Shown in pieces: positions 1 to 64,000 of a stretch of DNA of 64,000 bases (positions are counted from its first letter, which is position 1; the number at the start of each line of letters is the position of its first letter). The DNA lies in NCBI RefSeq assembly GCF_000522985.1, contig NZ_CP007130.1, positions 496,001 to 560,000 on the forward strand, given 5' to 3'. The position numbers were made by a program, and so were the translations under genes. The notes under the pieces were generated by a model. It was not told the DNA's origin. It saw nothing but the letters and a program-made list of their open reading frames with translations, and ran no database searches. The DNA is from Gemmatirosa kalamazoonensis. Lineage in GTDB: Bacteria; Gemmatimonadota; Gemmatimonadetes; Gemmatimonadales; Gemmatimonadaceae.

Positions 1-3000
1 CCTCGCCGAGCTCCCCACCGGCGAGCAGCGCGTCGATCGCGCCGCCGATCGCGTCCTCGAGCGCGGGGCCGGTGCGCGCGAAGCCGAGCAGCGCGCGGAC
101 CTCGGTGACGAGCTGCTCGCGCGGCAGCGCGTGGCCGCCCGCGAGCACGAGGCGCACCGCCTCCTGGTACTCCTCCGGCGCGATGCGCTCGGCCGGGATG
201 CGCGTGCCGGTGCGCGAGCGGACGGCGACCGCGTCGGCGGGGCCCCACCAGAACGCGCCGCGCCGCCGCACCGCGCCCGCACGCTCCGCGGCGGCCGCCG
301 CGTCGCGGATGCGCGCCTCGATGCGCGACCCCACCCGCGTCCCCCACATCCCCGCCACGCGCGCCACGAGGTCGTCGTCGTGCACGGGTGCCTCCGCGAT
401 CACGACGTCGCGCACCGCGTCGCGCAGCCGCTCCGCCGGCGCCGCGAGCAGGTCGTCGTCGGCGTACCGCTCCTCCCCCGCCGCGAACGTGTACGGCACG
501 ACCGCCGGCCGCACGTATGGCGGCATCCCGCCTAACGCCGCCGCCTCCGCCCTCGCCGTCTCCGATTCCGCCGTACCCGCCGCCGCGTCCGGCTCCGCCG
601 TCGACGCTGCCGCCGTACCCGCGCCCGCCGTATCCGCCGCGATGAGCGCGAGGAGCCGCTCGATCTGCCCCGCGCGGTCCTTGAACCAGTCCGTGGACCA
701 CACGCGATGGATCGTCCAGCCGCGGTCCTCGAGCACCTGCTGCCGCAGCCGGTCGCGGTCGCGCGCCGTGTCCGAGGCGTGGTAGGCGACGCCGTCGCAC
801 TCGATGCCGCACAGGAACCGTCCGGGCACCGCGTCGTGCAGCACGCCGAGGTCCACGCGATAGCCCGCGACGCCGACCTGCGGCACGACCGTCAGCCCAC
901 GGTCGACGAGCGCGCGCAGCACGTCGCGCTCGAACGGCGACTCCGCGTCGGCGGCGCGGCTCGCCGACTGGCTCTCCAGCCGGCCGCGCTCCGCGTACAG
1001 CAGGAACTCGCGCAGCAGCTGCGCGCCGCGCGACGGCGTCGTCGCGTCGATGTCGTCGCCGTGCATGGACGCGAACACCAGCATGCGGCGGCGCGCGCGC
1101 GCGTCGTGATGACGTTGAGCCGTCGCCACCCGTTGTCGCCGTTCAGCGGCCCGAAGTTGTAGCGCAGCCGCCCGTCGGCGCTCCGCGCGTAGGTGACGCT
1201 GAGGAACACGACGTCGCGCTCGTCGCCCTGGATGTTCTCCAGGTTCTTCACGAAGAACGGCTCCGCGGCGCCGCGGTCGAAGAACGGCTCCAGCGACGGG
1301 TCGGCGCGGCGGCGCTGCTCCAGCTCGTCCTGGATCGCGAGCTGCTGCCGGAGGTTGAACGTGCCGACGCCTAACGACAGCGGCCGCTCGCCGCGCGCGC
1401 TCCGCGCGAGCTGGTCGCGCGCGAACGCCACCACCGCGTCGGCGACGGCGCGCGCCTCGACCATGTTGAGCCCCTTCCCCTCGTACGTGCCGCCCTCCAC
1501 GAACTGGAAGCGAAGGCCGAGCGTCTCGGTGTCCGTCTCGACGCTCGGGAACGTGTACAGGTCGCCCTCGTAGAACTGGACGTTGGAGAACGCGATGAGC
1601 GACTCGTGTGCGCTCCGATAGTGCCAGCGCAGGCGGCTCATCGGCACGCCGGCGCCCATGTACTCCTCGAGGATGCTCTCGGCGTCCTCGTACGCCGGCA
1701 TGCCGTCGGCCGGCTCGTGGTCGTCGACGAGCGAGGCGGCGAAGAAGTTCGTCGGCGGGAGCTGCTTCGGGTCGCCGACGACGACGAGCTGCTTGCCGCG
1801 GATCACCGCGCCCACCGCGTCCTCCACCGGGAGCTGCGACGCCTCGTCGAAGATCACGAGGTCGAACGTCGGCAGCTCGCCCGGCAGGTACTGCGCGACG
1901 GTGAGCGGCGACATCATCCAGCACGGCTTGATCGCGCGGACCGCGGCCGTCGCTTCGCCCAACGTCTTCCGGAGCGGCGCGTGCCCGCGCTGGCGGGCCA
2001 GCTCGCGCCGCAGCAGCGGCATGCCGCGCGCCGCCTCGCCCTCGCGCAGCCGCTGCTGCACCCGCTCGCGGAGCTGCGCCACCAGCGTCGCCTGGTTCTC
2101 GCGGAACACGCGCCGGTCGAGGTCGCGGAACTCCGCGACGCGCTGCTCGTGCGTGAGCGTCGAGAACCGCTCCAGCGCCGGCCGCAGCGTGACGACGGCG
2201 GTGAGCCACCGCAGCCAGAACGCGCGCCGGAACGCCGCCGCCGCGTCGCGCGCGGGCAGCGCGCCCGACGTCACCTCGCCGAGCAGCTCCGCGGCGAGCC
2301 CGCGCTCCACCGCGCGCCGCGCCGTCTCGTACGCCGCCCACCGCGGGCCCAACGCCACGTGCTCGGCCAGCTTCGCCGCGCGCCCCGCGATCTCCGCGAT
2401 CGGCGCCGCGCCGAGGTAGTCCGCGGGCCACCCCACCTCGGCTCGCAGCCGCTCGAGCACCGTCACCGCGTCGCGCGCCGCGTCGCGCAGCGCGAGCACC
2501 GCGCCGACGTCGACGGGACCGCGCGCCGCGAGCTCCAGCACGCGCGGCGCGAGCGCGTGGCGCACGGCGAGCGCGCGGAGCTCGGTGACCCACCGCACGT
2601 ACGCGTCGAGCGCGTCCCAGTCCGACGCCTCGCCGCGCCACGCCGCGCCGAACAGCGACGCGCCGTCGGCAGCGGCGAGCGCCGACCGCTCGGCGCGCAG
2701 CCGGTCGACGTCCGCCATGAGCTCCGCCTGCTCCGCCATCGACATCGCGACGCCCGGGCGGCGGTACTGCGTCCACCGCGCGCGGATGCCGCGCCAGCGG
2801 CCGTCGAGCACCGCGAGAAAGCTCAGGATCCCCTCCGACCTGTGGCGCACGTACGACACGTCCTCGGCGTGGTCGCGCTCCAGCGCCTCGGGCGCGAGCC
2901 GCGCCAGCAGCCGCTCGCGAAGCGCGACCGCGGCGCGCCCGCGCGCGACGAGCGACGTGGCCTCCGGCGGCGCCGCGTTCCATCGGTCGGACGCGAGCAC

Positions 3001-4719
3001 CGCCACCGGCGCGCCCGGCGAGCGGCGGAGCACGTCGGCGATCGCGACGAGCGCGTCGACGTCGGCGAGCGTGCGCACGGGCGGCAGGCCTAACGACGTC
3101 TCGAGGACGCCCGCGTCGTACACGAGCCGATCGAGCCGCGCCGCGAGGTCGCGCGCGAGTGCGGCGATCGTGTGCAGCGCGTCGTCGGTGTACAGCGGGC
3201 GCGATGCGTCGCGCCACGGATGCTCGGCCGGCACCCCGATCGGCGCCGCGGCGGCACCGAGGTCCGCGAGATCCCGCACCGTGGCGTCGAGCAGCGCGCG
3301 CGACACGCCCTCGATCGGCCCCGTGTACGTCACGCGCGGCGCGTCGCGCACGACCGCCAGCTCGCCGTACGCGTCGAACGGGGTGGCGCCGAGGGCGCCG
3401 TGGAGCGTGTGCACCGCGTCCACGTACTCGTCGAGCGTCGCGCGCACCGCTGGCAGCCGCTGCGCGGCCCCCGCCACCGCGGTCACGCTCTCGAGCGACC
3501 GGTCGAGCGCGGCGCCGAGCGAGCGGATGACCGCGCGCTTGTTCGCCTTCGTGGAGTGCAGCTCCAGGCAGAACTCGCCGAGCCCCGCGGCGACGAGCCG
3601 CGAATGCACGACCGACAGCGCCGCCATCTTCTCCGCCACGAAGAGCACCGACTGGCCGGCGGCGAGCGCGCGGGCGATGAGATTGGTGATCGTCTGCGAC
3701 TTTCCCGTGCCCGGCGGCCCCTCGACGACGAGATCGTGGCCGCGGGCGACGGCGGCGATCGCGCGGAGCTGGCTCGAGTCGGCGTCCACCACCTGGTACG
3801 TGCGCTCCGGCGGGAACTCGGCGTCGAGGTCCATGCGCCGCACGTCGTCGGGCAGCCCCACGACGTGGTCGTCGGTGGTCCCGGCGCGCGTCACCAGCTG
3901 CGTCACGAGGCGGTGCGACGCGATCGGCGCGGCGTTGCGCTCGAGGTCCTTGTACATCACGAACTTCTGGAAGCTGAAGAGCGCGAGCACGACGTCGTTC
4001 TTCAGCGACCACCCGTCGCGCGCGTCGATCGTGGCGGCGACGGCGGCGAGCCACGTCTGCAGGTCGTACGTCTCGTCGAGCGCCTCGACGTCGGGCAGCT
4101 CGGGGAGCGCGACGTCGTGCGTGCGGCGCAGCCACTCGGCCAGCGCCGGATTGACGAGCGGATCGTCGTCGGTGACGCGCAGCTGATACCCGGCGCGCGC
4201 GCTGCGCCGCGTGAGCTCCACCGGCACGAGCAGCAGCGGCGCGCGCAGCGTCACGTCGCTCGCCTCGGCTTCGGTGTAGTGCACCATGCCGAGCGCGAGG
4301 AACAGCGTGTTCACTCCCTGCTCCTCGATCGCGAGGCGGGCCTGCTCGTCGAGCCGGCGGAGCGAGTGGTCGAGCGCCTCGGGCACGAGCGCGGTCTGCA
4401 GCACCTCGTCGGTCTGCCGCGCGTCGAGCGTCGCCGGGTCGTACGGCGTGAACTCGGGCGCCGGCACGTCGACGTCGTCGGCCGGCGGCTCCGCCGGCGA
4501 GCCGTTAGGCGGCTCGGGAGCCGCCGCGAAGCGCATCGGCTGCTCGCGCAGCACGAGGCGTCGGAAGATCTCCGCCGGCTGCTCGTCGACCACCGCGACG
4601 GTGGAGACGCGCGTCGGCCGGAAGTTGAGCGCGCGATTGCGCTTCGTGAGGTCGAGGAGGGCGCGCTGCCAGCCGGCGACGGCGGCGGCGAGACGCGGGT
4701 CTTGGGTGGTACCGGTCAT
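1..4719 (-). CDS. DUF4011/SF1 helicase - nuclease - DUF3320 protein, frameshifted, partial at the left edge
   Basis: Very large ATP-dependent helicase-like protein. About 1,205 residues precede a frame break, and at least 360 more follow in another frame before the window edge. The first frame has the DUF4011 N-terminal region, Walker A (EGPPGTGKSQT), Walker B (VIFDEASQLP), and the late SF1 motifs ending in NVITTRAR. At the CG run 1092-1104 the frame shifts; dropping two bases restores TRARRRMLVFASM. The second frame holds a Vsr/MTES_1575-like nuclease domain (GIECDGVAYH, then RGWTIHRVWSTDWF) and a winged-helix DUF3320 region (HDDDLVARVAG...GFARTG). Start chosen at the ATG beginning MTGTTQDPRL. 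Helicase-nuclease giants of this kind are often suspected anti-phage or DNA-processing factors; that role is inference, with no defence gene beside it. The break may be a sequencing error. Confidence 0.85.
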
Positions 4720-4763
4720 CCCACAAAGTCTAGCGCGCGGTATGAATGGGCGCGCCCGTCGGG

Positions 4764-4890
4764 ACTCCACGTACGTGTGTTGGTGGGACTGAAGAAGGAC
4801 TGAAGAAGGACACTTGAAAGGTTCCTTCTTCAGTCCTCCTTCAGTCCTTCTTCAGTCCTTCTTCAGTCCTCCAGAAACGCGTACGTGGAG
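4764..4890. repeat. Long hairpin with tandem-repeat arms
   Basis: A 25-bp perfect inverted repeat pairs 4786-4810 with 4845-4869. Each arm is built from tandem GGACTGAAGAA units. An outer 11-bp inverted repeat pairs 4765-4775 with 4880-4890 (CTCCACGTACG). The right arm covers the stop codon and last codons of rmuC, so the end of that protein is encoded in the hairpin. It lies between rmuC and the downstream helicase gene, on the same strand, and could terminate or insulate transcription. Confidence 0.85.
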
Positions 4891-6125
4891 CCGTGCCCCT
4901 GCGGCACCGCGTCGACCAGCAGCAGCTCCTCCGCCCGCACGTCGCGCGGCACCTCCTCCACCGGATCCAGCACGCCGATCTCCTGCTCCGGCGCCGCGCC
5001 GAGGTCCCGGAACCGGCGCGCCGACACGAGCACCCGCGCCTCCATCGACCCGACCGCCTGGTTGTACGACCGCACCGTCTTGCCGAGCTGCTCGCCCACG
5101 CGCGCGAAGTGCTCGCCGAGGGTGCCTAACCGCTCGTAGAGCTCCCGGCCCAACGCGCTGATCGCGCGGGCGTTCTCGGCGAGCGCTTCCTGCCGCCAGC
5201 CGTAGGCGAGCGCCTTCAGCAGCGCGATGAGCGTCGTCGGCGTGGCGAGGATCACGCGCTGCCCCACCGCGTGCTCGATGAGCGACGGGTCGTGCTCGAG
5301 CGCGGCGCTGAAGAACGACTCGCCGGGCAGGAACAGCACCACGAGCTCCGGCGCGCGCTCGAACTGCTCCCAGTACGACTTGCGGCTCAGCGCCTGCACG
5401 TGCGCGCGCACCTGCCGCGCGTGCTGCGCGAGATGCCGCCGGCGCTCGTCGTCGTCGGCCGCGGCGACGGCGGCGAGGTACGCGTCGAGCGGCGTCTTCG
5501 CGTCGACCACGATGCTCTTGCCGCCCACCAGACGCACGACGAGGTCGGGGCGCAGCTTCCCGTCCTCGCCGTCGACGGTGTGCTGCGTCGCGAAGTCGCA
5601 GTGCTCAAGCATCCCCGCCAGCTCGCAGACGCGCTTGAGCTGCACCTCGCCCCACTGGCCGCGCACGTGCGGCGTGCGGAGCGCGGTCACCAGCTTCTGC
5701 GTCTCGTGGCGCAGCGACTCGCTCGACGCGGCCACGCCGTCGAGCCGCTCGGCGAGCATGCCTAACGACTCGGCTCGCGCCAGCTCCATCGCCTGGAGCG
5801 TGCGGTCGTACGTCGCGAGCCGCTCGCGGATCGGCGCGACGAGCGCCTCGATCGCCGTCTCGCGCTCGCGCAGGTCGACCCTCGACGACTCGGCGGTGCG
5901 CTCCAGCTCCGTGCGTGCGAGCCGCAGGAACGCCTCGTTGTTCTGCCGCAGCGCCTCCGCCGACAGCGCCTGGAACGAGTCGCGGAGCCGCGCGTCGAGG
6001 TCGTCCGCGCGCCGGCGCTCGGCGTCGAGCCGCGCGCGGTGGGCGGGGCGCACGGCGAGCAGCGCGACGACGGCGCCGACGAGCGCGCCGGCGACGAACG
6101 GGAGGACGGGAAGGAGCGGCGACAT
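4863..6125 (-). CDS. rmuC: DNA recombination protein RmuC
   Basis: 420 aa, close to the usual RmuC length. An N-terminal membrane anchor (about residues 5-24, [18 protein letters not shown]) is followed by a long coiled coil rich in Arg, Glu and Ala (about 25-130). The RmuC nuclease-like core follows, with [39 protein letters not shown] and [11 protein letters not shown]. The D-x-K in VVDAKTPL is the expected PD-(D/E)XK-like element. RmuC limits inversions at short inverted repeats in E. coli, which is notable because its own 3' end lies inside a long inverted repeat. Stop codon TGA at 4863-4865. Confidence 0.95.
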
Positions 6126-6246
6126 CGGGGGCGCGTTAGGCGGGACGGAAGCGGGCGGCGGGCGCCGCGAAGAAGACGGGCGGCGGCCCGTGCCCGAAAC
6201 ATTCCCGCCGCGCCGCGCGAGGTCGAGGGGCAGCGCCCGTCCGCCC

Positions 6247-6936
6247 TCACGCCGACACGATGAGGAAGCCGACGAACCGCCCGTCGGGACCGGCGATGCG
6301 ACTCGAGATGAGATAGTCGTACACCGCGGTCCACTGCGTCAGCTCGTGCACGGTGACGCACCCCTCGGACACGTGCCCCGGGTGGATGTACCGGCTGCTG
6401 TTCCCGCTCATGCCCTCGAGCTGGATGGGGAACCAGACGTCGGTGCACCGCATGCCGGGCGTCTTCGCGCGATACGGCCCCGTGTTGATGTTCGCGTGCG
6501 ACTGGTCGGGAGCCATGATCATGTGCTTCCCGCGCGGGATCGGCGTGAACGATTCGTCCCACACGCTGTTGAGCGAGACGAGCGCGTGGACGCCGGCCAC
6601 ACTCACGGTCGCCCACTGCTGCTTCAGCGGTCCCTTGAACGGCGAGTTCTCGATGATCGGGGCTCCGAACGGGCTGACTTGCACGATCGCCGGTCCCATG
6701 GGGCCGACATCGGACAGGTACGTCGCCGCGTTCGCGGTCGTGAGGCTCGCCTCCTTGCCGACGTGCTCGGAGTTGCCATCCGCGATCGTGAAGTACTGAC
6801 GCCCTCCGGTCTCCCGCAGCAGCTGCACCCTGGTGTACTCGCACAGGTACGCCGCCTGGCCGGACCCGTTCAGGGTCACCCGCAGCCACCCGGTGTCGTC
6901 CGCCCGCCGCGTGTACTTCACCCCGATGTCGCCCAT
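6247..6936 (-). CDS. L,D-transpeptidase-like (YkuD-fold) protein
   Basis: 229 aa. Start ATG at 6936 is fixed by a strong AGGAGG eight bases upstream. The C-terminal half carries [16 protein letters not shown], matching the H-x-x-x-S-x-G-C catalytic pattern of L,D-transpeptidase/YkuD-like folds, with Cys as probable nucleophile. The N-terminal 110 residues form an unassigned beta-rich region. No convincing signal peptide, so it may act inside the cell or leave by another route. It lies 59 bp downstream of another exported-type gene on the same strand, so the two may be co-transcribed. The catalytic class is well supported by the motif; the substrate is unknown. Confidence 0.7.
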
Positions 6937-6995
6937 GATGACATCCTCCTGAGAGTCGTCCGACGAAACCGATCCAGGGGGGGTGGAAGGGTGGA

Positions 6996-7673
6996 CTAGT
7001 GCTCCGCCGTCGCGCTGGAGCCGTGATCGATGAAGTAGGTGAAGCTCCCGTCGCCGCCGACGGTGCCGACGTCGCAGTACAGGCACCGGTGCTGGCCGCC
7101 GCCGCCCGACTGCTGCGCGAGCGCGACGAGGTTGAAGTACGCGGGCCCGCCCTCGAGACCACCGACGCCGTTCGCGTCGACCCAGTAGCGGCCGGGAACG
7201 ATCGGCTGGCGCACGATGCGCGCGAGCACCGCGACGTCGATCGGGTGCAGCTCGCGGCCGTTCACGAACACGCCCGTCACGTCGCCCGCGCCGCCGCCCG
7301 ACGCGTCGGCCCGCAGTCGCCCGCCGAGCGTCAGGCCCGCGGCGATGATGCCCCGCGCCGGGCCGCCGCGCATGCCCCACGCGCCGGTGTCGCGATCGTA
7401 CCAGTAGTCGCCCGGGCGCACGCCCATGCCGTAGCGCCGCTCGATGTCGCGGATGGTGCGGTCGTCGAGCGCGACGCCGTTCACGATCACCGACGACGCG
7501 ACCTCCACGGCGGGCTCCGGCGCGTCCGGTGCCGCGACGGGAACGGGCGTGACGGCGACCGGTGCCGCCGGCCGACCATGTCTCGTCCCCTGTGCACCCA
7601 CCAGCGCGACCGCACCGACGACGAGCCCCGCGACGACCAGCTTCACGCCGCGCCCCGATCCGTGCTCCGACAT
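6996..7673 (-). CDS. Exported protein with repeated GxYW/GGP modules
   Basis: 225 aa. N-terminal hydrophobic segment (about 10-27, VKLVVAGLVVGAVALVGA) serves as signal peptide or anchor, followed by a Pro/Ala-rich linker to about residue 60. Two related modules follow: GDYWYDRDTGAWGMRGGP and GRYWVDANGVGGLEGGP, each preceded by a D-x-x-x-x-x-R helix. VFVNGREL lies between them. The tail has a CLYC pair that could bind metal or form a disulfide. Modules of this kind occur in conserved exported bacterial proteins of unknown function. Upstream of and probably co-transcribed with the L,D-transpeptidase-like gene. Confidence 0.7.
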   Translation of the reverse strand: MSEHGSGRGVKLVVAGLVVGAVALVGAQGTRHGRPAAPVAVTPVPVAAPDAPEPAVEVASSVIVNGVALDDRTIRDIERRYGMGVRPGDYWYDRDTGAWGMRGGPARGIIAAGLTLGGRLRADASGGGAGDVTGVFVNGRELHPIDVAVLARIVRQPIVPGRYWVDANGVGGLEGGPAYFNLVALAQQSGGGGQHRCLYCDVGTVGGDGSFTYFIDHGSSATAEH

Positions 7674-7740
7674 AGTTCCGCTCCCGCGTGGAAGGTGATG
7701 CGGATCACCAATCCCATACGCGGCGCCGAGCGTGGACCGA

Positions 7741-10353
7741 TCAGGGGTTGAGCCAGTAGCTCGCCTTCACCACGAGGATGTTGTCCGGCCGCGTCGCGAA
7801 CAGCGCCGCGCGGTCGCGCCCGAACGCGAAGTCGCCGACCGGCGCGATCCCCTGCCGCAGCTGCTGCCACGCGACGTAGAGCGTGGACCCGGGCCGGTAC
7901 TCCCAGCGCAGCACCGCGTTGCCGCGCAGCGAGCGGAGGTTGAAGTCGAGGTCGGGCACGCGTCCCGGGTAGTCCGCGAAGTCGTACGAGCGCGCGCGCA
8001 CGAGCTGCCGCGCCGCGCCGTAGTCCGCGCTCGAGATGAGCGGCTGCACGTACGTCTCGAGCGAGAGGTCGCGCGTGAACGTCACGTTGAGCCGCGTCTC
8101 GAGGCCGAGCTCCGTCTGGGCGAGCGGCGCGAACAGGTAGCGCGCGCCGTACGTCGGCGTGTACGCGCTGTCGCGCACGGCGGTCACGTACTGCGCGGTG
8201 ACGCGCGCCTTCGTGAACGTCGGACCGACGCGCAGGTTCCACCGCGACGACGTCTTCAGCCCGACGCCCGCCTCGACGTTGTACGTCCAGCCGCCGCTCT
8301 CGTCGCGCTGGTAGAACACGCCGCCGTCGCCGGTGATCGGCTTGCGCCCGTCCGACGAGAACGCGACGTTCGCCGCCACGTTCGCCGGCCGGATCGCGAT
8401 CGGGCCGCCGCGCGTCAGGCGGTCGTCGAACGACCGGAACTGCCGCCGCACCGCGCCGTTGAACGACCAGTAGCCGACCGTGAGCAGGTTCGCGTTCACG
8501 CCGCCGACGGTGAGGATCGGCTCCCACGCGGTGTTGTGCTCCGACCGCACGTTCGGCGTCACCGACCACCGACGCACGTGCTTGCCGGGACGGTTCTCGC
8601 GGTACGACACGTTGAACGCGACGTCGCGCCGATCGGTGCGGTACGAGAACCCGAGATCGTTCACCTCGTAGCCGGGGCTCGTCGCCGCGGCAGCGAGATC
8701 GCCGCGCCAGTGCTCCCCCGACTGCTTCGTGATCCCCGCGCTCGCCGAGTAGCCGCCGAGCGACGCCCGGGTGCCTAACGGCGCGTTCGGGTCGACGTCG
8801 ACCGCGAGGTGGTCCGCGTCGGGGCGCTGGAAGAAGTGGTTCGACGCCGTCTCCACGAGCGCGATCGACGCCGCGCTGCCGCGAATCAGGCTGCCCTCGG
8901 CGTCGCCGCGGAGCCGCCACGCGTGGTTCGCCCACTCGTGCCGGAAGTCGACGCCGCCGGCGAACGCGTCGGACCGGAAGGCGCGCCGCAGCACGTCCGT
9001 GGCGAGGTCGCGATGCACCGCGGTCAGGGCGCCGCCGACGATCGTCTGCCCACCACGGTACTCGCGCCGCGCGCGGCTCACGAAGTAGCCCGACCGCGGC
9101 TCCGCGGCGCTCGTGAGGTCGTGCCCGAGGTCGTCGCGGTAGCGCGCGTTCTCCCGGCCGGTCACCGCGCCGAGCGTGCCTAACGACCACCCGGCCACCT
9201 TGCCGGAGAGCTTCGCCGCCCCGAGGATCGTCGTCGTCGTCGGGATGTCGGCGAACGGTGTCGGAGCGCCCAGCGTCGGCGCGCGGCCGATGCGGCGGCT
9301 GTAGAAGAGCTGCCCGCCGCTCGTGTTGCCGAGCCCGAAGTCGAAGATCTCGCTCCCCTCGAGGAAGAACGGCCGCTTCTCCTCGAAGAACGTCTCGTAC
9401 ACGCCGAGGTTCACGACCGCGGGGTCGACCTCCACCTGTCCGAAGTCGGGGTTCAGCGTCGCGACGAGCGTGAGGTTCGACGCCACGCGGTAGCGCAGGT
9501 CGAGCCCCGCCGAGCCGACGTACTCGTGCTTCGTGCGATACGGGTTGCCGTGCGGGTCGACGTACTCCGCGCGGCTCACGGTGTACGGCAGCAGCTCCAG
9601 CCGCTTGCCCGCGTGCAGCCCGTTGAGCCCCGCGAGATGGCCGTACGCCGGTACCCCGCCGCGATCGCGCTTCGGGATGAACGTCGAGACCGCGTACTCG
9701 AGGTTGCGACCGATGACGCGCTCGAACTGCACGCCCCACGTCTGCGCGCTATCTCTGCCGAAGCGGAGCTGGCTGAACGGGATGCGGTACTCCGCGGTCC
9801 ACCCGCCGGAGTCCACCGACGTCGCGACGTCCCACACCGCGTCCCACGAGTTGTCGTCGGCGTCGATCGTCTTCACCTCGTCGCGCCGCACGCCCGCCGG
9901 GTTCACGTCGAAGCCGAACGCCGTGCGATGATCGTGGTAGCTGTCGAGCATCACGCCGAACCAGTCGGAGTCGCCCAACGGCATGTCGCGCCGGCCGAGG
10001 CGCCCGGTGACGCGTCCGCGGTCGTGCAGCCGCACGCCGACGTACAGCGCATCGTCGTCGTAGAGCACGCGCACCTCGGTGCGCTCGCTCGCCGGCTTTC
10101 CCTCGTCGGGGTCGATCTGCGTGAACGCGTCGGTGACGGGGGCGTCGCGCCATGCCGCGTCGTCGAGTCGTCCGTCGACGTGGATGGTGCCGACGAGGCG
10201 CGCGGCGCGGGACACGGGGACCGCGGCCCCGCCGGCCGAGACGGTCGGGGCGACGCTCGGCTGGGCGAGCGCGGAGCGAGCGGCCACCACGGCGGGCACC
10301 ATGGCGGCCAGCACCGCGCCGACGGAGGGGATCGGGCGCAGGAGGGGATGCAT
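7741..10353 (-). CDS. DUF5916 protein with CBM9-like N-terminal domain
   Basis: 870 aa from the ATG at 10353 (MHPLLRPIPS), with a signal peptide ending near SALAQ. After it comes a carbohydrate-binding family 9-like domain (about 50-235: HVDGRLDDAAWRDAP, LYVGVRLHDRG, YRIPFSQLRF). A DUF5916 region follows, with the hallmark FFEEKRPFFLEGSEIF and then a long stretch of alternating beta strands ending in YWLNP with a terminal aromatic, typical of an outer-membrane beta-barrel. Members are usually found in Bacteroidota, Gemmatimonadota and Acidobacteriota near uptake genes; the ligand is unknown. A second member lies at 56678-59068. No clear ribosome-binding site at this start. Confidence 0.9.
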   Translation of the reverse strand: MHPLLRPIPSVGAVLAAMVPAVVAARSALAQPSVAPTVSAGGAAVPVSRAARLVGTIHVDGRLDDAAWRDAPVTDAFTQIDPDEGKPASERTEVRVLYDDDALYVGVRLHDRGRVTGRLGRRDMPLGDSDWFGVMLDSYHDHRTAFGFDVNPAGVRRDEVKTIDADDNSWDAVWDVATSVDSGGWTAEYRIPFSQLRFGRDSAQTWGVQFERVIGRNLEYAVSTFIPKRDRGGVPAYGHLAGLNGLHAGKRLELLPYTVSRAEYVDPHGNPYRTKHEYVGSAGLDLRYRVASNLTLVATLNPDFGQVEVDPAVVNLGVYETFFEEKRPFFLEGSEIFDFGLGNTSGGQLFYSRRIGRAPTLGAPTPFADIPTTTTILGAAKLSGKVAGWSLGTLGAVTGRENARYRDDLGHDLTSAAEPRSGYFVSRARREYRGGQTIVGGALTAVHRDLATDVLRRAFRSDAFAGGVDFRHEWANHAWRLRGDAEGSLIRGSAASIALVETASNHFFQRPDADHLAVDVDPNAPLGTRASLGGYSASAGITKQSGEHWRGDLAAAATSPGYEVNDLGFSYRTDRRDVAFNVSYRENRPGKHVRRWSVTPNVRSEHNTAWEPILTVGGVNANLLTVGYWSFNGAVRRQFRSFDDRLTRGGPIAIRPANVAANVAFSSDGRKPITGDGGVFYQRDESGGWTYNVEAGVGLKTSSRWNLRVGPTFTKARVTAQYVTAVRDSAYTPTYGARYLFAPLAQTELGLETRLNVTFTRDLSLETYVQPLISSADYGAARQLVRARSYDFADYPGRVPDLDFNLRSLRGNAVLRWEYRPGSTLYVAWQQLRQGIAPVGDFAFGRDRAALFATRPDNILVVKASYWLNP

Positions 10354-10564
10354 ACCGAGACGGCTGAGGAATCCTCGTGCCGCGCGGCCGCGCGCGGAAG
10401 CGGCGGTGCGGCAACGACTTGAGCGCGGGTGCGGGGCGGCGGGTGTCCGGAGCTGGGACTTCCGGTCCCAGGAGCGAACACCCGTGGGACGGGAGCGCTT
10501 GCGAGCCGGAGGCCCGCGCCGTACGATCGCCGCGTTACGCTCGTGCCCGCCACTCCCCCCGGCC
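10354..10564. promoter_or_regulatory. Divergent intergenic region with a small dyad
   Basis: 211 bp between the outward-facing DUF5916 gene and the secreted-protein gene, so it must hold both promoters. A 7-bp inverted repeat pairs 10453-10459 with 10465-10471 (CTGGGAC/GTCCCAG, five-base loop), which could be an operator or a weak terminator. I see no convincing -35/-10 pair. Confidence 0.35.
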
Positions 10565-11791
10565 ATGTACCGCTCCCTCCTCCTCGCCGCGCTGCTGTCC
10601 TCGCGCGTGGCGGCCACGCAGCCGGCCCCGCAGACCGAGGCCGACGAGTACACGCGCTACGAGCTGCTCGCTCCGGGCTCGGCGAAGTTCCGCATCCTCT
10701 ACGAGGTGACGGCGACGACCGCCGGCGCGACGCACTACTACAACCCGATCCGTCGCGGCAGCGTGGCGAGCGACGAGCACGTGTTCGATCGCGCGACCGG
10801 ACGGCCGCTCGTGTTCGACGTCGTGACCGGCACCGTGGCCCGCGCCGGCGGCGTCGCGCGCGCCGACTCCACGCAGCAGTACATCCGCGTCACGCTCGCG
10901 CGCGCCGTGCCGCCCGACGGCGGCGAGGCGCGCATCCTCATCGACAAGACGTACACCGACACGGCGAGCTACGTCACCGACGGCGCCGACATCGTGTTCC
11001 GCCGCCCGCTCGGCATCAAGCGCAACGCGGTGGTGCTGCCGCGCGGGTACGAGCTCGTGTCGAGCAACTATCCCGCGCAGGTGCTGCAGGAAGAGGACGG
11101 CCGCGTGAAGGTGAGCTTCTGGAACGGGACGCCGGCGGAGGCGCCGCTCGCGCTCCGCGCGCGCCCCGCGACGTCGATGGCGGCGGGCGCGGTGCCGTCC
11201 GCGTCGTTAGGCATCGGCGCCGCGGCGCGGCTCGACGAGCGCGCGCACCAGAACCGCGAGATCGTCTACTTCCTGCGCCAGCCGGAAACGCATGCGTTCG
11301 ACCTGTACCACGACTACACCGAGACGCGCCCCGGCGTCGCGGCGTACGTGAACGTGGTGCGCGCCGGCAGCGCGGTGTCGGGGCCGTCGGCGCGCAACCT
11401 CGACACGGGCGAGATCCTGAAGTGGGAGGTGCTGCGCGGCGACGCGATCGCGCGCGCCGGCTTCGGGGCCGAGGCGCCCGACGCGACGCCGCAGACCGAG
11501 GCGGTCGTGTTCCGCTTCGCGCCGGTGCCCCGCGGCGGCACGACGCGGCTCCGCATGTCGGAGACGTACACCGACTCCGCGCGCTACCGCCTCGCCGGCG
11601 ACGAGCTGGTATGGGACCGCGCGTTCGGCCGCCCGGCGAACGCGGTGGTGCTGCCCGCGGGGTGGATGCTGACGAACAGCTCCATGCCCGCGACGGTGAG
11701 CGAGCTGTCCGACGGCCGCGTGCGGCTCGACTTCGTGAACCCGCGGCCGGACGAGATCGCGGTGCTGATCACGGCGCGGCGGAGGCGTTAG
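10565..11791 (+). CDS. Secreted protein with internal duplication, unknown function
   Basis: 408 aa from ATG 10565; signal peptide MYRSLLLAALLSSRVAATQP. The mature part has two similar halves. Each has a D/N-x-x-T-G-x-x-L/I segment, a conserved TYTDTASY/TYTDSARY strand, then NAVVLPRGYELVSSNYPA in the first half and NAVVLPAGWMLTNSSMPA in the second, and an EEDGRVKVSFWN/LSDGRVRLDFVN strand. This looks like a tandem beta-sandwich. I do not recognise a named family. The stop codon TAG lies inside a CGTTAGGC word. Divergent from the DUF5916 gene, so possibly co-regulated. Confidence 0.75.
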   Translation: MYRSLLLAALLSSRVAATQPAPQTEADEYTRYELLAPGSAKFRILYEVTATTAGATHYYNPIRRGSVASDEHVFDRATGRPLVFDVVTGTVARAGGVARADSTQQYIRVTLARAVPPDGGEARILIDKTYTDTASYVTDGADIVFRRPLGIKRNAVVLPRGYELVSSNYPAQVLQEEDGRVKVSFWNGTPAEAPLALRARPATSMAAGAVPSASLGIGAAARLDERAHQNREIVYFLRQPETHAFDLYHDYTETRPGVAAYVNVVRAGSAVSGPSARNLDTGEILKWEVLRGDAIARAGFGAEAPDATPQTEAVVFRFAPVPRGGTTRLRMSETYTDSARYRLAGDELVWDRAFGRPANAVVLPAGWMLTNSSMPATVSELSDGRVRLDFVNPRPDEIAVLITARRRR

Positions 11792-11824
11792 GCGCGGTCT
11801 TCGCGCCGGCTCACGCCACGCGGA

Positions 11825-12985
11825 TCACTCCCCGAGTCGCCCGAGCGCCTGCTCGAGATCCGCGATGAGATCCGCCGTCGACTCCAGGCCGACGTTGAAC
11901 CGCACGAGCGACCGCATGCGCGGCGACGCGTGGTCGCGCGGCGGACCGGGCACCGGCACGACGAGGCTCGTCACCCCGCCCCACGAGTACCCGAGCTCGA
12001 ACAGCTGCAGCGCGTCGGCGAACGCCTCGAGCTGCGCGCCGGTGTAGCGGGCGTCGAACACGACGGAGAACACGCTCGTCGAGCCGGTGAAGTCGCGCCG
12101 CCAGATCTCGTGGCCCGGGCACGACGGCAGCGCGGGGTGCAGCACCGCCTCCACCTCGGGGCGCGCGGCGAGCCAGCGCGCGACCTCCAGCGTGCTCCGC
12201 TCGAGTGCGTCGAGCCGCACGGCGAGCGTCTGCAGGCCGCGCAGCGCGAGCGAGCAGTCGTCGGGCGACGCGTTGAAGCCGATGCCGGCGTGCGTGCGGC
12301 CGATCGGCTCGTAGAGCGACTCGTCGCGCAGCGACACGGTGCCGAGCAGCAGGTCGCTGTGCCCGCCGACGTACTTCGTGAGCGCCTGCATCGACACGTC
12401 GACGCCGTGCGCGAACGCGTCGAAGTGGACGCCCGCCGCGTACGTGTTGTCGAGCGCGACGCGCGCGCCGCGCTCGTGCGCCGCGGCGACGATCGCGGGC
12501 ACGTCCTGCACCTCCATCGTGATCGACCCCGGGCTCTCGCACCACACGAGCTTCGTCTCGTCGCGGATCCACTCGGCGATCCCGGCGCCGATCGTCGGCG
12601 GGTAGAAGTCGACCGCGACGCCGAAGCGGCGCATCACGCGGCGCGCGAACACGCGGTTCGGGCCGTACACGTGGTCGGGCACGAGCGCGTGGTCGCCCGC
12701 GCTCGTGAGCGCGAGCCAGATCAGCGCGATCGCCGCCTGGCCGCCCGGCGTGAGGAACGTGTGCCGGGCCCCCTCCAGCTCCCCGACGCGCGCCGCGAGC
12801 TCCATCGCCGTCGGCGTGCCGTACAGGCCATACGTGTACCCCACGCGGTCCTGCCGCCAGTCGTCCGTCATCGCGGCGGCGCTGTCGAAGACCACGGTCG
12901 AGCCGCGGTGCACGGGCGGGACCAACGCCCTGAACCCCGATGGGATCTCGACGTCGGAGTGGATCAGCTTCGTCTTCCAGTCCAT
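11825..12985 (-). CDS. metC: Cystathionine beta-lyase (PLP, Cys/Met metabolism family)
   Basis: 386 aa, normal length for the family, from ATG 12985 (MDWKTKLIHSD). It has the expected early motifs VHRGSTVVF and YTYGLYGTPTAMEL, the PLP-stacking region, D-N-T-Y-A in ALDNTYAAGVHF, and the PLP-binding lysine in MQALTKYVGGHSDLL. The closing S-V-G-x-E is seen as NVGLESTADLIADL. The sequence resembles MetC beta-lyases, which cleave cystathionine to homocysteine, pyruvate and ammonia, but gamma-lyase or gamma-synthase activity cannot be ruled out. It converges on the secreted-protein gene with a 33-bp gap and stands alone, without neighbouring methionine genes. Confidence 0.88.
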   Translation of the reverse strand: MDWKTKLIHSDVEIPSGFRALVPPVHRGSTVVFDSAAAMTDDWRQDRVGYTYGLYGTPTAMELAARVGELEGARHTFLTPGGQAAIALIWLALTSAGDHALVPDHVYGPNRVFARRVMRRFGVAVDFYPPTIGAGIAEWIRDETKLVWCESPGSITMEVQDVPAIVAAAHERGARVALDNTYAAGVHFDAFAHGVDVSMQALTKYVGGHSDLLLGTVSLRDESLYEPIGRTHAGIGFNASPDDCSLALRGLQTLAVRLDALERSTLEVARWLAARPEVEAVLHPALPSCPGHEIWRRDFTGSTSVFSVVFDARYTGAQLEAFADALQLFELGYSWGGVTSLVVPVPGPPRDHASPRMRSLVRFNVGLESTADLIADLEQALGRLGE

Positions 12986-13003
12986 TGATCGATGGGGCGG
13001 CTC

Positions 13004-13115
13004 TGATGAGGCGGCGCTCGAACGGCGGCGCTGAACCTCGGCGCTGACACCACGCGTGTCCAGCGCCGCCATATCGGAGCCGACGCATCAGCGCCGCCCG
13101 ATCAGCGCCGCCTCA
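13004..13115. repeat. Cluster of GGCGGCGCT inverted repeats
   Basis: The stretch holds two forward GGCGGCGCT units and a shortened one (13010-13044) and three AGCGCCGCC units (13062-13113) around a CACGCGTG palindrome near 13050. They can form alternative stem-loops between the S24 gene and metC. The last unit reaches the S24 stop codon at 13113. Likely a terminator for the sigma/S24 operon upstream of metC. Confidence 0.6.
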
Positions 13116-13844
13116 CCGGCAGTGATGACACCAGACCGCGACCACCTGCCCGACCACGAGGCCCGGGTCGCGCGGGATGCTGATGAGCGGCCGCCCCGGC
13201 GCGAGCGACTCCAGCTCCACCGCGCGCGCACGCACGCGCTTCACGCGCTTGCAGACGTAGCCGTCGTCCGGATGCCGCGCGACGATCACCGTGCCGGCGC
13301 GCAGCGGACGGCCGAGCGCGACGAGCACCGTATCGCCGGTGTGCATGAGCGGCTCCATCGAGTCGCCGGCGATGCGCAGCGCGAGGTGCTGCTCGCCGCG
13401 CGGCTCCTCGTGCGCCACCCACGCGTCGACGGGCTCGTCCCACAGCTCGCGTCCCACGCCCGCGGCGACCGCGAGATCGACGAGCGGCGCGGTGGGCAGC
13501 TCGTCGTCGCGCACGGCGAGCACGGGGCGTGCGCCGCGCCACCGCACCCCGACGCTGCGCGCGAGCGCGAGCGCCTGCAGCGCGCGGCCGGCGGCGAGGA
13601 ACTCCGCATCGCTCATGCGCCGCGTGGCGCGCGCCGCGGCGCTGCGCTCGCGCGAGATCCACCACTCCACGAACGCCGGGTCGTCCCACGCCGCGGCCTC
13701 CTCGCCGGCGACGGCCGCGGCGGCGAGGCGCACGAGCGCGTCGTCGTGGGCGCCCGCCGCGAGCTCGTCGAGCCAGGCGTCGTGTGCGGCGTCCGTCGGA
13801 TCGGAGGCCGGCATCGGCACGTCGGGATGGGCGTCGTCGCTCAT
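13113..13844 (-). CDS. LexA-like S24 autoprotease partner of the sigma factor
   Basis: 243 aa from ATG 13844. The C-terminal domain is a LexA/UmuD-type S24 fold: Ser162 in AGDSMEPLMHTGD and Lys199 in YVCKRVK are 37 residues apart, exactly as Ser119-Lys156 in E. coli LexA. The putative cleavage bond Ala128-Gly129 (AVAAGVG) is 33 residues before the serine (34 in LexA). The N-terminal 120 residues are helical and acidic (DDPAFVEWWISRER...MSDAEFLAAGRALQALALA) and show no recognisable winged helix. The start overlaps the sigma-factor stop (ATGA), implying translational coupling. I infer a cleavable regulator of the sigma factor; a toxin-, phage- or HTH-less repressor role is also possible. Confidence 0.75.
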   Translation of the reverse strand: MSDDAHPDVPMPASDPTDAAHDAWLDELAAGAHDDALVRLAAAAVAGEEAAAWDDPAFVEWWISRERSAAARATRRMSDAEFLAAGRALQALALARSVGVRWRGARPVLAVRDDELPTAPLVDLAVAAGVGRELWDEPVDAWVAHEEPRGEQHLALRIAGDSMEPLMHTGDTVLVALGRPLRAGTVIVARHPDDGYVCKRVKRVRARAVELESLAPGRPLISIPRDPGLVVGQVVAVWCHHCR

Positions 13845-14758
13845 CGCTCGTCGTCGAACGGCGTCGTGGGACAGTCGCGCGCCGCCGCCGCGGGCGATAC
13901 GGACGCGACGACGGGAGGGAGCACACCGGCGCGGCGCAGGAAGCGATCCACCTCGGCGCGCTCGGCGTCGCCCAACCGCGCGCCGTACTGCACCGCCGCC
14001 GCGCGCAGCTTGCGACACAGCCGCCAGATCCGCTTCGTCGCCGCGTCGTAGCTGACGCCGAGCCACGTCGCGATCATGCGGTGCGACACGCGCTCGGCGA
14101 GCCACGTGAGCAGCAGCCGCTCGTCGTCCGACGTCATGTCGCGGATCGCGGCGGCGAGGGCGCGCACGGCGGGCGACCCGGCCGCGTCGTCGTTAGGCTC
14201 GCGCGGCTCGCTCGCGCGGCGCGCGTACTCCGAGCAGAGCGTCTCGACGACCGCCTCGCCGACGTGCGCGGGGCCCGCGGTGCCGCGCACCGTGCCGCGC
14301 ACCGGCGCGTGCCGCGTCGCGTCCGTCGCCGCCTCGGCGTAGCGGCGCTGCCGGCGCGCGGCGGCGCGGCGCACGTCGATCAGCTTGTGCCGCGCCGCGC
14401 GCACGAGATAGCCGGCGAGGTTCATCACGCGCGGCGCGCCCGGCTGCGTGAGCCGCACCGCCTCGTCGGCGAGCACCTCGTCGACGAGCGCTTCGGCCGC
14501 CGTCACATCGGCGCCGACGGGCATGCGCACGTGGCGCGCGATGCCGGCGAGCAGCGGACGGAAGCGCGCGTGGAACTCCGACCACGCCCACTCGTCGCCG
14601 CCCTGCATCGCGGCGAGCAGCGCGCGGTCGTCGAGCGCCGCGGCGCGCGCGCGCTCGGGACGCTGTCCGCGCGCGACCGTGGATCCTTCGGCCCGGTCGG
14701 GCAACCGCTCGGCCTCATCGGGCTCGCTCGTCATCCGGGCTCTGGCAGACATGGTCAT
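13841..14758 (-). CDS. RNA polymerase sigma-70-like factor, coupled to the S24 gene
   Basis: 305 aa from ATG 14758; ATGs at 14752 and 14734 are alternatives and no ribosome-binding site decides. Region 2-like helices lie near LLAAMQGGDEWAWSEFHARFRPLL and NLAGYLVRAARHKLIDVRRA. Region 4-like residues include SDDERLLLTWLAERVSHRMIATWLGVSYDAATKRIWRLCRKLR, a clear helix-turn-helix. It is longer than typical ECF factors because of a linker (about 140-195) and a C-terminal tail. The stop TGA overlaps the S24 start, so both proteins are probably made in fixed ratio. Recognised promoters are unknown. Confidence 0.75.
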   Translation of the reverse strand: MTMSARARMTSEPDEAERLPDRAEGSTVARGQRPERARAAALDDRALLAAMQGGDEWAWSEFHARFRPLLAGIARHVRMPVGADVTAAEALVDEVLADEAVRLTQPGAPRVMNLAGYLVRAARHKLIDVRRAAARRQRRYAEAATDATRHAPVRGTVRGTAGPAHVGEAVVETLCSEYARRASEPREPNDDAAGSPAVRALAAAIRDMTSDDERLLLTWLAERVSHRMIATWLGVSYDAATKRIWRLCRKLRAAAVQYGARLGDAERAEVDRFLRRAGVLPPVVASVSPAAAARDCPTTPFDDER

Positions 14759-14890
14759 GGCTGTGGCGATCACGCCGGACAGCCGTCGGCGCGTCGCCTC
14801 GGTCCCTGCGCCGAGCATCGTAGCCCGAACAAGGACCGAATACAACCCTGTACGTTGGAGGTCCCTGGCCGTCCCGCGCCGACGCCATGG

Positions 14891-15937
14891 ATGATGACGC
14901 TCTCGCTGCCCCTCCCCGACGTGCCCGCGCGCCGCGCGCTTCCCGTGCTCGGCGACGCGCTCGATCGGCAGAAGGACATCGTGTACCTCGACGCGACGGC
15001 GCACTCGGTGCTCAACCCGCCGTCGGCGACGGGCATCGGCTGCTGGACGGTGAACCCGTACGTGGGATGCGCGTTCGGCTGCGCGTACTGCTACGCGCGC
15101 TACGCGCACCGCTACGTCATGGAGCGCGCCGGTGCGCCTAACGACGACGCGCTGCCGCCGTGGCTCGCGTTCGAGCGGCGCGTGCTCGTGAAGCGCGACG
15201 CGCCGACGCTCGTGCGGCAGGCGCTCGCGTCACGATCCACGCGCTACCGTGCGCTCGTCTCCGGCGAGGAGTCGGTGCTCGTCGGCAGCGCGACGGACCC
15301 GTATCAACCGGCCGAGCGACGGTTCCGCGTCACGCGCGGCGTGCTCGAGGCGTTCGCCGAGCATCCCGGCGTGCGCGTGAACGTCATCACGAAGAGTCCC
15401 CTTGTCGCGCGCGACGTCGACGTGCTCGCGTGCATCGCGTCGCGCGGCGCGGTGACCGTGCACGTGTCGCTCATCACGCTCGACCGCGCGCTCGCGCGGC
15501 GCGTCGAGCCGCGCGCGCCGACGCCGGAGAGCCGCCTGCGCGCGATCGAGCGCCTCGCCGCGGCGGGGATCCACGTCGGCCTGAACGTGATGCCCGTGCT
15601 CCCCGGGATCACCGACGATCCCGCGGGGCTCGACGCGCTGCTCGCGCGCGCCGCGGCCGCCGGCGCGCGCGACGTCGGCGCGTGTGCGCTGCGACTGCAG
15701 CCCGCCGCGCGCGACCGCTACCTCCCGTGGATCGCCGCCGAGTTCCCGGAGCTGGCGGCGCGCTACCGGACGACGTACGCGCGGTCGTCACACGCCGGCG
15801 AGCGGTACCAGGCCGGTCTACGGAGCTACGTCGGACGCATCGCGGCACGCCACGGGCTCGTGTTGCGCGAGTATGGGCGCGGCGAAGAGAAGATGCGTGT
15901 CGAGCGGACGTCGGCGCAGCTCTCGTTAGGCATCTGA
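14891..15937 (+). CDS. Radical SAM protein, SPL/PA0069-like family
   Basis: 348 aa from the ATG at 14891 (MMTLSLPLPD; the next ATG is equally possible). The [4Fe-4S] motif CAFGCAYC gives C-x3-C-x2-C with the trailing Y. VGSATDPYQPAE, NVITKSPLVARD and HVSLITLD follow the TIM-barrel pattern of the SPL-like family (spore photoproduct lyase relatives, often annotated PA0069 family), whose substrates are mostly unknown. It ends in TTA-GGC-ATC-TGA, within a GTTAGGC word whose other strand supplies the stop of the convergent oxidase gene (12-bp overlap). A DNA photoproduct repair role is possible but not shown. Confidence 0.85.
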   Translation: MMTLSLPLPDVPARRALPVLGDALDRQKDIVYLDATAHSVLNPPSATGIGCWTVNPYVGCAFGCAYCYARYAHRYVMERAGAPNDDALPPWLAFERRVLVKRDAPTLVRQALASRSTRYRALVSGEESVLVGSATDPYQPAERRFRVTRGVLEAFAEHPGVRVNVITKSPLVARDVDVLACIASRGAVTVHVSLITLDRALARRVEPRAPTPESRLRAIERLAAAGIHVGLNVMPVLPGITDDPAGLDALLARAAAAGARDVGACALRLQPAARDRYLPWIAAEFPELAARYRTTYARSSHAGERYQAGLRSYVGRIAARHGLVLREYGRGEEKMRVERTSAQLSLGI

Positions 15938-17101
15938 GCGCCGATGCCGGGTCCCCTCGTGAGCGACGACGCCGTGTGCGAACCGAGAGATCCGGAATGG
16001 CGCGAGATCGAACGTCGGCCGCTCGCCCAACGCCATGTCCGCCAGGATCTCCCCGATCGCCGAGGAGAACTTGAACCCGTGCCCCGAGCACGCGCTGGCG
16101 ACGATCACCTGCGGCCACGCCGGATGGCGATCGACGACGAAGTGCTCGTCGGGCGTGTTCGTGTACATGCACACCGCCGACTCCGCGTGCGCGCCGTCGG
16201 CGTCGGGCAGGAACGTGCGGAGCAGCGCGTGCACGTACGCGATCTCCGCGGGCGCGACGGTGCGGCGCAGCGTGTCGGCGTCGGCCGGCTCGCCCTGGTG
16301 GTGCAGCGCTACCTTCACCCCGTCGCCGACGTCGGGGAAGCCGTACCACGTGCGCCCCGGCGCATACTCGCACAGGAAGATCGGGAACCGCGACGGCGCG
16401 TACAGCCCGGTGTCGCGTGCCGGCCGGAACCAGTGCTGCACCATGCGCTCCACGACGAGCGGCGGCGACGCGGCGCCTAACAGCGACGACATCCACGCGC
16501 CGGCGGCGAGCACGAGCCGGCGGGCGCGGTACGTGCCGCGCGCCGTCGTCACCACCACGCCGTCGCCGGCGGCGTCCCACGTCCGCACCGGCTCCTCGAC
16601 GCGGAGCTCGGCCCCGTGGTCGGCGGCGAGCGCGAGGTGGGCCGCGATCACCGCCTCGGGCACGAGGAACCCCGCGCGCGGCTCCCACACGCCGACCATG
16701 TCGCTCGTCACGCGGAGGCCGGGGACGCGGTGGTGCACCTCGCGTGCGTCGAGCAGCTCGTGCGGCAACCCGTGCTCGCGCGCGCTGCGCAGCGCGCCGG
16801 CGACGACGACGCCGTCGGGCGGGCCGAGCATGAGCCCACCCGTCGGGACCAACAGCGTGCGGCCGGCGAGGCGCTCCAGCTCCGCCCATCGCTCGTAGGC
16901 GCGGCGCACGAGCGGCACGTACAGCGGATCCTCGAAGTACGCCTCGCGAATGATGCGCGCCCTGCCGTGCGACGAGCCCGACGCGTGCGGCGGCGCGAAG
17001 CGGTCGAGGCCGAGCACCGACGCGCCGCGGCGCGCGAGCTCGAACGCCGCCGCGCTGCCCATCGCGCCGAGCCCCGCGACGACGACGTCGAACGACGTCA
17101 T
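15926..17101 (-). CDS. FAD-dependent oxidase, MTOX/sarcosine oxidase (SolA) family
   Basis: 391 aa from ATG 17101. The N-terminal Rossmann motif VVVAGLGAMGSAAAFELARRG binds FAD. HASGSSHGRARIIREAYFE matches the monomeric sarcosine oxidase/N-methyltryptophan oxidase pattern. CMYTNTPDEHFVVD carries the cysteine expected to hold FAD covalently in this family. VASACSGHGFKFSSAIGE closes the domain. It should oxidise an N-methyl amino acid to the amine plus formaldehyde and H2O2. The start overlaps the upstream ROK kinase stop (ATGA), so both are co-translated; a sugar-amine or glycated-amine substrate would fit that pairing but is speculation. Confidence 0.85.
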   Translation of the reverse strand: MTSFDVVVAGLGAMGSAAAFELARRGASVLGLDRFAPPHASGSSHGRARIIREAYFEDPLYVPLVRRAYERWAELERLAGRTLLVPTGGLMLGPPDGVVVAGALRSAREHGLPHELLDAREVHHRVPGLRVTSDMVGVWEPRAGFLVPEAVIAAHLALAADHGAELRVEEPVRTWDAAGDGVVVTTARGTYRARRLVLAAGAWMSSLLGAASPPLVVERMVQHWFRPARDTGLYAPSRFPIFLCEYAPGRTWYGFPDVGDGVKVALHHQGEPADADTLRRTVAPAEIAYVHALLRTFLPDADGAHAESAVCMYTNTPDEHFVVDRHPAWPQVIVASACSGHGFKFSSAIGEILADMALGERPTFDLAPFRISRFAHGVVAHEGTRHRRSDA

Positions 17102-17997
17102 GGCGACGCCGGCCAGAGCCACGCCGCGCCGCGCACGCCGCTCGAGTCGCCGTGCGCGTTAGGCACCACGCGCGTCGTCACGGTGTCGGAGAAGACGTGC
17201 CGCGGGAGCCGCTCGCGCACCGCGTCGGCGAGGCCCGGCAGGTTCGACATGCCGCCGCCGAGCACGATGACGTCGGGGTCGAGGATGTCGATCACCATGG
17301 CGAGGCCGCGCGCGAGCCGGTCGTGGTAGCGCGCGAGCGTCGCCAGCGCGCCCGCGTCGCCGTCGCGCGCGCGGCGCACGATGTCGAACGTGTCGCGCGT
17401 CTCGCCGGTCGCCTCGCGGTGGTCGCGCGCCATGCCGGGGCCGGAGAGGTACGTCTCGATGCAGCCGCGCCGTCCGCAGTAGCACGGCGGCCCCGGGAGC
17501 TCGCTCGCGTCGGGCCACGGCAGCGCGACGTGTCCCCACTCGCCAGCCACGAGGTTCGGTCCCACGAGGCACCGGCCGCGCACGACCACCCCGCCGCCGA
17601 CGCCCGTGCCGAGGATGACGCCGAACACGACGTCGGCGCCCGCGCCCGCGCCGTCGCACGCCTCGGAGAGCGCGAAGCAGTTCGCGTCGTTCATCACCCG
17701 CACCGGTCGGCCGAGCCGCGCCTCGAGGTCGCGGGCGAGCGGACGGCCGATGAGCCACGTGGAGTTCGCGTTCTTCACCGCGCCGGTCGACGGCACGATC
17801 GCGCCCGGGATGCCGATCCCCACCGGCCCCGTATCGTCGGCCTCCCGCTCGATGTCGGCGACGAGCCGCACGAGGGCGTCGAGCGACGCCGCGTAGTCGC
17901 GCGGCGTGGCGACCCGGCGCCGCGCGAGCTCCGCGCCCGCGTCGTCCAGCGCCAGTGCCTCGATCTTGGTGCCGCCCAGGTCGATGCCGATGCGCAC
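17098..17997 (-). CDS. ROK family sugar kinase, fructokinase (Mak)-like
   Basis: 299 aa if translation begins at GTG 17997, directly before the glycine-rich ATP loop IGIDLGGTKIEALAL; no ribosome-binding site is evident, and an upstream GTG at 18111 is possible. ROK hallmarks are IPGAIVPSTGAVKNANSTW, the catalytic aspartate in VMNDANCFALSE, GTGVGGGVVVRG, and the zinc site GEWGHVALPW...CYCGRRGCIETYLSGPG. The latter closely resembles E. coli Mak. It phosphorylates a hexose, with fructose, mannose or N-acetylglucosamine as candidates. Coupled to the downstream oxidase. Confidence 0.85.
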   Translation of the reverse strand: MRIGIDLGGTKIEALALDDAGAELARRRVATPRDYAASLDALVRLVADIEREADDTGPVGIGIPGAIVPSTGAVKNANSTWLIGRPLARDLEARLGRPVRVMNDANCFALSEACDGAGAGADVVFGVILGTGVGGGVVVRGRCLVGPNLVAGEWGHVALPWPDASELPGPPCYCGRRGCIETYLSGPGMARDHREATGETRDTFDIVRRARDGDAGALATLARYHDRLARGLAMVIDILDPDVIVLGGGMSNLPGLADAVRERLPRHVFSDTVTTRVVPNAHGDSSGVRGAAWLWPASP

Positions 17998-18273
17998 GTA
18001 GGGGGATGATCGGTTTCGCGTGTGATTCGCGTACAGTGGAGTGGACGGGCGCCGGCCGACGAGGATCCGGGGGGACCGCGCCGCGCCGGCCGTCCGCTCC
18101 ACGATGTTCACGAGGTAGCTGTGACGCGGCCGAAGTCGAAGGTGTCGACGTGGCAGCTGCCGACGACGTCGTACGCATCGCGTCCCGTGTTCCGAACGCC
18201 GCGTCCGTGACTCGCGGTGCCAGGGGCACGGGCGCGCTGCATTCGCGCCCCACCCCTCCCGTCCCCACCCCGC

Positions 18274-18897
18274 TCAGGCGTCGCGGCGGAGCTCCACGGC
18301 GAGCCACGCGCGCGCCGCGCGCCAGTCGCGCTGCACGGTGGGCGTCGAGATGCCGAGCGCCTCGGCCGTCTCCTCCGCGGTGAGGCCCGCGAAGTAGCGC
18401 AGCTCCACCACGCGCGCCTGGCGCTCGTCGAGCTGCGCGAGCCGGGTGAGCGCCTCGTCGAGCGCCACCAGCTCGTCGGCGCGCACGGGGCTCGCCTGCG
18501 CCGCCTCGTCGAGCGTGACGGCGAACTCGCCGCCGCCGCGCTTCTCGGCCAGCCGCTCGCGCGCGGCGCCGACGAGCACCTGCCGCATGGCGCGCGCGGC
18601 GACGCGCAGGAAGTGCTGCCGCCCCTCCCACGACGGCTGCGCCGCGGGCGCGAGCTTGAGATACGCCTCGTGGACGAGCGCCGTGGCGCCGAGCGTCTCC
18701 GAGGCGCGGCCGCCGCGCACGAGCACGGCGAGGCGGTGCAGCTCGTCGTACACCTTCGCGAACGCGCGGTCGAACGCGTCGGAGTCGCCGGCGCTCGCCG
18801 CGCGCAGCAGGATCGTCAGCTCGCCGGGATCGGCGTGGTCCTGCGCGGAAGCGGCGGGATCGCTCACGGGGGGAGGGGCGGACGTTGTGTTAGGCAC
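18274..18897 (-). CDS. ECF sigma factor (TIGR02999 type)
   Basis: About 207 aa. The start is uncertain: GTG 18897 overlaps the end of the kinase gene by eight bases, and GTG 18867 would avoid overlap. Region 2 includes ATALVHEAYLKLAPA and HFLRVAARAMRQVLVGAARER. Region 4 is DERQARVVELRYFAGLTAEETAEALGISTPTVQRDWRAARAWL. The usual acidic residue of the D-L-V-Q-E motif in region 2.2 is Ala/Leu here (TALVHE). In the Vibrio EcfP type, that acidic function is supplied by threonine phosphorylation from a partner kinase. Last gene of the histidine kinase/Ser-Thr kinase operon; no anti-sigma gene adjoins it. Confidence 0.85.
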   Translation of the reverse strand: MPNTTSAPPPVSDPAASAQDHADPGELTILLRAASAGDSDAFDRAFAKVYDELHRLAVLVRGGRASETLGATALVHEAYLKLAPAAQPSWEGRQHFLRVAARAMRQVLVGAARERLAEKRGGGEFAVTLDEAAQASPVRADELVALDEALTRLAQLDERQARVVELRYFAGLTAEETAEALGISTPTVQRDWRAARAWLAVELRRDA

Positions 18898-19969
18898 GGT
18901 CGATGACGTCCCGGAGCGCACCGGCGCTCGGGAGGCGGTCGGGCGGTTCGGTGGCCAGCGCGCGCTGCATCGCCTGCGCCACCGCGTCCGGCACGTCGGG
19001 GCGGAGGGCGCGCACGTCGGGCGCCGGACCGGTGTCGCGGCCGGTGAGCACCGCGCGCAGCGCCGCGCCGCGATACGGGCGCTCGCCGGTCAGCATCTCG
19101 TACAGCAGGCCACCGAGCGCGTAGACGTCGGTGTACGTCCCCACGCGCTCGCCGCGCGCCTGCTCGGGGCTCATGTAGCGCGGCGTACCGATCGCCGCGC
19201 CGGGCACGGTGAGCGCGCCGTCCATGTCCGCGAGGTCGAGCGCGCGCGCGACGCCGAAGTCGGCGAGGTGCGCGGCGCCGTCGGCCGTCACGAGCACGTT
19301 CTCCGGCTTCACGTCGCGGTGCACGATGCCGTGGGCGTGCAGGTGGGCCAGCGCGTCGGCCATCTGTCGCCCGACGCGCAGCGCGTCGGCGAGCGCGAGC
19401 CGGCGCTCCGCCTGCAGCCGCTCGCGCAGCGTGGGCCCGTCGACGAACGGCATGGTGAACCAGAGGCGCCCGTCACTCTCCCCCGACTCGAGCACCGGGA
19501 CGAGGTTCGGATGCGAGACGCGCGAGCCGACGCGGATCTCGCGCAGGAAGCGCTGGCGCGTGTCGGCGACCGCGAGCGCCGCGGCGACCGACGGGCGCAG
19601 CACCTTGATCGCGACGTCGGTGGCCCGGCCCTCGTCGTGCGCGAGGTACACGACGCCCATGCCGCCCTTGCCGAGCAGCCGCACGACGCGGAACGGCCCG
19701 ACGTGCTCGTCCGGGGCGAGCTGCTCGCGCACGGGCGGGCGATTGCCTAACAGCTCCGCCGGTCGGCGGTCGAGCACCGAGGTCGCCGATGCGTCGGCGG
19801 CGAGCATCGCCTCGACGTCGGCGCGGAGCGTGGCGTCGAGGCCGGCGAGCCACGCGGCGCGCGCCGGCTCGGGCTGCGCCAGCGCTTCGTGGAACAGCTG
19901 CTGCACGAGCGCCCAGCGCGTCTGCGCGGCCGAGGGCGCGGCGGACCCGGTGTGCTCGGAGGGGAGCAT
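18890..19969 (-). CDS. Serine/threonine protein kinase
   Basis: 359 aa from ATG 19969. An N-terminal helical region typical of these kinases (about 15-75) precedes a complete Hanks-type kinase domain. It has the glycine loop LLGKGGMGVVYLAHD, the lysine in VAIKVLRP, HRDVKPENVLV, DFGVARAL and MSPEQARGE. There is no transmembrane segment and no C-terminal sensor domain, so input must come from elsewhere, plausibly the GAF-rich histidine kinase whose stop lies 5 bp upstream. The stop codon TAA is inside a GTTAGGC word that also forms the start region of the sigma-factor gene. Likely target: the ECF sigma factor. Confidence 0.92.
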   Translation of the reverse strand: MLPSEHTGSAAPSAAQTRWALVQQLFHEALAQPEPARAAWLAGLDATLRADVEAMLAADASATSVLDRRPAELLGNRPPVREQLAPDEHVGPFRVVRLLGKGGMGVVYLAHDEGRATDVAIKVLRPSVAAALAVADTRQRFLREIRVGSRVSHPNLVPVLESGESDGRLWFTMPFVDGPTLRERLQAERRLALADALRVGRQMADALAHLHAHGIVHRDVKPENVLVTADGAAHLADFGVARALDLADMDGALTVPGAAIGTPRYMSPEQARGERVGTYTDVYALGGLLYEMLTGERPYRGAALRAVLTGRDTGPAPDVRALRPDVPDAVAQAMQRALATEPPDRLPSAGALRDVIDRA

Positions 19970-19974
19970 GCGTG

Positions 19975-22900
19975 TCAGGCCAGGGGGAGCGCGAGCGTGA
20001 ACGTGGAGCCCACGCCCGGCGCACTCACGACGGTGAGATCGCCGCCCATGCCGCGCGCGAGGTCGCGGCTGATCGCGAGCCCGAGCCCCGTGCCCTCGAG
20101 GTTCGTGGAGAGCGAGCGGCCGAGCTGCACGAACGGCTCGAAGATGTGCTCGATCTTCTCGGAGGGAATGCCGATGCCGGTGTCGCGCACCTCGACGAGC
20201 GCGCCCTCGCCGTCGCGCGCGCAGCGGATGACGACCTCGCCGTGCGCCGGCGTGTACTTCGCCGCGTTCGACAGGAGGTTGAGCAGGATCTGCCGCAGCT
20301 TGTCGGCGTCGGCCCGCACGACGAGCGTCGCGTCGCACCCCGCGTGCGCGTGGCGGATGCCCTTCGCGTCGAACTGCGGCTCGACGAGCGCGGCGACGGC
20401 ACACACCGCGTCGTGCAGCGACACCGCGACCGGGTGGAACTCGACCTTCCCGGCGTCGAGCTTCGCGAAGTTCAACACGTCGTTGATGAGGCCGAGCAGG
20501 TGCGACTGCGACGCCTGGATCCGCGCCAGCGCCTCGGACTGCGCGTCGGTGAGCGGGCCGTGGATCCCGAGCTCGAGCAGCTGTGCGTGGCCGCCGATCG
20601 CGTTCAGCGGCGTGCGCAGCTCGTGGCTCATCGTCGCCAGGAAGTCCATCTTCGCGCGGTTCGCCGCCTCGGCCTCGGCGCGCGCGACACGCTCCGCCTC
20701 GTAGAGCCGCGCGTTCTCCAACGCGACGGCGCTGCGCCGCGCGAGCTCCTCGGCGAGTGCGAGATCGTCGGCATCGTACTGCCGGTCGGACTCGGTGATC
20801 ATGAACGACAGCGCGCCGAGCGTGGTGTTCGCGACGACGAGCGGCGCGAGCATGTACGACCGGATCCCGACGCCCGAGATCGCCGCGCGCTGCGCCTCGT
20901 TAGGCACGTGGGCGGCGAGCCGCTCCGGCGTCAGGTCGGGGACGAGCACCCCGTGGCCGTCGAGCAGTCGCTGGAACGTCTCGGGCTCCACGCGCTGCCG
21001 CACGTCGAGGTTCGCACGAGCGGAGGCGGCGATGAGCGCCGCCTTCGCCGGGTCGACATGGACGTTGACCGCGCGCTCGAACGCGCCCGCCGCGTACAGC
21101 AGGTCCACCGCGCAGCCGTCGGCGAACGTGGGAACGGCGAGCTTCGCGATCGCGGCGAGCGTCCCGCGGACGTCGAGCGGTGCCGCGAGCGTGCGTCCGG
21201 CATCCGCGAGGACGCGCAGACGGCGCGACAGCCGCTCGGCCTTCTCGCGCTCGTGGCGCTCCGCCTCGTACAGGTTCGCGCGGGCGAGGGCGAGCGCGCA
21301 CTGGCCGGCGAACGCGCGCATGTGCTCGCGCTCCGCCTCGGTGAACGGGCGCGGCTCCGTGAAGTTGAACACCACGAGGCCGAGGAGCCGGCGGCCGGCG
21401 TGCAGCGGCAGCGCCGCGAACGCGGGGAACCCGTGGTGCGCCATCGCCGGCACGAGCACCGGGAATCGCTCGCGCGCCTCGTCCATCGACCGCACGAACA
21501 CCGGCGCGCCGGTGCGCACCACCTCGCTCCCCGCCGTGCCGCGGTCGATGGGATAGCGGCGCCACGGCCGCATGAACTCCGACGACAGCCCGGCCGCGCC
21601 GAGCTGCACGAACTCGCGGTCGTCGTCGCTCAGCAGGTTGAACAGGCCGCCGGCCGCGCCGAACGCGGGGCGCGCGCGCTCGAGCGCGACCGCGGCGACA
21701 TCCTCGGGCCGCACCGCGCCGGTGAGCGCGGCGGTGAGCGTCTGCAGCTCGCGCACGCGCGCCGCCTCGGCCACCGCCGCCGCGCGCGCCTCCCCCGACG
21801 ACTCGAACAGCCGCGCGCGCTCCTTCGCCTGCGCGCACTGCGCGGCGAACGCGACGAGCTGCGCGCGCTCGTCGTCGCTCACGACGTGCGGCGCGCGCCA
21901 CGCGAACGCGATCATGCCGAGCGTGCGCGCATCGACGCGGAGCGGCAGCGCGACGATGGCCTCGTATCGGCCGGCTTCCATCACCGGCACGAACGCGGGG
22001 AACGCGCGCCGCACGGCTTCGAGGTCCTCCAGTAGCACCGGCTCGCCGGTCGTCACCACACGCCCGCCGGGCGAGCCGCTCGTCACGGTGTAGCGCCGCC
22101 AGTGCGCGACGGTGTCGTCCGGGAAGCCGGCCTGCGCGAGCAGCGACAGCGTGACGCCGTCGGCGTGCAGCCGCGTCACCACGCCGGCGTCGGCGCCGAA
22201 CGCGGGGATGCCATGATGCAGCACGACGTGCGCGACGGCGTCGTTCGTGAGCGCGGAGCCCAGCGCCGCGGTGAGCGCCTGGAGCTGCCGCGTGCGCTCC
22301 GCCGCGCGCTCCGCCGCCGCGCGGGCCGCGCGCTCCGCGGTGTGCAGCTGCGCGTTGTCGAGCGCGAGCGCGGCCCGCGCGGCGAGCTCGCCGGCGAGTG
22401 GCAGGTCCGCATGCGTGTAGCCAGGCGCACCGTCGCCACGCACGAGCGTGAGCGCGCCGAGCGTGCGGCCGCGCGCGCGCAGCGGTACGCAGAGGTACGA
22501 GCGCAGGCCGAGCGCCTCGAGCGCGGCGCGGCGCTCGGGCACGCGGGCGAGCGCAGCGGCCAGCGGCGTCGGGATCTCCGTGGCGACCTGCGGCTCGCCG
22601 CTGCGCACGACGGCCGGCGCGCCGTACGCCCACGTCGGCTCCGACGGCCAGCGCACGACCTCGCGCGCGGCTTCCATCCGGTCCGGCTCGACGTGCACCG
22701 CCGCGACGCGCCGCAGCGTGTCGTCGTCGGCCAGCAGATCGACCATCGCCCAGTCGGCGAGCGTCGGCAGCGCGGCACGCGCGACCGCGGCGGCCGTCTC
22801 GTCGACGTCGAGCGAGCGCGCGATCGCCGCGCTCGCGGTGCCGAGCAACCGGTCGGCGGCCTCCGCGCGGCGTCGCTCGGTGACGTCGCGGAAGACGATG

Positions 22901-23757
22901 GTGGCGCCGTCGTCGATCGGCGCGATGCGCGCCTCGACCCACGCGCCCACGGACGCGGCGTACTCCTCGACGGTGGACGAGCGCCCGTCGCGGATCGCCG
23001 CCCAGATCGCGCGTGAGAACCGCGTCTCGGCGAGCGCCGGATACACGTCGGAGGCGGCGCGGCCGATCAGCATGGACGCGGGCTTGCCGAGCATCGACTC
23101 GGCCCGCGCGTTGAGGTAGGTGAAGCGATAGGCGCGATCGACGGCCAGGAAGCCGTCCTCGATCGACGCGAGCACCATCTCACTCAGCGCGCGCGCGCGG
23201 CGCTCCGCCTCGGACAGCCGCGCGCGGTCGAGCGCCTGCGCGCACTGGTCGGCGAACGCCTGCATGAACGCGCGCTCCTCGGACGTGAACGCGCGCGGCG
23301 CGGGGAACGTGATGGTGAGCGCGCCGAGCACGACTTCGTCGACACGCAGCGGAAGCACGCACCACGCGCCGTCGGTCACCCCGGACGGGAGGACGCCGGG
23401 GGCCTGCGCGTAGCGCGCGGTCCACCCGGCGAGCGACTCGACGTAGACCGGCTCGCGCGTGCGCACGACGTCGCGCGCGGGGAGCGGTACCGCGTCGGGA
23501 AAGGACGCCTGCCCGTCCGGCGAGAGCTCGACGACGGCGCCGGTGTGTGCGCCGAGCGCGGGGACGAGCTGCGAGACGACGACGTCGGCCACCGCGTCCC
23601 GAGCGAGTGGGCGGGCGAGCGCGGCACTCAGCCGCTGCAGCGCCTTCGTGCGTGCGGCGGGGGTTCGCGCGAGCCGCGTGACGCCGTCGCCGGACGCGGA
23701 GTGCGGCGAGTCGAACGAGCGACGCGTGAAAGGCACGGGGTGGGACGGAGGCGGCAT
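19975..23757 (-). CDS. Multi-GAF/PAS hybrid-type sensor histidine kinase
   Basis: 1,260 aa from ATG 23757 (MPPPSHPVPF). Order: GAF1 (about 35-180), PAS (185-300, DGFLAVDRAYRFTYLNARAE), GAF2 (305-465), GAF3 (480-650), GAF4 (665-830), GAF5 (845-1010), HisKA with phospho-acceptor His in FLATMSHELRTPLNAI, and HATPase_c with LLNLLSNAAKYTP, DTGIGIPSEK and GTGLGLAIS. GAF3 and GAF4 are clear duplicates (both have HWRRY or PWRRY followed by a V-V-x-T-G-x-P-V motif); GAF2 resembles GAF5. No membrane segment and no receiver domain. It heads an operon with a Ser/Thr kinase and an ECF sigma factor, and no response regulator is nearby, so the phosphoryl route is unknown. Confidence 0.92.
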   Translation of the reverse strand: MPPPSHPVPFTRRSFDSPHSASGDGVTRLARTPAARTKALQRLSAALARPLARDAVADVVVSQLVPALGAHTGAVVELSPDGQASFPDAVPLPARDVVRTREPVYVESLAGWTARYAQAPGVLPSGVTDGAWCVLPLRVDEVVLGALTITFPAPRAFTSEERAFMQAFADQCAQALDRARLSEAERRARALSEMVLASIEDGFLAVDRAYRFTYLNARAESMLGKPASMLIGRAASDVYPALAETRFSRAIWAAIRDGRSSTVEEYAASVGAWVEARIAPIDDGATIVFRDVTERRRAEAADRLLGTASAAIARSLDVDETAAAVARAALPTLADWAMVDLLADDDTLRRVAAVHVEPDRMEAAREVVRWPSEPTWAYGAPAVVRSGEPQVATEIPTPLAAALARVPERRAALEALGLRSYLCVPLRARGRTLGALTLVRGDGAPGYTHADLPLAGELAARAALALDNAQLHTAERAARAAAERAAERTRQLQALTAALGSALTNDAVAHVVLHHGIPAFGADAGVVTRLHADGVTLSLLAQAGFPDDTVAHWRRYTVTSGSPGGRVVTTGEPVLLEDLEAVRRAFPAFVPVMEAGRYEAIVALPLRVDARTLGMIAFAWRAPHVVSDDERAQLVAFAAQCAQAKERARLFESSGEARAAAVAEAARVRELQTLTAALTGAVRPEDVAAVALERARPAFGAAGGLFNLLSDDDREFVQLGAAGLSSEFMRPWRRYPIDRGTAGSEVVRTGAPVFVRSMDEARERFPVLVPAMAHHGFPAFAALPLHAGRRLLGLVVFNFTEPRPFTEAEREHMRAFAGQCALALARANLYEAERHEREKAERLSRRLRVLADAGRTLAAPLDVRGTLAAIAKLAVPTFADGCAVDLLYAAGAFERAVNVHVDPAKAALIAASARANLDVRQRVEPETFQRLLDGHGVLVPDLTPERLAAHVPNEAQRAAISGVGIRSYMLAPLVVANTTLGALSFMITESDRQYDADDLALAEELARRSAVALENARLYEAERVARAEAEAANRAKMDFLATMSHELRTPLNAIGGHAQLLELGIHGPLTDAQSEALARIQASQSHLLGLINDVLNFAKLDAGKVEFHPVAVSLHDAVCAVAALVEPQFDAKGIRHAHAGCDATLVVRADADKLRQILLNLLSNAAKYTPAHGEVVIRCARDGEGALVEVRDTGIGIPSEKIEHIFEPFVQLGRSLSTNLEGTGLGLAISRDLARGMGGDLTVVSAPGVGSTFTLALPLA

Positions 23758-23953
23758 CTCGGGGTAAGCATGGCGTCGGGGGAGCACGGTGGCAACCGAG
23801 CCGGCGGGCACGCGGTACCTAGGTGCCAGGGGGGCTCCCCCCCCTTCGCCCAAGGTGCCATGCGCCGATTCCGGCGCGGTACCATTCCGACGCGGGCCGG
23901 ATCCCCGGATCGCGGCGCCGGCTCACGTCTCCTCGCCGGAGAAAGCCCCTCGT

Positions 23954-24005
23954 GTTTGGTACGCGGATCAGCGGATTCGTGAATCAATCGATCCGCGTAC
24001 CAAAC
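23954..24005. repeat. 16-bp perfect inverted repeat
   Basis: 23954-23969 pairs perfectly with 23990-24005, with a 20-base loop; each arm includes GGTACGCGGATC. The GCGGATC unit is shared with the hairpin at 34374-34443, suggesting a common family. It lies upstream of the histidine kinase gene and downstream of the receptor gene. Confidence 0.8.
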
Positions 24006-24070
24006 CCCGGGAGGGTGGCTCCCTCGATGAGCCACGCGCGGCGCGCCGATCACGCGTCCGTCGCGGAGAC

Positions 24071-24206
24071 GCGGAGCACTGCGTCTTCGAAGCGAACCGC
24101 AGAGGACGCAGAGGGCCGCAGAGGAGACCAACTCCCGTCGTTGGTGGTCCTCTGCGGCCCTCTGCGTCCTCCGCGGTTCATTCACACTGCCAAGGCAGTG
24201 CTCCGC
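24071..24206. repeat. Nested long hairpin, 32-bp stem with one mismatch
   Basis: 24094-24125 pairs with 24148-24179 over 32 bp with one mismatch and a 22-base loop. The arms are tandem GCAGAGG-type units. A second, outer 12-bp perfect repeat pairs 24071-24082 with 24195-24206 (GCGGAGCACTGC). It begins 17 bp beyond the stop of the TonB-type receptor gene, where a strong terminator would be expected. The arm units resemble repeats seen in several unrelated phyla, as I recall; a search would settle this. Confidence 0.85.
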
Positions 24207-24223
24207 CTGTTCCGCGTCCCGAC

Positions 24224-26722
24224 TCAGCTACCCGACGGGAACCCGGCGCCGCCCTGCTGGTTGTCCTGCGGCCGCTCACGCACGCGCGGCGGACGGCCGA
24301 AGTTGTACTGGTAGCTCACGAACACGCCGCGCACGCCCGGCCTGCGCGCCGTGATCTGCGTCAGGTTGTCGTCGCCCGCCTGAATCCGGAACTTGTTCGT
24401 GTTGAACGGGTCGACGACGCGGATCGCCACCGATGCCTTCTCGCCGTCGATCTTCTGCCGCAGCACGACGTTCGCCATCTGCATCGCGGCGAAGCGGCCG
24501 CGCTCGATCTTCATCGGCGCGCGATACATGTAGCTGCCCTGCAGCGTCGTCTTGCTCGTGAGGTTGAACGTGCCGTTCACGCGCGACATCCACGTCACCG
24601 CGTCGGAGCCGAGGCTCGACTGCGAGCCGCCGTCGGTCACCATCTTGAAGACGTTGAAGCCGGCGAAGCCATTGAACTTCCTGCCGAGCCGCAGCGAGCC
24701 GTTGAGGTCCGTGCCCCACGAGCTGCTCGTCGCGAGGTTCTTGAACGACACCGTCGTCACGTCGCGCCCGTCCACTTCGGCGTCGGTGTCGATGTCGACG
24801 CGGATGACGTTCGTCGTGCGCCGGTAGAACGGCGCGAGCTGCAGCGTGCCGAGCTTGCCGTTGCGCGTGACGCCGAACTCGTACGCGTCGGTGTACTCGG
24901 GGTTCAGCTTCGGGTTGCCGATGAACACGTTCTGCACGTCGAAGAACGTCGGGAACGGGTTCAGCTCCTGCGTACCGGGACGGCGGATGCGGCGCGAGTA
25001 GCTCGCCTTGAGCTGCGTGGCGGACGACGCGTTGTACATCACGACGCCGCTCGGGAAGAGGCTCGTGTAGTGATACGGGTAGTGCTCCGGCTGCGCGGCG
25101 AGCGAGAAGTCGCGGGCCGCGTACTCCGCGCGAAGCCCCGCCTGCAGGTCGAACTTGCCGGCGCCCTGGCTGAACACGCCGTACGCCGCCTGGACCTTCT
25201 CGTCGAACGCGAGCGCGTTCGAGAGATCGCTGCGCACCCACGTGCCGCTGCCCAACGCGTCCTTGCGCACGCCGTAGTCGCGGTCGAGCCAGCGGCTGTC
25301 GCTCTTCGCGCCCGTCTCGAGCTTGCGGCGCTTGTCGAACGTCTTCGTGTAGTCGACCTGCGCGACGAGCTGCTGCTGCACGGCGTCGGTCTCGTCGATC
25401 TCGTTCTCGGTGCGCGTCGCCTGCGCGAGCGGCTGGCGCCACAGGCCGGTGTCGTCCTCGTCGTGGCTGCGGTTGTAGCGCACCTCGGCCGACAGCTCGT
25501 GCTTCTTCTTCGGGTCGAACGTGCGCTTGAACGCCGAGCTGAGGTCGGTGTAGAGGCCCGTCGAGCGCGAGTCGCGCAGCCGGTCGTAGCTGTCGAGCAG
25601 CGCCTGCGTGGAGTTCAGCTCCTCGTAGGTGCTCGTCGTCGCGTCGGTCGAGCGCCGGTGGCTCAGCGTCCCCGCCGTCGACAGCACGTCGCGCTTGTTG
25701 AACTTGTAGTCGACGGTCGTCGTGAAGTTCTGGCCGCCGTTGCCGTTCAGGCCGCGCAGATCCTGGTTCGTGATCGGCGCGGCGATGTTCGCGCCGTGAC
25801 GCACGCGATCGTTGACGCCGGTGACGGTGCGGTCGTCGGCGTTCACGCCGATCGTCGTGAACGTCGTCCACGGTCCGCTCTGGTAGCCGAGGTTCGCGGA
25901 CGCGTTGTAGCGATCCTCGCTCGCCGCGCCGACGTTCACGCCGCCGGAGAGCCCGAGGTCGACGTTCTGCTTCAGCACGATGTTGAGGATCCCGGCCATC
26001 CCCTCGGGGTCGTACTTCGCCGACGGGTTCGGGATGACCTCGACCTTCTCGATGACGTTCGCCGGCAGCGTCTTCAGGTACGACGCGAGCTGCGCGCCGC
26101 GGATCGGCGACGGGCGGCCGTTGATCTGGATGGCGACGTTCTCGTTGCCGCGATAGCTCACCTTGCCGTCGGCGTCGACCTGCACGGACGGCACGGCGTC
26201 GAGCACGTCGCTCGCGTTCGTGGCGGCGGGCGCGACGTCCTTCGCGCGGTACGCGGTGCGGTCGGGCTCCACGGCGACGGCAGCGCGCTCCTCGGTCACG
26301 TTGACCGCGGTGAGCGAGACGGCGACCCGCGTGAGCTTGACGGTGTCGATCGGCGCGCGCGGCGCGGCCTCGGTGATCGCGAACGGCATGACGCGCGGGG
26401 CATAGCCCAGTGCGGCGATGCGCAGCAGGTACGCGCCGTTGCGCAGCCCCTGCACGCGGAACGCGCCCTGCGGCGTGGTGATGGCGCCGGCGACGAGCGA
26501 CGAGTCGCGCCGCGCGCGGACGGTGATGCTCGCGCGCGCGATGGGCGTGCTGCCCTCGCCCTCGAGCACGGTGCCGCGCACCTCGCCATTGGCGGCGGGC
26601 ATCGCACCGGGCGCGCCACCAGGCGCGCCGCCGGGACGAGCGGTCGGGGGCGACGGTTGCTGCGCGGACGCGACGTGCACGGTAGCGAGCAGCGCGAGCG
26701 CGAGGGGGGCGGTGCGCCTCAT
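24224..26722 (-). CDS. TonB-dependent receptor-like outer-membrane beta-barrel protein
   Basis: 832 aa from ATG 26722, with signal peptide MRRTAPLALALLATVHVASAQ. After a Pro/Gly/Ala linker comes a carboxypeptidase-regulatory-like domain (about 50-135, GEVRGTVLEGEGSTPIARASI), then a plug domain (VLDAVPSVQVDADGKVSYRG, VEVIPNPSAKYDPEGMAGILNIVLK), then an OMP_b-brl_3 barrel ending in FVSYQYNFG. This is the outer-membrane beta-barrel family related to TonB receptors and common in Bacteroidota and Gemmatimonadota. No TonB box is obvious and no transporter genes adjoin it, so the substrate is unknown. Confidence 0.9.
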   Translation of the reverse strand: MRRTAPLALALLATVHVASAQQPSPPTARPGGAPGGAPGAMPAANGEVRGTVLEGEGSTPIARASITVRARRDSSLVAGAITTPQGAFRVQGLRNGAYLLRIAALGYAPRVMPFAITEAAPRAPIDTVKLTRVAVSLTAVNVTEERAAVAVEPDRTAYRAKDVAPAATNASDVLDAVPSVQVDADGKVSYRGNENVAIQINGRPSPIRGAQLASYLKTLPANVIEKVEVIPNPSAKYDPEGMAGILNIVLKQNVDLGLSGGVNVGAASEDRYNASANLGYQSGPWTTFTTIGVNADDRTVTGVNDRVRHGANIAAPITNQDLRGLNGNGGQNFTTTVDYKFNKRDVLSTAGTLSHRRSTDATTSTYEELNSTQALLDSYDRLRDSRSTGLYTDLSSAFKRTFDPKKKHELSAEVRYNRSHDEDDTGLWRQPLAQATRTENEIDETDAVQQQLVAQVDYTKTFDKRRKLETGAKSDSRWLDRDYGVRKDALGSGTWVRSDLSNALAFDEKVQAAYGVFSQGAGKFDLQAGLRAEYAARDFSLAAQPEHYPYHYTSLFPSGVVMYNASSATQLKASYSRRIRRPGTQELNPFPTFFDVQNVFIGNPKLNPEYTDAYEFGVTRNGKLGTLQLAPFYRRTTNVIRVDIDTDAEVDGRDVTTVSFKNLATSSSWGTDLNGSLRLGRKFNGFAGFNVFKMVTDGGSQSSLGSDAVTWMSRVNGTFNLTSKTTLQGSYMYRAPMKIERGRFAAMQMANVVLRQKIDGEKASVAIRVVDPFNTNKFRIQAGDDNLTQITARRPGVRGVFVSYQYNFGRPPRVRERPQDNQQGGAGFPSGS

Positions 26723-26903
26723 AGCGGGGCTCCCAGGAAGGCGGGTACGCATCGGGGCGATGCGTCGTGTCTCCCGCGCTACGGGCCGCGCGCGCTCGAG
26801 GTTTCGCGTTGTGACGAACGGAGGATGTTCGCGTCGTGTAAGGCGCGCGATGCAAGTGCTTGCAACGTCGCCGCAAACCACTGCACGCGAGGGACGCCCC
26901 GCG

Positions 26904-28013
26904 TTAGGCGGCCGCGAAGCGCACCGCGTAGCCTTTCGCGTCCGGCTCGACGAAGCGCAGCAGCGCGTCGCCTTCGGGCTCCAGCGCGCGCCGCACGCGC
27001 GCGCTCACCGACGCGAACGGCGTCGCGGTGAGCACCGCCTCGCCGCGCACGCGCGCCGCCTTCCACGTTCCCGCCACCACGCCGTCGACGAGGAACGTCG
27101 CCGCGACCTGCAGGTTCTTCGATACGACACGCGCACGGTGCGCGTCGGCGATCACGCGCGACCGATCGTCGTGCGCGAGCACCAGCGTGTCGAACTCGGG
27201 AAGGAGGCGGGGCGGCGCGTCGACGTCCTCGCCGGGACGCGGCGCCTCGGGCAGATCGAACAGTTCGCGCCCGCGCGCGTCGCGGAACATCGCCAGCTCG
27301 TCGCGCATCGCGTCGAACGTCGCCTTCAGCCCGCGCAGGCCGCACCACGCGCCCGCATCCGCCGGCGTCGCGGGGCCGAACGCGCCGAGATAGCGCCGCA
27401 CGAGCGCACGCATCGCGTCGGGTGCGGGCTCGCTCGGCACGGGGGTGCCTAACCAGTCGTCGGCGAGCGCGAACGCGGGCCCCGTCTCCCACCCCCACGC
27501 CGACCGATCGTTCGGCACCTGCACGAGCGGCAGGTGCATGCGCACCGCGTAGCCGAGCGCGCGCTCGTCGATCTCGGGGAACGCGCGCGACAGCTCCGCG
27601 CGCAGCACCTCGAACGTGCGCGGCTCCGCGGCCAGCAGTGGACGCGCCGCCGCGGTCACCGCGCCGAGGTTCTCGGCCATGAACCGGTCGCGCAGCACGC
27701 CGCGCATCGCCGCGGTCAGCATCGGCTGCAGCGCGGGACGCAGGCGCGCGAAGTCGTCCGCGCTCACGAGGTGCAGCGTGGCCCGCATCATCGTCGCGCG
27801 CACCACGGCGCGCGCGCGTACCGCGTCGAGCAGCGCGTCACGCGTGAAGCCGTCGAGCCGCACCCACAGCGCGACGAACGGCGGCCGCGCGAGCTGTGCC
27901 TGCAGGCCGCCGAGCCGCTCCACGGCGGCGGGCACGGCGTGGCGCTCGCGGGCGAGCAGCATCTGGCGGGCGAGCGTGGCGCGGTTGAGGTCGCGCACGG
28001 TGAGCGTGGTCAT
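26904..28013 (-). CDS. AlkZ-like winged-helix protein (HTH_42 family)
   Basis: 369 aa from ATG 28013. The HTH_42 family consists of tandem winged helices and includes AlkZ/YcaQ DNA glycosylases that remove alkylated bases and unhook interstrand crosslinks. GGLQAQLARPPFVALWVRL carries the Q-x-Q motif used by AlkZ-type enzymes. Later segments include RATMMRATLHLVSADDF, LGAFGPATPADAGAWCGL, and VVAGTWKAARVRGEAVL near the C-terminus. The stop TAA is inside a CGTTAGGC word. Its position close to the NHEJ genes fits a repair role, although many HTH_42 members are uncharacterised. Confidence 0.8.
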   Translation of the reverse strand: MTTLTVRDLNRATLARQMLLARERHAVPAAVERLGGLQAQLARPPFVALWVRLDGFTRDALLDAVRARAVVRATMMRATLHLVSADDFARLRPALQPMLTAAMRGVLRDRFMAENLGAVTAAARPLLAAEPRTFEVLRAELSRAFPEIDERALGYAVRMHLPLVQVPNDRSAWGWETGPAFALADDWLGTPVPSEPAPDAMRALVRRYLGAFGPATPADAGAWCGLRGLKATFDAMRDELAMFRDARGRELFDLPEAPRPGEDVDAPPRLLPEFDTLVLAHDDRSRVIADAHRARVVSKNLQVAATFLVDGVVAGTWKAARVRGEAVLTATPFASVSARVRRALEPEGDALLRFVEPDAKGYAVRFAAA

Positions 28014-28102
28014 GCGCACAATCTTACGCGCACCGCCCGTGCGCGCGCGGTTCGTCACCGAACGCATTCCGCCGGCGCGCCGATGATGGTAGCGTCGATC
28101 GC

Positions 28103-29365
28103 ATGTGCCGCATCCGGCTCGTCCTCGCCGCCGGCGGGATCGTGCTCGCCGCCTGCGGCGGGGCGTCCGCTGGCGACGGCCCGGCGGCGCCGCGCTCCGC
28201 CGCCGACATCGTCGCCCTCGGCCACTCGGCCTTCGTCACGAGCTGCGCCGGGTGCCACGCGTCGCGCGATGCGTTCGACGTGGCGCGCTTCGGCTTCGAC
28301 GACGCGACGATCGTGCGGCGGGCGGTGAAGCACGTCGACAGCGCCACCGCACGGCAGATCGTCGCCTACGTGCGCTGGCTCCAGGTACCGCCGATCCGGC
28401 GCGACACGTCGCTGTTCCAGCCCGGCACCACGGTGCTCGACGACGACCGCACGTTCTGGCGCGCGCTCACCGGCACCGACGGCTGGCCCGCCGACCTCAC
28501 GCCGGACAAGCTCCGCGCGATCGACCCGCGCACGCTCTCCGTCCCGCTGCGCCTTCCCGTCTGGTCGAGCGAGGCGGACGAGACCGACTGGATGCCGGAG
28601 CGCCCGCTGCCGGCGGAGATCCTCGCCGGCGGCGTGCAGCAGGCGCTCGACGCGTACTACGCGGCGCCGTCCGACGAGACGATGCTGCGCGCCGTCACCA
28701 CGTTCCAGGACGCGATGCGCACGCGCACCGACATGTGCACCGGCGAGATCGCGTTCAAGAAGCGCCCCGACGACTGCTTCGAGGCGATGCGATGGATGTC
28801 GGCGTTCACCGCCGTGCACCTGTTGCGCTCCGGACGGCCGCCGGCGTCCCCGCCGCCCGCCCTGCTCGATCTCTGGTGGGACACCGGTGAGGCCGGCGTG
28901 AGCCGGTACTTCGCGCACTTCCCCGCCGAGCCGACGAACGTCGCGTCGGCGTGGATGTACCTCGCCTACAGCTTCGCGCCGTCGCGCTTCGACGAGCCGG
29001 GCGGCTACCTCGGCCAGTTCCTGCAGTCGCCGCAGCGCAACGGGTCGCCCGTGAGCTATCCGCGGCTCGCGACGTTCACCGCGCTGCGGCGCATGGTCGA
29101 TCCCGGCGTGCCGCGCGACACCGGCACCGCGCACACCACGCACGTGTTCTACGACGCGCTGCTCGCGATGGTGCGCGCGCCGGACGCGATGAAGCCCGAC
29201 GTGGCGCGGTTCACCCACGACTTCCTCGTGCGCTGGCTCGACACCGCAGGGCCGCTGGACGATGCGACGCGCCGCGCGGCCGCCGACATGGTGACGCGCT
29301 CGTACCGCGACATGCCCGCCGCCCTGCGCGACGACCTCGCCGCCCGCGTCGCCGCCGCGCGCTAG
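28103..29365 (+). CDS. Cytochrome c-type lipoprotein
   Basis: 420 aa. The N-terminus MCRIRLVLAAGGIVLAACGG is a lipoprotein signal with lipobox L-A-A-C. One c-type heme site CAGCH follows at about residues 48-52 in a short cytochrome domain (AFVTSCAGCHASRDAFD...ARQIVAYVRWLQ). The remaining 300 residues are helical, with conserved-looking Trp and two cysteines in DMCTGEIAFKKRPDDCFE; I do not recognise that part. Such proteins usually transfer electrons at the outer face of the inner membrane or at the outer membrane. Partner oxidase is not nearby. Confidence 0.8.
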   Translation: MCRIRLVLAAGGIVLAACGGASAGDGPAAPRSAADIVALGHSAFVTSCAGCHASRDAFDVARFGFDDATIVRRAVKHVDSATARQIVAYVRWLQVPPIRRDTSLFQPGTTVLDDDRTFWRALTGTDGWPADLTPDKLRAIDPRTLSVPLRLPVWSSEADETDWMPERPLPAEILAGGVQQALDAYYAAPSDETMLRAVTTFQDAMRTRTDMCTGEIAFKKRPDDCFEAMRWMSAFTAVHLLRSGRPPASPPPALLDLWWDTGEAGVSRYFAHFPAEPTNVASAWMYLAYSFAPSRFDEPGGYLGQFLQSPQRNGSPVSYPRLATFTALRRMVDPGVPRDTGTAHTTHVFYDALLAMVRAPDAMKPDVARFTHDFLVRWLDTAGPLDDATRRAAADMVTRSYRDMPAALRDDLAARVAAAR

Positions 29366-29556
29366 TCGCGGAGCGCTCGGACGAGGGCGATCGCGACGGC
29401 GACGACGAGCAGCAGCGCGCCGAGCGCGCCGGCGCCGTACGGGATCATCCCCGCCATCTCGTCGAACGCGCGTCGGCCGGCGGCGGTCAGCGTCCCCCAC
29501 GCCGCGAACAGCAGCAGCGCGGCGCCGACCGTGGCCAGGACGATGGCGGTGCGCAC
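29362..29556 (-). CDS. Small two-helix membrane protein
   Basis: 64 aa: MRTAIVLATVGAALLLFAAW forms one membrane helix, a short polar loop (RRAFDEMAGMIPY) follows, and GALGALLLVVAVAIALVRAL forms the second. Its end overlaps the convergent cytochrome gene by four bases. A GCCTAAC word lies 5 bp beyond its start. Function unknown; the clear membrane pattern makes it a credible gene. Confidence 0.6.
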   Translation of the reverse strand: MRTAIVLATVGAALLLFAAWGTLTAAGRRAFDEMAGMIPYGAGALGALLLVVAVAIALVRALRD

Positions 29557-29582
29557 CGGTGCCTAACGCGAGGGGGGCGCGC

Positions 29583-30092
29583 TCATCGCACGCGCCGCAT
29601 GACGTACTCGCGCCGACGCATCGCCGTCGTCTCGACCCACAGGATCATCGCCTGCCACTGGGCCGGATGCATGCCCGCGCCCTTCGCGCGATCCCACCGG
29701 AAATGATTGGACGCGCGCGAGACCGGCGCGAACTCCACGCCGAGGGAGTCGAGGCGCACGGCAACGTAGCGCGGTCCCATCCCGACGTTGCCGAGCCGGC
29801 CACCGCGCAGCTCGTAGCGCGCCGCGTCGCGCACGGTGCGGAACGTCGAGTCGGCGAACGACTCGACGGTGAGCGTGGAGTCGTCGACGAAGCGATATCG
29901 CTCGTAGAACGGAGCCTGCTGCGTGCCGCCCATGCCGGCGCCGCGCCAGTCGCCCTCGATCCAGCGGAGCTGCGCGAGGCCACGCGGCGTGATGACGGGG
30001 ACTTGCAGCCCGCGCGGCTGCGCGCCGAGCGGCAGGGACGACGGCAGCGCGACGCAGAGGGACGTCAGCGCGACGAGCGGGAGGCGGCGCAT
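29583..30092 (-). CDS. Exported DUF6265-like protein
   Basis: 169 aa with signal peptide ending at SLPLGAQ. The core has WIEGDWRGAG, PFYERYRFVDDSTLTVESFADSTF and YELRGGRLGNVG, the pattern of small secreted beta-barrel (lipocalin-like) proteins such as the DUF6265 family, in which an early W-I-x-G-x-W motif is typical. Ends in a run of arginines (RRREYVMRRVR). It lies 36 bp downstream of ligD on the same strand, so it may be part of that transcript, but a functional link is not obvious. Confidence 0.6.
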   Translation of the reverse strand: MRRLPLVALTSLCVALPSSLPLGAQPRGLQVPVITPRGLAQLRWIEGDWRGAGMGGTQQAPFYERYRFVDDSTLTVESFADSTFRTVRDAARYELRGGRLGNVGMGPRYVAVRLDSLGVEFAPVSRASNHFRWDRAKGAGMHPAQWQAMILWVETTAMRRREYVMRRVR

Positions 30093-30128
30093 GGCTGGAC
30101 GGCGTATCGGAAGGAGCGCGGGTGGTGC

Positions 30129-32768
30129 CTAACGGGCGTCCGCGGCGAGCACCTGCGCGAGCCGCTGCAGCACGAGCTGCAGGTCGGGTGATTCGGCGAG
30201 CACGTCGAGCATCGGGTCAACGCCGAGTCGGTCCATGCGGTCGAGCGCCGTGCGGATCGTGAACGCCTTCGGGTCGAGCGACGCGTTCACCTCCTCCCAG
30301 CGCAGCGGCATCGACACCGTCGCGCCGGGGAGCGGCCGCACGCTGAACGGTGCGACGATCGTCTGGCCGTGCCGGTTCTGCAAGTAGTCGAGGTAGACCT
30401 TGTCGCCGCGCTTCGTCACGTGCCGCGTGATCGTCGCGATGTCGCGCACGCGCGCGAGCACGACGCGCGCCAGCAGCTCGCCGAGCATGCGCGACTGCGC
30501 GTACGTGCACTGGCGGCCCAGCGGCACGAGGATGTGCAGCCCGGTCTTGCCGGTCGTCTTCACGTAGCTCGGCAGCCCGATCGACTCGCAGATCTCGCGC
30601 AGCACGAGCGCCGTGCGCACGACGTCGGAGAACGGCGCCTCCTTCGGGTCGAGGTCGATCACGCACCAGTCCGTCTGCTCCAGCGACCCGACGCGGCTCG
30701 CCCAGATGTGCAGCGGGATGGACGCCATGTTCGCGAGGTAGAGCAGCGTCTCCACGTCGTTGCACACGAAGTAGCGGATCTCGCGCTGCGACTCCTCGCT
30801 CCAGATCGGGATCGTGCGCACCCACGGCGGCGTGAACTCCGGCGCATCCTTCTGATAGAACGACTTCCCCTCGATGCCGTCGGGGAAGCGCGTGAGCACC
30901 ACGGGACGATCGCTGAGGTACGGCAGCATGCGCGGCGCGATCGCGCGGTAGTACTCCACGAGGTCGCCCTTCGTGTATCCCTCCGCCGGCCAGTAGCGCT
31001 TGGACAGGTTGGAGAACGCGAACGTCTTCTCGACGGGCCGCGGCGGCTCTGGCGCGACGGGGGCCGCCTCGCTTTCCTCGACGGCGTCCGCGGCGTCGGC
31101 GACATCGACGGCGACGGTCATCGGAACCGGCTCGGGCTCGTGCGCGGGCCACCGCTGCCGATCGCAGTCGCGTGGGTGCTTGTCGGTGCGCATGCGCAGG
31201 AACGACGCGTGCCGCAGCAGACCGTCCGGCGTCCACTCGGCGTAGCGCACCTCGCACACGTGCACCGGATCCACCCACGTCGTCGTCCCCGTCTCGGGGA
31301 TCGCGGCAGCGGGCTCCGCGCCCGGCGCGGCGACGGGCCCGTCGCACGGCGCGTCGCTGCGGATGACGGGCTGCAGCATCGCGCCGAGTCGCGCGAGCTG
31401 CGCGTCGTCGAAGCCCGTGCCCACGCGGCCCGCGTAGACGAGCCGCCCACCGACCATGTCCGCGAGCTGCAGCGCGCCGAAGTGCCGCCGCCCGCCGTTA
31501 GGCGCGGTGAAGCCGACGATCGCGAAGTCGCCGGTGCGCGCCGACTTGATCTTGAGCCACGCGTCGGTGCGCCCGCCGCGGTACGGCGCGTCGGCCCGCT
31601 TCGCGATCATCCCCTCGAGCCCGATCGCCGAGGCGTGCTGCAGGAACCGCTCGCCCTCGCGCTCGTGGTGGTCCACCGAGCGCAGCACGCCTAACGAGGG
31701 CACCAGCTCGGCGAGCAGCGCCTTGCGCCGCACGAGCGGCAGCGGCCGGACGTCGAACTCCTCGAACGCGAGCAGGTCGAACGCGTAGTACGTCGCCGGC
31801 AGCTCCACGGCCATGCGCCGGATGTCGAGCGGCGACGTGAGCTGGCCGCGCCGCTGCATGAGCGCGAAGTTCGGCATTCCGCGCGGGTCGAGCACGACGA
31901 CCTCGCCGTCGACGATGCACTCGTGGCACGGGATCGCGCGCACGGCACGCGCGATCTCGGGAAACACGTTCGTGTAGTCGTTGCCGTTACGCGTGAGCAG
32001 CAGCACGTCGCCGCGCGTCTTCGCGGCGAGCAGTCGATAGCCGTCGAGCTTCGGCTCGAACAGCCAGCCGGCGCGCGTGAACGCCTCGTCCGCGGGCTCG
32101 GCCAGCATCACCTCGACGGCACGCGGATCGACGCGCGTCGCGGGCGCGCCGGCCTCCATGAGCGCGGCGCGCACGCGCCCCGTCGGACTCTTGCCTGCTT
32201 TCACTTCCTCGACCGTCAGTCCCGACAGCACCGACGTCTCGGGGAAGTCGTCGCCCGGGGTGCGGACCCACGCGTCGCGCTCCTTGATGAAGAGCCAGTC
32301 GCGATCGCTCTTCTTGATCTTTACCAGAGTCCACTTGCCGTGCAGTTTGTGGCCACGGAGCTCGAACAGCAGCTTCCCCTTCTCGAGCCCCTCCCGCCAA
32401 TCCTCCAGCGGCACCCACTCGCCGCGGTCCCACACGATGATCCCGCCGGCGCCGTAGTTGCCGGCGGGGATGATCCCCTCGAAGTCGCCGTACTCGATCG
32501 GGTGGTCCTCGACCTTCACGGCGAGCCGCCGGTCGTTCATGTCGTACGACGGTCCCTTCGGCACGGCCCACGAGCGGAGCACGCCGTCCATCTCGAGCCG
32601 CAGATCGAAGTGCAGCTGTCGCGCGGCGTGCTTGTGCACGACGAACAGCCGGCCGAGCACCGGCGACACGCTCCCCATCGGCTCGGGGGTCGTGTCGGCC
32701 GACCGCTTGGCGCGGTACCGACTGAGATGATCGGACGTGGGTGTCTGCTCGTTGCCGTCGGCGGTCAT
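30129..32768 (-). CDS. ligD: Multifunctional NHEJ DNA ligase D
   Basis: 879 aa, domain order PE-LIG-POL. The phosphoesterase domain (about 30-185) keeps H47, H53, D55 and R57 in HKHAARQLHFDLRLEMDG. The ATP-dependent ligase (about 210-510) has the nucleotidyl lysine K240 in FEPKLDGYRLL, VDGEVVVLD and GLEGMIAKR. The polymerase/primase domain (about 575-860) has DLDPKE as the metal-binding D-x-D. It joins double-strand breaks together with Ku, filling or adding nucleotides and trimming 3' ends. The gene is divergent from ku (54-bp gap), so both may share control. The stop TAG lies in a CGTTAGGC word. Confidence 0.97.
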   Translation of the reverse strand: MTADGNEQTPTSDHLSRYRAKRSADTTPEPMGSVSPVLGRLFVVHKHAARQLHFDLRLEMDGVLRSWAVPKGPSYDMNDRRLAVKVEDHPIEYGDFEGIIPAGNYGAGGIIVWDRGEWVPLEDWREGLEKGKLLFELRGHKLHGKWTLVKIKKSDRDWLFIKERDAWVRTPGDDFPETSVLSGLTVEEVKAGKSPTGRVRAALMEAGAPATRVDPRAVEVMLAEPADEAFTRAGWLFEPKLDGYRLLAAKTRGDVLLLTRNGNDYTNVFPEIARAVRAIPCHECIVDGEVVVLDPRGMPNFALMQRRGQLTSPLDIRRMAVELPATYYAFDLLAFEEFDVRPLPLVRRKALLAELVPSLGVLRSVDHHEREGERFLQHASAIGLEGMIAKRADAPYRGGRTDAWLKIKSARTGDFAIVGFTAPNGGRRHFGALQLADMVGGRLVYAGRVGTGFDDAQLARLGAMLQPVIRSDAPCDGPVAAPGAEPAAAIPETGTTTWVDPVHVCEVRYAEWTPDGLLRHASFLRMRTDKHPRDCDRQRWPAHEPEPVPMTVAVDVADAADAVEESEAAPVAPEPPRPVEKTFAFSNLSKRYWPAEGYTKGDLVEYYRAIAPRMLPYLSDRPVVLTRFPDGIEGKSFYQKDAPEFTPPWVRTIPIWSEESQREIRYFVCNDVETLLYLANMASIPLHIWASRVGSLEQTDWCVIDLDPKEAPFSDVVRTALVLREICESIGLPSYVKTTGKTGLHILVPLGRQCTYAQSRMLGELLARVVLARVRDIATITRHVTKRGDKVYLDYLQNRHGQTIVAPFSVRPLPGATVSMPLRWEEVNASLDPKAFTIRTALDRMDRLGVDPMLDVLAESPDLQLVLQRLAQVLAADAR

Positions 32769-32822
32769 GCGCGTCGTTCGTCAGCCGTTCGTGGTCACGC
32801 CCCACCCTCAACCCGCTGCATC

Positions 32823-33632
32823 ATGCCCGCTCGCGCCATCGGCACCGCTACCATCTCCTTCGGGCTCGTTTCGGTTCCGGTCAATCTCTACTCGTCGAGC
32901 GAGTCGCGCACGAGCGTGTCGTTCAACATGCTGCACAAGAACTGTGGCTCGCGACTGAAGCAGCAGTACGTCTGCCCGAAGGACAACAACGAAGTGGTGG
33001 GACGCGACCAGACCGTCAAGGGGTACGAGTTCGCGAAGGAGCAGTACGTGGTGTTCACCACCGAGGAGCTGAAGGCGATCGAGGAGAAGGCGACCGGCGC
33101 GATCGACGTCGTGGAGTTCGTGCCGCTCGCGCAAGTCGACCGCGAGTATCTCGAGAAGGTCTACTACCTCGGGCCCGACAAGGGCGGCGAGCGCGCGTAC
33201 CGACTGCTCGCGGCGGCGCTGCACGACACGGGACGCGCGGCGCTCGGCCAGTACGCGGCGCGCGGTCAGCAGCATCTCGTGCTCCTGCGGCCGCTGAACG
33301 GCGTGCTCGTGATGGAGCAGCTCCACTACGCCGACGAGGTGCGGTCGATCACCGAGGTGCCGATTCCCGACGGCGAGGTGAAGGCGCAGGAGCTCGCGCT
33401 CGCGAAGATGCTCATCGCGCAGGGATCGAACGACGCGTTCGAGCCGCAGAAATACAAGGACACGGTGCGCGAGCGCGTGATGGACGCGATCCAGCGCAAG
33501 ATCGAGGGCCAGGACATCACGTCCGACGTGACGCCCGACGGCGGCGGCAAGATCATCGACCTCATGGAAGCGCTGAAGGCGAGCCTCGCCGCGCCCGGCG
33601 AGATGAAGTCGCAGGAGCTGCGCGCGTCGTGA
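32823..33632 (+). CDS. ku: Non-homologous end-joining protein Ku
   Basis: 269 aa, typical bacterial Ku length, from ATG 32823. MPARAIGTATISFGLVSVPVNLYSS is the characteristic N-terminus, followed by the CxxxxKQQYVC-like segment, VVFTTEEL, DKGGERAYRLLAAAL, and the LigD-interacting basic/acidic C-terminus MEALKASLAAP. The homodimer rings DNA ends and recruits LigD. Followed after 10 bp by a DUF72 gene, a neighbour often seen with ku/ligD in other bacteria. Confidence 0.97.
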   Translation: MPARAIGTATISFGLVSVPVNLYSSSESRTSVSFNMLHKNCGSRLKQQYVCPKDNNEVVGRDQTVKGYEFAKEQYVVFTTEELKAIEEKATGAIDVVEFVPLAQVDREYLEKVYYLGPDKGGERAYRLLAAALHDTGRAALGQYAARGQQHLVLLRPLNGVLVMEQLHYADEVRSITEVPIPDGEVKAQELALAKMLIAQGSNDAFEPQKYKDTVRERVMDAIQRKIEGQDITSDVTPDGGGKIIDLMEALKASLAAPGEMKSQELRAS

Positions 33633-33642
33633 GGACACGTCG

Positions 33643-34353
33643 GTGACGATCCTCGCCGGCACGAGCGGCTACGCGTTCGAGGAGTGGAAGGGACCCTTCT
33701 ACCCGCCGACGCTGCACGCGGACGAGCTGCTCCCGTTCTACGCCGGCCGCTTCCCGACGGTCGAGATCAACAATTCGTTCTACCGGCTGCCGAAGACGCA
33801 GGTGCTGCTCGACTGGGCGGCACAGGTGCCGGAGTCGTTCCGCTTCGCGATCAAGGCGAGCCAGCGCATCACCCACTTCGCCCGGCTCAAGCCGGACTGC
33901 GCCGAGGCGCTCGGCTTCCTGCTCAAGAACACCGCGGCGTTAGGCGACAAGCTCGGCGCGATCCTGTTCCAGCTCCCGCCGAACATGAAGCGCGACGACG
34001 AGCGGCTCCGCGCGTTCCTCGCGCTGCTGCCGGCGGGCCGGCGCTACACGATCGAGTTCCGGCACGAGAGCTGGTTCGACGAGACCGTGTTCGGCGCGCT
34101 CCGCGAGCACGACGTCGCGCTGTGCGCAATCGAGCAGGCGGACTTCGCGGCGCCGGTCGTCGGCACCGCGTCGTGGGGCTACGTGCGACTGCACCGGCTC
34201 GACTACGACGACGCGGCGTTGGGCGCGTGGGCCGAGCGCATCGCGGCCGAGGGCTGGTCCGACGCGTACGTGTACTTCAAGCACGACGAGGGCGCGGGGT
34301 CAGGGCCGCCGGCGGTCGAGGCGTTCGATCGCGCCGTCTCGGGACTCCCATGA
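33643..34353 (+). CDS. DUF72 family protein
   Basis: 236 aa from GTG 33643. It has the usual DUF72 pattern: ILAGTSGYAFEEWKGPFYP near the start, FPTVEINNSFYRLP, RFAIKASQRITH, LGAILFQLPPNM, YTIEFRHESWF, and YVYFKHDEG at the end. These form a TIM-barrel resembling UvsE-like and YecE proteins; biochemical function is not established. It follows ku by 10 bp and is probably co-transcribed, consistent with a DNA-repair association. Confidence 0.9.
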   Translation: MTILAGTSGYAFEEWKGPFYPPTLHADELLPFYAGRFPTVEINNSFYRLPKTQVLLDWAAQVPESFRFAIKASQRITHFARLKPDCAEALGFLLKNTAALGDKLGAILFQLPPNMKRDDERLRAFLALLPAGRRYTIEFRHESWFDETVFGALREHDVALCAIEQADFAAPVVGTASWGYVRLHRLDYDDAALGAWAERIAAEGWSDAYVYFKHDEGAGSGPPAVEAFDRAVSGLP

Positions 34354-34373
34354 CGTGACGGCTCCCCGTGTGA

Positions 34374-34443
34374 GACGCGGATCACGCGGATCACGCGGAT
34401 CACGCGGATCGAAAGCATCCGCGTGATCCGCGTCATCCGCGTC
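34374..34443. repeat. Hairpin of ACGCGGATC tandem units
   Basis: The left arm (34374-34410) is four direct GCGGATC-containing units spaced nine bases apart. The right arm (34416-34443) is three complementary units. A five-base loop separates them, and slipped pairings are possible. It lies between the convergent ends of the DUF72 gene and the FtsX permease gene, so bidirectional termination is likely. Confidence 0.85.
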
Positions 34444-34496
34444 CACAATGCGAGGCGCCGTCAGCGACGAGGCGCGCGGCCCGGCGGACCGAAGCT

Positions 34497-35663
34497 TCAG
34501 CGCAGCGCCTGGATCACCGGCAGCTTCGACGCGCGCCGCGCCGGGAAGAAGCCGCCGATCACGCCCATCGCCACCGCGAACCCGACGCCGGCGCCGAGCA
34601 GCCCGGGGGTGACGCGGAACGCGAACGCGACGTCGCTGAAGCTCGCCCAGTTCGTGGTGCTCGTGACCACGCCGTTGATCGGCAGCGCGAGCAGACATCC
34701 CACCACGCCGCCGATGAACGCGATCACCGCCGACTCGGCGAGGAAGCTCGCGAGCACGCTGCGCGGGTGGAAGCCCAACGTGAGCAGCACCGCGATCTCC
34801 GGCGTGCGCGAGCTCACCGCGGCGTACATCGTGTTCACCGCGCCGAACACCGCGCCCACCGCCATGATGCTCGTGATCATGATCGCGAGGAAGCGGAGGA
34901 TGTTGCCGAGCAGCTCCGACTGGCTCGCGTAGAACTCCGACTCGCGGTGCGCGTCCACCTGCAGCCGCTGGTCGGCGAGGAACGCGCGCTGCGCCTCGGC
35001 GAAGCCGCCGGGATCCTTCAGGCGGAACGCGACGTCCTGGAACGAGTTGTAGCGGAACACGTTCTGGAACTGCTCGTTCTCCCCCCAGATCTCCGACTCG
35101 AAGCTGGAGCCGTCGGCGGTGAAGCGGCAGACGACCTTCCAGTCGCGGTTCGAGAAGCGCAGCACGTCGCCGACGTTCACGTTCTCGAAGCGGCCCTTGA
35201 GCTTCGCGCCGACGCACACCTCGCTCTGCCCCGACGCGAAGCGGCGCCCCTCGACGATCTTGATGCTGCGCCGCACCTCGAACGCCTTGTCGGAGACGCC
35301 GCGCGCGACGACGTTCGCCACCGTGTACTCGTCCCCGCCGGGGCGCTTCAGGTTCAGGACGATGTACGTCTCCGGGCTGATGAGCGGTCGGCCGTCGGCC
35401 GCGGTCGCGACGTGCGGCGACGCGGCGATGATGGAGATCGCTTCGCGCGGGATGCCGCTCGACAGCTCGCTGTCGGCGCCGCGCCGCAGCAGCAGCACGT
35501 TGTCCGTCGAGCCGGTCGTCGCGAGCGCGGCGATGAAGCCGTTCGCCAGCGCGAGCATGGCGACGAACACCGCGACGACGAGCCCGATGCCGAGCGCGGT
35601 GAGCGCCGTGGAGACGGGCCGCTGCTTCACGCTGCGCAGGTTGTAGATCAGCGGGATCTTCAC
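34497..35663 (-). CDS. ABC transporter permease, FtsX/MacB type (second permease)
   Basis: 388 aa from GTG 35663, coupled to the preceding permease by a GTGA overlap. A first membrane segment (about 20-45) is followed by a large extracytoplasmic domain (about 50-265) and three C-terminal segments (ITSIMAVGAVFGAVNTMYAA; VIAFIGGVVGCLLALP; VGFAVAMGVIGGFF). The end PARRASKLPVIQALR is the usual FtsX coupling region. MacB-like folds of this kind work as mechanotransmission pumps rather than conduits. Partners: the permease, ATPase and HlyD-type adaptor upstream in the same operon. Confidence 0.92.
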   Translation of the reverse strand: MKIPLIYNLRSVKQRPVSTALTALGIGLVVAVFVAMLALANGFIAALATTGSTDNVLLLRRGADSELSSGIPREAISIIAASPHVATAADGRPLISPETYIVLNLKRPGGDEYTVANVVARGVSDKAFEVRRSIKIVEGRRFASGQSEVCVGAKLKGRFENVNVGDVLRFSNRDWKVVCRFTADGSSFESEIWGENEQFQNVFRYNSFQDVAFRLKDPGGFAEAQRAFLADQRLQVDAHRESEFYASQSELLGNILRFLAIMITSIMAVGAVFGAVNTMYAAVSSRTPEIAVLLTLGFHPRSVLASFLAESAVIAFIGGVVGCLLALPINGVVTSTTNWASFSDVAFAFRVTPGLLGAGVGFAVAMGVIGGFFPARRASKLPVIQALR

Positions 35664-36802
35664 TCGACCCTCCGGAGCGCCTGCACCACGGGAAGCTTCG
35701 CGGCCTGCCACGCGGGGAAGATGCCGCTCGCCACGGTGAGCAGCAGCGCCACCGTCGCGCCCACCGCGAGCGTGCCCGGCGTGACGTGGAAGCCCGGCAG
35801 GAAGCCGCCGTTGCCGAACCCCGTCGCTGCCGGCAGCAGCACCGCGCCGCCGAGCCCCAGCACCGCGCCGACGAGCGAGATCACCGCCGCCTCGACGATC
35901 ACGAGCCCGAACACGCGTCGGTCGGAGAAGCCGACGGTCTTCATCACTGCCACCTCCGCGCGCCGCTCGCGCTGGTTCATCATCATCGCGTTCGCGGTGA
36001 CGAGCAGGATCGCGAACACCACCGCCATGCCGATGGTGCTCATGAGCAGCTTGACGTTGCCCCACATGCTCGCGAACCCCGCCGCGAACGCCTTCTCGGT
36101 ACCCGTCTTCGTCGGCGCGGCGGAGTTGCGGAAGCCGTCGTCGATCGTGCGGATCACGGCGGGCGCGGCGTTCGGATCGTCGATCTTCAGGATGTACCAG
36201 CCCGGCGTCACGCGGTCCGGGTACTTCTCGTACATGTAGTCGTAGTGGAACATGAACGAGTCGTCGCCGTACTCCTTCAGCGTCGGGTGATAGATGCCGC
36301 GGATGGTGAACGTCCAGTCGCCGGGGAAGATCGTCCCCTGGATGGTGACGTTGTCGCCCACCTTCCACCCGAACGCGCGCACCAGCCCCTCGCCGATGAG
36401 CGCCGCCGAGCGCTCCTTCAGGAAGGCCTGCTTCTGATCGTCGGCGACCTGGATCTCGGGGTACATCTTCAGGTACGACTCGGGATCGACGGCGAACTGC
36501 GCGAAGAACTTCTTGCCGTCGCCGTACTTGCCGCCGAACCAGTTCGCCCACGTCACCTCCTGCACGTGCGGCACGTTCTTGAGCCGCGCCGCGTAGCTCA
36601 TGGGCAACGGGATGACGAACGCGGTGGAGTTCTGCACGATGAGCCGCGACGCGCTCATCACCTGCGATCCCGAGTTCAGCGTCGTGACGACCGTGCGCAG
36701 CGACGCGAACAGGAACAGCGCGAGCGCCACGCTGAACGTCGTGAGCACGGTGCGCAGCTTGTGCCGCTTCAGGTTCGCGAGAACGAGCGGGAGGAACTTC
36801 AT
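35660..36802 (-). CDS. ABC transporter permease, FtsX/MacB type (first permease)
   Basis: 380 aa from ATG 36802, overlapping the ATPase stop (ATGA). It has an N-terminal membrane segment (TTFSVALALFLFASLRTVV), a periplasmic domain of about 200 residues, and three C-terminal segments (MAVVFAILLVTANAMM; VSLVGAVLGLGGAVLL; VGATVALLLTVASGIF). It ends AWQAAKLPVVQALRRVE. Forms a probable heterodimer with the following permease, which is similar in layout but distinct in its periplasmic domain. Confidence 0.92.
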   Translation of the reverse strand: MKFLPLVLANLKRHKLRTVLTTFSVALALFLFASLRTVVTTLNSGSQVMSASRLIVQNSTAFVIPLPMSYAARLKNVPHVQEVTWANWFGGKYGDGKKFFAQFAVDPESYLKMYPEIQVADDQKQAFLKERSAALIGEGLVRAFGWKVGDNVTIQGTIFPGDWTFTIRGIYHPTLKEYGDDSFMFHYDYMYEKYPDRVTPGWYILKIDDPNAAPAVIRTIDDGFRNSAAPTKTGTEKAFAAGFASMWGNVKLLMSTIGMAVVFAILLVTANAMMMNQRERRAEVAVMKTVGFSDRRVFGLVIVEAAVISLVGAVLGLGGAVLLPAATGFGNGGFLPGFHVTPGTLAVGATVALLLTVASGIFPAWQAAKLPVVQALRRVE

Positions 36803-37527
36803 AGCGCCACCGCCTCCCGCCGCGCCTCGGGAAGCGCGTGCGTCGCCGCGACGCCGCGCTCGAGCAGGTCGCCCTTCTCGAGGTGCAGCACGCGCTTGGC
36901 GCTCCCCGCCGCCTTCGCGTCGTGCGTCACCATCATGATCGTCTTGTGGAACTCCTCGTTCAGCCGCCGCAGCAGCTCGAGCACTTCCTCGGAGCTGCGC
37001 GCGTCGAGCTGTCCGGTCGGCTCGTCGAGCAGGATGAGCGTGGGGTCGGCGACGATGGCGCGCGCGATCGCCACGCGCTGCTCCTGTCCGCCGGAGAGCT
37101 GCCGCGGGTAGTGGTCCATGCGGTCACCGAGCCCCACGACGCCCAACGCGATCGCGGTGCGCTCGGCGCGATCCTTCTTGCCGAGCTTCGTGAGCAACAG
37201 CGGCAGCTCCACGTTCTGCCGCGCGGTGAGCACCGGGAGGAGGTTGTACGACTGGAACACGAAGCCGATCGTGCGCGCGCGCCAGCTCGCGAGCTGCGCC
37301 GCCGACATCGCGCTCACTTCGGCGCCCGCGACGCGCACGCTGCCGCGCGTGGGCTTGTCGAGTCCCGCGACGAGGTTGAGGAGCGTCGACTTGCCGGAGC
37401 CGGACGGGCCCATGAGCGCCGTGTAGCTCCCTTCCTCGAAGTCGATCGTGAGCCCGCTGTACACGTCGACGGTCTGCGCCTCGCGCTTGAACGACTTGTA
37501 GACGTCTCGGATCTCGACCAGCGCCAT
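36799..37527 (-). CDS. ABC transporter ATP-binding protein (MacB/LolD type)
   Basis: 242 aa. Walker A GPSGSGKSTLLNLVAG, Q-loop FVFQSYNLLP, signature LSGGQEQRVAIARA, Walker B LILLDEPTGQLD and the switch His in MMVTHDAKAAG are all intact. It energises the two FtsX-type permeases encoded downstream. About 20 C-terminal residues (GVAATHALPEARREAVAL) extend beyond the usual end. A 28-bp hairpin separates the gene from the hlyD-type gene upstream. Confidence 0.95.
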   Translation of the reverse strand: MALVEIRDVYKSFKREAQTVDVYSGLTIDFEEGSYTALMGPSGSGKSTLLNLVAGLDKPTRGSVRVAGAEVSAMSAAQLASWRARTIGFVFQSYNLLPVLTARQNVELPLLLTKLGKKDRAERTAIALGVVGLGDRMDHYPRQLSGGQEQRVAIARAIVADPTLILLDEPTGQLDARSSEEVLELLRRLNEEFHKTIMMVTHDAKAAGSAKRVLHLEKGDLLERGVAATHALPEARREAVAL

Positions 37528-37560
37528 GTGGGCATTCTCCTGTGGAGTGGCTCGGCTGGC

Positions 37561-37633
37561 TCACGCGGAGACGCGGAGCACGCGGAGAGAATCACACAGC
37601 GTTGTTCTCCGCGTGCTCCGCGTCTCCGCGTGA
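37561..37633. repeat. 28-bp perfect hairpin with tandem units
   Basis: 37561-37588 pairs perfectly with 37606-37633 across a 17-base loop. Each arm is three ACGCGGAG-type units. It starts three bases past the end of the HlyD-type gene and precedes the ATPase gene by 33 bp, i.e. inside an apparent operon, where it may act as an attenuator or RNA-stability element. Similar units recur at 62721-62809. Confidence 0.9.
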
Positions 37634-37636
37634 GAC

Positions 37637-38898
37637 TCACGGCACTTTCACGCGCATCCCTTCGGCCGGCGCGTCCACGCCGCCGACGAGCACCTGCTCC
37701 CCACCGCTCAGCCCCGAGCGGACCTCGAGATAGCCGCCGCTCACCGGCCCCGTCTGCACCGCGCGCCGCACGAGCCGGCCGTCGCGCACGAGCCACACGA
37801 CCGTCGCGCCGCCGTCGGTCTTCACCGCCGCGGCGGGCAGGCGCAGCGTCGTCCTCGCCGCGCCGCCATTCATGGCGACGGCCCCGGACGTCGACGACTC
37901 CGCGGGCGCGAGGAAGTCCACCTTCGCGCCCATCTCGGGCAGGATGCGCGGGTCGCGGTCGTCGATCGCGACCTTCACCTGCACCGTTGCGCGCTGCCGG
38001 TCCGCCGTCGGCACCACCTGCCGCACGCGGCCGCGGAAGCTCGTGTCCGGATACGCGTCGAGCGTGATGCGCGCCGGACGTCCGCCGGCGATGCGCGCGA
38101 TGTACGCCTCGTTCACGTCGACCTCGACCTCGAGCGTCGACAGGTCGGCCATCGTGACGACCGCGCCGCGCGTGAGGCCGCCGCCGACCGACGGCGCGAC
38201 GACCTCGCCGACCTCGGCGTCCTTGCGCAGCACGGTACCGGTGAACGGCGCGCGGATCACGGTGTTCTCGTCGGTCGCCTGCGCGAGCCGCAGCCCCGCC
38301 TCGGCGGCGGTCTTCCGCGCTTCGGCGGCGCGCACGCGCGCGGCGGCCTGCGCGGCGCGGCTCTGTGCGGCGTCGAGCTCCTGCTGCGACACGAGGTTCG
38401 CGTTCGCCGCCTTCATCGACTCGAGGCGCGCGGCGTCCTTCGCGAGCTGGTCGCGGTCGGCCCGCGCCTCGATCGCGCTCGCGTCGGCCGACGCGACGTT
38501 CGCCTGGGCCTCCGCGACGGCGGCCTCGTAGTCGGCGTTCTCGAGCCGCGCGATGACGTCGCCGCGCCGCACGAACGAGCCCTCGGCCACGCCGAGGTAC
38601 GCGAGCCGCCCGGCCGTCTTCGCGGAGACCGACGCCTTCGTGCGCGCGACGACGTAGCCGTTCGCGGTGACGGTCGTCCCCGCCGCGCCGGCGCCGCCCC
38701 CGACGCGCCGCCGCTCGCGTTCACCACGGTCACCTGCACCGTCGGCACCGCGCGCGCCCGCACGATCGTCACCGCCGCCGCGACGACGCCCGCCGCGACG
38801 AGAAAGAGGACCACGTTCCGCACGAGCGCGCTCCGCTCGGCGGGCGAGGGCGCATCGCGGTCGATGCGGAGCTTCGAGAGATCGGCGGGGACCGTCAT
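37637..38898 (-). CDS. HlyD/RND-type membrane fusion protein, apparent frameshift
   Basis: Reading from ATG 38898 gives a cytoplasmic tail, a membrane anchor (LVRNVVLFLVAAGVVAAAVTIV) and VPTVQVTVVNASGGASG, then the frame is lost at the C5 run 38697-38701. Adding one base joins it to the second frame, GTTVTANGYVVARTKASVSAK, then VAEGSFVRRGDVIARLEN, a long coiled coil (AEAQANVASADASAIEARAD...), VIRAPFTGTVLRKDAEVGEVV, and a beta-barrel. The adaptor would be about 420 aa and link the inner-membrane ABC complex to an outer-membrane partner. Frameshift may be an error, since all flanking motifs are preserved. Confidence 0.88.
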
Positions 38899-39063
38899 CG
38901 CGGGGGGAGCGGCTGGCCGTCGGGCGGGGGGACGCGCGGTGGGGGGGGGCGACGGATCCGTCCTCGTGCTGCGCGGTCCGTCGGGGCGCGTCGTCGGGTC
39001 CCTATAGTCGGGCCGATCCCTGGGGGCCGCAACCCGGAGCCCGATCCGGTGCACGCCCCCTGT

Positions 39064-39795
39064 TTACGGCACCCGCGGCCCGAGTCGCACGCGTCCCGCG
39101 GGACAGTCGAGCGTCACCGCGATCCCGTCGCGCGCGCCCGCGGCGACGCGCTCGCGCAGCCCCGCGCGGCCGAGCAGCGCGCGCACGGAATCGGCGGACG
39201 GCGAGGCGAGCGCGAAGTCGGCGAGCATGCAGCCGGCCGGCGCGTCGGCCGCCGGGTGACGCGACGCGGGATCCCACTCGATGAAGAACGGCGTGGGGCC
39301 GAACTCCGCCGAGTCGGTGCCCCAGTCGAGCGTGCGCCAGCGGAGCGTGACGCCGTCGGGACGCGCCCGCTCCCCGGGGAGCACCGGCCCCGGCGCGAGC
39401 GCCCGCGCGACGAGCGCGGCGCGCACGCTGTCCGCGTTCCGCGTGCGCGCCGCCCACCCGATCGGCGTGAGCTCGCGCAGCCCCGCGAGCGCCGCGGAGC
39501 GCGGCGTGAGCGGCTGCCGCGGGTCGGGCGCCATGAGCTCCAGGTAGCGGCCGCCGCCCAACGACAGCAGCGCGTTGCGCGTGCCGCGCCCCGGGTGCAC
39601 GCCGCCGACCGCCGGCGCGATCCCGGTGGCCGCGCGCAGCAGCGCGATCCCGCGCTCGAGCGAGTCGATGCCGACGATGACGTGGTCGAGGTCCGGCGCC
39701 ACGGTGCCTAACGGCTGCGCGCCGGCACGCGCCGCGAGCGTGGTGCCTAACAGCAGGAGCGCGGCACGTGTCGCGCGCGCGATCGATGGGGTCAT
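39064..39795 (-). CDS. Exported glyoxalase-like (VOC) protein
   Basis: 243 aa from ATG 39795, which overlaps the stop of the upstream regulator (ATGA). Signal peptide near [15 protein letters not shown]. The mature part is a glyoxalase-like domain of the Glyoxalase_3 type: [43 protein letters not shown], and [12 protein letters not shown]. Metal-binding positions are plausible (H in LDHVIVG, E in YLELMAP) but enzymatic activity is unproven. Two GCCTAAC words fall in its first 30 codons, as CCG-TTA-GGC and CTG-TTA-GGC. Translationally coupled to the TolB-propeller regulator. Confidence 0.75.
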
Positions 39796-41948
39796 CGGAA
39801 CCCGGTCATGAGCACCACGTCGCGCACCTCGTCCACGTACGAGAGCGCGGCGCGACGGCCATCCTTCGCCCAGTCGAGGAAGTAGATGCGCCCATCGGCG
39901 ATCTGGCCCACGCGCGCCGCGGCGCCCCCCGTCAGCGGCTGCCGCCAGAGCCCGCGGTCGAAGTCGCGGTAGATCAGCGCCGAGCCGTCGGGCACCCAGT
40001 GGACGCCGTTGGACAGCCGCCCGCCGCGCGGCAGCGGGAACTCGGCCACGCGCCGCCCGTCGGCGAGCGACAGCACCGCGAGCCGCGTCTCGCGCCCCGC
40101 CGAGTCGCTCAGCGCGACGGCGAGCCGCGTCCCGTCCGGCGACACGCTCGGCCAGCTCGCGCCGGCGCCGGTCACGCGCTGGGACGCGCCGCCGTCCACC
40201 GGCAGCCGCCACACCGACGGCGCGCCGTCGTCGACGCGCGTGTAGAGCACCCACCGGCCGTCCGGCGTGAGCGTGGGCTGCGCGGCGTGGCCGCCGGTGG
40301 TGAGCGCGCGCAGATGCGACCCATCGCCGTCGACGCGCCACACGTCCTCACCGCCGCCGCGGTTCGACTCGAACACGAGGGCGCGGCCGTCGGCGGTGGC
40401 CTGCGGGAAACGGTCCATGTAGCCGGACGACGTCAGCGGCCGCGCATCGCGCCCGTCGGCGGTCATCGACCAGAGCGAGTACGTGCCGTTGACGAACGAC
40501 ACGTAGACGATGCGCCCGTCGCGCGTCCACGTGAGCCCCGCGCTGCCGTCGAGCTTCCCGAACGCGCGGCTGGTGATCGGCCGCGCGCCGGCGAGGTCGG
40601 CGGACGGCGACACCCAGATCGTGGAGCTCACGACCGAGCGCACCGCGAGCAGCGACGCGCCGTCGTCGGTCACGCTCAGCGACGCGCGGCCGTAGCGGCT
40701 GAGGTCCGGCGTCACGCAGCGTACCGCGCCGGTCGCGACGTCGAGCAGCCAGATGTGGAAGTCGGAGCCCGCGCCGACGGCGTGGAACAGCACCCCGCTG
40801 CCGTCGGGGAGCCACGCGACCCGGCTGATCTCGTCCCACGCGTGATCGGCGAGCGACGAGACGGCGCCGTCGGCGATGCGCACGCGCGCGAGTGTGACCT
40901 TGCCGGGCGCCGTCGCGCTCGTCGCGCCGACGGCGAGCGACGCGCCGTCCGGCGACCACGCCGGCCCGTAGACCGCGAACGCGCGCGGCGCGGCGAGCGC
41001 CGCCACCTCGCGCTCGCGCCCCGCGTTCGCGCCGCGCAGCTCCGCGACGACGAGCAGCGACGCGTCGCGCGCGGCGTCGTGGCGCACGAACGCCACGCGC
41101 GAGCCGTCGCGCGACAGCGAGAACGGGCCGCGCACGCCATCGAGCGCCTTGCGCGGCGCGCCGCCGCGCACCGGGATGTCGAACAGCGCCTCGCGGGTCG
41201 CGAAGTAGAGCCGCTCGCCGTCCGGGGAGAACGCGAGCCCGCGATAGTCCACGTCCTCGGGCGCGCGCAGCTGGACCGGCGGCTCCGTGCCGCGCACGCG
41301 TCGGATCCACAGCGACTCCATGCCGTCCTGCGGGTGCACGTACGCGAACCACACGCCGTCCGGCGACAGCACCGCCGACGACACGTCACCGAGCGCGGTG
41401 AGGAGGCGAGCGGACATGCCGCGCGGCGCCGCGTCGCCCTCGTGCGCGCCGAGTGTGCGTGCGCCCTGCACGACCACCGCCGCGATGACGACGACCGCGA
41501 TCGCGGCGACGATCGCCCGCCGCAACCGGCGCGTCGGCAGTGGCGCCGCGGCGGGCGCGGGCGGCGCGGGCGGCGTGGGTGCGGCGGCCGTCGCGACGAC
41601 CGCCGGGTCGTCGTCCGCGTCGCGCAGGTCGGCGACGAAGCGATAGCCCCAGCCCGGCACCGTGACGACGTAGCGGTGCTCGCCGCGTCGCTCGCCGAGC
41701 GCCTTGCGGATCGCCGAGATGTGGACGGTGAGGTTCCCTTCCTCGACGATCTGGTTCGGCCACACGCGGGCGAGCAGATCGTGCTTCGTGACGAGCTCTC
41801 CGCGGCCCTCGACGAGCGCGAGCAGCACGTCGAACGCCTTCGACGTGAGCGGCACCGCGATGCCGTCGCGGAGCAGCAGGCGCCGCCCCGCGTCGACCGT
41901 GAAGCGATCGAAGCGGAGACAGCGGGGCGCAGCGCTCGGCGTCGTCAT
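39792..41948 (-). CDS. Membrane one-component regulator: winged helix + TM + TolB/PD40 propeller
   Basis: 718 aa. An OmpR/PhoB-type winged helix (about 8-105: [59 protein letters not shown]) is followed by a Pro/Ala linker. One membrane helix (about 140-160, [18 protein letters not shown]) comes next. The extracytoplasmic part has many SPDG-type propeller blades ([45 protein letters not shown]). This is a CadC-like receptor that would sense an envelope signal and bind DNA from the membrane. It is coupled to the exported glyoxalase-like gene, a possible target or partner. Confidence 0.9.
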
Positions 41949-42025
41949 CGCCGCGTTAGGAAGGTTTACGAAGTTCTTCGGCGCACGTTAGGGACTTTCC
42001 GGCCGGGCCCCGTCATGGTCGTCGC

Positions 42026-42561
42026 ATGCGAACCATACCATACGCCCTCGTCCCCGGTGTTGCGGCCCTGCTCGCCGTCGGGGCTGCGACCGCGCGGCAC
42101 CCACCGCGCCGCAAACATTCGCCTCGGCGGCCGTCCGCACCAGCCCGCTCGTCCCACTCGGCGGCACCCGCGCGCTCGGCGGCACCACCGGCTCGCTCGT
42201 CCAGCTGGTCGACATCAAGCGCGCCCGCGGGGGACCGAGCACGATCGACCCCTGCTGGCTCGTGAACCGCGGGCTGTACGAGGCCGACGCGCACAACGGT
42301 CGGTTCAGCGTCGAGCTCACGTTCACCTATTCGTCCCGAGGCACGCTCGTGACGCGCACGTTCGACGTGCCGCTGCACGACGCGCGGCCGGAGGACGACG
42401 CCGACGCCCGTGCGAGCTTCGTGGAGCTCACGATCCCGCTCGACGTCGGCGACGCCGTGCCCGACGCGGGTGCCGCGATCGACGGCGAGATCGTGCTCGT
42501 GCGCACGAGCGGCGACGGGCGGGTGGTGGTCGACGTGTCGCGCCTCACCGCCGGCGGCTGA
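42026..42561 (+). CDS. Small exported protein of unknown function, apparent frameshift
   Basis: A signal peptide MRTIPYALVPGVAALLAVGAATA starts at ATG 42026 in one frame. The mature-looking sequence continues in another frame from about 42105 (PQTFASAAVRTSPLVPLGG, LVQLVDIKRARGGPSTIDP, CWLVNRGLYEADAHNGRFS) to the stop at 42561, ending VVVDVSRLTAGG. The beta-rich composition suggests a small secreted domain. The switch lies near the GCGCGG run about 42090-42100 and needs one extra base, or loss of two. A GTG at 42262 could start a shorter product. No family recognised. Confidence 0.55.
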
Positions 42562-42591
42562 CCGCCTAACGCGTCGTCGGGCCGGCGTGTC

Positions 42592-43470
42592 CTAGTAGAT
42601 GAACACCGGCGTCCAGCGCGGCACGTGCGCGTACAGCCACGCGACGTCCGCGTCGCGCAGGCGCACGCAGCCATGCGTGGCGGCCTTGCCGATCGACGCG
42701 GAATCGCGCGTGCCGTGGAGCAGGTAGCCGTCGCCGAGGTCGAGGCGGAAGCGGCCGAGCTCTCCCGGGATCCGGCGGTTGCGGGTGCCGAGCGGCGGGA
42801 TGTAGAGCGTGCTGTCGAAGATGATCTCCTCGTCCTCGGCGAGCGTGTCGAACACGCCCGACGGGTGCACGAGGCCGGCGACGGGGCCGCGCACGGTGAG
42901 CACGTCGCCGTTCGGCAGCTGCACGGGTCGCCCGTACTCGAGTCGGCCGACGCGCAGCCCGCTCTCCCGCGCCGACTCGACGTAGTGCCAGTCGGGCGGC
43001 ACCCACACGGGGTTCGCCTGCTTCCCGCGCACGAAGCGGATGCCGCGCGGCGTGCGGAAGCGCCACACGTGTCCCTCGTACGCGATCGTCGTGTCGCTGC
43101 CGACGGCGACCGGCGCGCGGAGCAGCGTGTCGCGGTCGCGCAGCACGAGCAGGCGCCGCGCGGCGAGCGCCACGATGATGCGCAGCCCCGGCGTGGTGTC
43201 GGCTGCGCGGCGCACCTCGGCGGCGGTGAACCCGACGCGTGGAGCGTATCGCGCCTCGAGCGCGCGCCGCACGTCCGCCGTGTCCGGCGTGTGCAGCGTC
43301 GTCAGCGTGGCGGCCCGTGCCGCCGTCCGACGGGGTGGTGCCTCGTCAGACGGCGGCGCGGGACGACGCGCGAGCGCATGGCGCGCGGCGGCCCCCCCGG
43401 CGAGCGTGATGAGGCCGACGAGTGCGAGCCCGCCGAGCGCCCACCTACGCGCGCCGCGTCGCGCGGCCAC
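42592..43470 (-). CDS. L,D-transpeptidase (YkuD)
   Basis: 292 aa from GTG 43470. Membrane anchor or signal (about 10-30, ALGGLALVGLITLAGGAA). The catalytic domain contains YLLHGTRDSASIGKAATHGCVRLRDADVAW, the canonical H-x(13-16)-T/S-H-G-C-V-R pattern, with Cys as nucleophile. VWVPPDWHY and VLTVRGPVAGLVHPSG fit the YkuD fold. It likely forms 3-3 peptidoglycan crosslinks or attaches proteins to peptidoglycan in the periplasm. Stands alone between a secreted protein and an Ala-rich exported protein. Confidence 0.92.
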   Translation of the reverse strand: MAARRGARRWALGGLALVGLITLAGGAAARHALARRPAPPSDEAPPRRTAARAATLTTLHTPDTADVRRALEARYAPRVGFTAAEVRRAADTTPGLRIIVALAARRLLVLRDRDTLLRAPVAVGSDTTIAYEGHVWRFRTPRGIRFVRGKQANPVWVPPDWHYVESARESGLRVGRLEYGRPVQLPNGDVLTVRGPVAGLVHPSGVFDTLAEDEEIIFDSTLYIPPLGTRNRRIPGELGRFRLDLGDGYLLHGTRDSASIGKAATHGCVRLRDADVAWLYAHVPRWTPVFIY

Positions 43471-43479
43471 GGCCCGGCG

Positions 43480-43854
43480 TCACTCCGTGCCCGCGGAGTC
43501 CTTGCGGACTGCCTTGCGGTGCTCCGAGTGCGCGCGCGCGGCGTGCCGGGTAGCGGTCCGGTGTGCCGCGGAGTCGGTCGCGGCGTTCGCGGCCGCGGTG
43601 TTCGCGGCCGCCGTGTTCGCGTTCGTCGTCGCGGCATGGGCCGCGGCGTTCGCGTGGGTGGAATCGGCGGCCATGGCGCGGTGCGCCCGGCGCGCGCCGT
43701 GACGGGCGGCGCTGTCGGCGGTCGTGGACCGCGCCATCGTGCCCGGCTGCGTGCCGGTCTTGCCTGTCGTCTGCGCCGCGCCCGTCGATGCGACGACGAG
43801 CGAGAGCGCGAGCGCCGCCATGGCGGCGCTCACGTTCGCGAGTGCCTTGCGCAT
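43480..43854 (-). CDS. Exported Ala/His-rich low-complexity protein
   Basis: 124 aa from ATG 43854, with a good GGAGGTG ribosome-binding site. Signal peptide ends at VVASTGAAQ. The mature part is nearly all Ala, Thr, His, Arg and Asn, with repeats such as NTAAANTAAAN and HANAAAHAAT, and a basic end (HSEHRKAVRKDSAGTE). Such a chain would be unstructured and positively charged, so it could bind polyanions or the cell wall. No family recognised. Upstream of and possibly co-transcribed with the L,D-transpeptidase. Confidence 0.6.
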   Translation of the reverse strand: MRKALANVSAAMAALALSLVVASTGAAQTTGKTGTQPGTMARSTTADSAARHGARRAHRAMAADSTHANAAAHAATTNANTAAANTAAANAATDSAAHRTATRHAARAHSEHRKAVRKDSAGTE

Positions 43855-43975
43855 GCACACACCTCCGTGAAAGCCTCGGACCGACGAGCCACGTGATACG
43901 CTCGCCTCGTCGGGAGGCGCCGCATCGCGCGTACCGGCCGACGGCCCGACGCCTAACGGAGGCACTAAGAATCCG

Positions 43976-44338
43976 CTAATTCTCCGGGCCGGTGCCTAAC
44001 GGTGCGGGCGCGAGGCGCAGCAGCCGCGCCTCCAGCGCCGCGTACGGCACCGCGCCGACGATGCGGTCAACGATCTCGCCGCCGCGGAAGAAGAGCAGCG
44101 CGGGAATGCCGCGCACGCCGTAGCGGATCATCGTGCGCTGGTTCACGTCGGTATCGAGCTTCACGACGCGCACGCGGTCGGCGTGGCGCTCGGCCAGCCG
44201 CTCGAGCGCCGGCGCGATCATGCGGCACGGGCCGCACCACGGCGCCCAGAAATCGACCAGGGTGAGGCCGTCGTGTCGCTCGACCTCGTCGGCGAACGTC
44301 TCGTCGGTGACGGCGGTGATGGTGGCGGTGTCGGACAT
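43976..44338 (-). CDS. trxA: Thioredoxin
   Basis: 120 aa. Redox site WAPWCGPCRM, the cis-proline in RGIPALLFF and buried aspartate in TLVDFWAPW are all present, so it is a full thioredoxin. Start ATG 44338 is eight bases after GAGGAG; the ATG at 44344 is too close. A candidate MerR-type promoter with a 19-bp spacer lies upstream. Reduces protein disulfides in the cytoplasm. Confidence 0.93.
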   Translation of the reverse strand: MSDTATITAVTDETFADEVERHDGLTLVDFWAPWCGPCRMIAPALERLAERHADRVRVVKLDTDVNQRTMIRYGVRGIPALLFFRGGEIVDRIVGAVPYAALEARLLRLAPAPLGTGPEN

Positions 44339-44431
44339 GGGCATGGCTCCTCGGTGATCGTTAGGCACCCGCGCGGGCCGCACCCAGGGGGCCGCACCGT
44401 GCGGGGCCGGCGCGTTGCGCCGCTGCCGAGG

Positions 44432-44462
44432 AGCCTACAACTTGAAGCGCGGTTGAGGTCAA
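44432..44462 (-). promoter_or_regulatory. Predicted MerR-type promoter for thioredoxin
   Basis: On the minus strand TTGACC (44462-44457) and TAGGCT (44437-44432) are separated by 19 bases, longer than the usual 17 and characteristic of MerR-family-activated promoters. The spacer contains an imperfect dyad (CCTCAA ... TTCAAG), the usual position of a MerR operator. The divergent gene encodes a MerR regulator. Confidence 0.6.
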
Positions 44463-44482
44463 CCCCCCCGCTCCGGACCGGC

Positions 44483-44917
44483 ATGGAACAGATGAGCATC
44501 GGCGAGGTGGCCCGGCGCGCCGCCGTGGCACCGTCGGCAATCCGCTACTACGAGCGACTCGGCCTGCTCCCGGCGCCGCCGCGCACCGGGGGCAAGCGGC
44601 GCTACGACGCGGCCGTGCTGGACTGGCTGTCGCTCATCGCGCTGGCCCGCGAAGCCGGGTTCACGATGGCCGAGATCAAGCGGCTCGTGACCGGGTTCAC
44701 GCCGGGGACGCGGCCCGCCGCGCGCTGGCAGGAGCTCGCGACGCGGAAGCTCGCGGACATCGACGCGATGATGGCGCGCGCGGAGCGGATGCGCGCCCTG
44801 CTGCGCGTGATGCTCGACTGCGGCTGCTTCCGACTCGACGACTGCAGCGCGTTGCTCGCCGCCGGCCCGACCGACGGCCAGAGCCCGTGCGTGCTGCCCG
44901 CGGCCGCGCGCCGTTAG
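44483..44917 (+). CDS. MerR family transcriptional regulator
   Basis: 144 aa from ATG 44483. The winged helix MSIGEVARRAAVAPSAIRYYERLGLLPAPPR is followed by the dimerisation coiled coil and a cysteine group, CGCFRLDDC. This matches three of the four SoxR [2Fe-2S] ligands (the first is Met), so it could bind a metal or sense thiol/redox change; SoxR function is not implied. Divergent from thioredoxin and probably its activator via the 19-bp-spacer promoter. TAG stop lies inside the CGTTAGGC word at 44913, shared with the next gene's TAA. Confidence 0.85.
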   Translation: MEQMSIGEVARRAAVAPSAIRYYERLGLLPAPPRTGGKRRYDAAVLDWLSLIALAREAGFTMAEIKRLVTGFTPGTRPAARWQELATRKLADIDAMMARAERMRALLRVMLDCGCFRLDDCSALLAAGPTDGQSPCVLPAAARR

Positions 44918-45156
44918 GCACCGAGGGCGGCGCGCGCCGTCGACGCGGCCGAGCGGATCGCGTCCGGTGACGCGGTGGGGTCCTCGAGCAGCTCCCACAG
45001 CGCGCGCAGCGCGGCCCGCTGGCCCGTGGTGAGATCGTTCTGCATGCAGTCGAGCGCGAGGCTCGCGGCGTCGGCAGCATCGGCGCGCGTGTCCGCGGCG
45101 ACGACGGCCTCGCGGTCGGCGAGGGTGCGGAGGGCGGTGGTGAGGCGCTCGATCAT
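44914..45156 (-). CDS. Small helical protein, unknown function
   Basis: 80 aa, helical and acidic: MIERLTTALRTLADREAVVA...SLALDCMQNDLTTGQRAALRALWELLEDP. No membrane segment and no recognised domain. Its TAA stop and the convergent MerR gene's TAG stop come from the same GTTAGGC word. The good composition and length suggest a real gene, but confidence is moderate. Confidence 0.5.
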   Translation of the reverse strand: MIERLTTALRTLADREAVVAADTRADAADAASLALDCMQNDLTTGQRAALRALWELLEDPTASPDAIRSAASTARAALGA

Positions 45157-45261
45157 GAGGGAATGAATACTCCGGCGCGCGGTGGCGCGTGGGGTGGCGT
45201 CGTCGCGGTCCGCGTGTATGCTGCCGACGTGAGAGTCACGCGTCCTCGAACATCATCGACC

Positions 45262-45594
45262 ATGTCGAGACACTCGGGCCGTCGAGGAAGCTCGCTCCGC
45301 CTCACGGCATCGCTCGTCGGCGCGGCGCTTGGCCTCGCCGCCTGCGCGCACGGCGCGGGCGCCGAACGGCGGGCCGTCGGCGTCGCGCTGCGGGGCGTGT
45401 GCGGTCCGGCGAGCGCTTCGCGCGACTCCAGCTGCGCGGTGCGGGGTACCGAACGGGTGCGCGGCGGGTATCGGGTGCTCATCGATCGCCGTCCGCCGGC
45501 CGGGAACGACCGCCTCGCCGTCGTCGTGCGGGGCCGCGGCGTCGACGTCACTCCGGTCGACAGCACGCGGCCCGCGCCGGGCGGCCGGCCGTGA
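45262..45594 (+). CDS. Small lipoprotein or exported protein
   Basis: 110 aa from ATG 45262. The start MSRHSGRRGSSLRLTASLVGAALGLAACAHG has an Arg-rich N-region, a hydrophobic core and a lipobox-like L-A-A-C. The mature part has two cysteines (GVCGPASASRDSSCAVRG), possibly a disulfide, and beta-rich sequence ending VDVTPVDSTRPAP. An earlier in-frame start at 45163 is possible but gives no extra recognisable sequence. Function unknown. Confidence 0.55.
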   Translation: MSRHSGRRGSSLRLTASLVGAALGLAACAHGAGAERRAVGVALRGVCGPASASRDSSCAVRGTERVRGGYRVLIDRRPPAGNDRLAVVVRGRGVDVTPVDSTRPAPGGRP

Positions 45595-45655
45595 ACCATG
45601 CGGCCTAACGAATCGCCGCAGCACGCAGCCACACCCCCGCATCGGAGAGTCGGAA

Positions 45656-46144
45656 ATGTGCCTCGACGCGAACTGGCGGATCGTCGATGACGCCGCCGCG
45701 CAGGAAGTGGACCTCGCGAGCCTCCCGCAGGTCTCCGCGGACGGCTACCGCTATGCCGTCACGCACGCCTTCCGTGCGCAGACCGGCGTCCCCGGCGTGG
45801 TCTACGAGATGGTGCGCGAGGCGGACGAGGAGCCGATCGGCTGCGTGACGCTGCTCCTGAGCGACGACGAGGACGCCGTGATGCACGTCGGACACATGGG
45901 CTGCTCCATCCGGCCGGAGCACCGCAGCCAGGGACACACGACGCGTCTGATTCGCGCGCTCGCGCCGGTGATGTGGGCGCGCGGCATCGGTGACCTGATC
46001 CTCGGCTCCGCGGTCGGGCACGCATCGCACTATCAGTCGATCGGTGCCACGGGGGCGATGCTGATCGGGGAGCAGTTCGGGGACGGATCGAACTGCGGGG
46101 CACTGTTCCGGCTCTCGCGACCCGCGTCGCCGGCCGGAGGCTGA
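45656..46144 (+). CDS. GNAT-like N-acetyltransferase
   Basis: 162 aa from ATG 45656. The central part HMGCSIRPEHRSQGHTTRLIRAL has the R/Q-x-x-G-x-x acetyl-CoA loop pattern in a Q-G-H form, and is followed by a strand and YQSIGATGAM, a usual GNAT ending. Before it, YEMVREADEEPIGCVTLLL gives the beta2-beta3 strands. Acetyl acceptor unknown. Upstream spacing (GGAAATG) is weak as a ribosome-binding site. Confidence 0.65.
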   Translation: MCLDANWRIVDDAAAQEVDLASLPQVSADGYRYAVTHAFRAQTGVPGVVYEMVREADEEPIGCVTLLLSDDEDAVMHVGHMGCSIRPEHRSQGHTTRLIRALAPVMWARGIGDLILGSAVGHASHYQSIGATGAMLIGEQFGDGSNCGALFRLSRPASPAGG

Positions 46145-46348
46145 TACGACGATGGAGTTTTCCCTGAAGAGGAGTCGTGAGACGGCGCGCGAATCATGCG
46201 AGCGAACGGCGCCCGTCGTAATCTCTCCAGCGTTAGGCGACTGCCGACCACCCTGCCGCGCACGAGCGAGACGTCGTGAATTGGTTCTTCGTCGAACCGT
46301 GAGCGCTCATCGCCACGTACGCCGCCGGCGAGCTGGGGGGGAGGCTGA

Positions 46349-47038
46349 ATGACGCTCGCCCGCGACGGCTACGTGATCGTGCCTGACGCCGTCGATGCCG
46401 CGACCGTGGACGCGCTGCTGGCGGCGCTCGCTCCACTCGCGGAGACGGTCGACGGCACGCGCGGCGGCGCGCGTCACCTGCTGCGCGACGTGCACGCCGT
46501 GCGCGCGCTCGCGCGGAGCGCGGCGGTGCGCGGCGTCGCCGAGGCCGCGCTTGGGCCGGGGGCGTTCGCCGTGCGCGGTATCCTGTTCGACAAGACGCCG
46601 GGCGCGAACTGGAAGGTGGTCTGGCACCAGGATCTGACGATCGCGGTCCGCGAGCGTCGCGACGTGCCGGGGTTCGGGCCGTGGACGGAGAAAGACGGCG
46701 TGGCGCACGTACAGCCACCGGCGCAACTGTTGGCTCGCATGGTGGCGGTGCGCGTGCACCTGGACGACTGCACGGAGGCGAACGGCCCGGTGCGCGTGAT
46801 CCCGGGGTCGCATGTGCACGGCAGGCTGACCGCGGCCGACGTCGGCCGCTGGCGCGCCACCGCCCCGCAGGTCGTCTGCACGGTGACGCGTGGCGGCATC
46901 CTCGCGTTCCACTCGCTGCTGCTGCATGCCTCGGCGCCGGCGGTCGAGCCCGCGCACCGCCGCGTCGTGCACCTCGAGTTCGCGGCCGCGGAGTGGGCGC
47001 AGCTGCCCGGCGGACTCGCGTGGTACGATCGAGTGTGA
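46349..47038 (+). CDS. Phytanoyl-CoA dioxygenase (PhyH) family protein
   Basis: 229 aa. Fe(II)/2-oxoglutarate oxygenase fold: the iron ligands are H-x-D in WHQDLTIA and a distal His in FHSLLLHAS; the following R in HRRVVHLEF may bind 2-oxoglutarate. RVHLDDCTEANGPVRVIPGSH is the conserved central segment of PhyH proteins. The family hydroxylates fatty acyl chains, antibiotics or other small molecules; substrate not predictable. No operon partner: the next gene is convergent. Confidence 0.85.
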   Translation: MTLARDGYVIVPDAVDAATVDALLAALAPLAETVDGTRGGARHLLRDVHAVRALARSAAVRGVAEAALGPGAFAVRGILFDKTPGANWKVVWHQDLTIAVRERRDVPGFGPWTEKDGVAHVQPPAQLLARMVAVRVHLDDCTEANGPVRVIPGSHVHGRLTAADVGRWRATAPQVVCTVTRGGILAFHSLLLHASAPAVEPAHRRVVHLEFAAAEWAQLPGGLAWYDRV

Positions 47039-47098
47039 GTGGACCGGGATCGCCGTTCGGCGCGCCATCGCCCCGCGCCCGCGGCCGTCGCGCCTCTC

Positions 47099-47836
47099 CT
47101 ATCGCCCCAGCGTCCGGATCTCCTGCGCCCGCGCCCGACTCACCGGCACGCGCGCCCCGTCCAGCAGCTCCGCCTCGAGGTTCCCGGCCGCGTCGCGCTT
47201 GAACGCGCGCACGTGATCGAGGTTCACGATGTGCGCGCGGTGCACGCGCGAGAACCGACGCGCGTCGAGCCGCGCCTCGAGACGGCCGAGCGAGAGATGC
47301 AGCACGTGACGGACGTTGCCGTCGTGCGCGATCACGTAGTCGCCGTCGGCCTCGAACCACGACACGCGCTCGACCGGGAGCGGAACGAGCGCGCCGCCGA
47401 CCCGCACGAACAGCCGGCTGATCGGCCCGCCCGCGAGTGCGCCGCTCAACCGCTCCATCGGGTCCACCGACGCGGGCTCGCCGAGCGCGGACCGCACGCG
47501 CTCCATCGCGGCGGCGAGGCGCGATGGACCGAATGGCTTCAGCAGGTAGTCCACCGCGCCGAGCTCGAACGCGCTCACCGCGTGCTCGGAGAACGCGGTC
47601 GTGAAGATGACGAACGGCGCGCGCTCGAGCCGGCGCAGCACGTCGGTGCCTAACAATCCCGGCATCTGCACGTCGAGGAAGACGAGCTCCGGCCGCAGCG
47701 CGTGAATCCCGGCGACCGCGGATTCGCCGTCGGCCGCCTCGCCGACGACGTCGACCCAGTCGAACGCGCGGAGCATCGCGCGCAGCCCGGCGCGCGCGAT
47801 CGGCTCGTCGTCGACGACGAACGCGGTGACCTTCAC
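47099..47836 (-). CDS. LytTR-type response regulator
   Basis: 245 aa from GTG 47836, overlapping the kinase stop (GTGA). Receiver domain (about 1-115) with phospho-acceptor Asp in LVFLDVQMPGLLG, acidic pair in VVDDEP, and the conserved Lys in LLKPFGPSR. LytTR DNA-binding domain (about 140-245): VRVGGALVPLPVERVSWFEADGDYV, SRVHRAHIVNLDHVRAFKRD, PVSRARAQEIRTLG. It should activate genes in response to the adjacent kinase. The divergent permease gene at 48981 is a natural first target. Confidence 0.95.
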   Translation of the reverse strand: MKVTAFVVDDEPIARAGLRAMLRAFDWVDVVGEAADGESAVAGIHALRPELVFLDVQMPGLLGTDVLRRLERAPFVIFTTAFSEHAVSAFELGAVDYLLKPFGPSRLAAAMERVRSALGEPASVDPMERLSGALAGGPISRLFVRVGGALVPLPVERVSWFEADGDYVIAHDGNVRHVLHLSLGRLEARLDARRFSRVHRAHIVNLDHVRAFKRDAAGNLEAELLDGARVPVSRARAQEIRTLGR

Positions 47837-48801
47837 GACGCCGCGCCGCGATGGCGGGGCACGACGAGCAGCGCCTCGAAGCCGCCTTCCGGCGCGGGGC
47901 CGCACACGAGGCTCGCCGCGCTGCCGTAGAGCACCCCCAGCCGATCCCGCAGTCGCGCCAGCCCGGTGCCCGGACTCGGCTTCGCGGGGAGCGCGCGAAC
48001 ACCGTCGCCCGAATCGCGCACCGAGAGCATCAGCTCGGAGCGGCTGGCGGCGGCGGTGACGACGATCTCCGTCGCGGCCGTGCGCGGCGCCGCGCCGTGA
48101 CGCACCGCGTTCTCGACGAGCGTCTGCAGCGCGAACACGGGCACGCGCTCGTCGAGCAGCTCGTCGTCCATGTCGGCGTGCACGACGAGGCGATCGCCGA
48201 ACCGGATCCGCTCGAGGGCGAGGTAGCGGGAGACGAACGTCCACTCGTCGCCGAGCGTGACCTCGTCGCGCTTCTCCTCGAGCGTCGCGCGCAGCAGGTC
48301 GCCCACGAGCTCCGCGGCCTCGGCGGCGCGCTGCGGGTCGACGGGAATGAGCTGCACGACGGTGTGCAGCGCGTTGAACAGGAAGTGCGGCTGCACCTGC
48401 GAGCGGAGCGCCGCGAGCTGCGTGCGCGCGGCGACCGACTCCGCCCGCGCGGCGCGCGCCGACCCGTCGGCTGCGTACGAGATCCCGACGACGATGGCGT
48501 ACATGAACACGCCGATGAACGTCATCTCGAACGCCCGGCTCTGCAGCGAGAGCTCGGGCACGTGGCCGGGCACGAGCGCCTCCAGCACCGCCGTCACGAG
48601 GAACCACGTGAAGGCGGCGATCGGCGCGCCGACGATGTGGAACGCGGCGAAGCGGAGCCGGAACGGCCGCGGCCACGGCACCCGGCGCACGAAGTGGTAG
48701 ACGAACGCGATGATCGCGGCGCCGACCGGCAGGCGGATCGCGGCGGCGATGATCTCGTCCGTCGTCCACACCGAGGCGACGACCAGATGCAGTGGGGACA
48801 T
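47833..48801 (-). CDS. LytS-type sensor histidine kinase
   Basis: 322 aa from ATG 48801. Three to four membrane helices in the first 135 residues (VGAAIIAFVYHFV; IAAFTWFLVTAVLEAL; MTFIGVFMYAIVVGIS), then the His_kinase domain with LRSQVQPHFLFNALHTVVQL carrying the phospho-His, and a HATPase-like end (LVENAVRHGA, GTGLARLRDRLGVLYG). No extra sensor domain; signals may be sensed by the membrane segment. Partner of the overlapping LytTR regulator. Confidence 0.93.
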   Translation of the reverse strand: MSPLHLVVASVWTTDEIIAAAIRLPVGAAIIAFVYHFVRRVPWPRPFRLRFAAFHIVGAPIAAFTWFLVTAVLEALVPGHVPELSLQSRAFEMTFIGVFMYAIVVGISYAADGSARAARAESVAARTQLAALRSQVQPHFLFNALHTVVQLIPVDPQRAAEAAELVGDLLRATLEEKRDEVTLGDEWTFVSRYLALERIRFGDRLVVHADMDDELLDERVPVFALQTLVENAVRHGAAPRTAATEIVVTAAASRSELMLSVRDSGDGVRALPAKPSPGTGLARLRDRLGVLYGSAASLVCGPAPEGGFEALLVVPRHRGAAS

Positions 48802-48980
48802 GCGCGTCGAGAGAGAGGTGACCGTGGGGTGCCGTCTCAGGATAGGGACCGCGCGACCTTCGGGCGACGGCCGCCGCTGCCGTTCGGCGGCCTGGATCTG
48901 CCGTTCGGCGAATCGCCGCTGTCGAGCCCCGCCGCGGCATCCCAGGTTGCGCGAGCGATCCGCCAATACCACCAGCCGTC

Positions 48981-51539
48981 ATGACGATGTCGCGTCCCCT
49001 TCGATTCGCGCTGCCGCTCGACCTGAAGTTCGGCTTCCGGATGCTCGTGAAGTATCCCGGCCTGACGATCGTGGGCGGGCTCGCGATGGCGTTCGCCGTG
49101 TGGGTGGGCGCCGTGGTGTTCGAGATGGTGACGGCGTTCACCAACCCCACGCTGCCGCTGCCGGCCGGCGATCGCGTCGTGCAGATCCGGGACTGGGACG
49201 TGGAGGCCGGGAAGGCGGAGCCGCGGGCGCTGCACGACTTCGTCGTGTGGCGCGAGTCGCTCAAGTCGGTCACCGACATCGGGGCGTTCCGCGACGTGTC
49301 GATCAGCCTCGTCGCGCCCGGCATCGAGTCCGGTCCCGTGCAGGTGGCGGAGATCACGTCGAACGCGTTCCGGATCGCGCCCGCCGCGCCGGTATTGGGT
49401 CGCGTGCTCGCTCCGGCCGACGAGCGCGCCGGGGCGCCGCAGGTCGTGGTGATCGGCTACGGCGTGTGGCAGAAGCGCTTCGCGGGCGACGCGCACGTGA
49501 TCGGCCGCAGCGTGCAGCTCGGAGACACGTTCGCCACGGTGGTCGGCGTGATGCCCGAGGGGTTCGCGTTCCCCGTCTCGCACGAGGCGTGGATCCCGCT
49601 CCGGTCGGACGTGCTCGGCCAGCCGCCGCGCGAGGGGCCGGACGTCACGGTCTTCGGGCGACTGGCGCCGGGCGTCTCGCTCGAGGGAGCGCAGGCGGAG
49701 CTGGCGGTGCTCGGTCGGCGCACGGCGGCGCAGTTCCCGAGCACGCACGAGCACCTGCTGCCGCAGGTCAGGCCGTACACGAGCACGTTCTGGGATCCGT
49801 CCGCCCAGGAGATGCCGCTGATCTACTCGTTCAACGTCTTCGCGGTGCTGCTGCTCGTGCTGATCTGCTGCAACGTGGCCCTGCTCATGTTCGCGCGGGC
49901 CGCCACGCGTCAGAGCGAGCTCGTGGTGCGCAGCGCGTTAGGCGCGAGCCGCGGTCGGATCATCGCGCAGCTCTTCGCCGAGGCGCTGGTGTTGGGCGCC
50001 GTGGCCGCGGCGGTCGGCCTGGCGGCCGCGTGGTTCGTGCTCGACCGGTGGGGGCTGCGCTACCTGGAGTTCAACCTCGGGCGGATCCCGTTCTGGTTCG
50101 ACATCGGCCTCTCGCCGCTGACCGTGCTCTACGCGTGCGGGCTCACGCTGCTCGGCGCGGCGATCGCCGGCGTGGTGCCGGCACTGAAGGTCATGAAGGG
50201 GATCGGCGCGCAGCTCCGGCAGGGGACGACGGGCGGCGGCGGCGGCGTACAGTTCGGCGGCGTGTGGACGGCGGTCATCATCACGCAGGTCGCGTTCACG
50301 GTAGCATTCCCCGGGATCGCGTACGTCGAGCAGCGGCAGCTCGCGCGCATCAAGTCGTTCCCCGCCGGCTTCGCGGCGGAGGAGTATCTCGCCGCACGGC
50401 TCGACATGGACGTTCCCGACGTGCGCGAGGCGGCGGCCGAATCGGCGTGGGTGGCGCGGGGCACGCGCCTCGCGGCCGCGCTCGAGACGGTGCGCCAGCG
50501 CGTGGCCGCCGAACCCGGCGTCCTCGGCGTCACGTTCGTGGACCGACTGCCGCGCGACGAGCACGCCGAGCGCGTCATCGAGCTGGAGGAAGACCTGCCC
50601 GGCGCGCGGCAGGCGGCGCCGGTGCCGTCGCGCTCGGGGCAGCAGCCGCTGCGAGAGGTGAGCACCGCGCAGATCGACCCGTCCTACTTCGACGTGCTGA
50701 AGACCCCGATGCTCGCCGGGCGCGCGTTCGACAACGGCGACCTCGCGCCGAGCGCGCGCGCCGTCATCGTCGACAAGGGCTTCGTCGACCAGGTGCTGCA
50801 GGGACGCAGCGCCGTCGGCCGGCTGGTGCGCTTCGGCGCTCGGCGGGGCAGGAACGTGCCCGAGCAGGAGCGGCCGTGGTTCGAGATCGTCGGCGTGGTG
50901 AAGGAGCTCGGCATGGGTGCGCCGACGCAGATGGGGCGCGCCGCGGGGCTCTATCTGCCGACGGTCCCCGGGCGGGACGGGCCGGTCAACATCGTCGTGC
51001 ACACGCGCGGCGACCCGATGGCGCTCGTGCCGCGGCTGCGCGCGATCTCGTCGGCGGCGGACCCCACGCTGCGGCTCACGGCGCTGCAGAGCGTCGATCA
51101 GGTGACGAGCGGCGTGCTGTGGTTCATCCGGCTGTGGTTCCGGATGACGCTCGTCCTGATCGGCATCGCGATCCTCCTCTCGCTCGCCGGCATCTACTCG
51201 GTGCTGTCGTTCACCGTCGCGCGGCGCACGCGCGAGATCGGCGTACGCGTCGCGTTAGGCTCCGACCGGCGACGCGTGGTGGTCGACATCTTCCGGCGGC
51301 CGGTGACGCAGGTGGCCGTCGGCGTCGTGGCGGGCGGGGCGCTCATCGGTGCCGTGGCGTTCTTCGCGTCGACCATCGGGCTCGAGGACGGCCGGATCAA
51401 GCCCGCGTTCAGCGCGGGACAGGTGGCGCTCTACGTGGCCTACGTCGCGTTCATGTTCGGCGTGTGCCTGCTCTCGTGCGTCGTGCCGACGCGGCGCGCG
51501 CTCGGCGTGCAGCCGACGGAGGCGCTGCGCGCGGAGTAG
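48981..51539 (+). CDS. Large orphan ABC permease, MacB-like (FtsX domains)
   Basis: 852 aa from ATG 48981. Two MacB-type periplasmic/FtsX units in one chain: the first membrane segment LTIVGGLAMAFAVWVGAVVF, a first periplasmic domain, three helices (near VLLLVLICCNVALLMFA, VLGAVAAAVGLAAAW, LTVLYACGLTLLGAA), then a second segment, a second domain, and helices LVLIGIAILLSLAGIYSVLS and YVAYVAFMFGVCLLSC, ending RRALGVQPTEALRAE. The architecture is that of the duplicated orphan permeases of Acidobacteriota and Gemmatimonadota. No ATPase gene adjoins, so it borrows one or acts in another way. Confidence 0.92.
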   Translation: MTMSRPLRFALPLDLKFGFRMLVKYPGLTIVGGLAMAFAVWVGAVVFEMVTAFTNPTLPLPAGDRVVQIRDWDVEAGKAEPRALHDFVVWRESLKSVTDIGAFRDVSISLVAPGIESGPVQVAEITSNAFRIAPAAPVLGRVLAPADERAGAPQVVVIGYGVWQKRFAGDAHVIGRSVQLGDTFATVVGVMPEGFAFPVSHEAWIPLRSDVLGQPPREGPDVTVFGRLAPGVSLEGAQAELAVLGRRTAAQFPSTHEHLLPQVRPYTSTFWDPSAQEMPLIYSFNVFAVLLLVLICCNVALLMFARAATRQSELVVRSALGASRGRIIAQLFAEALVLGAVAAAVGLAAAWFVLDRWGLRYLEFNLGRIPFWFDIGLSPLTVLYACGLTLLGAAIAGVVPALKVMKGIGAQLRQGTTGGGGGVQFGGVWTAVIITQVAFTVAFPGIAYVEQRQLARIKSFPAGFAAEEYLAARLDMDVPDVREAAAESAWVARGTRLAAALETVRQRVAAEPGVLGVTFVDRLPRDEHAERVIELEEDLPGARQAAPVPSRSGQQPLREVSTAQIDPSYFDVLKTPMLAGRAFDNGDLAPSARAVIVDKGFVDQVLQGRSAVGRLVRFGARRGRNVPEQERPWFEIVGVVKELGMGAPTQMGRAAGLYLPTVPGRDGPVNIVVHTRGDPMALVPRLRAISSAADPTLRLTALQSVDQVTSGVLWFIRLWFRMTLVLIGIAILLSLAGIYSVLSFTVARRTREIGVRVALGSDRRRVVVDIFRRPVTQVAVGVVAGGALIGAVAFFASTIGLEDGRIKPAFSAGQVALYVAYVAFMFGVCLLSCVVPTRRALGVQPTEALRAE

Positions 51540-51615
51540 TGCGGCGGACGGCCGCTCGGCGTGTTATCCTGCAGCCGTATCGTGCAGGACCACCGCCACA
51601 CCGCACCGTCCGACC

Positions 51616-51876
51616 GTGTCCGACGAGATCGTCGTCCTCCGCGAGTTCCTGAACGAGCTCGACGCGCGCTTCGCGTCCACGGTCCTCGAGGCGAACGGGA
51701 TCCCGTCGCAGGTGCTCGCGGACACGGCCGGGGGCGCGTACCCGAGCATGGCGCTCGTCTACCCGGTGCGCCTGCTCGTGCGCGCCGAGGACGCGGCGCT
51801 CGCCGCCGAGGTGCTCGACACGCCGGCCGACGCACCGGCCGAGGCGCCGCACGACGACACCCCTCCCGCCGCCTAA
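51616..51876 (+). CDS. DUF2007-like small protein (signal-transducing family)
   Basis: 86 aa from GTG 51616. IVVLREFLNELDARFASTVLEANGIPSQVLAD and LLVRAEDAALAAEVLDT follow the DUF2007 pattern (GlnB-like small domain of unknown role). The stop TAA is in the GCCTAAC word at 51871. It begins a run of four small genes on the same strand that appear co-transcribed (12 and 28 bp gaps). Confidence 0.7.
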   Translation: MSDEIVVLREFLNELDARFASTVLEANGIPSQVLADTAGGAYPSMALVYPVRLLVRAEDAALAAEVLDTPADAPAEAPHDDTPPAA

Positions 51877-51888
51877 CACGAGGTGACC

Positions 51889-52098
51889 ATGTCGACCCGC
51901 TCCTACCGGCTCGTCGTGCTCGGCTGCATGCTGTCGTGGTTCCTGCTCGGCCTGCACGCACCGATCGTCCATCAGCTCACGTCGCGCCACCGGGCGCCGC
52001 ACGCGTCGGTGCTCGTGGCGGTCGCCGCGCTCGCGCTCTGCGCGCTCGCGGGATCGTGGGCACTGCTGCGCGCACCGGGTCGGCAGGCCGGCCGTTAG
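51889..52098 (+). CDS. Small two-helix membrane protein
   Basis: 69 aa from ATG 51889 after GAGGTG. Helices LVVLGCMLSWFLLGLHAP and VLVAVAALALCALAGSW with a His-rich loop (HQLTSRHRAPH) that might bind metal. The TAG stop is in the GCCGTTAGGC word. Function unknown; placed between the DUF2007 gene and the 50-aa gene. Confidence 0.6.
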   Translation: MSTRSYRLVVLGCMLSWFLLGLHAPIVHQLTSRHRAPHASVLVAVAALALCALAGSWALLRAPGRQAGR

Positions 52099-52126
52099 GC
52101 ACCGACGGAGACCGACGGAGGCCGCC

Positions 52127-52279
52127 ATGATCCGCAAGCTAAAGAGCGGTGAGTACCGGCTCTACTCGAAGAAGAAAGACCCGAAGACCGGCAAGCGCCG
52201 CAACCTCGGCACGTTCAAGACGCGCGAGGCCGCCGAGAAGCACGAGCGCGCGGTGCAGTACTTCAAGCGGCAGGGGTGA
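52127..52279 (+). CDS. 50-aa conserved-type basic protein
   Basis: 50 aa from ATG 52127, with GGAGG six bases upstream. Translation: MIRKLKSGEYRLYSKKKDP then KTGKRRNLGTFKTREAAEKH and ERAVQYFKRQG. Highly basic, with the look of a small Arm/AP2-like DNA-binding element (GEYRLY, NLGTFKT, AAEKH pattern of integrase arm domains). I recall similar short proteins in Proteobacteria, but their function is unknown to me. The stop TGA is followed after two bases by the start of the next gene. Confidence 0.75.
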   Translation: MIRKLKSGEYRLYSKKKDPKTGKRRNLGTFKTREAAEKHERAVQYFKRQG

Positions 52280-52281
52280 GC

Positions 52282-52605
52282 ATGTTCGTGCACGCCGTCT
52301 ACTTCTGGCTCCGTCCCGACCTCACGCCCGACGAGCGCGCGCGCTTCGACGCCGGCGTCGCGTCGCTGCGCACGATCGAGGGCGTGCGCCACGGCTACGT
52401 GGGCGTGCCCGCGCCGACCGATCGGCCGGTGATCGAGCGCGGCTACTCGGTCGCGCTGGTCGCCGTCTTCGACGACCAGGCGGCGCACGACGCGTATCAG
52501 GTGCACCCCGTGCACGACCGCTTCCGCGACGAGTGCGGCGGCCTGTGGACGGACGTGCGGATCTTCGACTCGGTGAGCGACGAGCAGGAGGCGGCACGTG
52601 GCTGA
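52282..52605 (+). CDS. Dabb (stress-responsive alpha/beta barrel) protein
   Basis: 107 aa from ATG 52282; a GTG at 52276 overlaps the preceding stop. FVHAVYFWLRPDLTPDERARFDAGVASL and VALVAVFDDQAAHDAYQVHPVHDRFRDECGG match the Dabb family (small dimeric ferredoxin-like fold). The terminal eight bases overlap the following GTG. Members bind small hydrophobic molecules or act as stress proteins; no specific ligand can be given. Confidence 0.85.
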   Translation: MFVHAVYFWLRPDLTPDERARFDAGVASLRTIEGVRHGYVGVPAPTDRPVIERGYSVALVAVFDDQAAHDAYQVHPVHDRFRDECGGLWTDVRIFDSVSDEQEAARG

Positions 52606-53065
52606 CGACCGCCGACGTAACCTGTTCGATCCGGACGCCGTCGCCGAGGTGCAGCGCCGCCTGCAGACGCTGCGCCCCGACAGCCCGCGGCAGTGGGGCA
52701 CGATGACGCCGTCGCAGATGGTGGTGCACTGCGCGCGGGCCGTGGAGCAGGCGCTGGGCGAGCGGCGGCCGCCGCGCGCGATGATCGGGCGCGTCCTCGG
52801 CTGGGCCATCAAGCCGCTCGCGCTCGGGAACGATGCGCCCATGCGCCGCAACTCGCCGACGATGCCGGAGCTCGTCGTGAACGAGGAGCCGGACCTCGCT
52901 GCGGAGCGCGCGCGGCTCTCGGCGCTCATCGACCGCTTCGTCGCGGCCGGGCCCGCGGGGTGCACGACGCACCCGCACGGCTTCTTCGGGCGCCTGACGC
53001 CGCGCGAGTGGGCGGTGCTGATGTACAAGCACCTCGACCATCACCTGCGGCAGTTCGGCGTCTGA
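52598..53065 (+). CDS. DUF1569 protein (DinB-like fold)
   Basis: 155 aa from GTG 52598, overlapping the Dabb gene. Possible metal ligands: His in MVVHCARAVEQ and two in YKHLDHHLRQFGV, as in DinB-like four-helix proteins. The sequence WGTMTPSQMVVHC and GFFGRLTPREWAVLMYKHLDHHLRQF follows DUF1569. Activity unknown; DinB relatives are thiol transferases such as bacillithiol S-transferase. Confidence 0.8.
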   Translation: MADDRRRNLFDPDAVAEVQRRLQTLRPDSPRQWGTMTPSQMVVHCARAVEQALGERRPPRAMIGRVLGWAIKPLALGNDAPMRRNSPTMPELVVNEEPDLAAERARLSALIDRFVAAGPAGCTTHPHGFFGRLTPREWAVLMYKHLDHHLRQFGV

Positions 53066-53078
53066 CGCGATCGCCGCG

Positions 53079-53303
53079 TCAGGCGGGCGGCTCGCCGAGC
53101 AGGCAGCGCATGCAGCGCAGCGTCGTGCCGAGGTGCGCCGCGCGCCCGGCCTCGGTCAGCACCCACGGCCGGCTCTGCATCGGCGGCTCGTGACGCACGT
53201 GCTGCCGGTGGCCGCACGCCAGCTCCGCGACCCAGTGCCCCTCGTCGTCGAGCCGGAAGCCGGTGATCGCCTGCTCCGGTGCCGCGGGATCGAACGGGCG
53301 CAC
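53079..53303 (-). CDS. DUF3565 zinc-finger-like small protein
   Basis: 74 aa from GTG 53303, two bases after the VanZ-type gene stop. ITGFRLDDEGHWVAELACGHRQHVRH, PPMQSRPW and LRCMRC give the C-G-H ... H ... C-x-x-C arrangement typical of DUF3565, probably a zinc site. No known biochemical role. Convergent with the DUF1569 gene. Confidence 0.8.
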   Translation of the reverse strand: MRPFDPAAPEQAITGFRLDDEGHWVAELACGHRQHVRHEPPMQSRPWVLTEAGRAAHLGTTLRCMRCLLGEPPA

Positions 53304-53305
53304 GA

Positions 53306-53758
53306 TCAGCCGCGCGCGGCGACGCGCACCCGCACCGCGTCGCGCGCCCCCCCCCATGCGAGCATGACGAGCGCGCCTAACGCGGCGCCCGTCGCGTCGG
53401 GCACGAGGTCGCGCAGCCGGCAGTGTCCCTGCCCCGTGACCCCTTCGGCCAGCTCGACGAGGGCGCCCATCACGAGCGTCGCCGCACCCGCGCACAGCCA
53501 GCGCCGCGGCCCGCGGAACTGCGGGAGGCTCAGCACGTAGCACAGCGCGAACAGCACGATGTGCGGGTGGTTGCCGAGCGACAGCGCGGCCAGCCGCGCG
53601 TCGAGCGCGGTCTCGCAGGCGCGCGGGTGCAGCCGGAAGCCGACGCGCGCCGGGAAGTAGAGCAGCCCGAGCGCCATGAACGCGACGTACGCGGCGCGCA
53701 CGCCTCGGAGCGCGAGCACCGCGAGCACCACGCGCACCGCCGTGAAGAGCGCCGTCAT
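53306..53758 (-). CDS. VanZ-like membrane protein
   Basis: 150 aa with four probable helices (near VRVVLAVLALRGV; YVAFMALGLLYFP; IVLFALCYVLSLP; ALVMLAWGG). The segment ALVELAEGVTGQGHCRLRDLVPDATGAALGALV matches the VanZ pattern, with the D-x-x-x-N/D motif before the last helix. VanZ relatives alter sensitivity to glycopeptides in some species, but most have no assigned role. Just upstream of the DUF3565 gene. Confidence 0.7.
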   Translation of the reverse strand: MTALFTAVRVVLAVLALRGVRAAYVAFMALGLLYFPARVGFRLHPRACETALDARLAALSLGNHPHIVLFALCYVLSLPQFRGPRRWLCAGAATLVMGALVELAEGVTGQGHCRLRDLVPDATGAALGALVMLAWGGARDAVRVRVAARG

Positions 53759-53781
53759 GTCAGGAAGCTACCACGCGCGCG

Positions 53782-55542
53782 TCACTCGAGCCCGAGCAGC
53801 AGGTGCCGCTCGCCGAGGAACGCGGCGTGGAGCGCGTGCGCCGGGCCGACGCGGCGGACGACCGACGCGACGCGGAGGTACAGCGCGAGGTACGCGGCGT
53901 CGCGCGCCGTGATCGCGTCCGCGCGGTCGATGCTCCCCGACGGCCACGCGCCGCCCTGGAACCACCGCGCGCAGCTCGGCGCCACGCTGCTCCACGACGA
54001 CGCGTCCAGCTGCGCGTACATCACGCTCGTCCAGTAGCAGGTGTGGCCGAGCCCGAGGACGTGTCCCGCCTCGTGCTGGACGAGGGCGGCCTCGCGCACG
54101 CGCCGCGTACGACCGCTGAACGAGAGCGTCGCGTCGACGCGATCGAGCACGCCGAGGCACGGGTGCGCCGCGAGCCGCTCACCGACGCACGCCGTCGTCC
54201 ACGTGCTCGCGGCGAGCCCCTGCAGCAACACCGAGTCGACGACGACCGCGACCGCGTACGCGCGCGTCACGAGCGATCCGGCCGCGGTGGCAACCTCGCG
54301 CTCCGGCACGAGCCGCTTCTCCGTCGGGCGGTAGAGCCGCGTCCCGACCGCGTCGCCGAGCGCGTCGAGCGCGCGCCAGAACGCCGTGGAGTCGTCGGCG
54401 ACGATCGGCATCCGCGAGCGGTCGCGGTCGAAATACACCGGGAGCGGGAACGCGTCGTCGGGGAACGCCTCGAGCGTGGGCGCGCTGCCTAACGGCGCGA
54501 CGCGGTCGAGGAACCAGTTGCGGTCGTACCACGGCGCGCCCCCCGGGGCCCCGGCGAGCCCCGCGCCGAGCGCCGCGTTCAGGCTGAGCGGGATCTCCCC
54601 GCCGGCGAACGCGCCGGAGGCGAACCGCCAGCGGAGCGGCAGGAGCACGAAGCGCAGCGGCGGCGCGTCGCCCGACCCCGGCGTCCAGCGCGTGAGCGAC
54701 GGGAACCAGCGTCGCGCCACGCGGTCCGCGGCGTCGACGAGGATCTCGGTCGAGTCGCGCAGCGCTGCCGACCGCGCCCGCAGCGCGAACCTGCCGTCGG
54801 CCGCGACGTCGGCGGAGTCGACGCCCGACGCGGTGCGGACGTACACGCGCAGCCCGTGCGGCGCGGTGCCGTCGAGCAACTCGACCCGGCCGGCGAGCGG
54901 CACGCCGACGACGATCGTCGCGCGCAGCGGCCGTGCGAGGCCCAACGCCGAGAGATCCGCGGTGAGCTCGGTCACGCCGTCGCGGAGCGCGGCCACCTGG
55001 CCGTCGGCGCCGACCGTCGCGACCGCCGCGTCGCCGCTCGCCCATCGCGCGTCGACCTCGCCGGCCGCGAGCGCGACGCCTGCCGCGTCGAGCGGCTGCC
55101 ACGTCACGCGTGCATGCTCGCCCGAGCGCAGCACCAGCGTGTCGCGCGCGAGCCGCGCGTCGCTCGCCAGCACACGCGCGCGGAAGATCACCGAGTCGCG
55201 CGAGCCGAGGTGCGCGACGGCGCTCTGCCCGCCGAGGCGTGGCGCGAGCCGCCATGAGGCATGCGCCTGCCCCGCGGCGTCGGTGCGCGCGTCGCCCGCG
55301 ACGGCGCCATCGCTCGTCGTCCACGTGATCATCGCGTCGGGCGCGCCACGACCGCTGCGATCGACCGCGGACACCACCAGCGGCGCGGGAAGCGTAGTCC
55401 CAGCCGTGCGCGTCTCCTGCGCGTCGCCGGACGCGCGGCGGAGGGCGATGTCGCGCGCCGGCGGTGTCGGCTCGCGGTCGGCGGTGCAGGCGGACAGCAG
55501 GCTCGCGGCGAGAACCGAAAGGCAAGCACGCATCATCTGCAT
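53782..55542 (-). CDS. Secreted lipoprotein-type zinc metalloprotease with Ig-like repeats
   Basis: 586 aa from ATG 55542. Lipoprotein signal CLSVLAASLLSACTADRE. Three or four Ig-like beta domains (about 35-300), the first resembling BIG-type repeats (VVSAVDRSGRGAPDAMITWTTSDG). The catalytic motif HEAGHVLGLGHTCYW is H-E-x-x-H-x-x-G-x-x-H, the metzincin/matrixin type, in the C-terminal third, preceded by REAALVQ. It probably degrades or modifies extracellular proteins. No inhibitor or transporter genes adjoin it. The start region overlaps a hairpin upstream. Confidence 0.85.
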   Translation of the reverse strand: MQMMRACLSVLAASLLSACTADREPTPPARDIALRRASGDAQETRTAGTTLPAPLVVSAVDRSGRGAPDAMITWTTSDGAVAGDARTDAAGQAHASWRLAPRLGGQSAVAHLGSRDSVIFRARVLASDARLARDTLVLRSGEHARVTWQPLDAAGVALAAGEVDARWASGDAAVATVGADGQVAALRDGVTELTADLSALGLARPLRATIVVGVPLAGRVELLDGTAPHGLRVYVRTASGVDSADVAADGRFALRARSAALRDSTEILVDAADRVARRWFPSLTRWTPGSGDAPPLRFVLLPLRWRFASGAFAGGEIPLSLNAALGAGLAGAPGGAPWYDRNWFLDRVAPLGSAPTLEAFPDDAFPLPVYFDRDRSRMPIVADDSTAFWRALDALGDAVGTRLYRPTEKRLVPEREVATAAGSLVTRAYAVAVVVDSVLLQGLAASTWTTACVGERLAAHPCLGVLDRVDATLSFSGRTRRVREAALVQHEAGHVLGLGHTCYWTSVMYAQLDASSWSSVAPSCARWFQGGAWPSGSIDRADAITARDAAYLALYLRVASVVRRVGPAHALHAAFLGERHLLLGLE

Positions 55543-55543
55543 C

Positions 55544-55591
55544 GCGTTACCATCATCTCCATACAGCGCTCGATGGAGCTCATGGTAACGC
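55544..55591. terminator. Hairpin downstream of the hydrolase gene
   Basis: 55544-55562 pairs with 55573-55591 (19 bp, two mismatches, 10-base loop). It lies 19 bp past the alpha/beta-hydrolase stop and immediately upstream of the metalloprotease start, both on the minus strand. Likely a terminator or insulating element, although no T-run follows. Confidence 0.6.
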
Positions 55592-55609
55592 CATGGACAT
55601 GATGCGTTC

Positions 55610-56560
55610 TCATGGCTCGCCTATGAACTCGCGCACCACCGCCACCGTGCGCCCCGGATCCTCCTCGTGCGGCACGTGCCCGAGGTCGGGGAAGACGACG
55701 AGCCGGCTGCCCGCGATCTCGCGGTGGAAGCGGTCCGCCGACGCGCGCGGGATGAGCCGGTCGCGTCCGCCCCACAGGATGAGCGTCGGCACGCGCAGCG
55801 ACGGGATGCGCTCGGACAGCTCGCCCGGGCGCGACTGCCGGAAGCGCTCGACCACCGCGCGCCTGTTGCCCGCACGTGCCGTCATGTCGAAGTAGCGGTC
55901 GACGAGCGCCGGCGTGACGCGCGACGGATCGCCGTACACGTTGCGCACCGAGCTCGCGACGAGCGGCCGCGGCAGCACGTCCTGGAGCAGGCGCGCGAGC
56001 CCCGGCGTGTTCGCGAGGCGGAAGCCGATCGGCACCGACGCGGAGTGGAACGGGTAGCCCGCGGCGTCGACGAGCACGAGCCGCGCGACGCGCTCGGGGT
56101 GCAGCGCCGCCATGGCCCACGCGACGTGCCCGCCTAACGAGTTGCCGGCGAGCACGCAGCGCGCGACGTGCAGCGTGTCGAGCACCGCGGCGAGCGTGCG
56201 CACGTACGCCTCGATGTCGTAGCGCCCGTCGGCGGCCGGCCCGGTGAGCCCGAAGCCCGGCATGTCGTAGCGGATCACGCGACGGTGCGTCGACAACGCG
56301 CGCGCCCACCCGTCCCACGTATGCAGCGACGACGACGTGCCGTGCAGCAGCACGATCGGCAGCGAGTCGTCGCGCGGGCCCTCGTCGCGCAGGTGGAGCG
56401 AGAGCCCCGCCACCGGCACGAAGCGCGACGGCGGCGGCGCCCAGCGCGCGGTCAACGCGTCCACCGGTCGGTCGGGGACGCGCCACGCCACGAGGAGCCC
56501 GATCGCCGCGACGAGGAGCAGCGCGAGCGCACCACCGAGCAGCCGGAGCACGCGATTCAT
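55610..56560 (-). CDS. Alpha/beta hydrolase
   Basis: 316 aa from ATG 56560. An N-terminal hydrophobic anchor (LLGGALALLLVAAIGLLVAW) is followed by the fold: oxyanion HGTSSSLHTW, nucleophile elbow GNSLGGHVAW, acid in WGGRDRLIPR, and catalytic His in PDLGHVPHEED. Serine hydrolase, probably membrane-anchored on the periplasmic side; similar enzymes are often annotated as haloalkane-dehalogenase-like or lipases, but the nucleophile here is Ser, so esterase activity is likelier. Confidence 0.9.
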   Translation of the reverse strand: MNRVLRLLGGALALLLVAAIGLLVAWRVPDRPVDALTARWAPPPSRFVPVAGLSLHLRDEGPRDDSLPIVLLHGTSSSLHTWDGWARALSTHRRVIRYDMPGFGLTGPAADGRYDIEAYVRTLAAVLDTLHVARCVLAGNSLGGHVAWAMAALHPERVARLVLVDAAGYPFHSASVPIGFRLANTPGLARLLQDVLPRPLVASSVRNVYGDPSRVTPALVDRYFDMTARAGNRRAVVERFRQSRPGELSERIPSLRVPTLILWGGRDRLIPRASADRFHREIAGSRLVVFPDLGHVPHEEDPGRTVAVVREFIGEP

Positions 56561-56677
56561 GCCTCGTATGCTGCCGTCCGTCACGGAATCGCTCAAGGGC
56601 GCTCTCGCGACGCGCCGGGTCGCGTACCTTTCGTGCCCCGACCGCGCTCGTCCCCTCCCCCCGCCGCACCGCCCTCG

Positions 56678-59068
56678 ATGCTGCCGTTCGCCGCGCTCCT
56701 CGCCACGCTGCTCGCCGCCGCCACACCGCCCGACGACTTCGCGGGGCGCACGTACGCGGGGCGCAGCCGTGAGCTCGACGTCGCGATCCCGCGGCACGAC
56801 AGCGAAGGTACCGTCGACGGGCGGCTCGACGAGGCGGCGTGGCGCACGGCCGCGCGGCTCACCGGCTTCTCGCGCTACGCACCGACCGACGACGCGCCGG
56901 CCGACGACTCCACCCAGGTGCTCGTGTGGTACTCGCCGACCGCGATCCACTTCGGCATCCGCGCGTTCGCCGAGCCGGGGACGGTGCGCGCGACGCTCGC
57001 CGACCGCGACAAGATCTACACCGGCGACTACATCGGCATCTTCCTCGGCACGTTCAACGACGGGCGCCAGGCGACGGTGTTCGCCGTGAACCCGTTAGGC
57101 GTGCAGGGCGACGGCATCGTCGTCGAGAGCGGGCGCTCGAGCGGCGGCGGCTTCCAGGGCCTGCAGTCGGGGCGCGAGCCGACCGACATCAGCCCGGACT
57201 ACGTCTTCGAGTCGAAGGGGCGGCTCACCGACTTCGGCTACGAGGTCGAGATCCGCATCCCGTTCAAGAGCCTGCGCTACCAGTCGCTGCCGTCGCAGAC
57301 GTGGGGCGTGAACGTCATCCGCGTGGTGCAGAGCCGCGGCGTCGAGTACAGCTGGGCGCCGGCGCAGCGCGCGGCCGCGTCGTACCTCGCGCAGTCGGGG
57401 CATCTCGTGGGACTGAGCGGCCTGCGGCGCGGGCTCGTGCTCGATCTCAACCCGGTCGTGACGGAGCGCGCGGTCGGCGGACCGACCACTGCGCGGGGCT
57501 ACGCCTACGACGCACAGCCCGCGCGGCTCGGCGGCAACGTGCGCTGGGGCATGACGAACAACGTCACGCTGAACGCGACAGTGCGCCCCGACTTCGCCGA
57601 GGTAGAGTCGGACGCGGGGCAGATCGCGTTCGACCCGCGGCAGGCGCTGTTCTTCGCCGAGAAGCGGCCGTTCTTCCTCGACGGCATCGAGCAGCTCAAC
57701 GTCCCGAACCAGCTCGTGTACACGCGGCGGATCACGAGCCCGTTAGGCGCGGTGAAGGTCTCGGGCAAGGCCGCCGGCGTCGACTTCGCCGCGCTCTCGG
57801 CGGCCGACGACCGCGCCGCGTCGGCCGACGGCGACGCGCGCCCGTGGTTCGAGATCCTGCGGCTGCAGCGCGACGTCGGCCGCTCGTCGCGCGCGGGCTT
57901 CGTGTACACCGACCGCGAGGAGCACGGCCACAGCAACCGCGTCGTCGGCGTCGACTCGCGCGCGGTGTGGCGGAAGATCTACAGCGCGCAGCTGCAGGGC
58001 GCGTACAGCCGCACCACCGCGCCCGATGCGCCGACGCGCGAGGGGCCGCTGTACATGGTGGACCTCCGCCGCACCGGCCGCTCGTTCGTCGCGCGCTACC
58101 TGTTCAACGCCATGCACGACGAGTTCGACGCGCAGAGCGGCTTCATCTCACGGCCTGCGGTGACGCACCTGCTGATCGACCATACCGCGCGCATGTTCGG
58201 CGCCCAGGGCTCCGCGCTCCGCTCGGCGTCGTTCGACGTGTCGGCGGACGGGCTGTGGAAGTACCGGAAGTTCGTGACGCGCGGCGACATGCTGGAGAAG
58301 AAGCTGCACCTCAACACGAACTACGAGCTGCGCGGCGGCTGGAAGGCCGGCGTGTCGTACCTGCTGGAGACGTTCGGCTACGATCCCGACTTCTACGACG
58401 GCCGGCTCGTCGCGTCGGCCACCGACACGGTGCCGTTCGTCGGCCTGCCGCGCATCACGAACCACGACTGGGTGTTCTCCGTCACGACGCCGAACTACCG
58501 GCGCGTGTCGGCGTCGGCGACGTACATCGTCGGGCGCGACGAGAACTTCTTCGAGTGGGCGCCGGCGAACATCGGCTACGTCTCCGCGGCCGTCGACTGG
58601 CGGCCGACCGACCAGCTCCGCGTCGGCGGCACGTACCTGTGGCAGTGGTACCGCCGCCCGACCGACGGATCGATGGTGGGCGAGACGCGCATCCCGCGCG
58701 TGAAGGCCGAGTACCAGATCACGCGCGCGGTATTCGTGCGCGCCGTCGGCGAGTACCGCGCCGACTACGCCGACGACCTACGCGACGCGGCCGGCGCGAG
58801 CGCGATCCCCGGCGGCACGATCCTCGTCCCGGACGGGCGCGGCGGCTACCTGCCGGGGCGCGGCTTCACCACCGCGACGGGGCGCGCCCGGTCCGTGAAC
58901 AGCTTCCGGCCGGAGCTGCTGTTCTCGTACATGCCGTCGCCGGGCACGGTGGTGTTCGTCGGCTACGGCAGCACGCTCGGCGAGGCGGACGCGCTGCGCT
59001 TCTCGGGGCTGCGCCGGCAGCGCGACGCGGTGTTCGTGAAGATGAGCTACCTGCTGCGGCGCGCCTAA
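56678..59068 (+). CDS. DUF5916 protein with CBM9-like N-terminal domain (second copy)
   Basis: 796 aa from ATG 56678, with signal peptide MLPFAALLATLLAAATPP. The N-terminal CBM9-like domain (GTVDGRLDEAAWRTAARLTGF, HFGIRAFAEPG, EIRIPFKSLRY) and the DUF5916 hallmark FFAEKRPFFLDGIEQL match the protein at 7741-10353; the remainder is barrel-like and ends KMSYLLRRA. The two are paralogues. The stop TAA lies in the GCCTAAC word at 59063, which also forms the convergent gene's TAG stop. Ligand unknown. Confidence 0.9.
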   Translation: MLPFAALLATLLAAATPPDDFAGRTYAGRSRELDVAIPRHDSEGTVDGRLDEAAWRTAARLTGFSRYAPTDDAPADDSTQVLVWYSPTAIHFGIRAFAEPGTVRATLADRDKIYTGDYIGIFLGTFNDGRQATVFAVNPLGVQGDGIVVESGRSSGGGFQGLQSGREPTDISPDYVFESKGRLTDFGYEVEIRIPFKSLRYQSLPSQTWGVNVIRVVQSRGVEYSWAPAQRAAASYLAQSGHLVGLSGLRRGLVLDLNPVVTERAVGGPTTARGYAYDAQPARLGGNVRWGMTNNVTLNATVRPDFAEVESDAGQIAFDPRQALFFAEKRPFFLDGIEQLNVPNQLVYTRRITSPLGAVKVSGKAAGVDFAALSAADDRAASADGDARPWFEILRLQRDVGRSSRAGFVYTDREEHGHSNRVVGVDSRAVWRKIYSAQLQGAYSRTTAPDAPTREGPLYMVDLRRTGRSFVARYLFNAMHDEFDAQSGFISRPAVTHLLIDHTARMFGAQGSALRSASFDVSADGLWKYRKFVTRGDMLEKKLHLNTNYELRGGWKAGVSYLLETFGYDPDFYDGRLVASATDTVPFVGLPRITNHDWVFSVTTPNYRRVSASATYIVGRDENFFEWAPANIGYVSAAVDWRPTDQLRVGGTYLWQWYRRPTDGSMVGETRIPRVKAEYQITRAVFVRAVGEYRADYADDLRDAAGASAIPGGTILVPDGRGGYLPGRGFTTATGRARSVNSFRPELLFSYMPSPGTVVFVGYGSTLGEADALRFSGLRRQRDAVFVKMSYLLRRA

Positions 59069-59616
59069 CGCGACGGCAGCACCGCGTACTCGCTCTGCAC
59101 CAGCCCGTCCGCGAAGCTTCGCGTCGCGACGTGGCGCAGCCGCACGTCGCCGTTCGACAGGGGGCCGAACAGCGGGATGCCGCGACCGAGGAGCACCGGC
59201 ACGGTCGTGACGATCATGCGGTCGACGAGCCCCGCGTCGAGGAACGCCTGCACCGTCTTTCCGCCGTCGACGTAGAGCCGCGCGAGCCCGCGCGCCGCGA
59301 GCCGCTCGACGATCTCCTCCGGCCGCCCGGCCATCGTCTCGACGCGGCCGCCCGACGGCGCGGGGCCGTCGAGCGGGCGGTGCGTGAGCACGACGACGGG
59401 CTTGTCGCCGTACGGCCACGTCGGGAACGCGCGCACGAGCTCGAACGTGTTGCGTCCCATGACGAGCGCGTCGACGGCGTCGAAGAACGTCGCGTACCCG
59501 TAGTCCTCGCCGCCCGGCTCGGGCACGGGGAGCCAGTCGATGGCGCCGTCCTCGCGGGCGATGAAGCCGTCGAGGCTCGTGGCGATGAAGACGGCGGCGG
59601 GAGCGTGCGGGCTCAC
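59065..59616 (-). CDS. Dihydrofolate reductase-family (RibD C-terminal-like) protein
   Basis: 183 aa from GTG 59616, which overlaps the flippase stop (GTGA). VFIATSLDGFIAREDGAIDWL is the usual N-terminus, VMGRNTFELVRAF the NADP-contact region, VDGGKTVQAFLDAGLVDRMIVTTVPVLLGRGIPLF the closing part of the DHFR/RibD_C fold. True folate reduction is unlikely; these proteins are uncharacterised NADPH-dependent reductases. TAG stop in a GCCTAAC word. Confidence 0.88.
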   Translation of the reverse strand: MSPHAPAAVFIATSLDGFIAREDGAIDWLPVPEPGGEDYGYATFFDAVDALVMGRNTFELVRAFPTWPYGDKPVVVLTHRPLDGPAPSGGRVETMAGRPEEIVERLAARGLARLYVDGGKTVQAFLDAGLVDRMIVTTVPVLLGRGIPLFGPLSNGDVRLRHVATRSFADGLVQSEYAVLPSR

Positions 59617-61136
59617 GCGGCCGTCGCCCACCGCCGCCACATGGTCGCCACCTCGCGCGACACGATCGGCCGCAGCTCGCGCAGGCAGACGAACGTCGTC
59701 GCCATCACCACCGTCCCCGCCGCGGCGATGTACACGAGCGCCGAGAGCCGGTCGAGCGGCGGCATCGCCAGCCGCAGCGCCGCGCCGACGCCGAGCGCCA
59801 CGAGCAGCGGCACGCCGACGTCCGCGCGCAGCCACCGCCCGAGCTCTCCGCGCAGCAGGCGCCGATGCATGATCGGCGTCGTGACGAACATGTACCCCGC
59901 GTTCGGCACCGCCCACGTCGCCGCCGCGCCGACCGCCCCGTAGCGGCTCGCCGTGAACCAGATCGCGGGCACGAGCAGCGCGACGTAGACCGCGTTGTAC
60001 GTCGTCATGAGCCCCGGCCAGCCGCACGCGTTCTGCACGTGCGACGGCACGCTCGACAGCGCGTTCATGGCCGTGCCGATCGCGAGCACCGTGAGGATCG
60101 GCGCCGCGCGTCCCGCCGTGTCGGCGCTGCGCGTCCAGATGAGGAGCAGCGGGTACGCGAACGCGCACAGCACGACCGCGAGCGGCGCGGCGGCGAGCGT
60201 GATGAGCTGGCTCGCGCGGTGATACATCTCGGCCAGCCGGCCGATGGCCCGCTGCTCCCACAGCTCGGCGAAGCGCGGGAAGAACGGCGCGCCGAGCGGG
60301 AGCACCACCGACCACAGCGTGCCCGCCGCCGTCCCGGCGAGCGTGTAGTACCCGAAGTCCGCGAGCGAGAGCACGCGGCTGAAGATCACCTTGTCGACCT
60401 GCGACACCGCGGCCGTGAGGAACGAGTTCGCCGAGACCGTCGCGGTGAACCGCCACACCTCGCGGATGACGCCGCGCTCGAAGCGGCTGCGGCGGCCGAT
60501 CGCCGGCAGCGACGTCCACAGGAGCCACGCGCCCACCACCACCTGCGCGGCGAGCGCGAGGCCCTGCAGCGCGAAGAACACGTGCGGGGCCGAGGTCACG
60601 CGCGCGAGCACGAGCATCGCCCCGCCGATGCGCACGGTGCTGAAGACGATCATGAGCGCGTTCAGCGCCACCTGCCGCCCGATCCCGAACAGGCCGCCCT
60701 GATAGAACGAGAACAGCACCGCGGCCGTGACCGAGAGGCTCATCCAGCGCAGGCAGCGGGTGATCGTCGCGGGATCGAGCGCGCGCGCCTGCACCCAGTG
60801 GTGCGCGATCAGCGGCGCCGCGGCGAGCACGAGCCCACCGCACACGAGCGCCAGCCCCCAGTGCACCGCCTGCAACGTCAGGAGCACGTCGCGCCGCGTG
60901 TCGACCGCGCCCGCCCCGGTCACCGCGCCGCGGCGCGCGAGCTCGCGGTTCAGCGTCAGCCCCAGCCCCGAGTCGAGCAGCGACGAGATGTTCTCGAGGA
61001 GGATGAGCAGCCCGATCAACCCGTAGGCCTCCGCGCCGAGGTAGCGCAGGTAGACCGGGACCGCGAGCAGGTTGAGCGCCATCGACCAGAAGCGGCCGGC
61101 GAGGTTCGCCGTCAGGTCGCGTTGCAGCTGATTCAT
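59613..61136 (-). CDS. Polysaccharide flippase/exporter (MOP superfamily)
   Basis: 507 aa with about twelve to fourteen membrane helices spread along the whole length. The N-terminus LQRDLTANLAGRFWSMALNLLAVPVYLRYLG and GPFFPRFAELWEQ-like segment (GAPFFPRFAELWEQRAIGRL) are typical of Wzx-like/MOP lipid-linked oligosaccharide flippases. Would move an undecaprenyl-linked sugar across the inner membrane, yet no glycosyltransferase gene adjoins it. Coupled to the DHFR-like gene. Confidence 0.85.
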   Translation of the reverse strand: MNQLQRDLTANLAGRFWSMALNLLAVPVYLRYLGAEAYGLIGLLILLENISSLLDSGLGLTLNRELARRGAVTGAGAVDTRRDVLLTLQAVHWGLALVCGGLVLAAAPLIAHHWVQARALDPATITRCLRWMSLSVTAAVLFSFYQGGLFGIGRQVALNALMIVFSTVRIGGAMLVLARVTSAPHVFFALQGLALAAQVVVGAWLLWTSLPAIGRRSRFERGVIREVWRFTATVSANSFLTAAVSQVDKVIFSRVLSLADFGYYTLAGTAAGTLWSVVLPLGAPFFPRFAELWEQRAIGRLAEMYHRASQLITLAAAPLAVVLCAFAYPLLLIWTRSADTAGRAAPILTVLAIGTAMNALSSVPSHVQNACGWPGLMTTYNAVYVALLVPAIWFTASRYGAVGAAATWAVPNAGYMFVTTPIMHRRLLRGELGRWLRADVGVPLLVALGVGAALRLAMPPLDRLSALVYIAAAGTVVMATTFVCLRELRPIVSREVATMWRRWATAA

Positions 61137-61299
61137 GCGGGAGGCGGGACACGAAGGGGGGAGCGGCCCGAGGACCGGCGCCCCAGGTTAGCATCCGCCG
61201 CCGAATGTGACCAGCGCGGCCCTGGTCCAGTGCCGGACCGGCCGAGACATTTCGCCACGCGCTCCCAGGCCACCGTCCGCCCAGCTCCCGCGACTGCCG

Positions 61300-62697
61300 A
61301 TGTCCATCCCGCCCCCTATCGACGCCGCCGAGCCGCCGCAGCTCCCGCGCCGCTTCGGCCTCCTGCCCGCGACGGCGCTAAACATGACGAACATGATCGG
61401 CGTCGGCCCGTTCATCACGATCCCGCTGCTCATGTCCGCGCTCGGCGGGCCGCAGGCGATGCTCGGGTGGATCGTCGCCCTCGTCATCGTCATCGGCGAC
61501 GGCATGGTGTGGAGCGAGCTGGGGGCGGCGATGCCCGGCTCCGGCGGCTCGTTCCACTACCTGCGCGAGGCCTTCGGGCGCGAGCGGCTCGGCCGCCTCA
61601 TGGCGTTCCTGTTCGTGTGGCAGTTCGTGCTCAGCGGCCCGCTGGAGATCGCGTCGGGCTACATCGGGTTCGCGGACTACGCGAGCTACATCTGGAAGGG
61701 GCTCACCCGCGCGAACACGATCGCGCTCGTCACCGTGGTGGGGCTGGTCAACATCGCGCTGCTGTACCGGCGCATCCACTCCATCGCGAGCATCACCGTC
61801 TCGCTCTGGGTCGGGACGCTGATCACGGCGCTCGCGGTCATCGTCACCGGCACGATGCACTTCGACCCGCGGGTCGCGTTCGACTTCCCGCCGGGCGCGT
61901 TCAACTTCTCGTTGGGCTTCTTCCTCGGGCTCGGCGCGGCGTCGCGCATCGGGATCTACGACTACCTCGGCTACTACGACGTCTGCTACATCGGCGACGA
62001 GGTGCGCGACCCGGGGCGCGTGATCCCGCGCTCGATCCTCATCAGCACCGCCGCGGTCGCGGTGATCTACCTCGGGATCAACCTGTCGATCATCGGCGTC
62101 GTCCCGTGGCGCACGTTCGTGCCCGCGGCCGCGCACCCCGAGTCCAACTTCATCGTCTCGATCTTCATGCAGAAGATCTACGGGCGCGGCGTCGCGACGG
62201 TGTTCACGCTGCTCGTGCTGTGGACGGCGTTCGGCTCCGTGTTCGCGCTCCTGCTCGGGTACTCGCGCATCCCGTTCGCGGCGGCGGAGAGCGGCTACTT
62301 CTTCCGCGCGTTCGCGCGCCTGCATCCGACGAAGGACTTCCCGTACGTGTCGCTCCTCGTCCTCGGCGCGATCTCGATCGTCGCCGGGCTGTTCTCGCTC
62401 GGCACGGTGATCGACGCGCTGATCGTGACGCGCATCCTCGTGCAGTTCATGGGGCAGGTCTTCGGCGTCATGCTCCTGCGCAAGCGCGCGCCGGAGATGC
62501 CGCGTCCCTACCGCATGTGGCTCTATCCCGTGCCGGCGCTCGTCGCGCTCGTCGGCTGGATCTTCGTCTTCGCCACCACGGCGCCGCGCGTCATCATGTT
62601 CGGGCTCGGCGTCCTCGCGCTGGGCGGCCTGGCGTTCCTCGTCTGGTCGTGGCGCACCACGCGGTGGCCGTTCGCACTCCAGGAGGCAGCATCGTGA
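61300..62697 (+). CDS. APC-family amino-acid permease
   Basis: 465 aa from ATG 61300; an earlier in-frame start exists but adds an unlikely sequence. Twelve predicted helices, with the N-terminal APC motif ATALNMTNMIGVGPFITIP and GSGGSFHYLREAFG in the first segments. VCYIGDEVRDPGRVIPRS is the conserved loop. Imports an amino acid or amine with proton coupling; substrate not predictable. Stop TGA overlaps the start of the GH2 gene (TGATG). Confidence 0.9.
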   Translation: MSIPPPIDAAEPPQLPRRFGLLPATALNMTNMIGVGPFITIPLLMSALGGPQAMLGWIVALVIVIGDGMVWSELGAAMPGSGGSFHYLREAFGRERLGRLMAFLFVWQFVLSGPLEIASGYIGFADYASYIWKGLTRANTIALVTVVGLVNIALLYRRIHSIASITVSLWVGTLITALAVIVTGTMHFDPRVAFDFPPGAFNFSLGFFLGLGAASRIGIYDYLGYYDVCYIGDEVRDPGRVIPRSILISTAAVAVIYLGINLSIIGVVPWRTFVPAAAHPESNFIVSIFMQKIYGRGVATVFTLLVLWTAFGSVFALLLGYSRIPFAAAESGYFFRAFARLHPTKDFPYVSLLVLGAISIVAGLFSLGTVIDALIVTRILVQFMGQVFGVMLLRKRAPEMPRPYRMWLYPVPALVALVGWIFVFATTAPRVIMFGLGVLALGGLAFLVWSWRTTRWPFALQEAAS

Positions 62698-64000
62698 TGC
62701 AGATCCTGCGGAAGAACACTCTCACGCGGAGCCGCGGAGGACGCGGAGAACTGCCCATTCACAAGTGTCGTGCTCCGCATGCTCCGCGTGCTCCGCGTCT
62801 CCGCGTGAGCATGCACTGCGTCGTGCTCGCCGCGTTCGCCGCTCGAGGCGGCGCGCAGGAGCGGGAGACGCTGCGCGACGGATGGGCGATCCAGTCGTCG
62901 GCCGAGGTGGGCACCGACGGTGCGCGGATCTCCGCGCCGACGTATCGCGCCACCGGCTGGCATCGCGCGACGGTGCCGTCGACGGTGGTCGGCACGCTCG
63001 TCGACGACAGCGTGTACCGCGACCCGTTCTTCGGGATGAACCTGCGCGCGCTGCCCGGCATGAGCTACAAGATCGGGCAGAACTTCGCGCACCTGCCCAT
63101 GGACTCGACGAGCCCGTTCGCCGTGCCGTGGTGGTACCGCCGCACGTTCCGCGTGCCGGGCGCGATGCGCGGCCGCCGGCTCGTGCTCCACTTCGACGGG
63201 ATCAACTACCGCGCGAACGTGTGGCTCAACGGCCGCCGGCTCGCCGACTCGAGCCAGGTCGTCGGCACCTATCGCCGCTACGACTTCGACGTGACCGATG
63301 CCGTCGCGGCGGGGCCCAACGCGCTCGCCGTCGAGGTCTTCGCGCCGACACCGCCCGACCTGCAGACGACGTGGGTGGACTGGAACCCATCGCCGCCGGA
63401 CAAGGACATGGGGATCTGGCAGCCCGTGTCGCTCGTCGCGAGCGGCAGCGTCGTGCTGCGCGACCCGCAGGTCGTCAGCCACGTCGACACGGCGACGCTC
63501 CGGCGCGCCGAGCTCACCGTGGGCACGGAGCTCCGCAACCTCGGCCCGCGCCCCGTGACGGGCACGCTGCGCGGGCGTATCGAGGGCGTCTCGTTCAGCA
63601 GGACGGTGACGCTCGCGCCTAACGACAGCGCGTACGTCGCGTTCACGCCGGACAGCTTCCCGCAGCTCCGCTTCACGAGCCCGCGGCTCTGGTGGCCGGT
63701 GGAGCTCGGGCGGCCGGAGCTGTACACGCTCGACCTGTCGTTCACCGCGGGCGGCCGGGTCTCGGATCGGCAGCGCGTGCGCTTCGGGATCCGGGAGATC
63801 ACGTCCGAGACGACGGCGCGCGGCGGGCGGCTGCTCGTGGTGAACGGCAGGCGGATCCTGGTGCGCGGCGGCGGATGGGCGCCGGACATCTTCTTCCGAC
63901 CGCAGCCCGAGCGGCAGGACGCGCAGCTCCGCTACGCGCTCGACATGCACCTCAACACCATCCGGCTCGAGGGCAACTACGAGGACGACCGCTTCTGGCA
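62697..64000 (+). CDS. GH2 exo-beta-glucosaminidase-like glycosidase, partial at the right edge
   Basis: At least 434 aa. ATG 62697 overlaps the permease stop and has AGGAGG 10 bases upstream, giving MQILRKN; a hairpin repeat then runs in frame to ATG 62811, whose sequence MHCVVLAAFAARGGAQ is signal-peptide-like. The catalytic-family features are WYRRTFRVP, LHFDGINYRANVWLNGRRLADS, DWNPSPPDKDMGIWQPV, and LWWPVELGRPELYTLDL, resembling CsxA-type exo-glucosaminidases of GH2. The TIM-barrel with the catalytic residues lies beyond the window. Secreted or periplasmic; substrate could be chitosan oligosaccharides or other beta-linked sugars. Confidence 0.85.
   Translation, partial: MQILRKNTLTRSRGGRGELPIHKCRAPHAPRAPRLRVSMHCVVLAAFAARGGAQERETLRDGWAIQSSAEVGTDGARISAPTYRATGWHRATVPSTVVGTLVDDSVYRDPFFGMNLRALPGMSYKIGQNFAHLPMDSTSPFAVPWWYRRTFRVPGAMRGRRLVLHFDGINYRANVWLNGRRLADSSQVVGTYRRYDFDVTDAVAAGPNALAVEVFAPTPPDLQTTWVDWNPSPPDKDMGIWQPVSLVASGSVVLRDPQVVSHVDTATLRRAELTVGTELRNLGPRPVTGTLRGRIEGVSFSRTVTLAPNDSAYVAFTPDSFPQLRFTSPRLWWPVELGRPELYTLDLSFTAGGRVSDRQRVRFGIREITSETTARGGRLLVVNGRRILVRGGGWAPDIFFRPQPERQDAQLRYALDMHLNTIRLEGNYEDDRFW
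62721..62809. repeat. Hairpin of ACGCGGAG units inside the GH2 gene start
   Basis: The left arm 62721-62749 and the right arm 62771-62809 pair imperfectly and consist of ACGCGGAG-type tandem units, like the hairpin at 37561-37633. The reading frame from ATG 62697 stays open through it. It separates the presumed start from the signal peptide core. Confidence 0.85.

Follow-up and report, generated by a model that had tools for sequence, protein, structure and literature searches.

The window, by which we mean the whole 64,000-nucleotide stretch of the Gemmatirosa kalamazoonensis genome that was analyzed, contains a trio of co-oriented minus-strand genes, extending from position 23757 to position 18274, that encode a histidine kinase (HK), a Ser/Thr kinase (STK), and an ECF sigma factor.

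19975..23757, minus strand: histidine kinase gene (GAF-PAS-GAF-GAF-GAF-GAF-HisKA-HATPase_c); ATG at 23757, stop at 19977-19975
18890..19969, minus strand: soluble Ser/Thr kinase gene, 359 aa; ATG at 19969, stop at 18892-18890
18274..18921, minus strand: predicted ECF43-type sigma factor gene; stop at 18274, candidate GTG starts at 18921, 18897, and 18867

The HK and STK genes are separated by exactly 5 nt (TGA-cacgc-ATG), and this spacing, together with the shared orientation, suggests that their translation is coupled. A sequence-only reading of this DNA had described three same-strand genes with a 5-bp gap and an overlap. The orientation and the gap are as described, while the sigma and STK genes overlap or adjoin according to the start chosen, the overlap with the STK stop being 8 nt for the GTG at 18897. 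The three genes are probably carried on one transcript. The flanking genes encode a TonB-dependent receptor, an AlkZ-like protein, a ROK protein, and a DAO oxidoreductase. In agreement with the same reading, no anti-sigma factor was found in the operon or in its four neighbors, two of which were scanned on each side.

Sigma factor and Ser/Thr kinase

The sigma factor matched TIGR02999 with 200.5 bits (cutoff, 126.15) and PF07638 with 167.7 bits. TIGR02999 appears to coincide with ECF43, and the sigma factor fits the published ECF43 group in this sequence type, in an uncharged motif containing a Thr, in the STK encoded next to it, and in the lack of an anti-sigma factor among the scanned neighbors.

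18682..18684, minus strand: Thr codon of GATA-LVHE, Thr62 counted from the GTG at 18867
19064..19690, minus strand: protein kinase domain of the STK (Pfam match; GKGGMG, HRDVKPEN, and DFG motifs by eye)
19751..19924, minus strand: N-terminal three-helix domain of the STK, a proposed sigma-docking module (profile A1 match G000:C4:515751-515924, E=8.8e-17)

Region 2.2 reads GATA-LVHE and has no Asp or Glu at the positions of the usual DAED motif. The sequence-only reading had recognized the missing acidic residue; it overlooked that the GATA Thr occupies a known phosphosite position, that of EcfP and EcfK in the available portions of the published accounts (PMC8999054, PMC13147305). This Thr is invariant in all 24 aligned ECFs. 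The ECF43 consensus in region 2.2 is given in such a portion as QTTA, with the Thr conserved in 88% (PMC13147305), and at this position QPTA, QTTA, QATA, QSTA, and NTTA predominate among the 80 named ECF43 loci.

The STK matched PF00069 (Pkinase) with 154.6 bits. The protein terminates right after the kinase domain and has no predicted membrane segment, as expected of the soluble kinase without a sensor domain that had been described earlier, and it is the shortest among the 39 domain-bearing STK frames measured. It has the N-terminal helical domain of the PknS/PknT-type receptor kinases and lacks their transmembrane segment and extracytoplasmic sensor. Since it ends at the kinase domain, it is kin to the ECF43-linked receptor kinases and yet not a receptor kinase itself.

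The genome contains 14 ECF43 sigma genes, all 14 of which have an STK nearby. In the 80 named loci, an STK in a recognized arrangement was missing from 18, contig edges counted in. The 58 relatives searched (59 genomes in all) include none of the same genus, and their loci and the named loci may partly stem from the same organisms. The placement of the STK before the sigma gene was considered as a special trait and rejected, as the coordinates of locus L004 in the window's own genome show it too; it was found in 4 of the 80 named loci (L167, L187, L214, and L237). Judged by its sequence, the kinase-sigma half of the locus is an ordinary ECF43 module.

In the accessible part of its description, the EcfP/PknT system of Vibrio parahaemolyticus shares with the window a nonacidic region 2.2 (STTA there, GATA here) with the Thr in the same place, an STK encoded next door, and no anti-sigma factor seen. 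In contrast to that system, the window STK is soluble and sensorless, lies upstream of the sigma gene, and is itself preceded by an HK. The EcfK/PknS system of Xanthomonas citri involves the same kinase type with a homologous N-terminal domain, and the GATA Thr corresponds to Thr51 of EcfK, as numbered in the available text. According to that text, PknS has been shown to phosphorylate its sigma factor and is a transmembrane receptor kinase, whereas the window STK is soluble. EcfK is there said to keep one acidic residue (QATE) and to be phosphorylated in the linker as well (PMC13147305), whereas the window GATA has no acidic residue. An HK is not mentioned in these portions of the EcfK/PknS descriptions.

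A helical N-terminal domain in ECF43-linked kinases

The ECF43-linked STKs carry an N-terminal domain of about 60 residues and three helices that is common to X. citri PknS and nearly missing from other STKs. That this domain marks the ECF43-linked kinases is a result of the present analysis and not of earlier papers. The domain alignment comprised 31 sequences, with L033, L038, and duplicated loci (L045 and L054-L058) omitted, and no Pfam entry matched more than 2 of these 31 members (best E value, 0.0046). Searched against the PDB, the domain profile gave a single strong chain, 9EED, corresponding to PknS residues 7-63 (E=2e-9). Profile A1 includes the window sequence itself, and the window copy lacks 3 residues in a loop. 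AF2 places the helices of the window domain at residues 14-31, 34-42, and 46-67, with a block pLDDT of 90-94 over residues 21-60. An anti-sigma-like fold was considered and not retained: searches with the short three-helix query gave nothing below an E value of 3.6 in Foldseek and nothing above a Z of 4.2 in VIA-align, which are not informative matches, and the domain is too short to be judged in this way.

Among the matches listed for the window's own genome, the domain occurs in 14 of 14 ECF43-linked STKs versus 3 of 69 other PF00069 matches (Fisher, 2.6e-13). Across the 59 genomes, 37 have both ECF43 and the domain, 2 have ECF43 only, 1 has the domain only, and 19 have neither (Fisher, 2.9e-12), and the per-genome counts of the two have a Spearman correlation of 0.96; STK counts near 34 in this table are to be read as at least that many. 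The domain is also present in 66 of the 70 STKs of the 80 named loci. Exceptions were found in both directions: genomes G035 and G050 have an ECF43 gene with an adjacent STK that the domain profile did not match, and ECF43 was absent within 700 bp at 4 of the 30 domain loci fetched.

We propose that the N-terminal domain docks the sigma factor. At locus L224, the sigma gene is still followed directly by the domain, although the kinase domain lies approximately 700 residues further along. Pairwise distances were compared for 93 pairs selected by a domain hit, an HxDxK motif within 260 residues, and a sigma gene within 700 bp; here the domain-sigma correlation (r 0.33) exceeded the domain-kinase correlation (r 0.16). 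For the 10 pairs of genome G030 (10 of 12 loci passing the filters), r was 0.71 for domain-sigma (P 0.0002) versus 0.15 for kinase-sigma. The signal was weak for the 12 pairs of the window's own genome (12 of 14 loci), where r was 0.20 for domain-sigma (P 0.16) and the domain-kinase correlation was stronger (r 0.32). In L224, a GAF-like stretch was seen by eye in the frame containing both the domain and the kinase.

The histidine kinase and its possible link to the pair

Five GAF domains and one PAS domain, as read from the sequence earlier, were each verified on their own segment of the HK, in addition to HisKA and HATPase_c domains.

23209..23676, minus strand: GAF 1 (scanned segment), PF01590, E=9e-14
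22849..23190, minus strand: PAS domain (scanned segment), PF08448, E=2.3e-16
20719..22836, minus strand: GAF 2 to GAF 5, four scanned segments
22339-22836, minus strand: GAF 2 segment, best GAF E value 1.2e-13
21784-22266, minus strand: GAF 3 segment, best GAF E value 5.1e-15
21244-21741, minus strand: GAF 4 segment, best GAF E value 4e-18
20719-21216, minus strand: GAF 5 segment, best GAF E value 8.1e-10

By eye in the translation, the HK has the catalytic boxes of a two-component sensor kinase, namely, the H-box of HisKA and the N and G boxes of HATPase_c; a cognate response regulator does not lie alongside. The domain scan found no receiver domain within the HK protein, and none (PF00072) is present within 23 kb of the locus. 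Measured from the HK, the closest receiver domains on the contig (C4:477649-477984 and C4:543504-543821) lie about 38 and 24 kb away. It is common for sensor kinases to be orphans without a linked response regulator, and the 7.48-Mb genome has 111 response-regulator domain matches as well as 95 HisKA and 83 Pkinase (PF00069) matches.

The sequence-only reading had connected the three proteins in a relay in which GAF signals reach the sigma factor through the STK. In such a relay, the HK would act on the soluble STK by phosphotransfer or binding and would stand in for the sensor tail that the STK has lost. The step from STK to sigma factor is well supported by family evidence because the locus combines an ECF43-type sequence, the phosphosite Thr, an adjacent STK, and a PknS-like N-terminal domain. 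The step from HK to STK is not supported. The synteny check proposed with that reading recovered the STK-sigma pairing and not the trio: an HK such as that of the window accompanies ECF43 at 3 of the 132 loci examined, and the order HK-STK-sigma occurs at the window locus only. Conservation of the HK with the module was rejected; at the 80 named loci, the sigma gene has no such HK closer than 3 kb, and at L223, L233, and L241 one lies 3.6 kb or more away. The HK component of the locus is idiosyncratic. Moreover, HK-like matches number 9 to 24 in each of the 59 genomes and often share 50-65% identity in the catalytic part, so the similarity of a neighboring HK means little. The closest HK homologue among the matches listed for the 59 genomes (G009:C4:481071, 57%) comes from a genome in which ECF43 gave no strong match, and neither an STK nor an ECF hit turned up in the 16 kb of surrounding sequence that was fetched. 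Transfer of phosphate from a histidine kinase to a Hanks kinase has no precedent that we know of, and ordinary partners are available among the genome's response regulators.

It was also ruled out that a sensorless STK requires an HK as a rule, since soluble STKs without an HK occur at L171 and L152. What speaks for the relay is the 5-nt spacing, the reduced STK, the distance to any response regulator, the GAF-like stretch at L224, and a second ECF43 gene of this genome that sits directly behind a different HK (L013). A neighboring HK at 2 of the 14 ECF43 loci of the genome is, however, near chance (P of about 0.06 under rough assumptions). We regard the relay as unlikely, and the same low probability attaches to its fuller form, a cytosolic His-to-Ser/Thr-to-sigma cascade that would dispense with response regulator and anti-sigma factor and carry the sigma factor on the STK docking domain.

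Hybrid polypeptides of the HstK type join STK, GAF, and HK. The window combines the same functions; unlike the hybrids, it encodes the HK and STK in separate genes divided by a stop codon and the 5-nt gap, with the sigma factor as the likely output. In SigE with CseBC (ECF39), too, an ECF sigma gene is linked with a histidine kinase (PMC8999054). In the available part of that account, it is the production of the sigma factor that the two-component system governs (PMC8999054), whereas no response regulator is found near the window genes.

It is conceivable, though we doubt it, that recombination placed the HK ahead of the STK-ECF pair and that they have no common function. The arrangement is not conserved, and the number of HisKA and Pkinase matches makes accidental pairs likely; the short gap and same orientation, however, suggest translational coupling, and the domains and motifs of the HK are intact. 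Signal flow might also be reversed, with the STK phosphorylating both HK and sigma factor, so that one kinase would control a sigma branch and a two-component branch alike. Two-component proteins are known targets of Hanks kinases in other bacteria, and the genes are closely spaced, but the sequence features tested give no sign of the HK as a substrate, and this alternative seems very improbable.

Proposed working of the locus

The reading that we favor, and consider fairly probable, is that the STK and sigma factor form an ECF43-type phospho-switch with docking and that the HK is an ordinary sensor kinase with an unlinked response regulator, co-expressed with them. The sigma factor would be made inactive, its GATA region 2.2 lacking the acidic residues that contact the beta-prime subunit of RNA polymerase. 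The STK would grip it through the N-terminal three-helix domain and phosphorylate the GATA Thr and perhaps a linker Thr too, and the phosphate would restore the negative charge and allow the sigma factor to bind core polymerase. The STK appears to have lost the transmembrane segment and sensor tail kept by most of its relatives, and with the tail lost its activity would have to depend on its own amount, on cytosolic partners, or on a Ser/Thr phosphatase. The GAF/PAS HK is most likely a cytosolic sensor kinase with its output through the unlinked regulator, and it may be in the operon for co-expression, the two arms serving one response.

A kinase-switched sigma factor is known; an STK stripped of its sensor with a large HK in front was seen at this locus alone among those examined. 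If the pair works like its relatives, it would be a minimal, wholly soluble ECF43 switch that should be more tractable in vitro than the membrane kinases reported so far. With its HK ahead of the STK, the locus allows a direct connection between the histidine and Ser/Thr kinase classes to be put to the test, and if the relay were true, two large bacterial kinase classes would be joined in one linear path to RNA polymerase. If the N-terminal domain docks the sigma factor, it would be a simple marker for finding kinase-sigma pairs and would account for the insulation from one another of as many as about twenty such pairs operating in parallel in a single genome.

Three co-oriented genes and a family phosphosite

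The three genes recognized in the sequence-only reading were borne out in position, order, and strand, with the Ser/Thr kinase gene (STK) beginning 5 nt past the histidine kinase gene (HK).

Genes of the locus, in order of reading
23757 (ATG) to 19975 (stop), minus strand: HK, first of the three
19969 to 18890, minus strand: STK
End at 18274, minus strand: ECF sigma factor gene, after STK

Several start codons are candidates for the sigma gene, among them a GTG at 18897 that would give an 8-nt overlap with the STK. The window sits on a 1.04-Mb contig of the 7.48-Mb, four-contig genome. The HK, previously described as having five GAF/PAS domains, has five GAF domains and one PAS domain in the order GAF-PAS-GAF-GAF-GAF-GAF-HisKA-HATPase_c, and the 359-aa STK terminates where its kinase domain does. 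Two inverted repeats were also observed. The first (window 23954 to 24005; 25 nt, 84% complementary, 2-nt spacer), which precedes the HK gene by about 200 bp, is a candidate terminator of the surroundings of a TonB receptor gene or a candidate operator; the second (window 24094 to 24179; 32 nt, 97% complementary), made of CCGCAGAGGACGCAGAGG-like units, resembles a dispersed palindromic element.

The sigma factor matches TIGR02999 with 200.5 bits (cutoff, 126.15) and PF07638 with 167.7 bits. Members of ECF43 are reported to lack the acidic DAED motif in region 2.2 and to carry there a Thr that is the target of a neighboring Hanks kinase, the motif being STTA in EcfP, QATE in EcfK, and QTTA in the ECF43 consensus (PMC8999054, PMC13147305). 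The corresponding motif of the window sigma factor is GATA, and its Thr therefore coincides with the ECF43 phosphosite; EcfP had rightly been named as the precedent. This Thr is invariant in an alignment of 24 ECFs taken from the window's genome and related genomes; among 80 named ECF43 loci, the commonest motifs were QPTA (21), QTTA (18), QATA (11), QSTA (7), and NTTA (6), with Ser, Asn, or Ala replacing the Thr in rare cases. The ECF43 sigma-STK system is much expanded in G. kalamazoonensis: 14 ECFs match PF07638 (E < 1e-33), and all 14 have the motif Thr and a Pkinase match less than 4 kb away, which makes the window pair an ordinary member of the system. ECF43 itself is already known, and the window locus differs as a variant. 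As predicted by family membership, phosphorylation of the sigma factor by the STK is very probable.

The histidine kinase as a neighbor

In the earlier proposal of a relay carrying GAF signals through the STK to the sigma factor, the second step is very probable; a relay from the HK to the STK is a possible but unsupported idea. Synteny of the HK with the STK-sigma pair was not conserved: in a survey of 132 ECF43 loci (14 from the window's genome, 29 from relatives as short stretches, 9 further ones from the relative G030, and the 80 named loci), which detects HKs similar to that of the window and could miss remote types, a similar HK adjoined the sigma or STK gene at 3 loci. These were the window; L013 (G000:C2, about 1977000), where another HK (6550 to 8709) ends 11 nt ahead of the GTG of the sigma gene (5963 to 6538) and the STK lies on the opposite strand; and L047 (G030:C4:212000-231000), where an opposite-strand HK frame (6561 to 7613) lies between the sigma gene and the STK. 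The two such loci among 14 in the window's genome are near chance by a rough estimate assuming 6,500 genes and two neighbors per locus (P about 0.06).

The clan of the HK catalytic part was found in all 59 genomes searched, and the window's genome has 95 HisKA matches. The closest homologue among the matches listed, judged on the last 420 residues, is in the relative G009, a genome lacking any strong match to ECF43, and the 16 kb around that homologue contained no ECF or STK match. No response regulator was found within 23 kb of the HK; 111 receiver-domain matches elsewhere in the genome could supply partners. At another locus of this genome (L161, G000:C4:768856-772338), one strand carries in succession an HK frame that includes two receiver domains, a stand-alone response regulator, and an STK.

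Among 39 measured STK frames that carry the N-terminal domain described below, three of them clipped by contig ends, the one in the window is the shortest, at 343 aa from the start of that domain; most of the others run hundreds of residues further and have a membrane segment. Soluble STKs are present as well at L171 and L152, where no HK accompanies them, and the STK-before-sigma order recurs at L004 and at 4 of the 80 named loci. What is singular among the loci examined is therefore only the combination of HK, sensor-less STK, and sigma factor.

A domain that marks ECF43-linked kinases

A more general result than the window locus is that an N-terminal domain marks ECF43-linked kinases. Side-by-side reading revealed a segment of about 60 residues ahead of the kinase domain in STKs adjoining ECF43 genes that is rare in other STKs. 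A profile built from 31 copies (A1) had 17 matches in the window's genome, covering all 14 ECF43-linked STKs versus 3 of 69 other STKs (Fisher, 2.6e-13); two of these three, in L007 and L008, share gene clusters with an ECF43 gene, and the last is about 18 kb from the closest one. With genomes scored as ECF43 positive at a best E of <1e-20 and domain presence taken from A1, the two were concordant in 56 of 59 genomes (both in 37, neither in 19, ECF43 only in 2, domain only in 1). Genomes free of ECF43 are still rich in STKs (mean of at least 25 scored matches).

An ECF43 gene lay within 700 bp at 26 of 30 fetched domain loci. The domain was also present in 66 of 70 STKs at the named loci, which were picked by sigma similarity and so are not a random sample; these span many phyla, mainly Acidobacteria, plus Gemmatimonadetes, Verrucomicrobia, Planctomycetota, Balneolaceae, Calditrichia, and others. 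Two ECF43-linked STKs without a match (L033 in G050 and L038 in G035) resemble the others only right before the kinase domain (FLETPAF).

Against PDB chains, A1 gave one strong match, residues 7 to 63 of 9EED (E = 2e-9; runner-up, 0.06). This chain is PknS of X. citri, whose phosphorylation substrate is EcfK. In the parts of the PknS structure paper covered, the first 81 residues are invisible in the crystal and predicted by AlphaFold2 to form three to four helices, and no role for them was found. The predicted model of the window domain has three high-confidence helices (14 to 31, 34 to 42, and 46 to 67) and is joined to the kinase by a loose linker.

A candidate sigma-docking module

We propose that the domain is probably a sigma-docking module, on the basis of one gene layout and two sets of distances. 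In L224 (JAFGTD010000258.1, an Acidobacteria metagenome-assembled genome), a single open frame (6548 to 9616) directly behind an ECF43 sigma gene starts with the domain and continues through a membrane region and a GAF-like stretch, recognized by eye, to the kinase domain about 700 residues on; the domain thus accompanies the sigma factor and not the kinase fold. Across 93 pairs, distances between N-terminal domains tracked those between sigma factors with an r of 0.33 and those between the kinase domains attached to them with an r of 0.16; kinase blocks of equal length gave 0.20 to 0.27 with the sigma factors. Within G030, where organismal descent is held constant, the r over 10 pairs was 0.71 for domain and sigma factor (P = 0.0002) and 0.15 for kinase and sigma factor. 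However, the 12 pairs of the window's own genome gave a domain-sigma r of just 0.20 (P = 0.16), which speaks against docking. A literature search of partial reach found no statement of the domain as a marker or docking module of ECF43-linked kinases.

Nine loci of G030 (L045 to L053) represent a within-genome expansion in which sigma paralogues 59 to 66% identical to the window sigma factor each adjoin an STK with the N-terminal domain. This expansion is suited to testing how kinases and sigma factors choose their partners.
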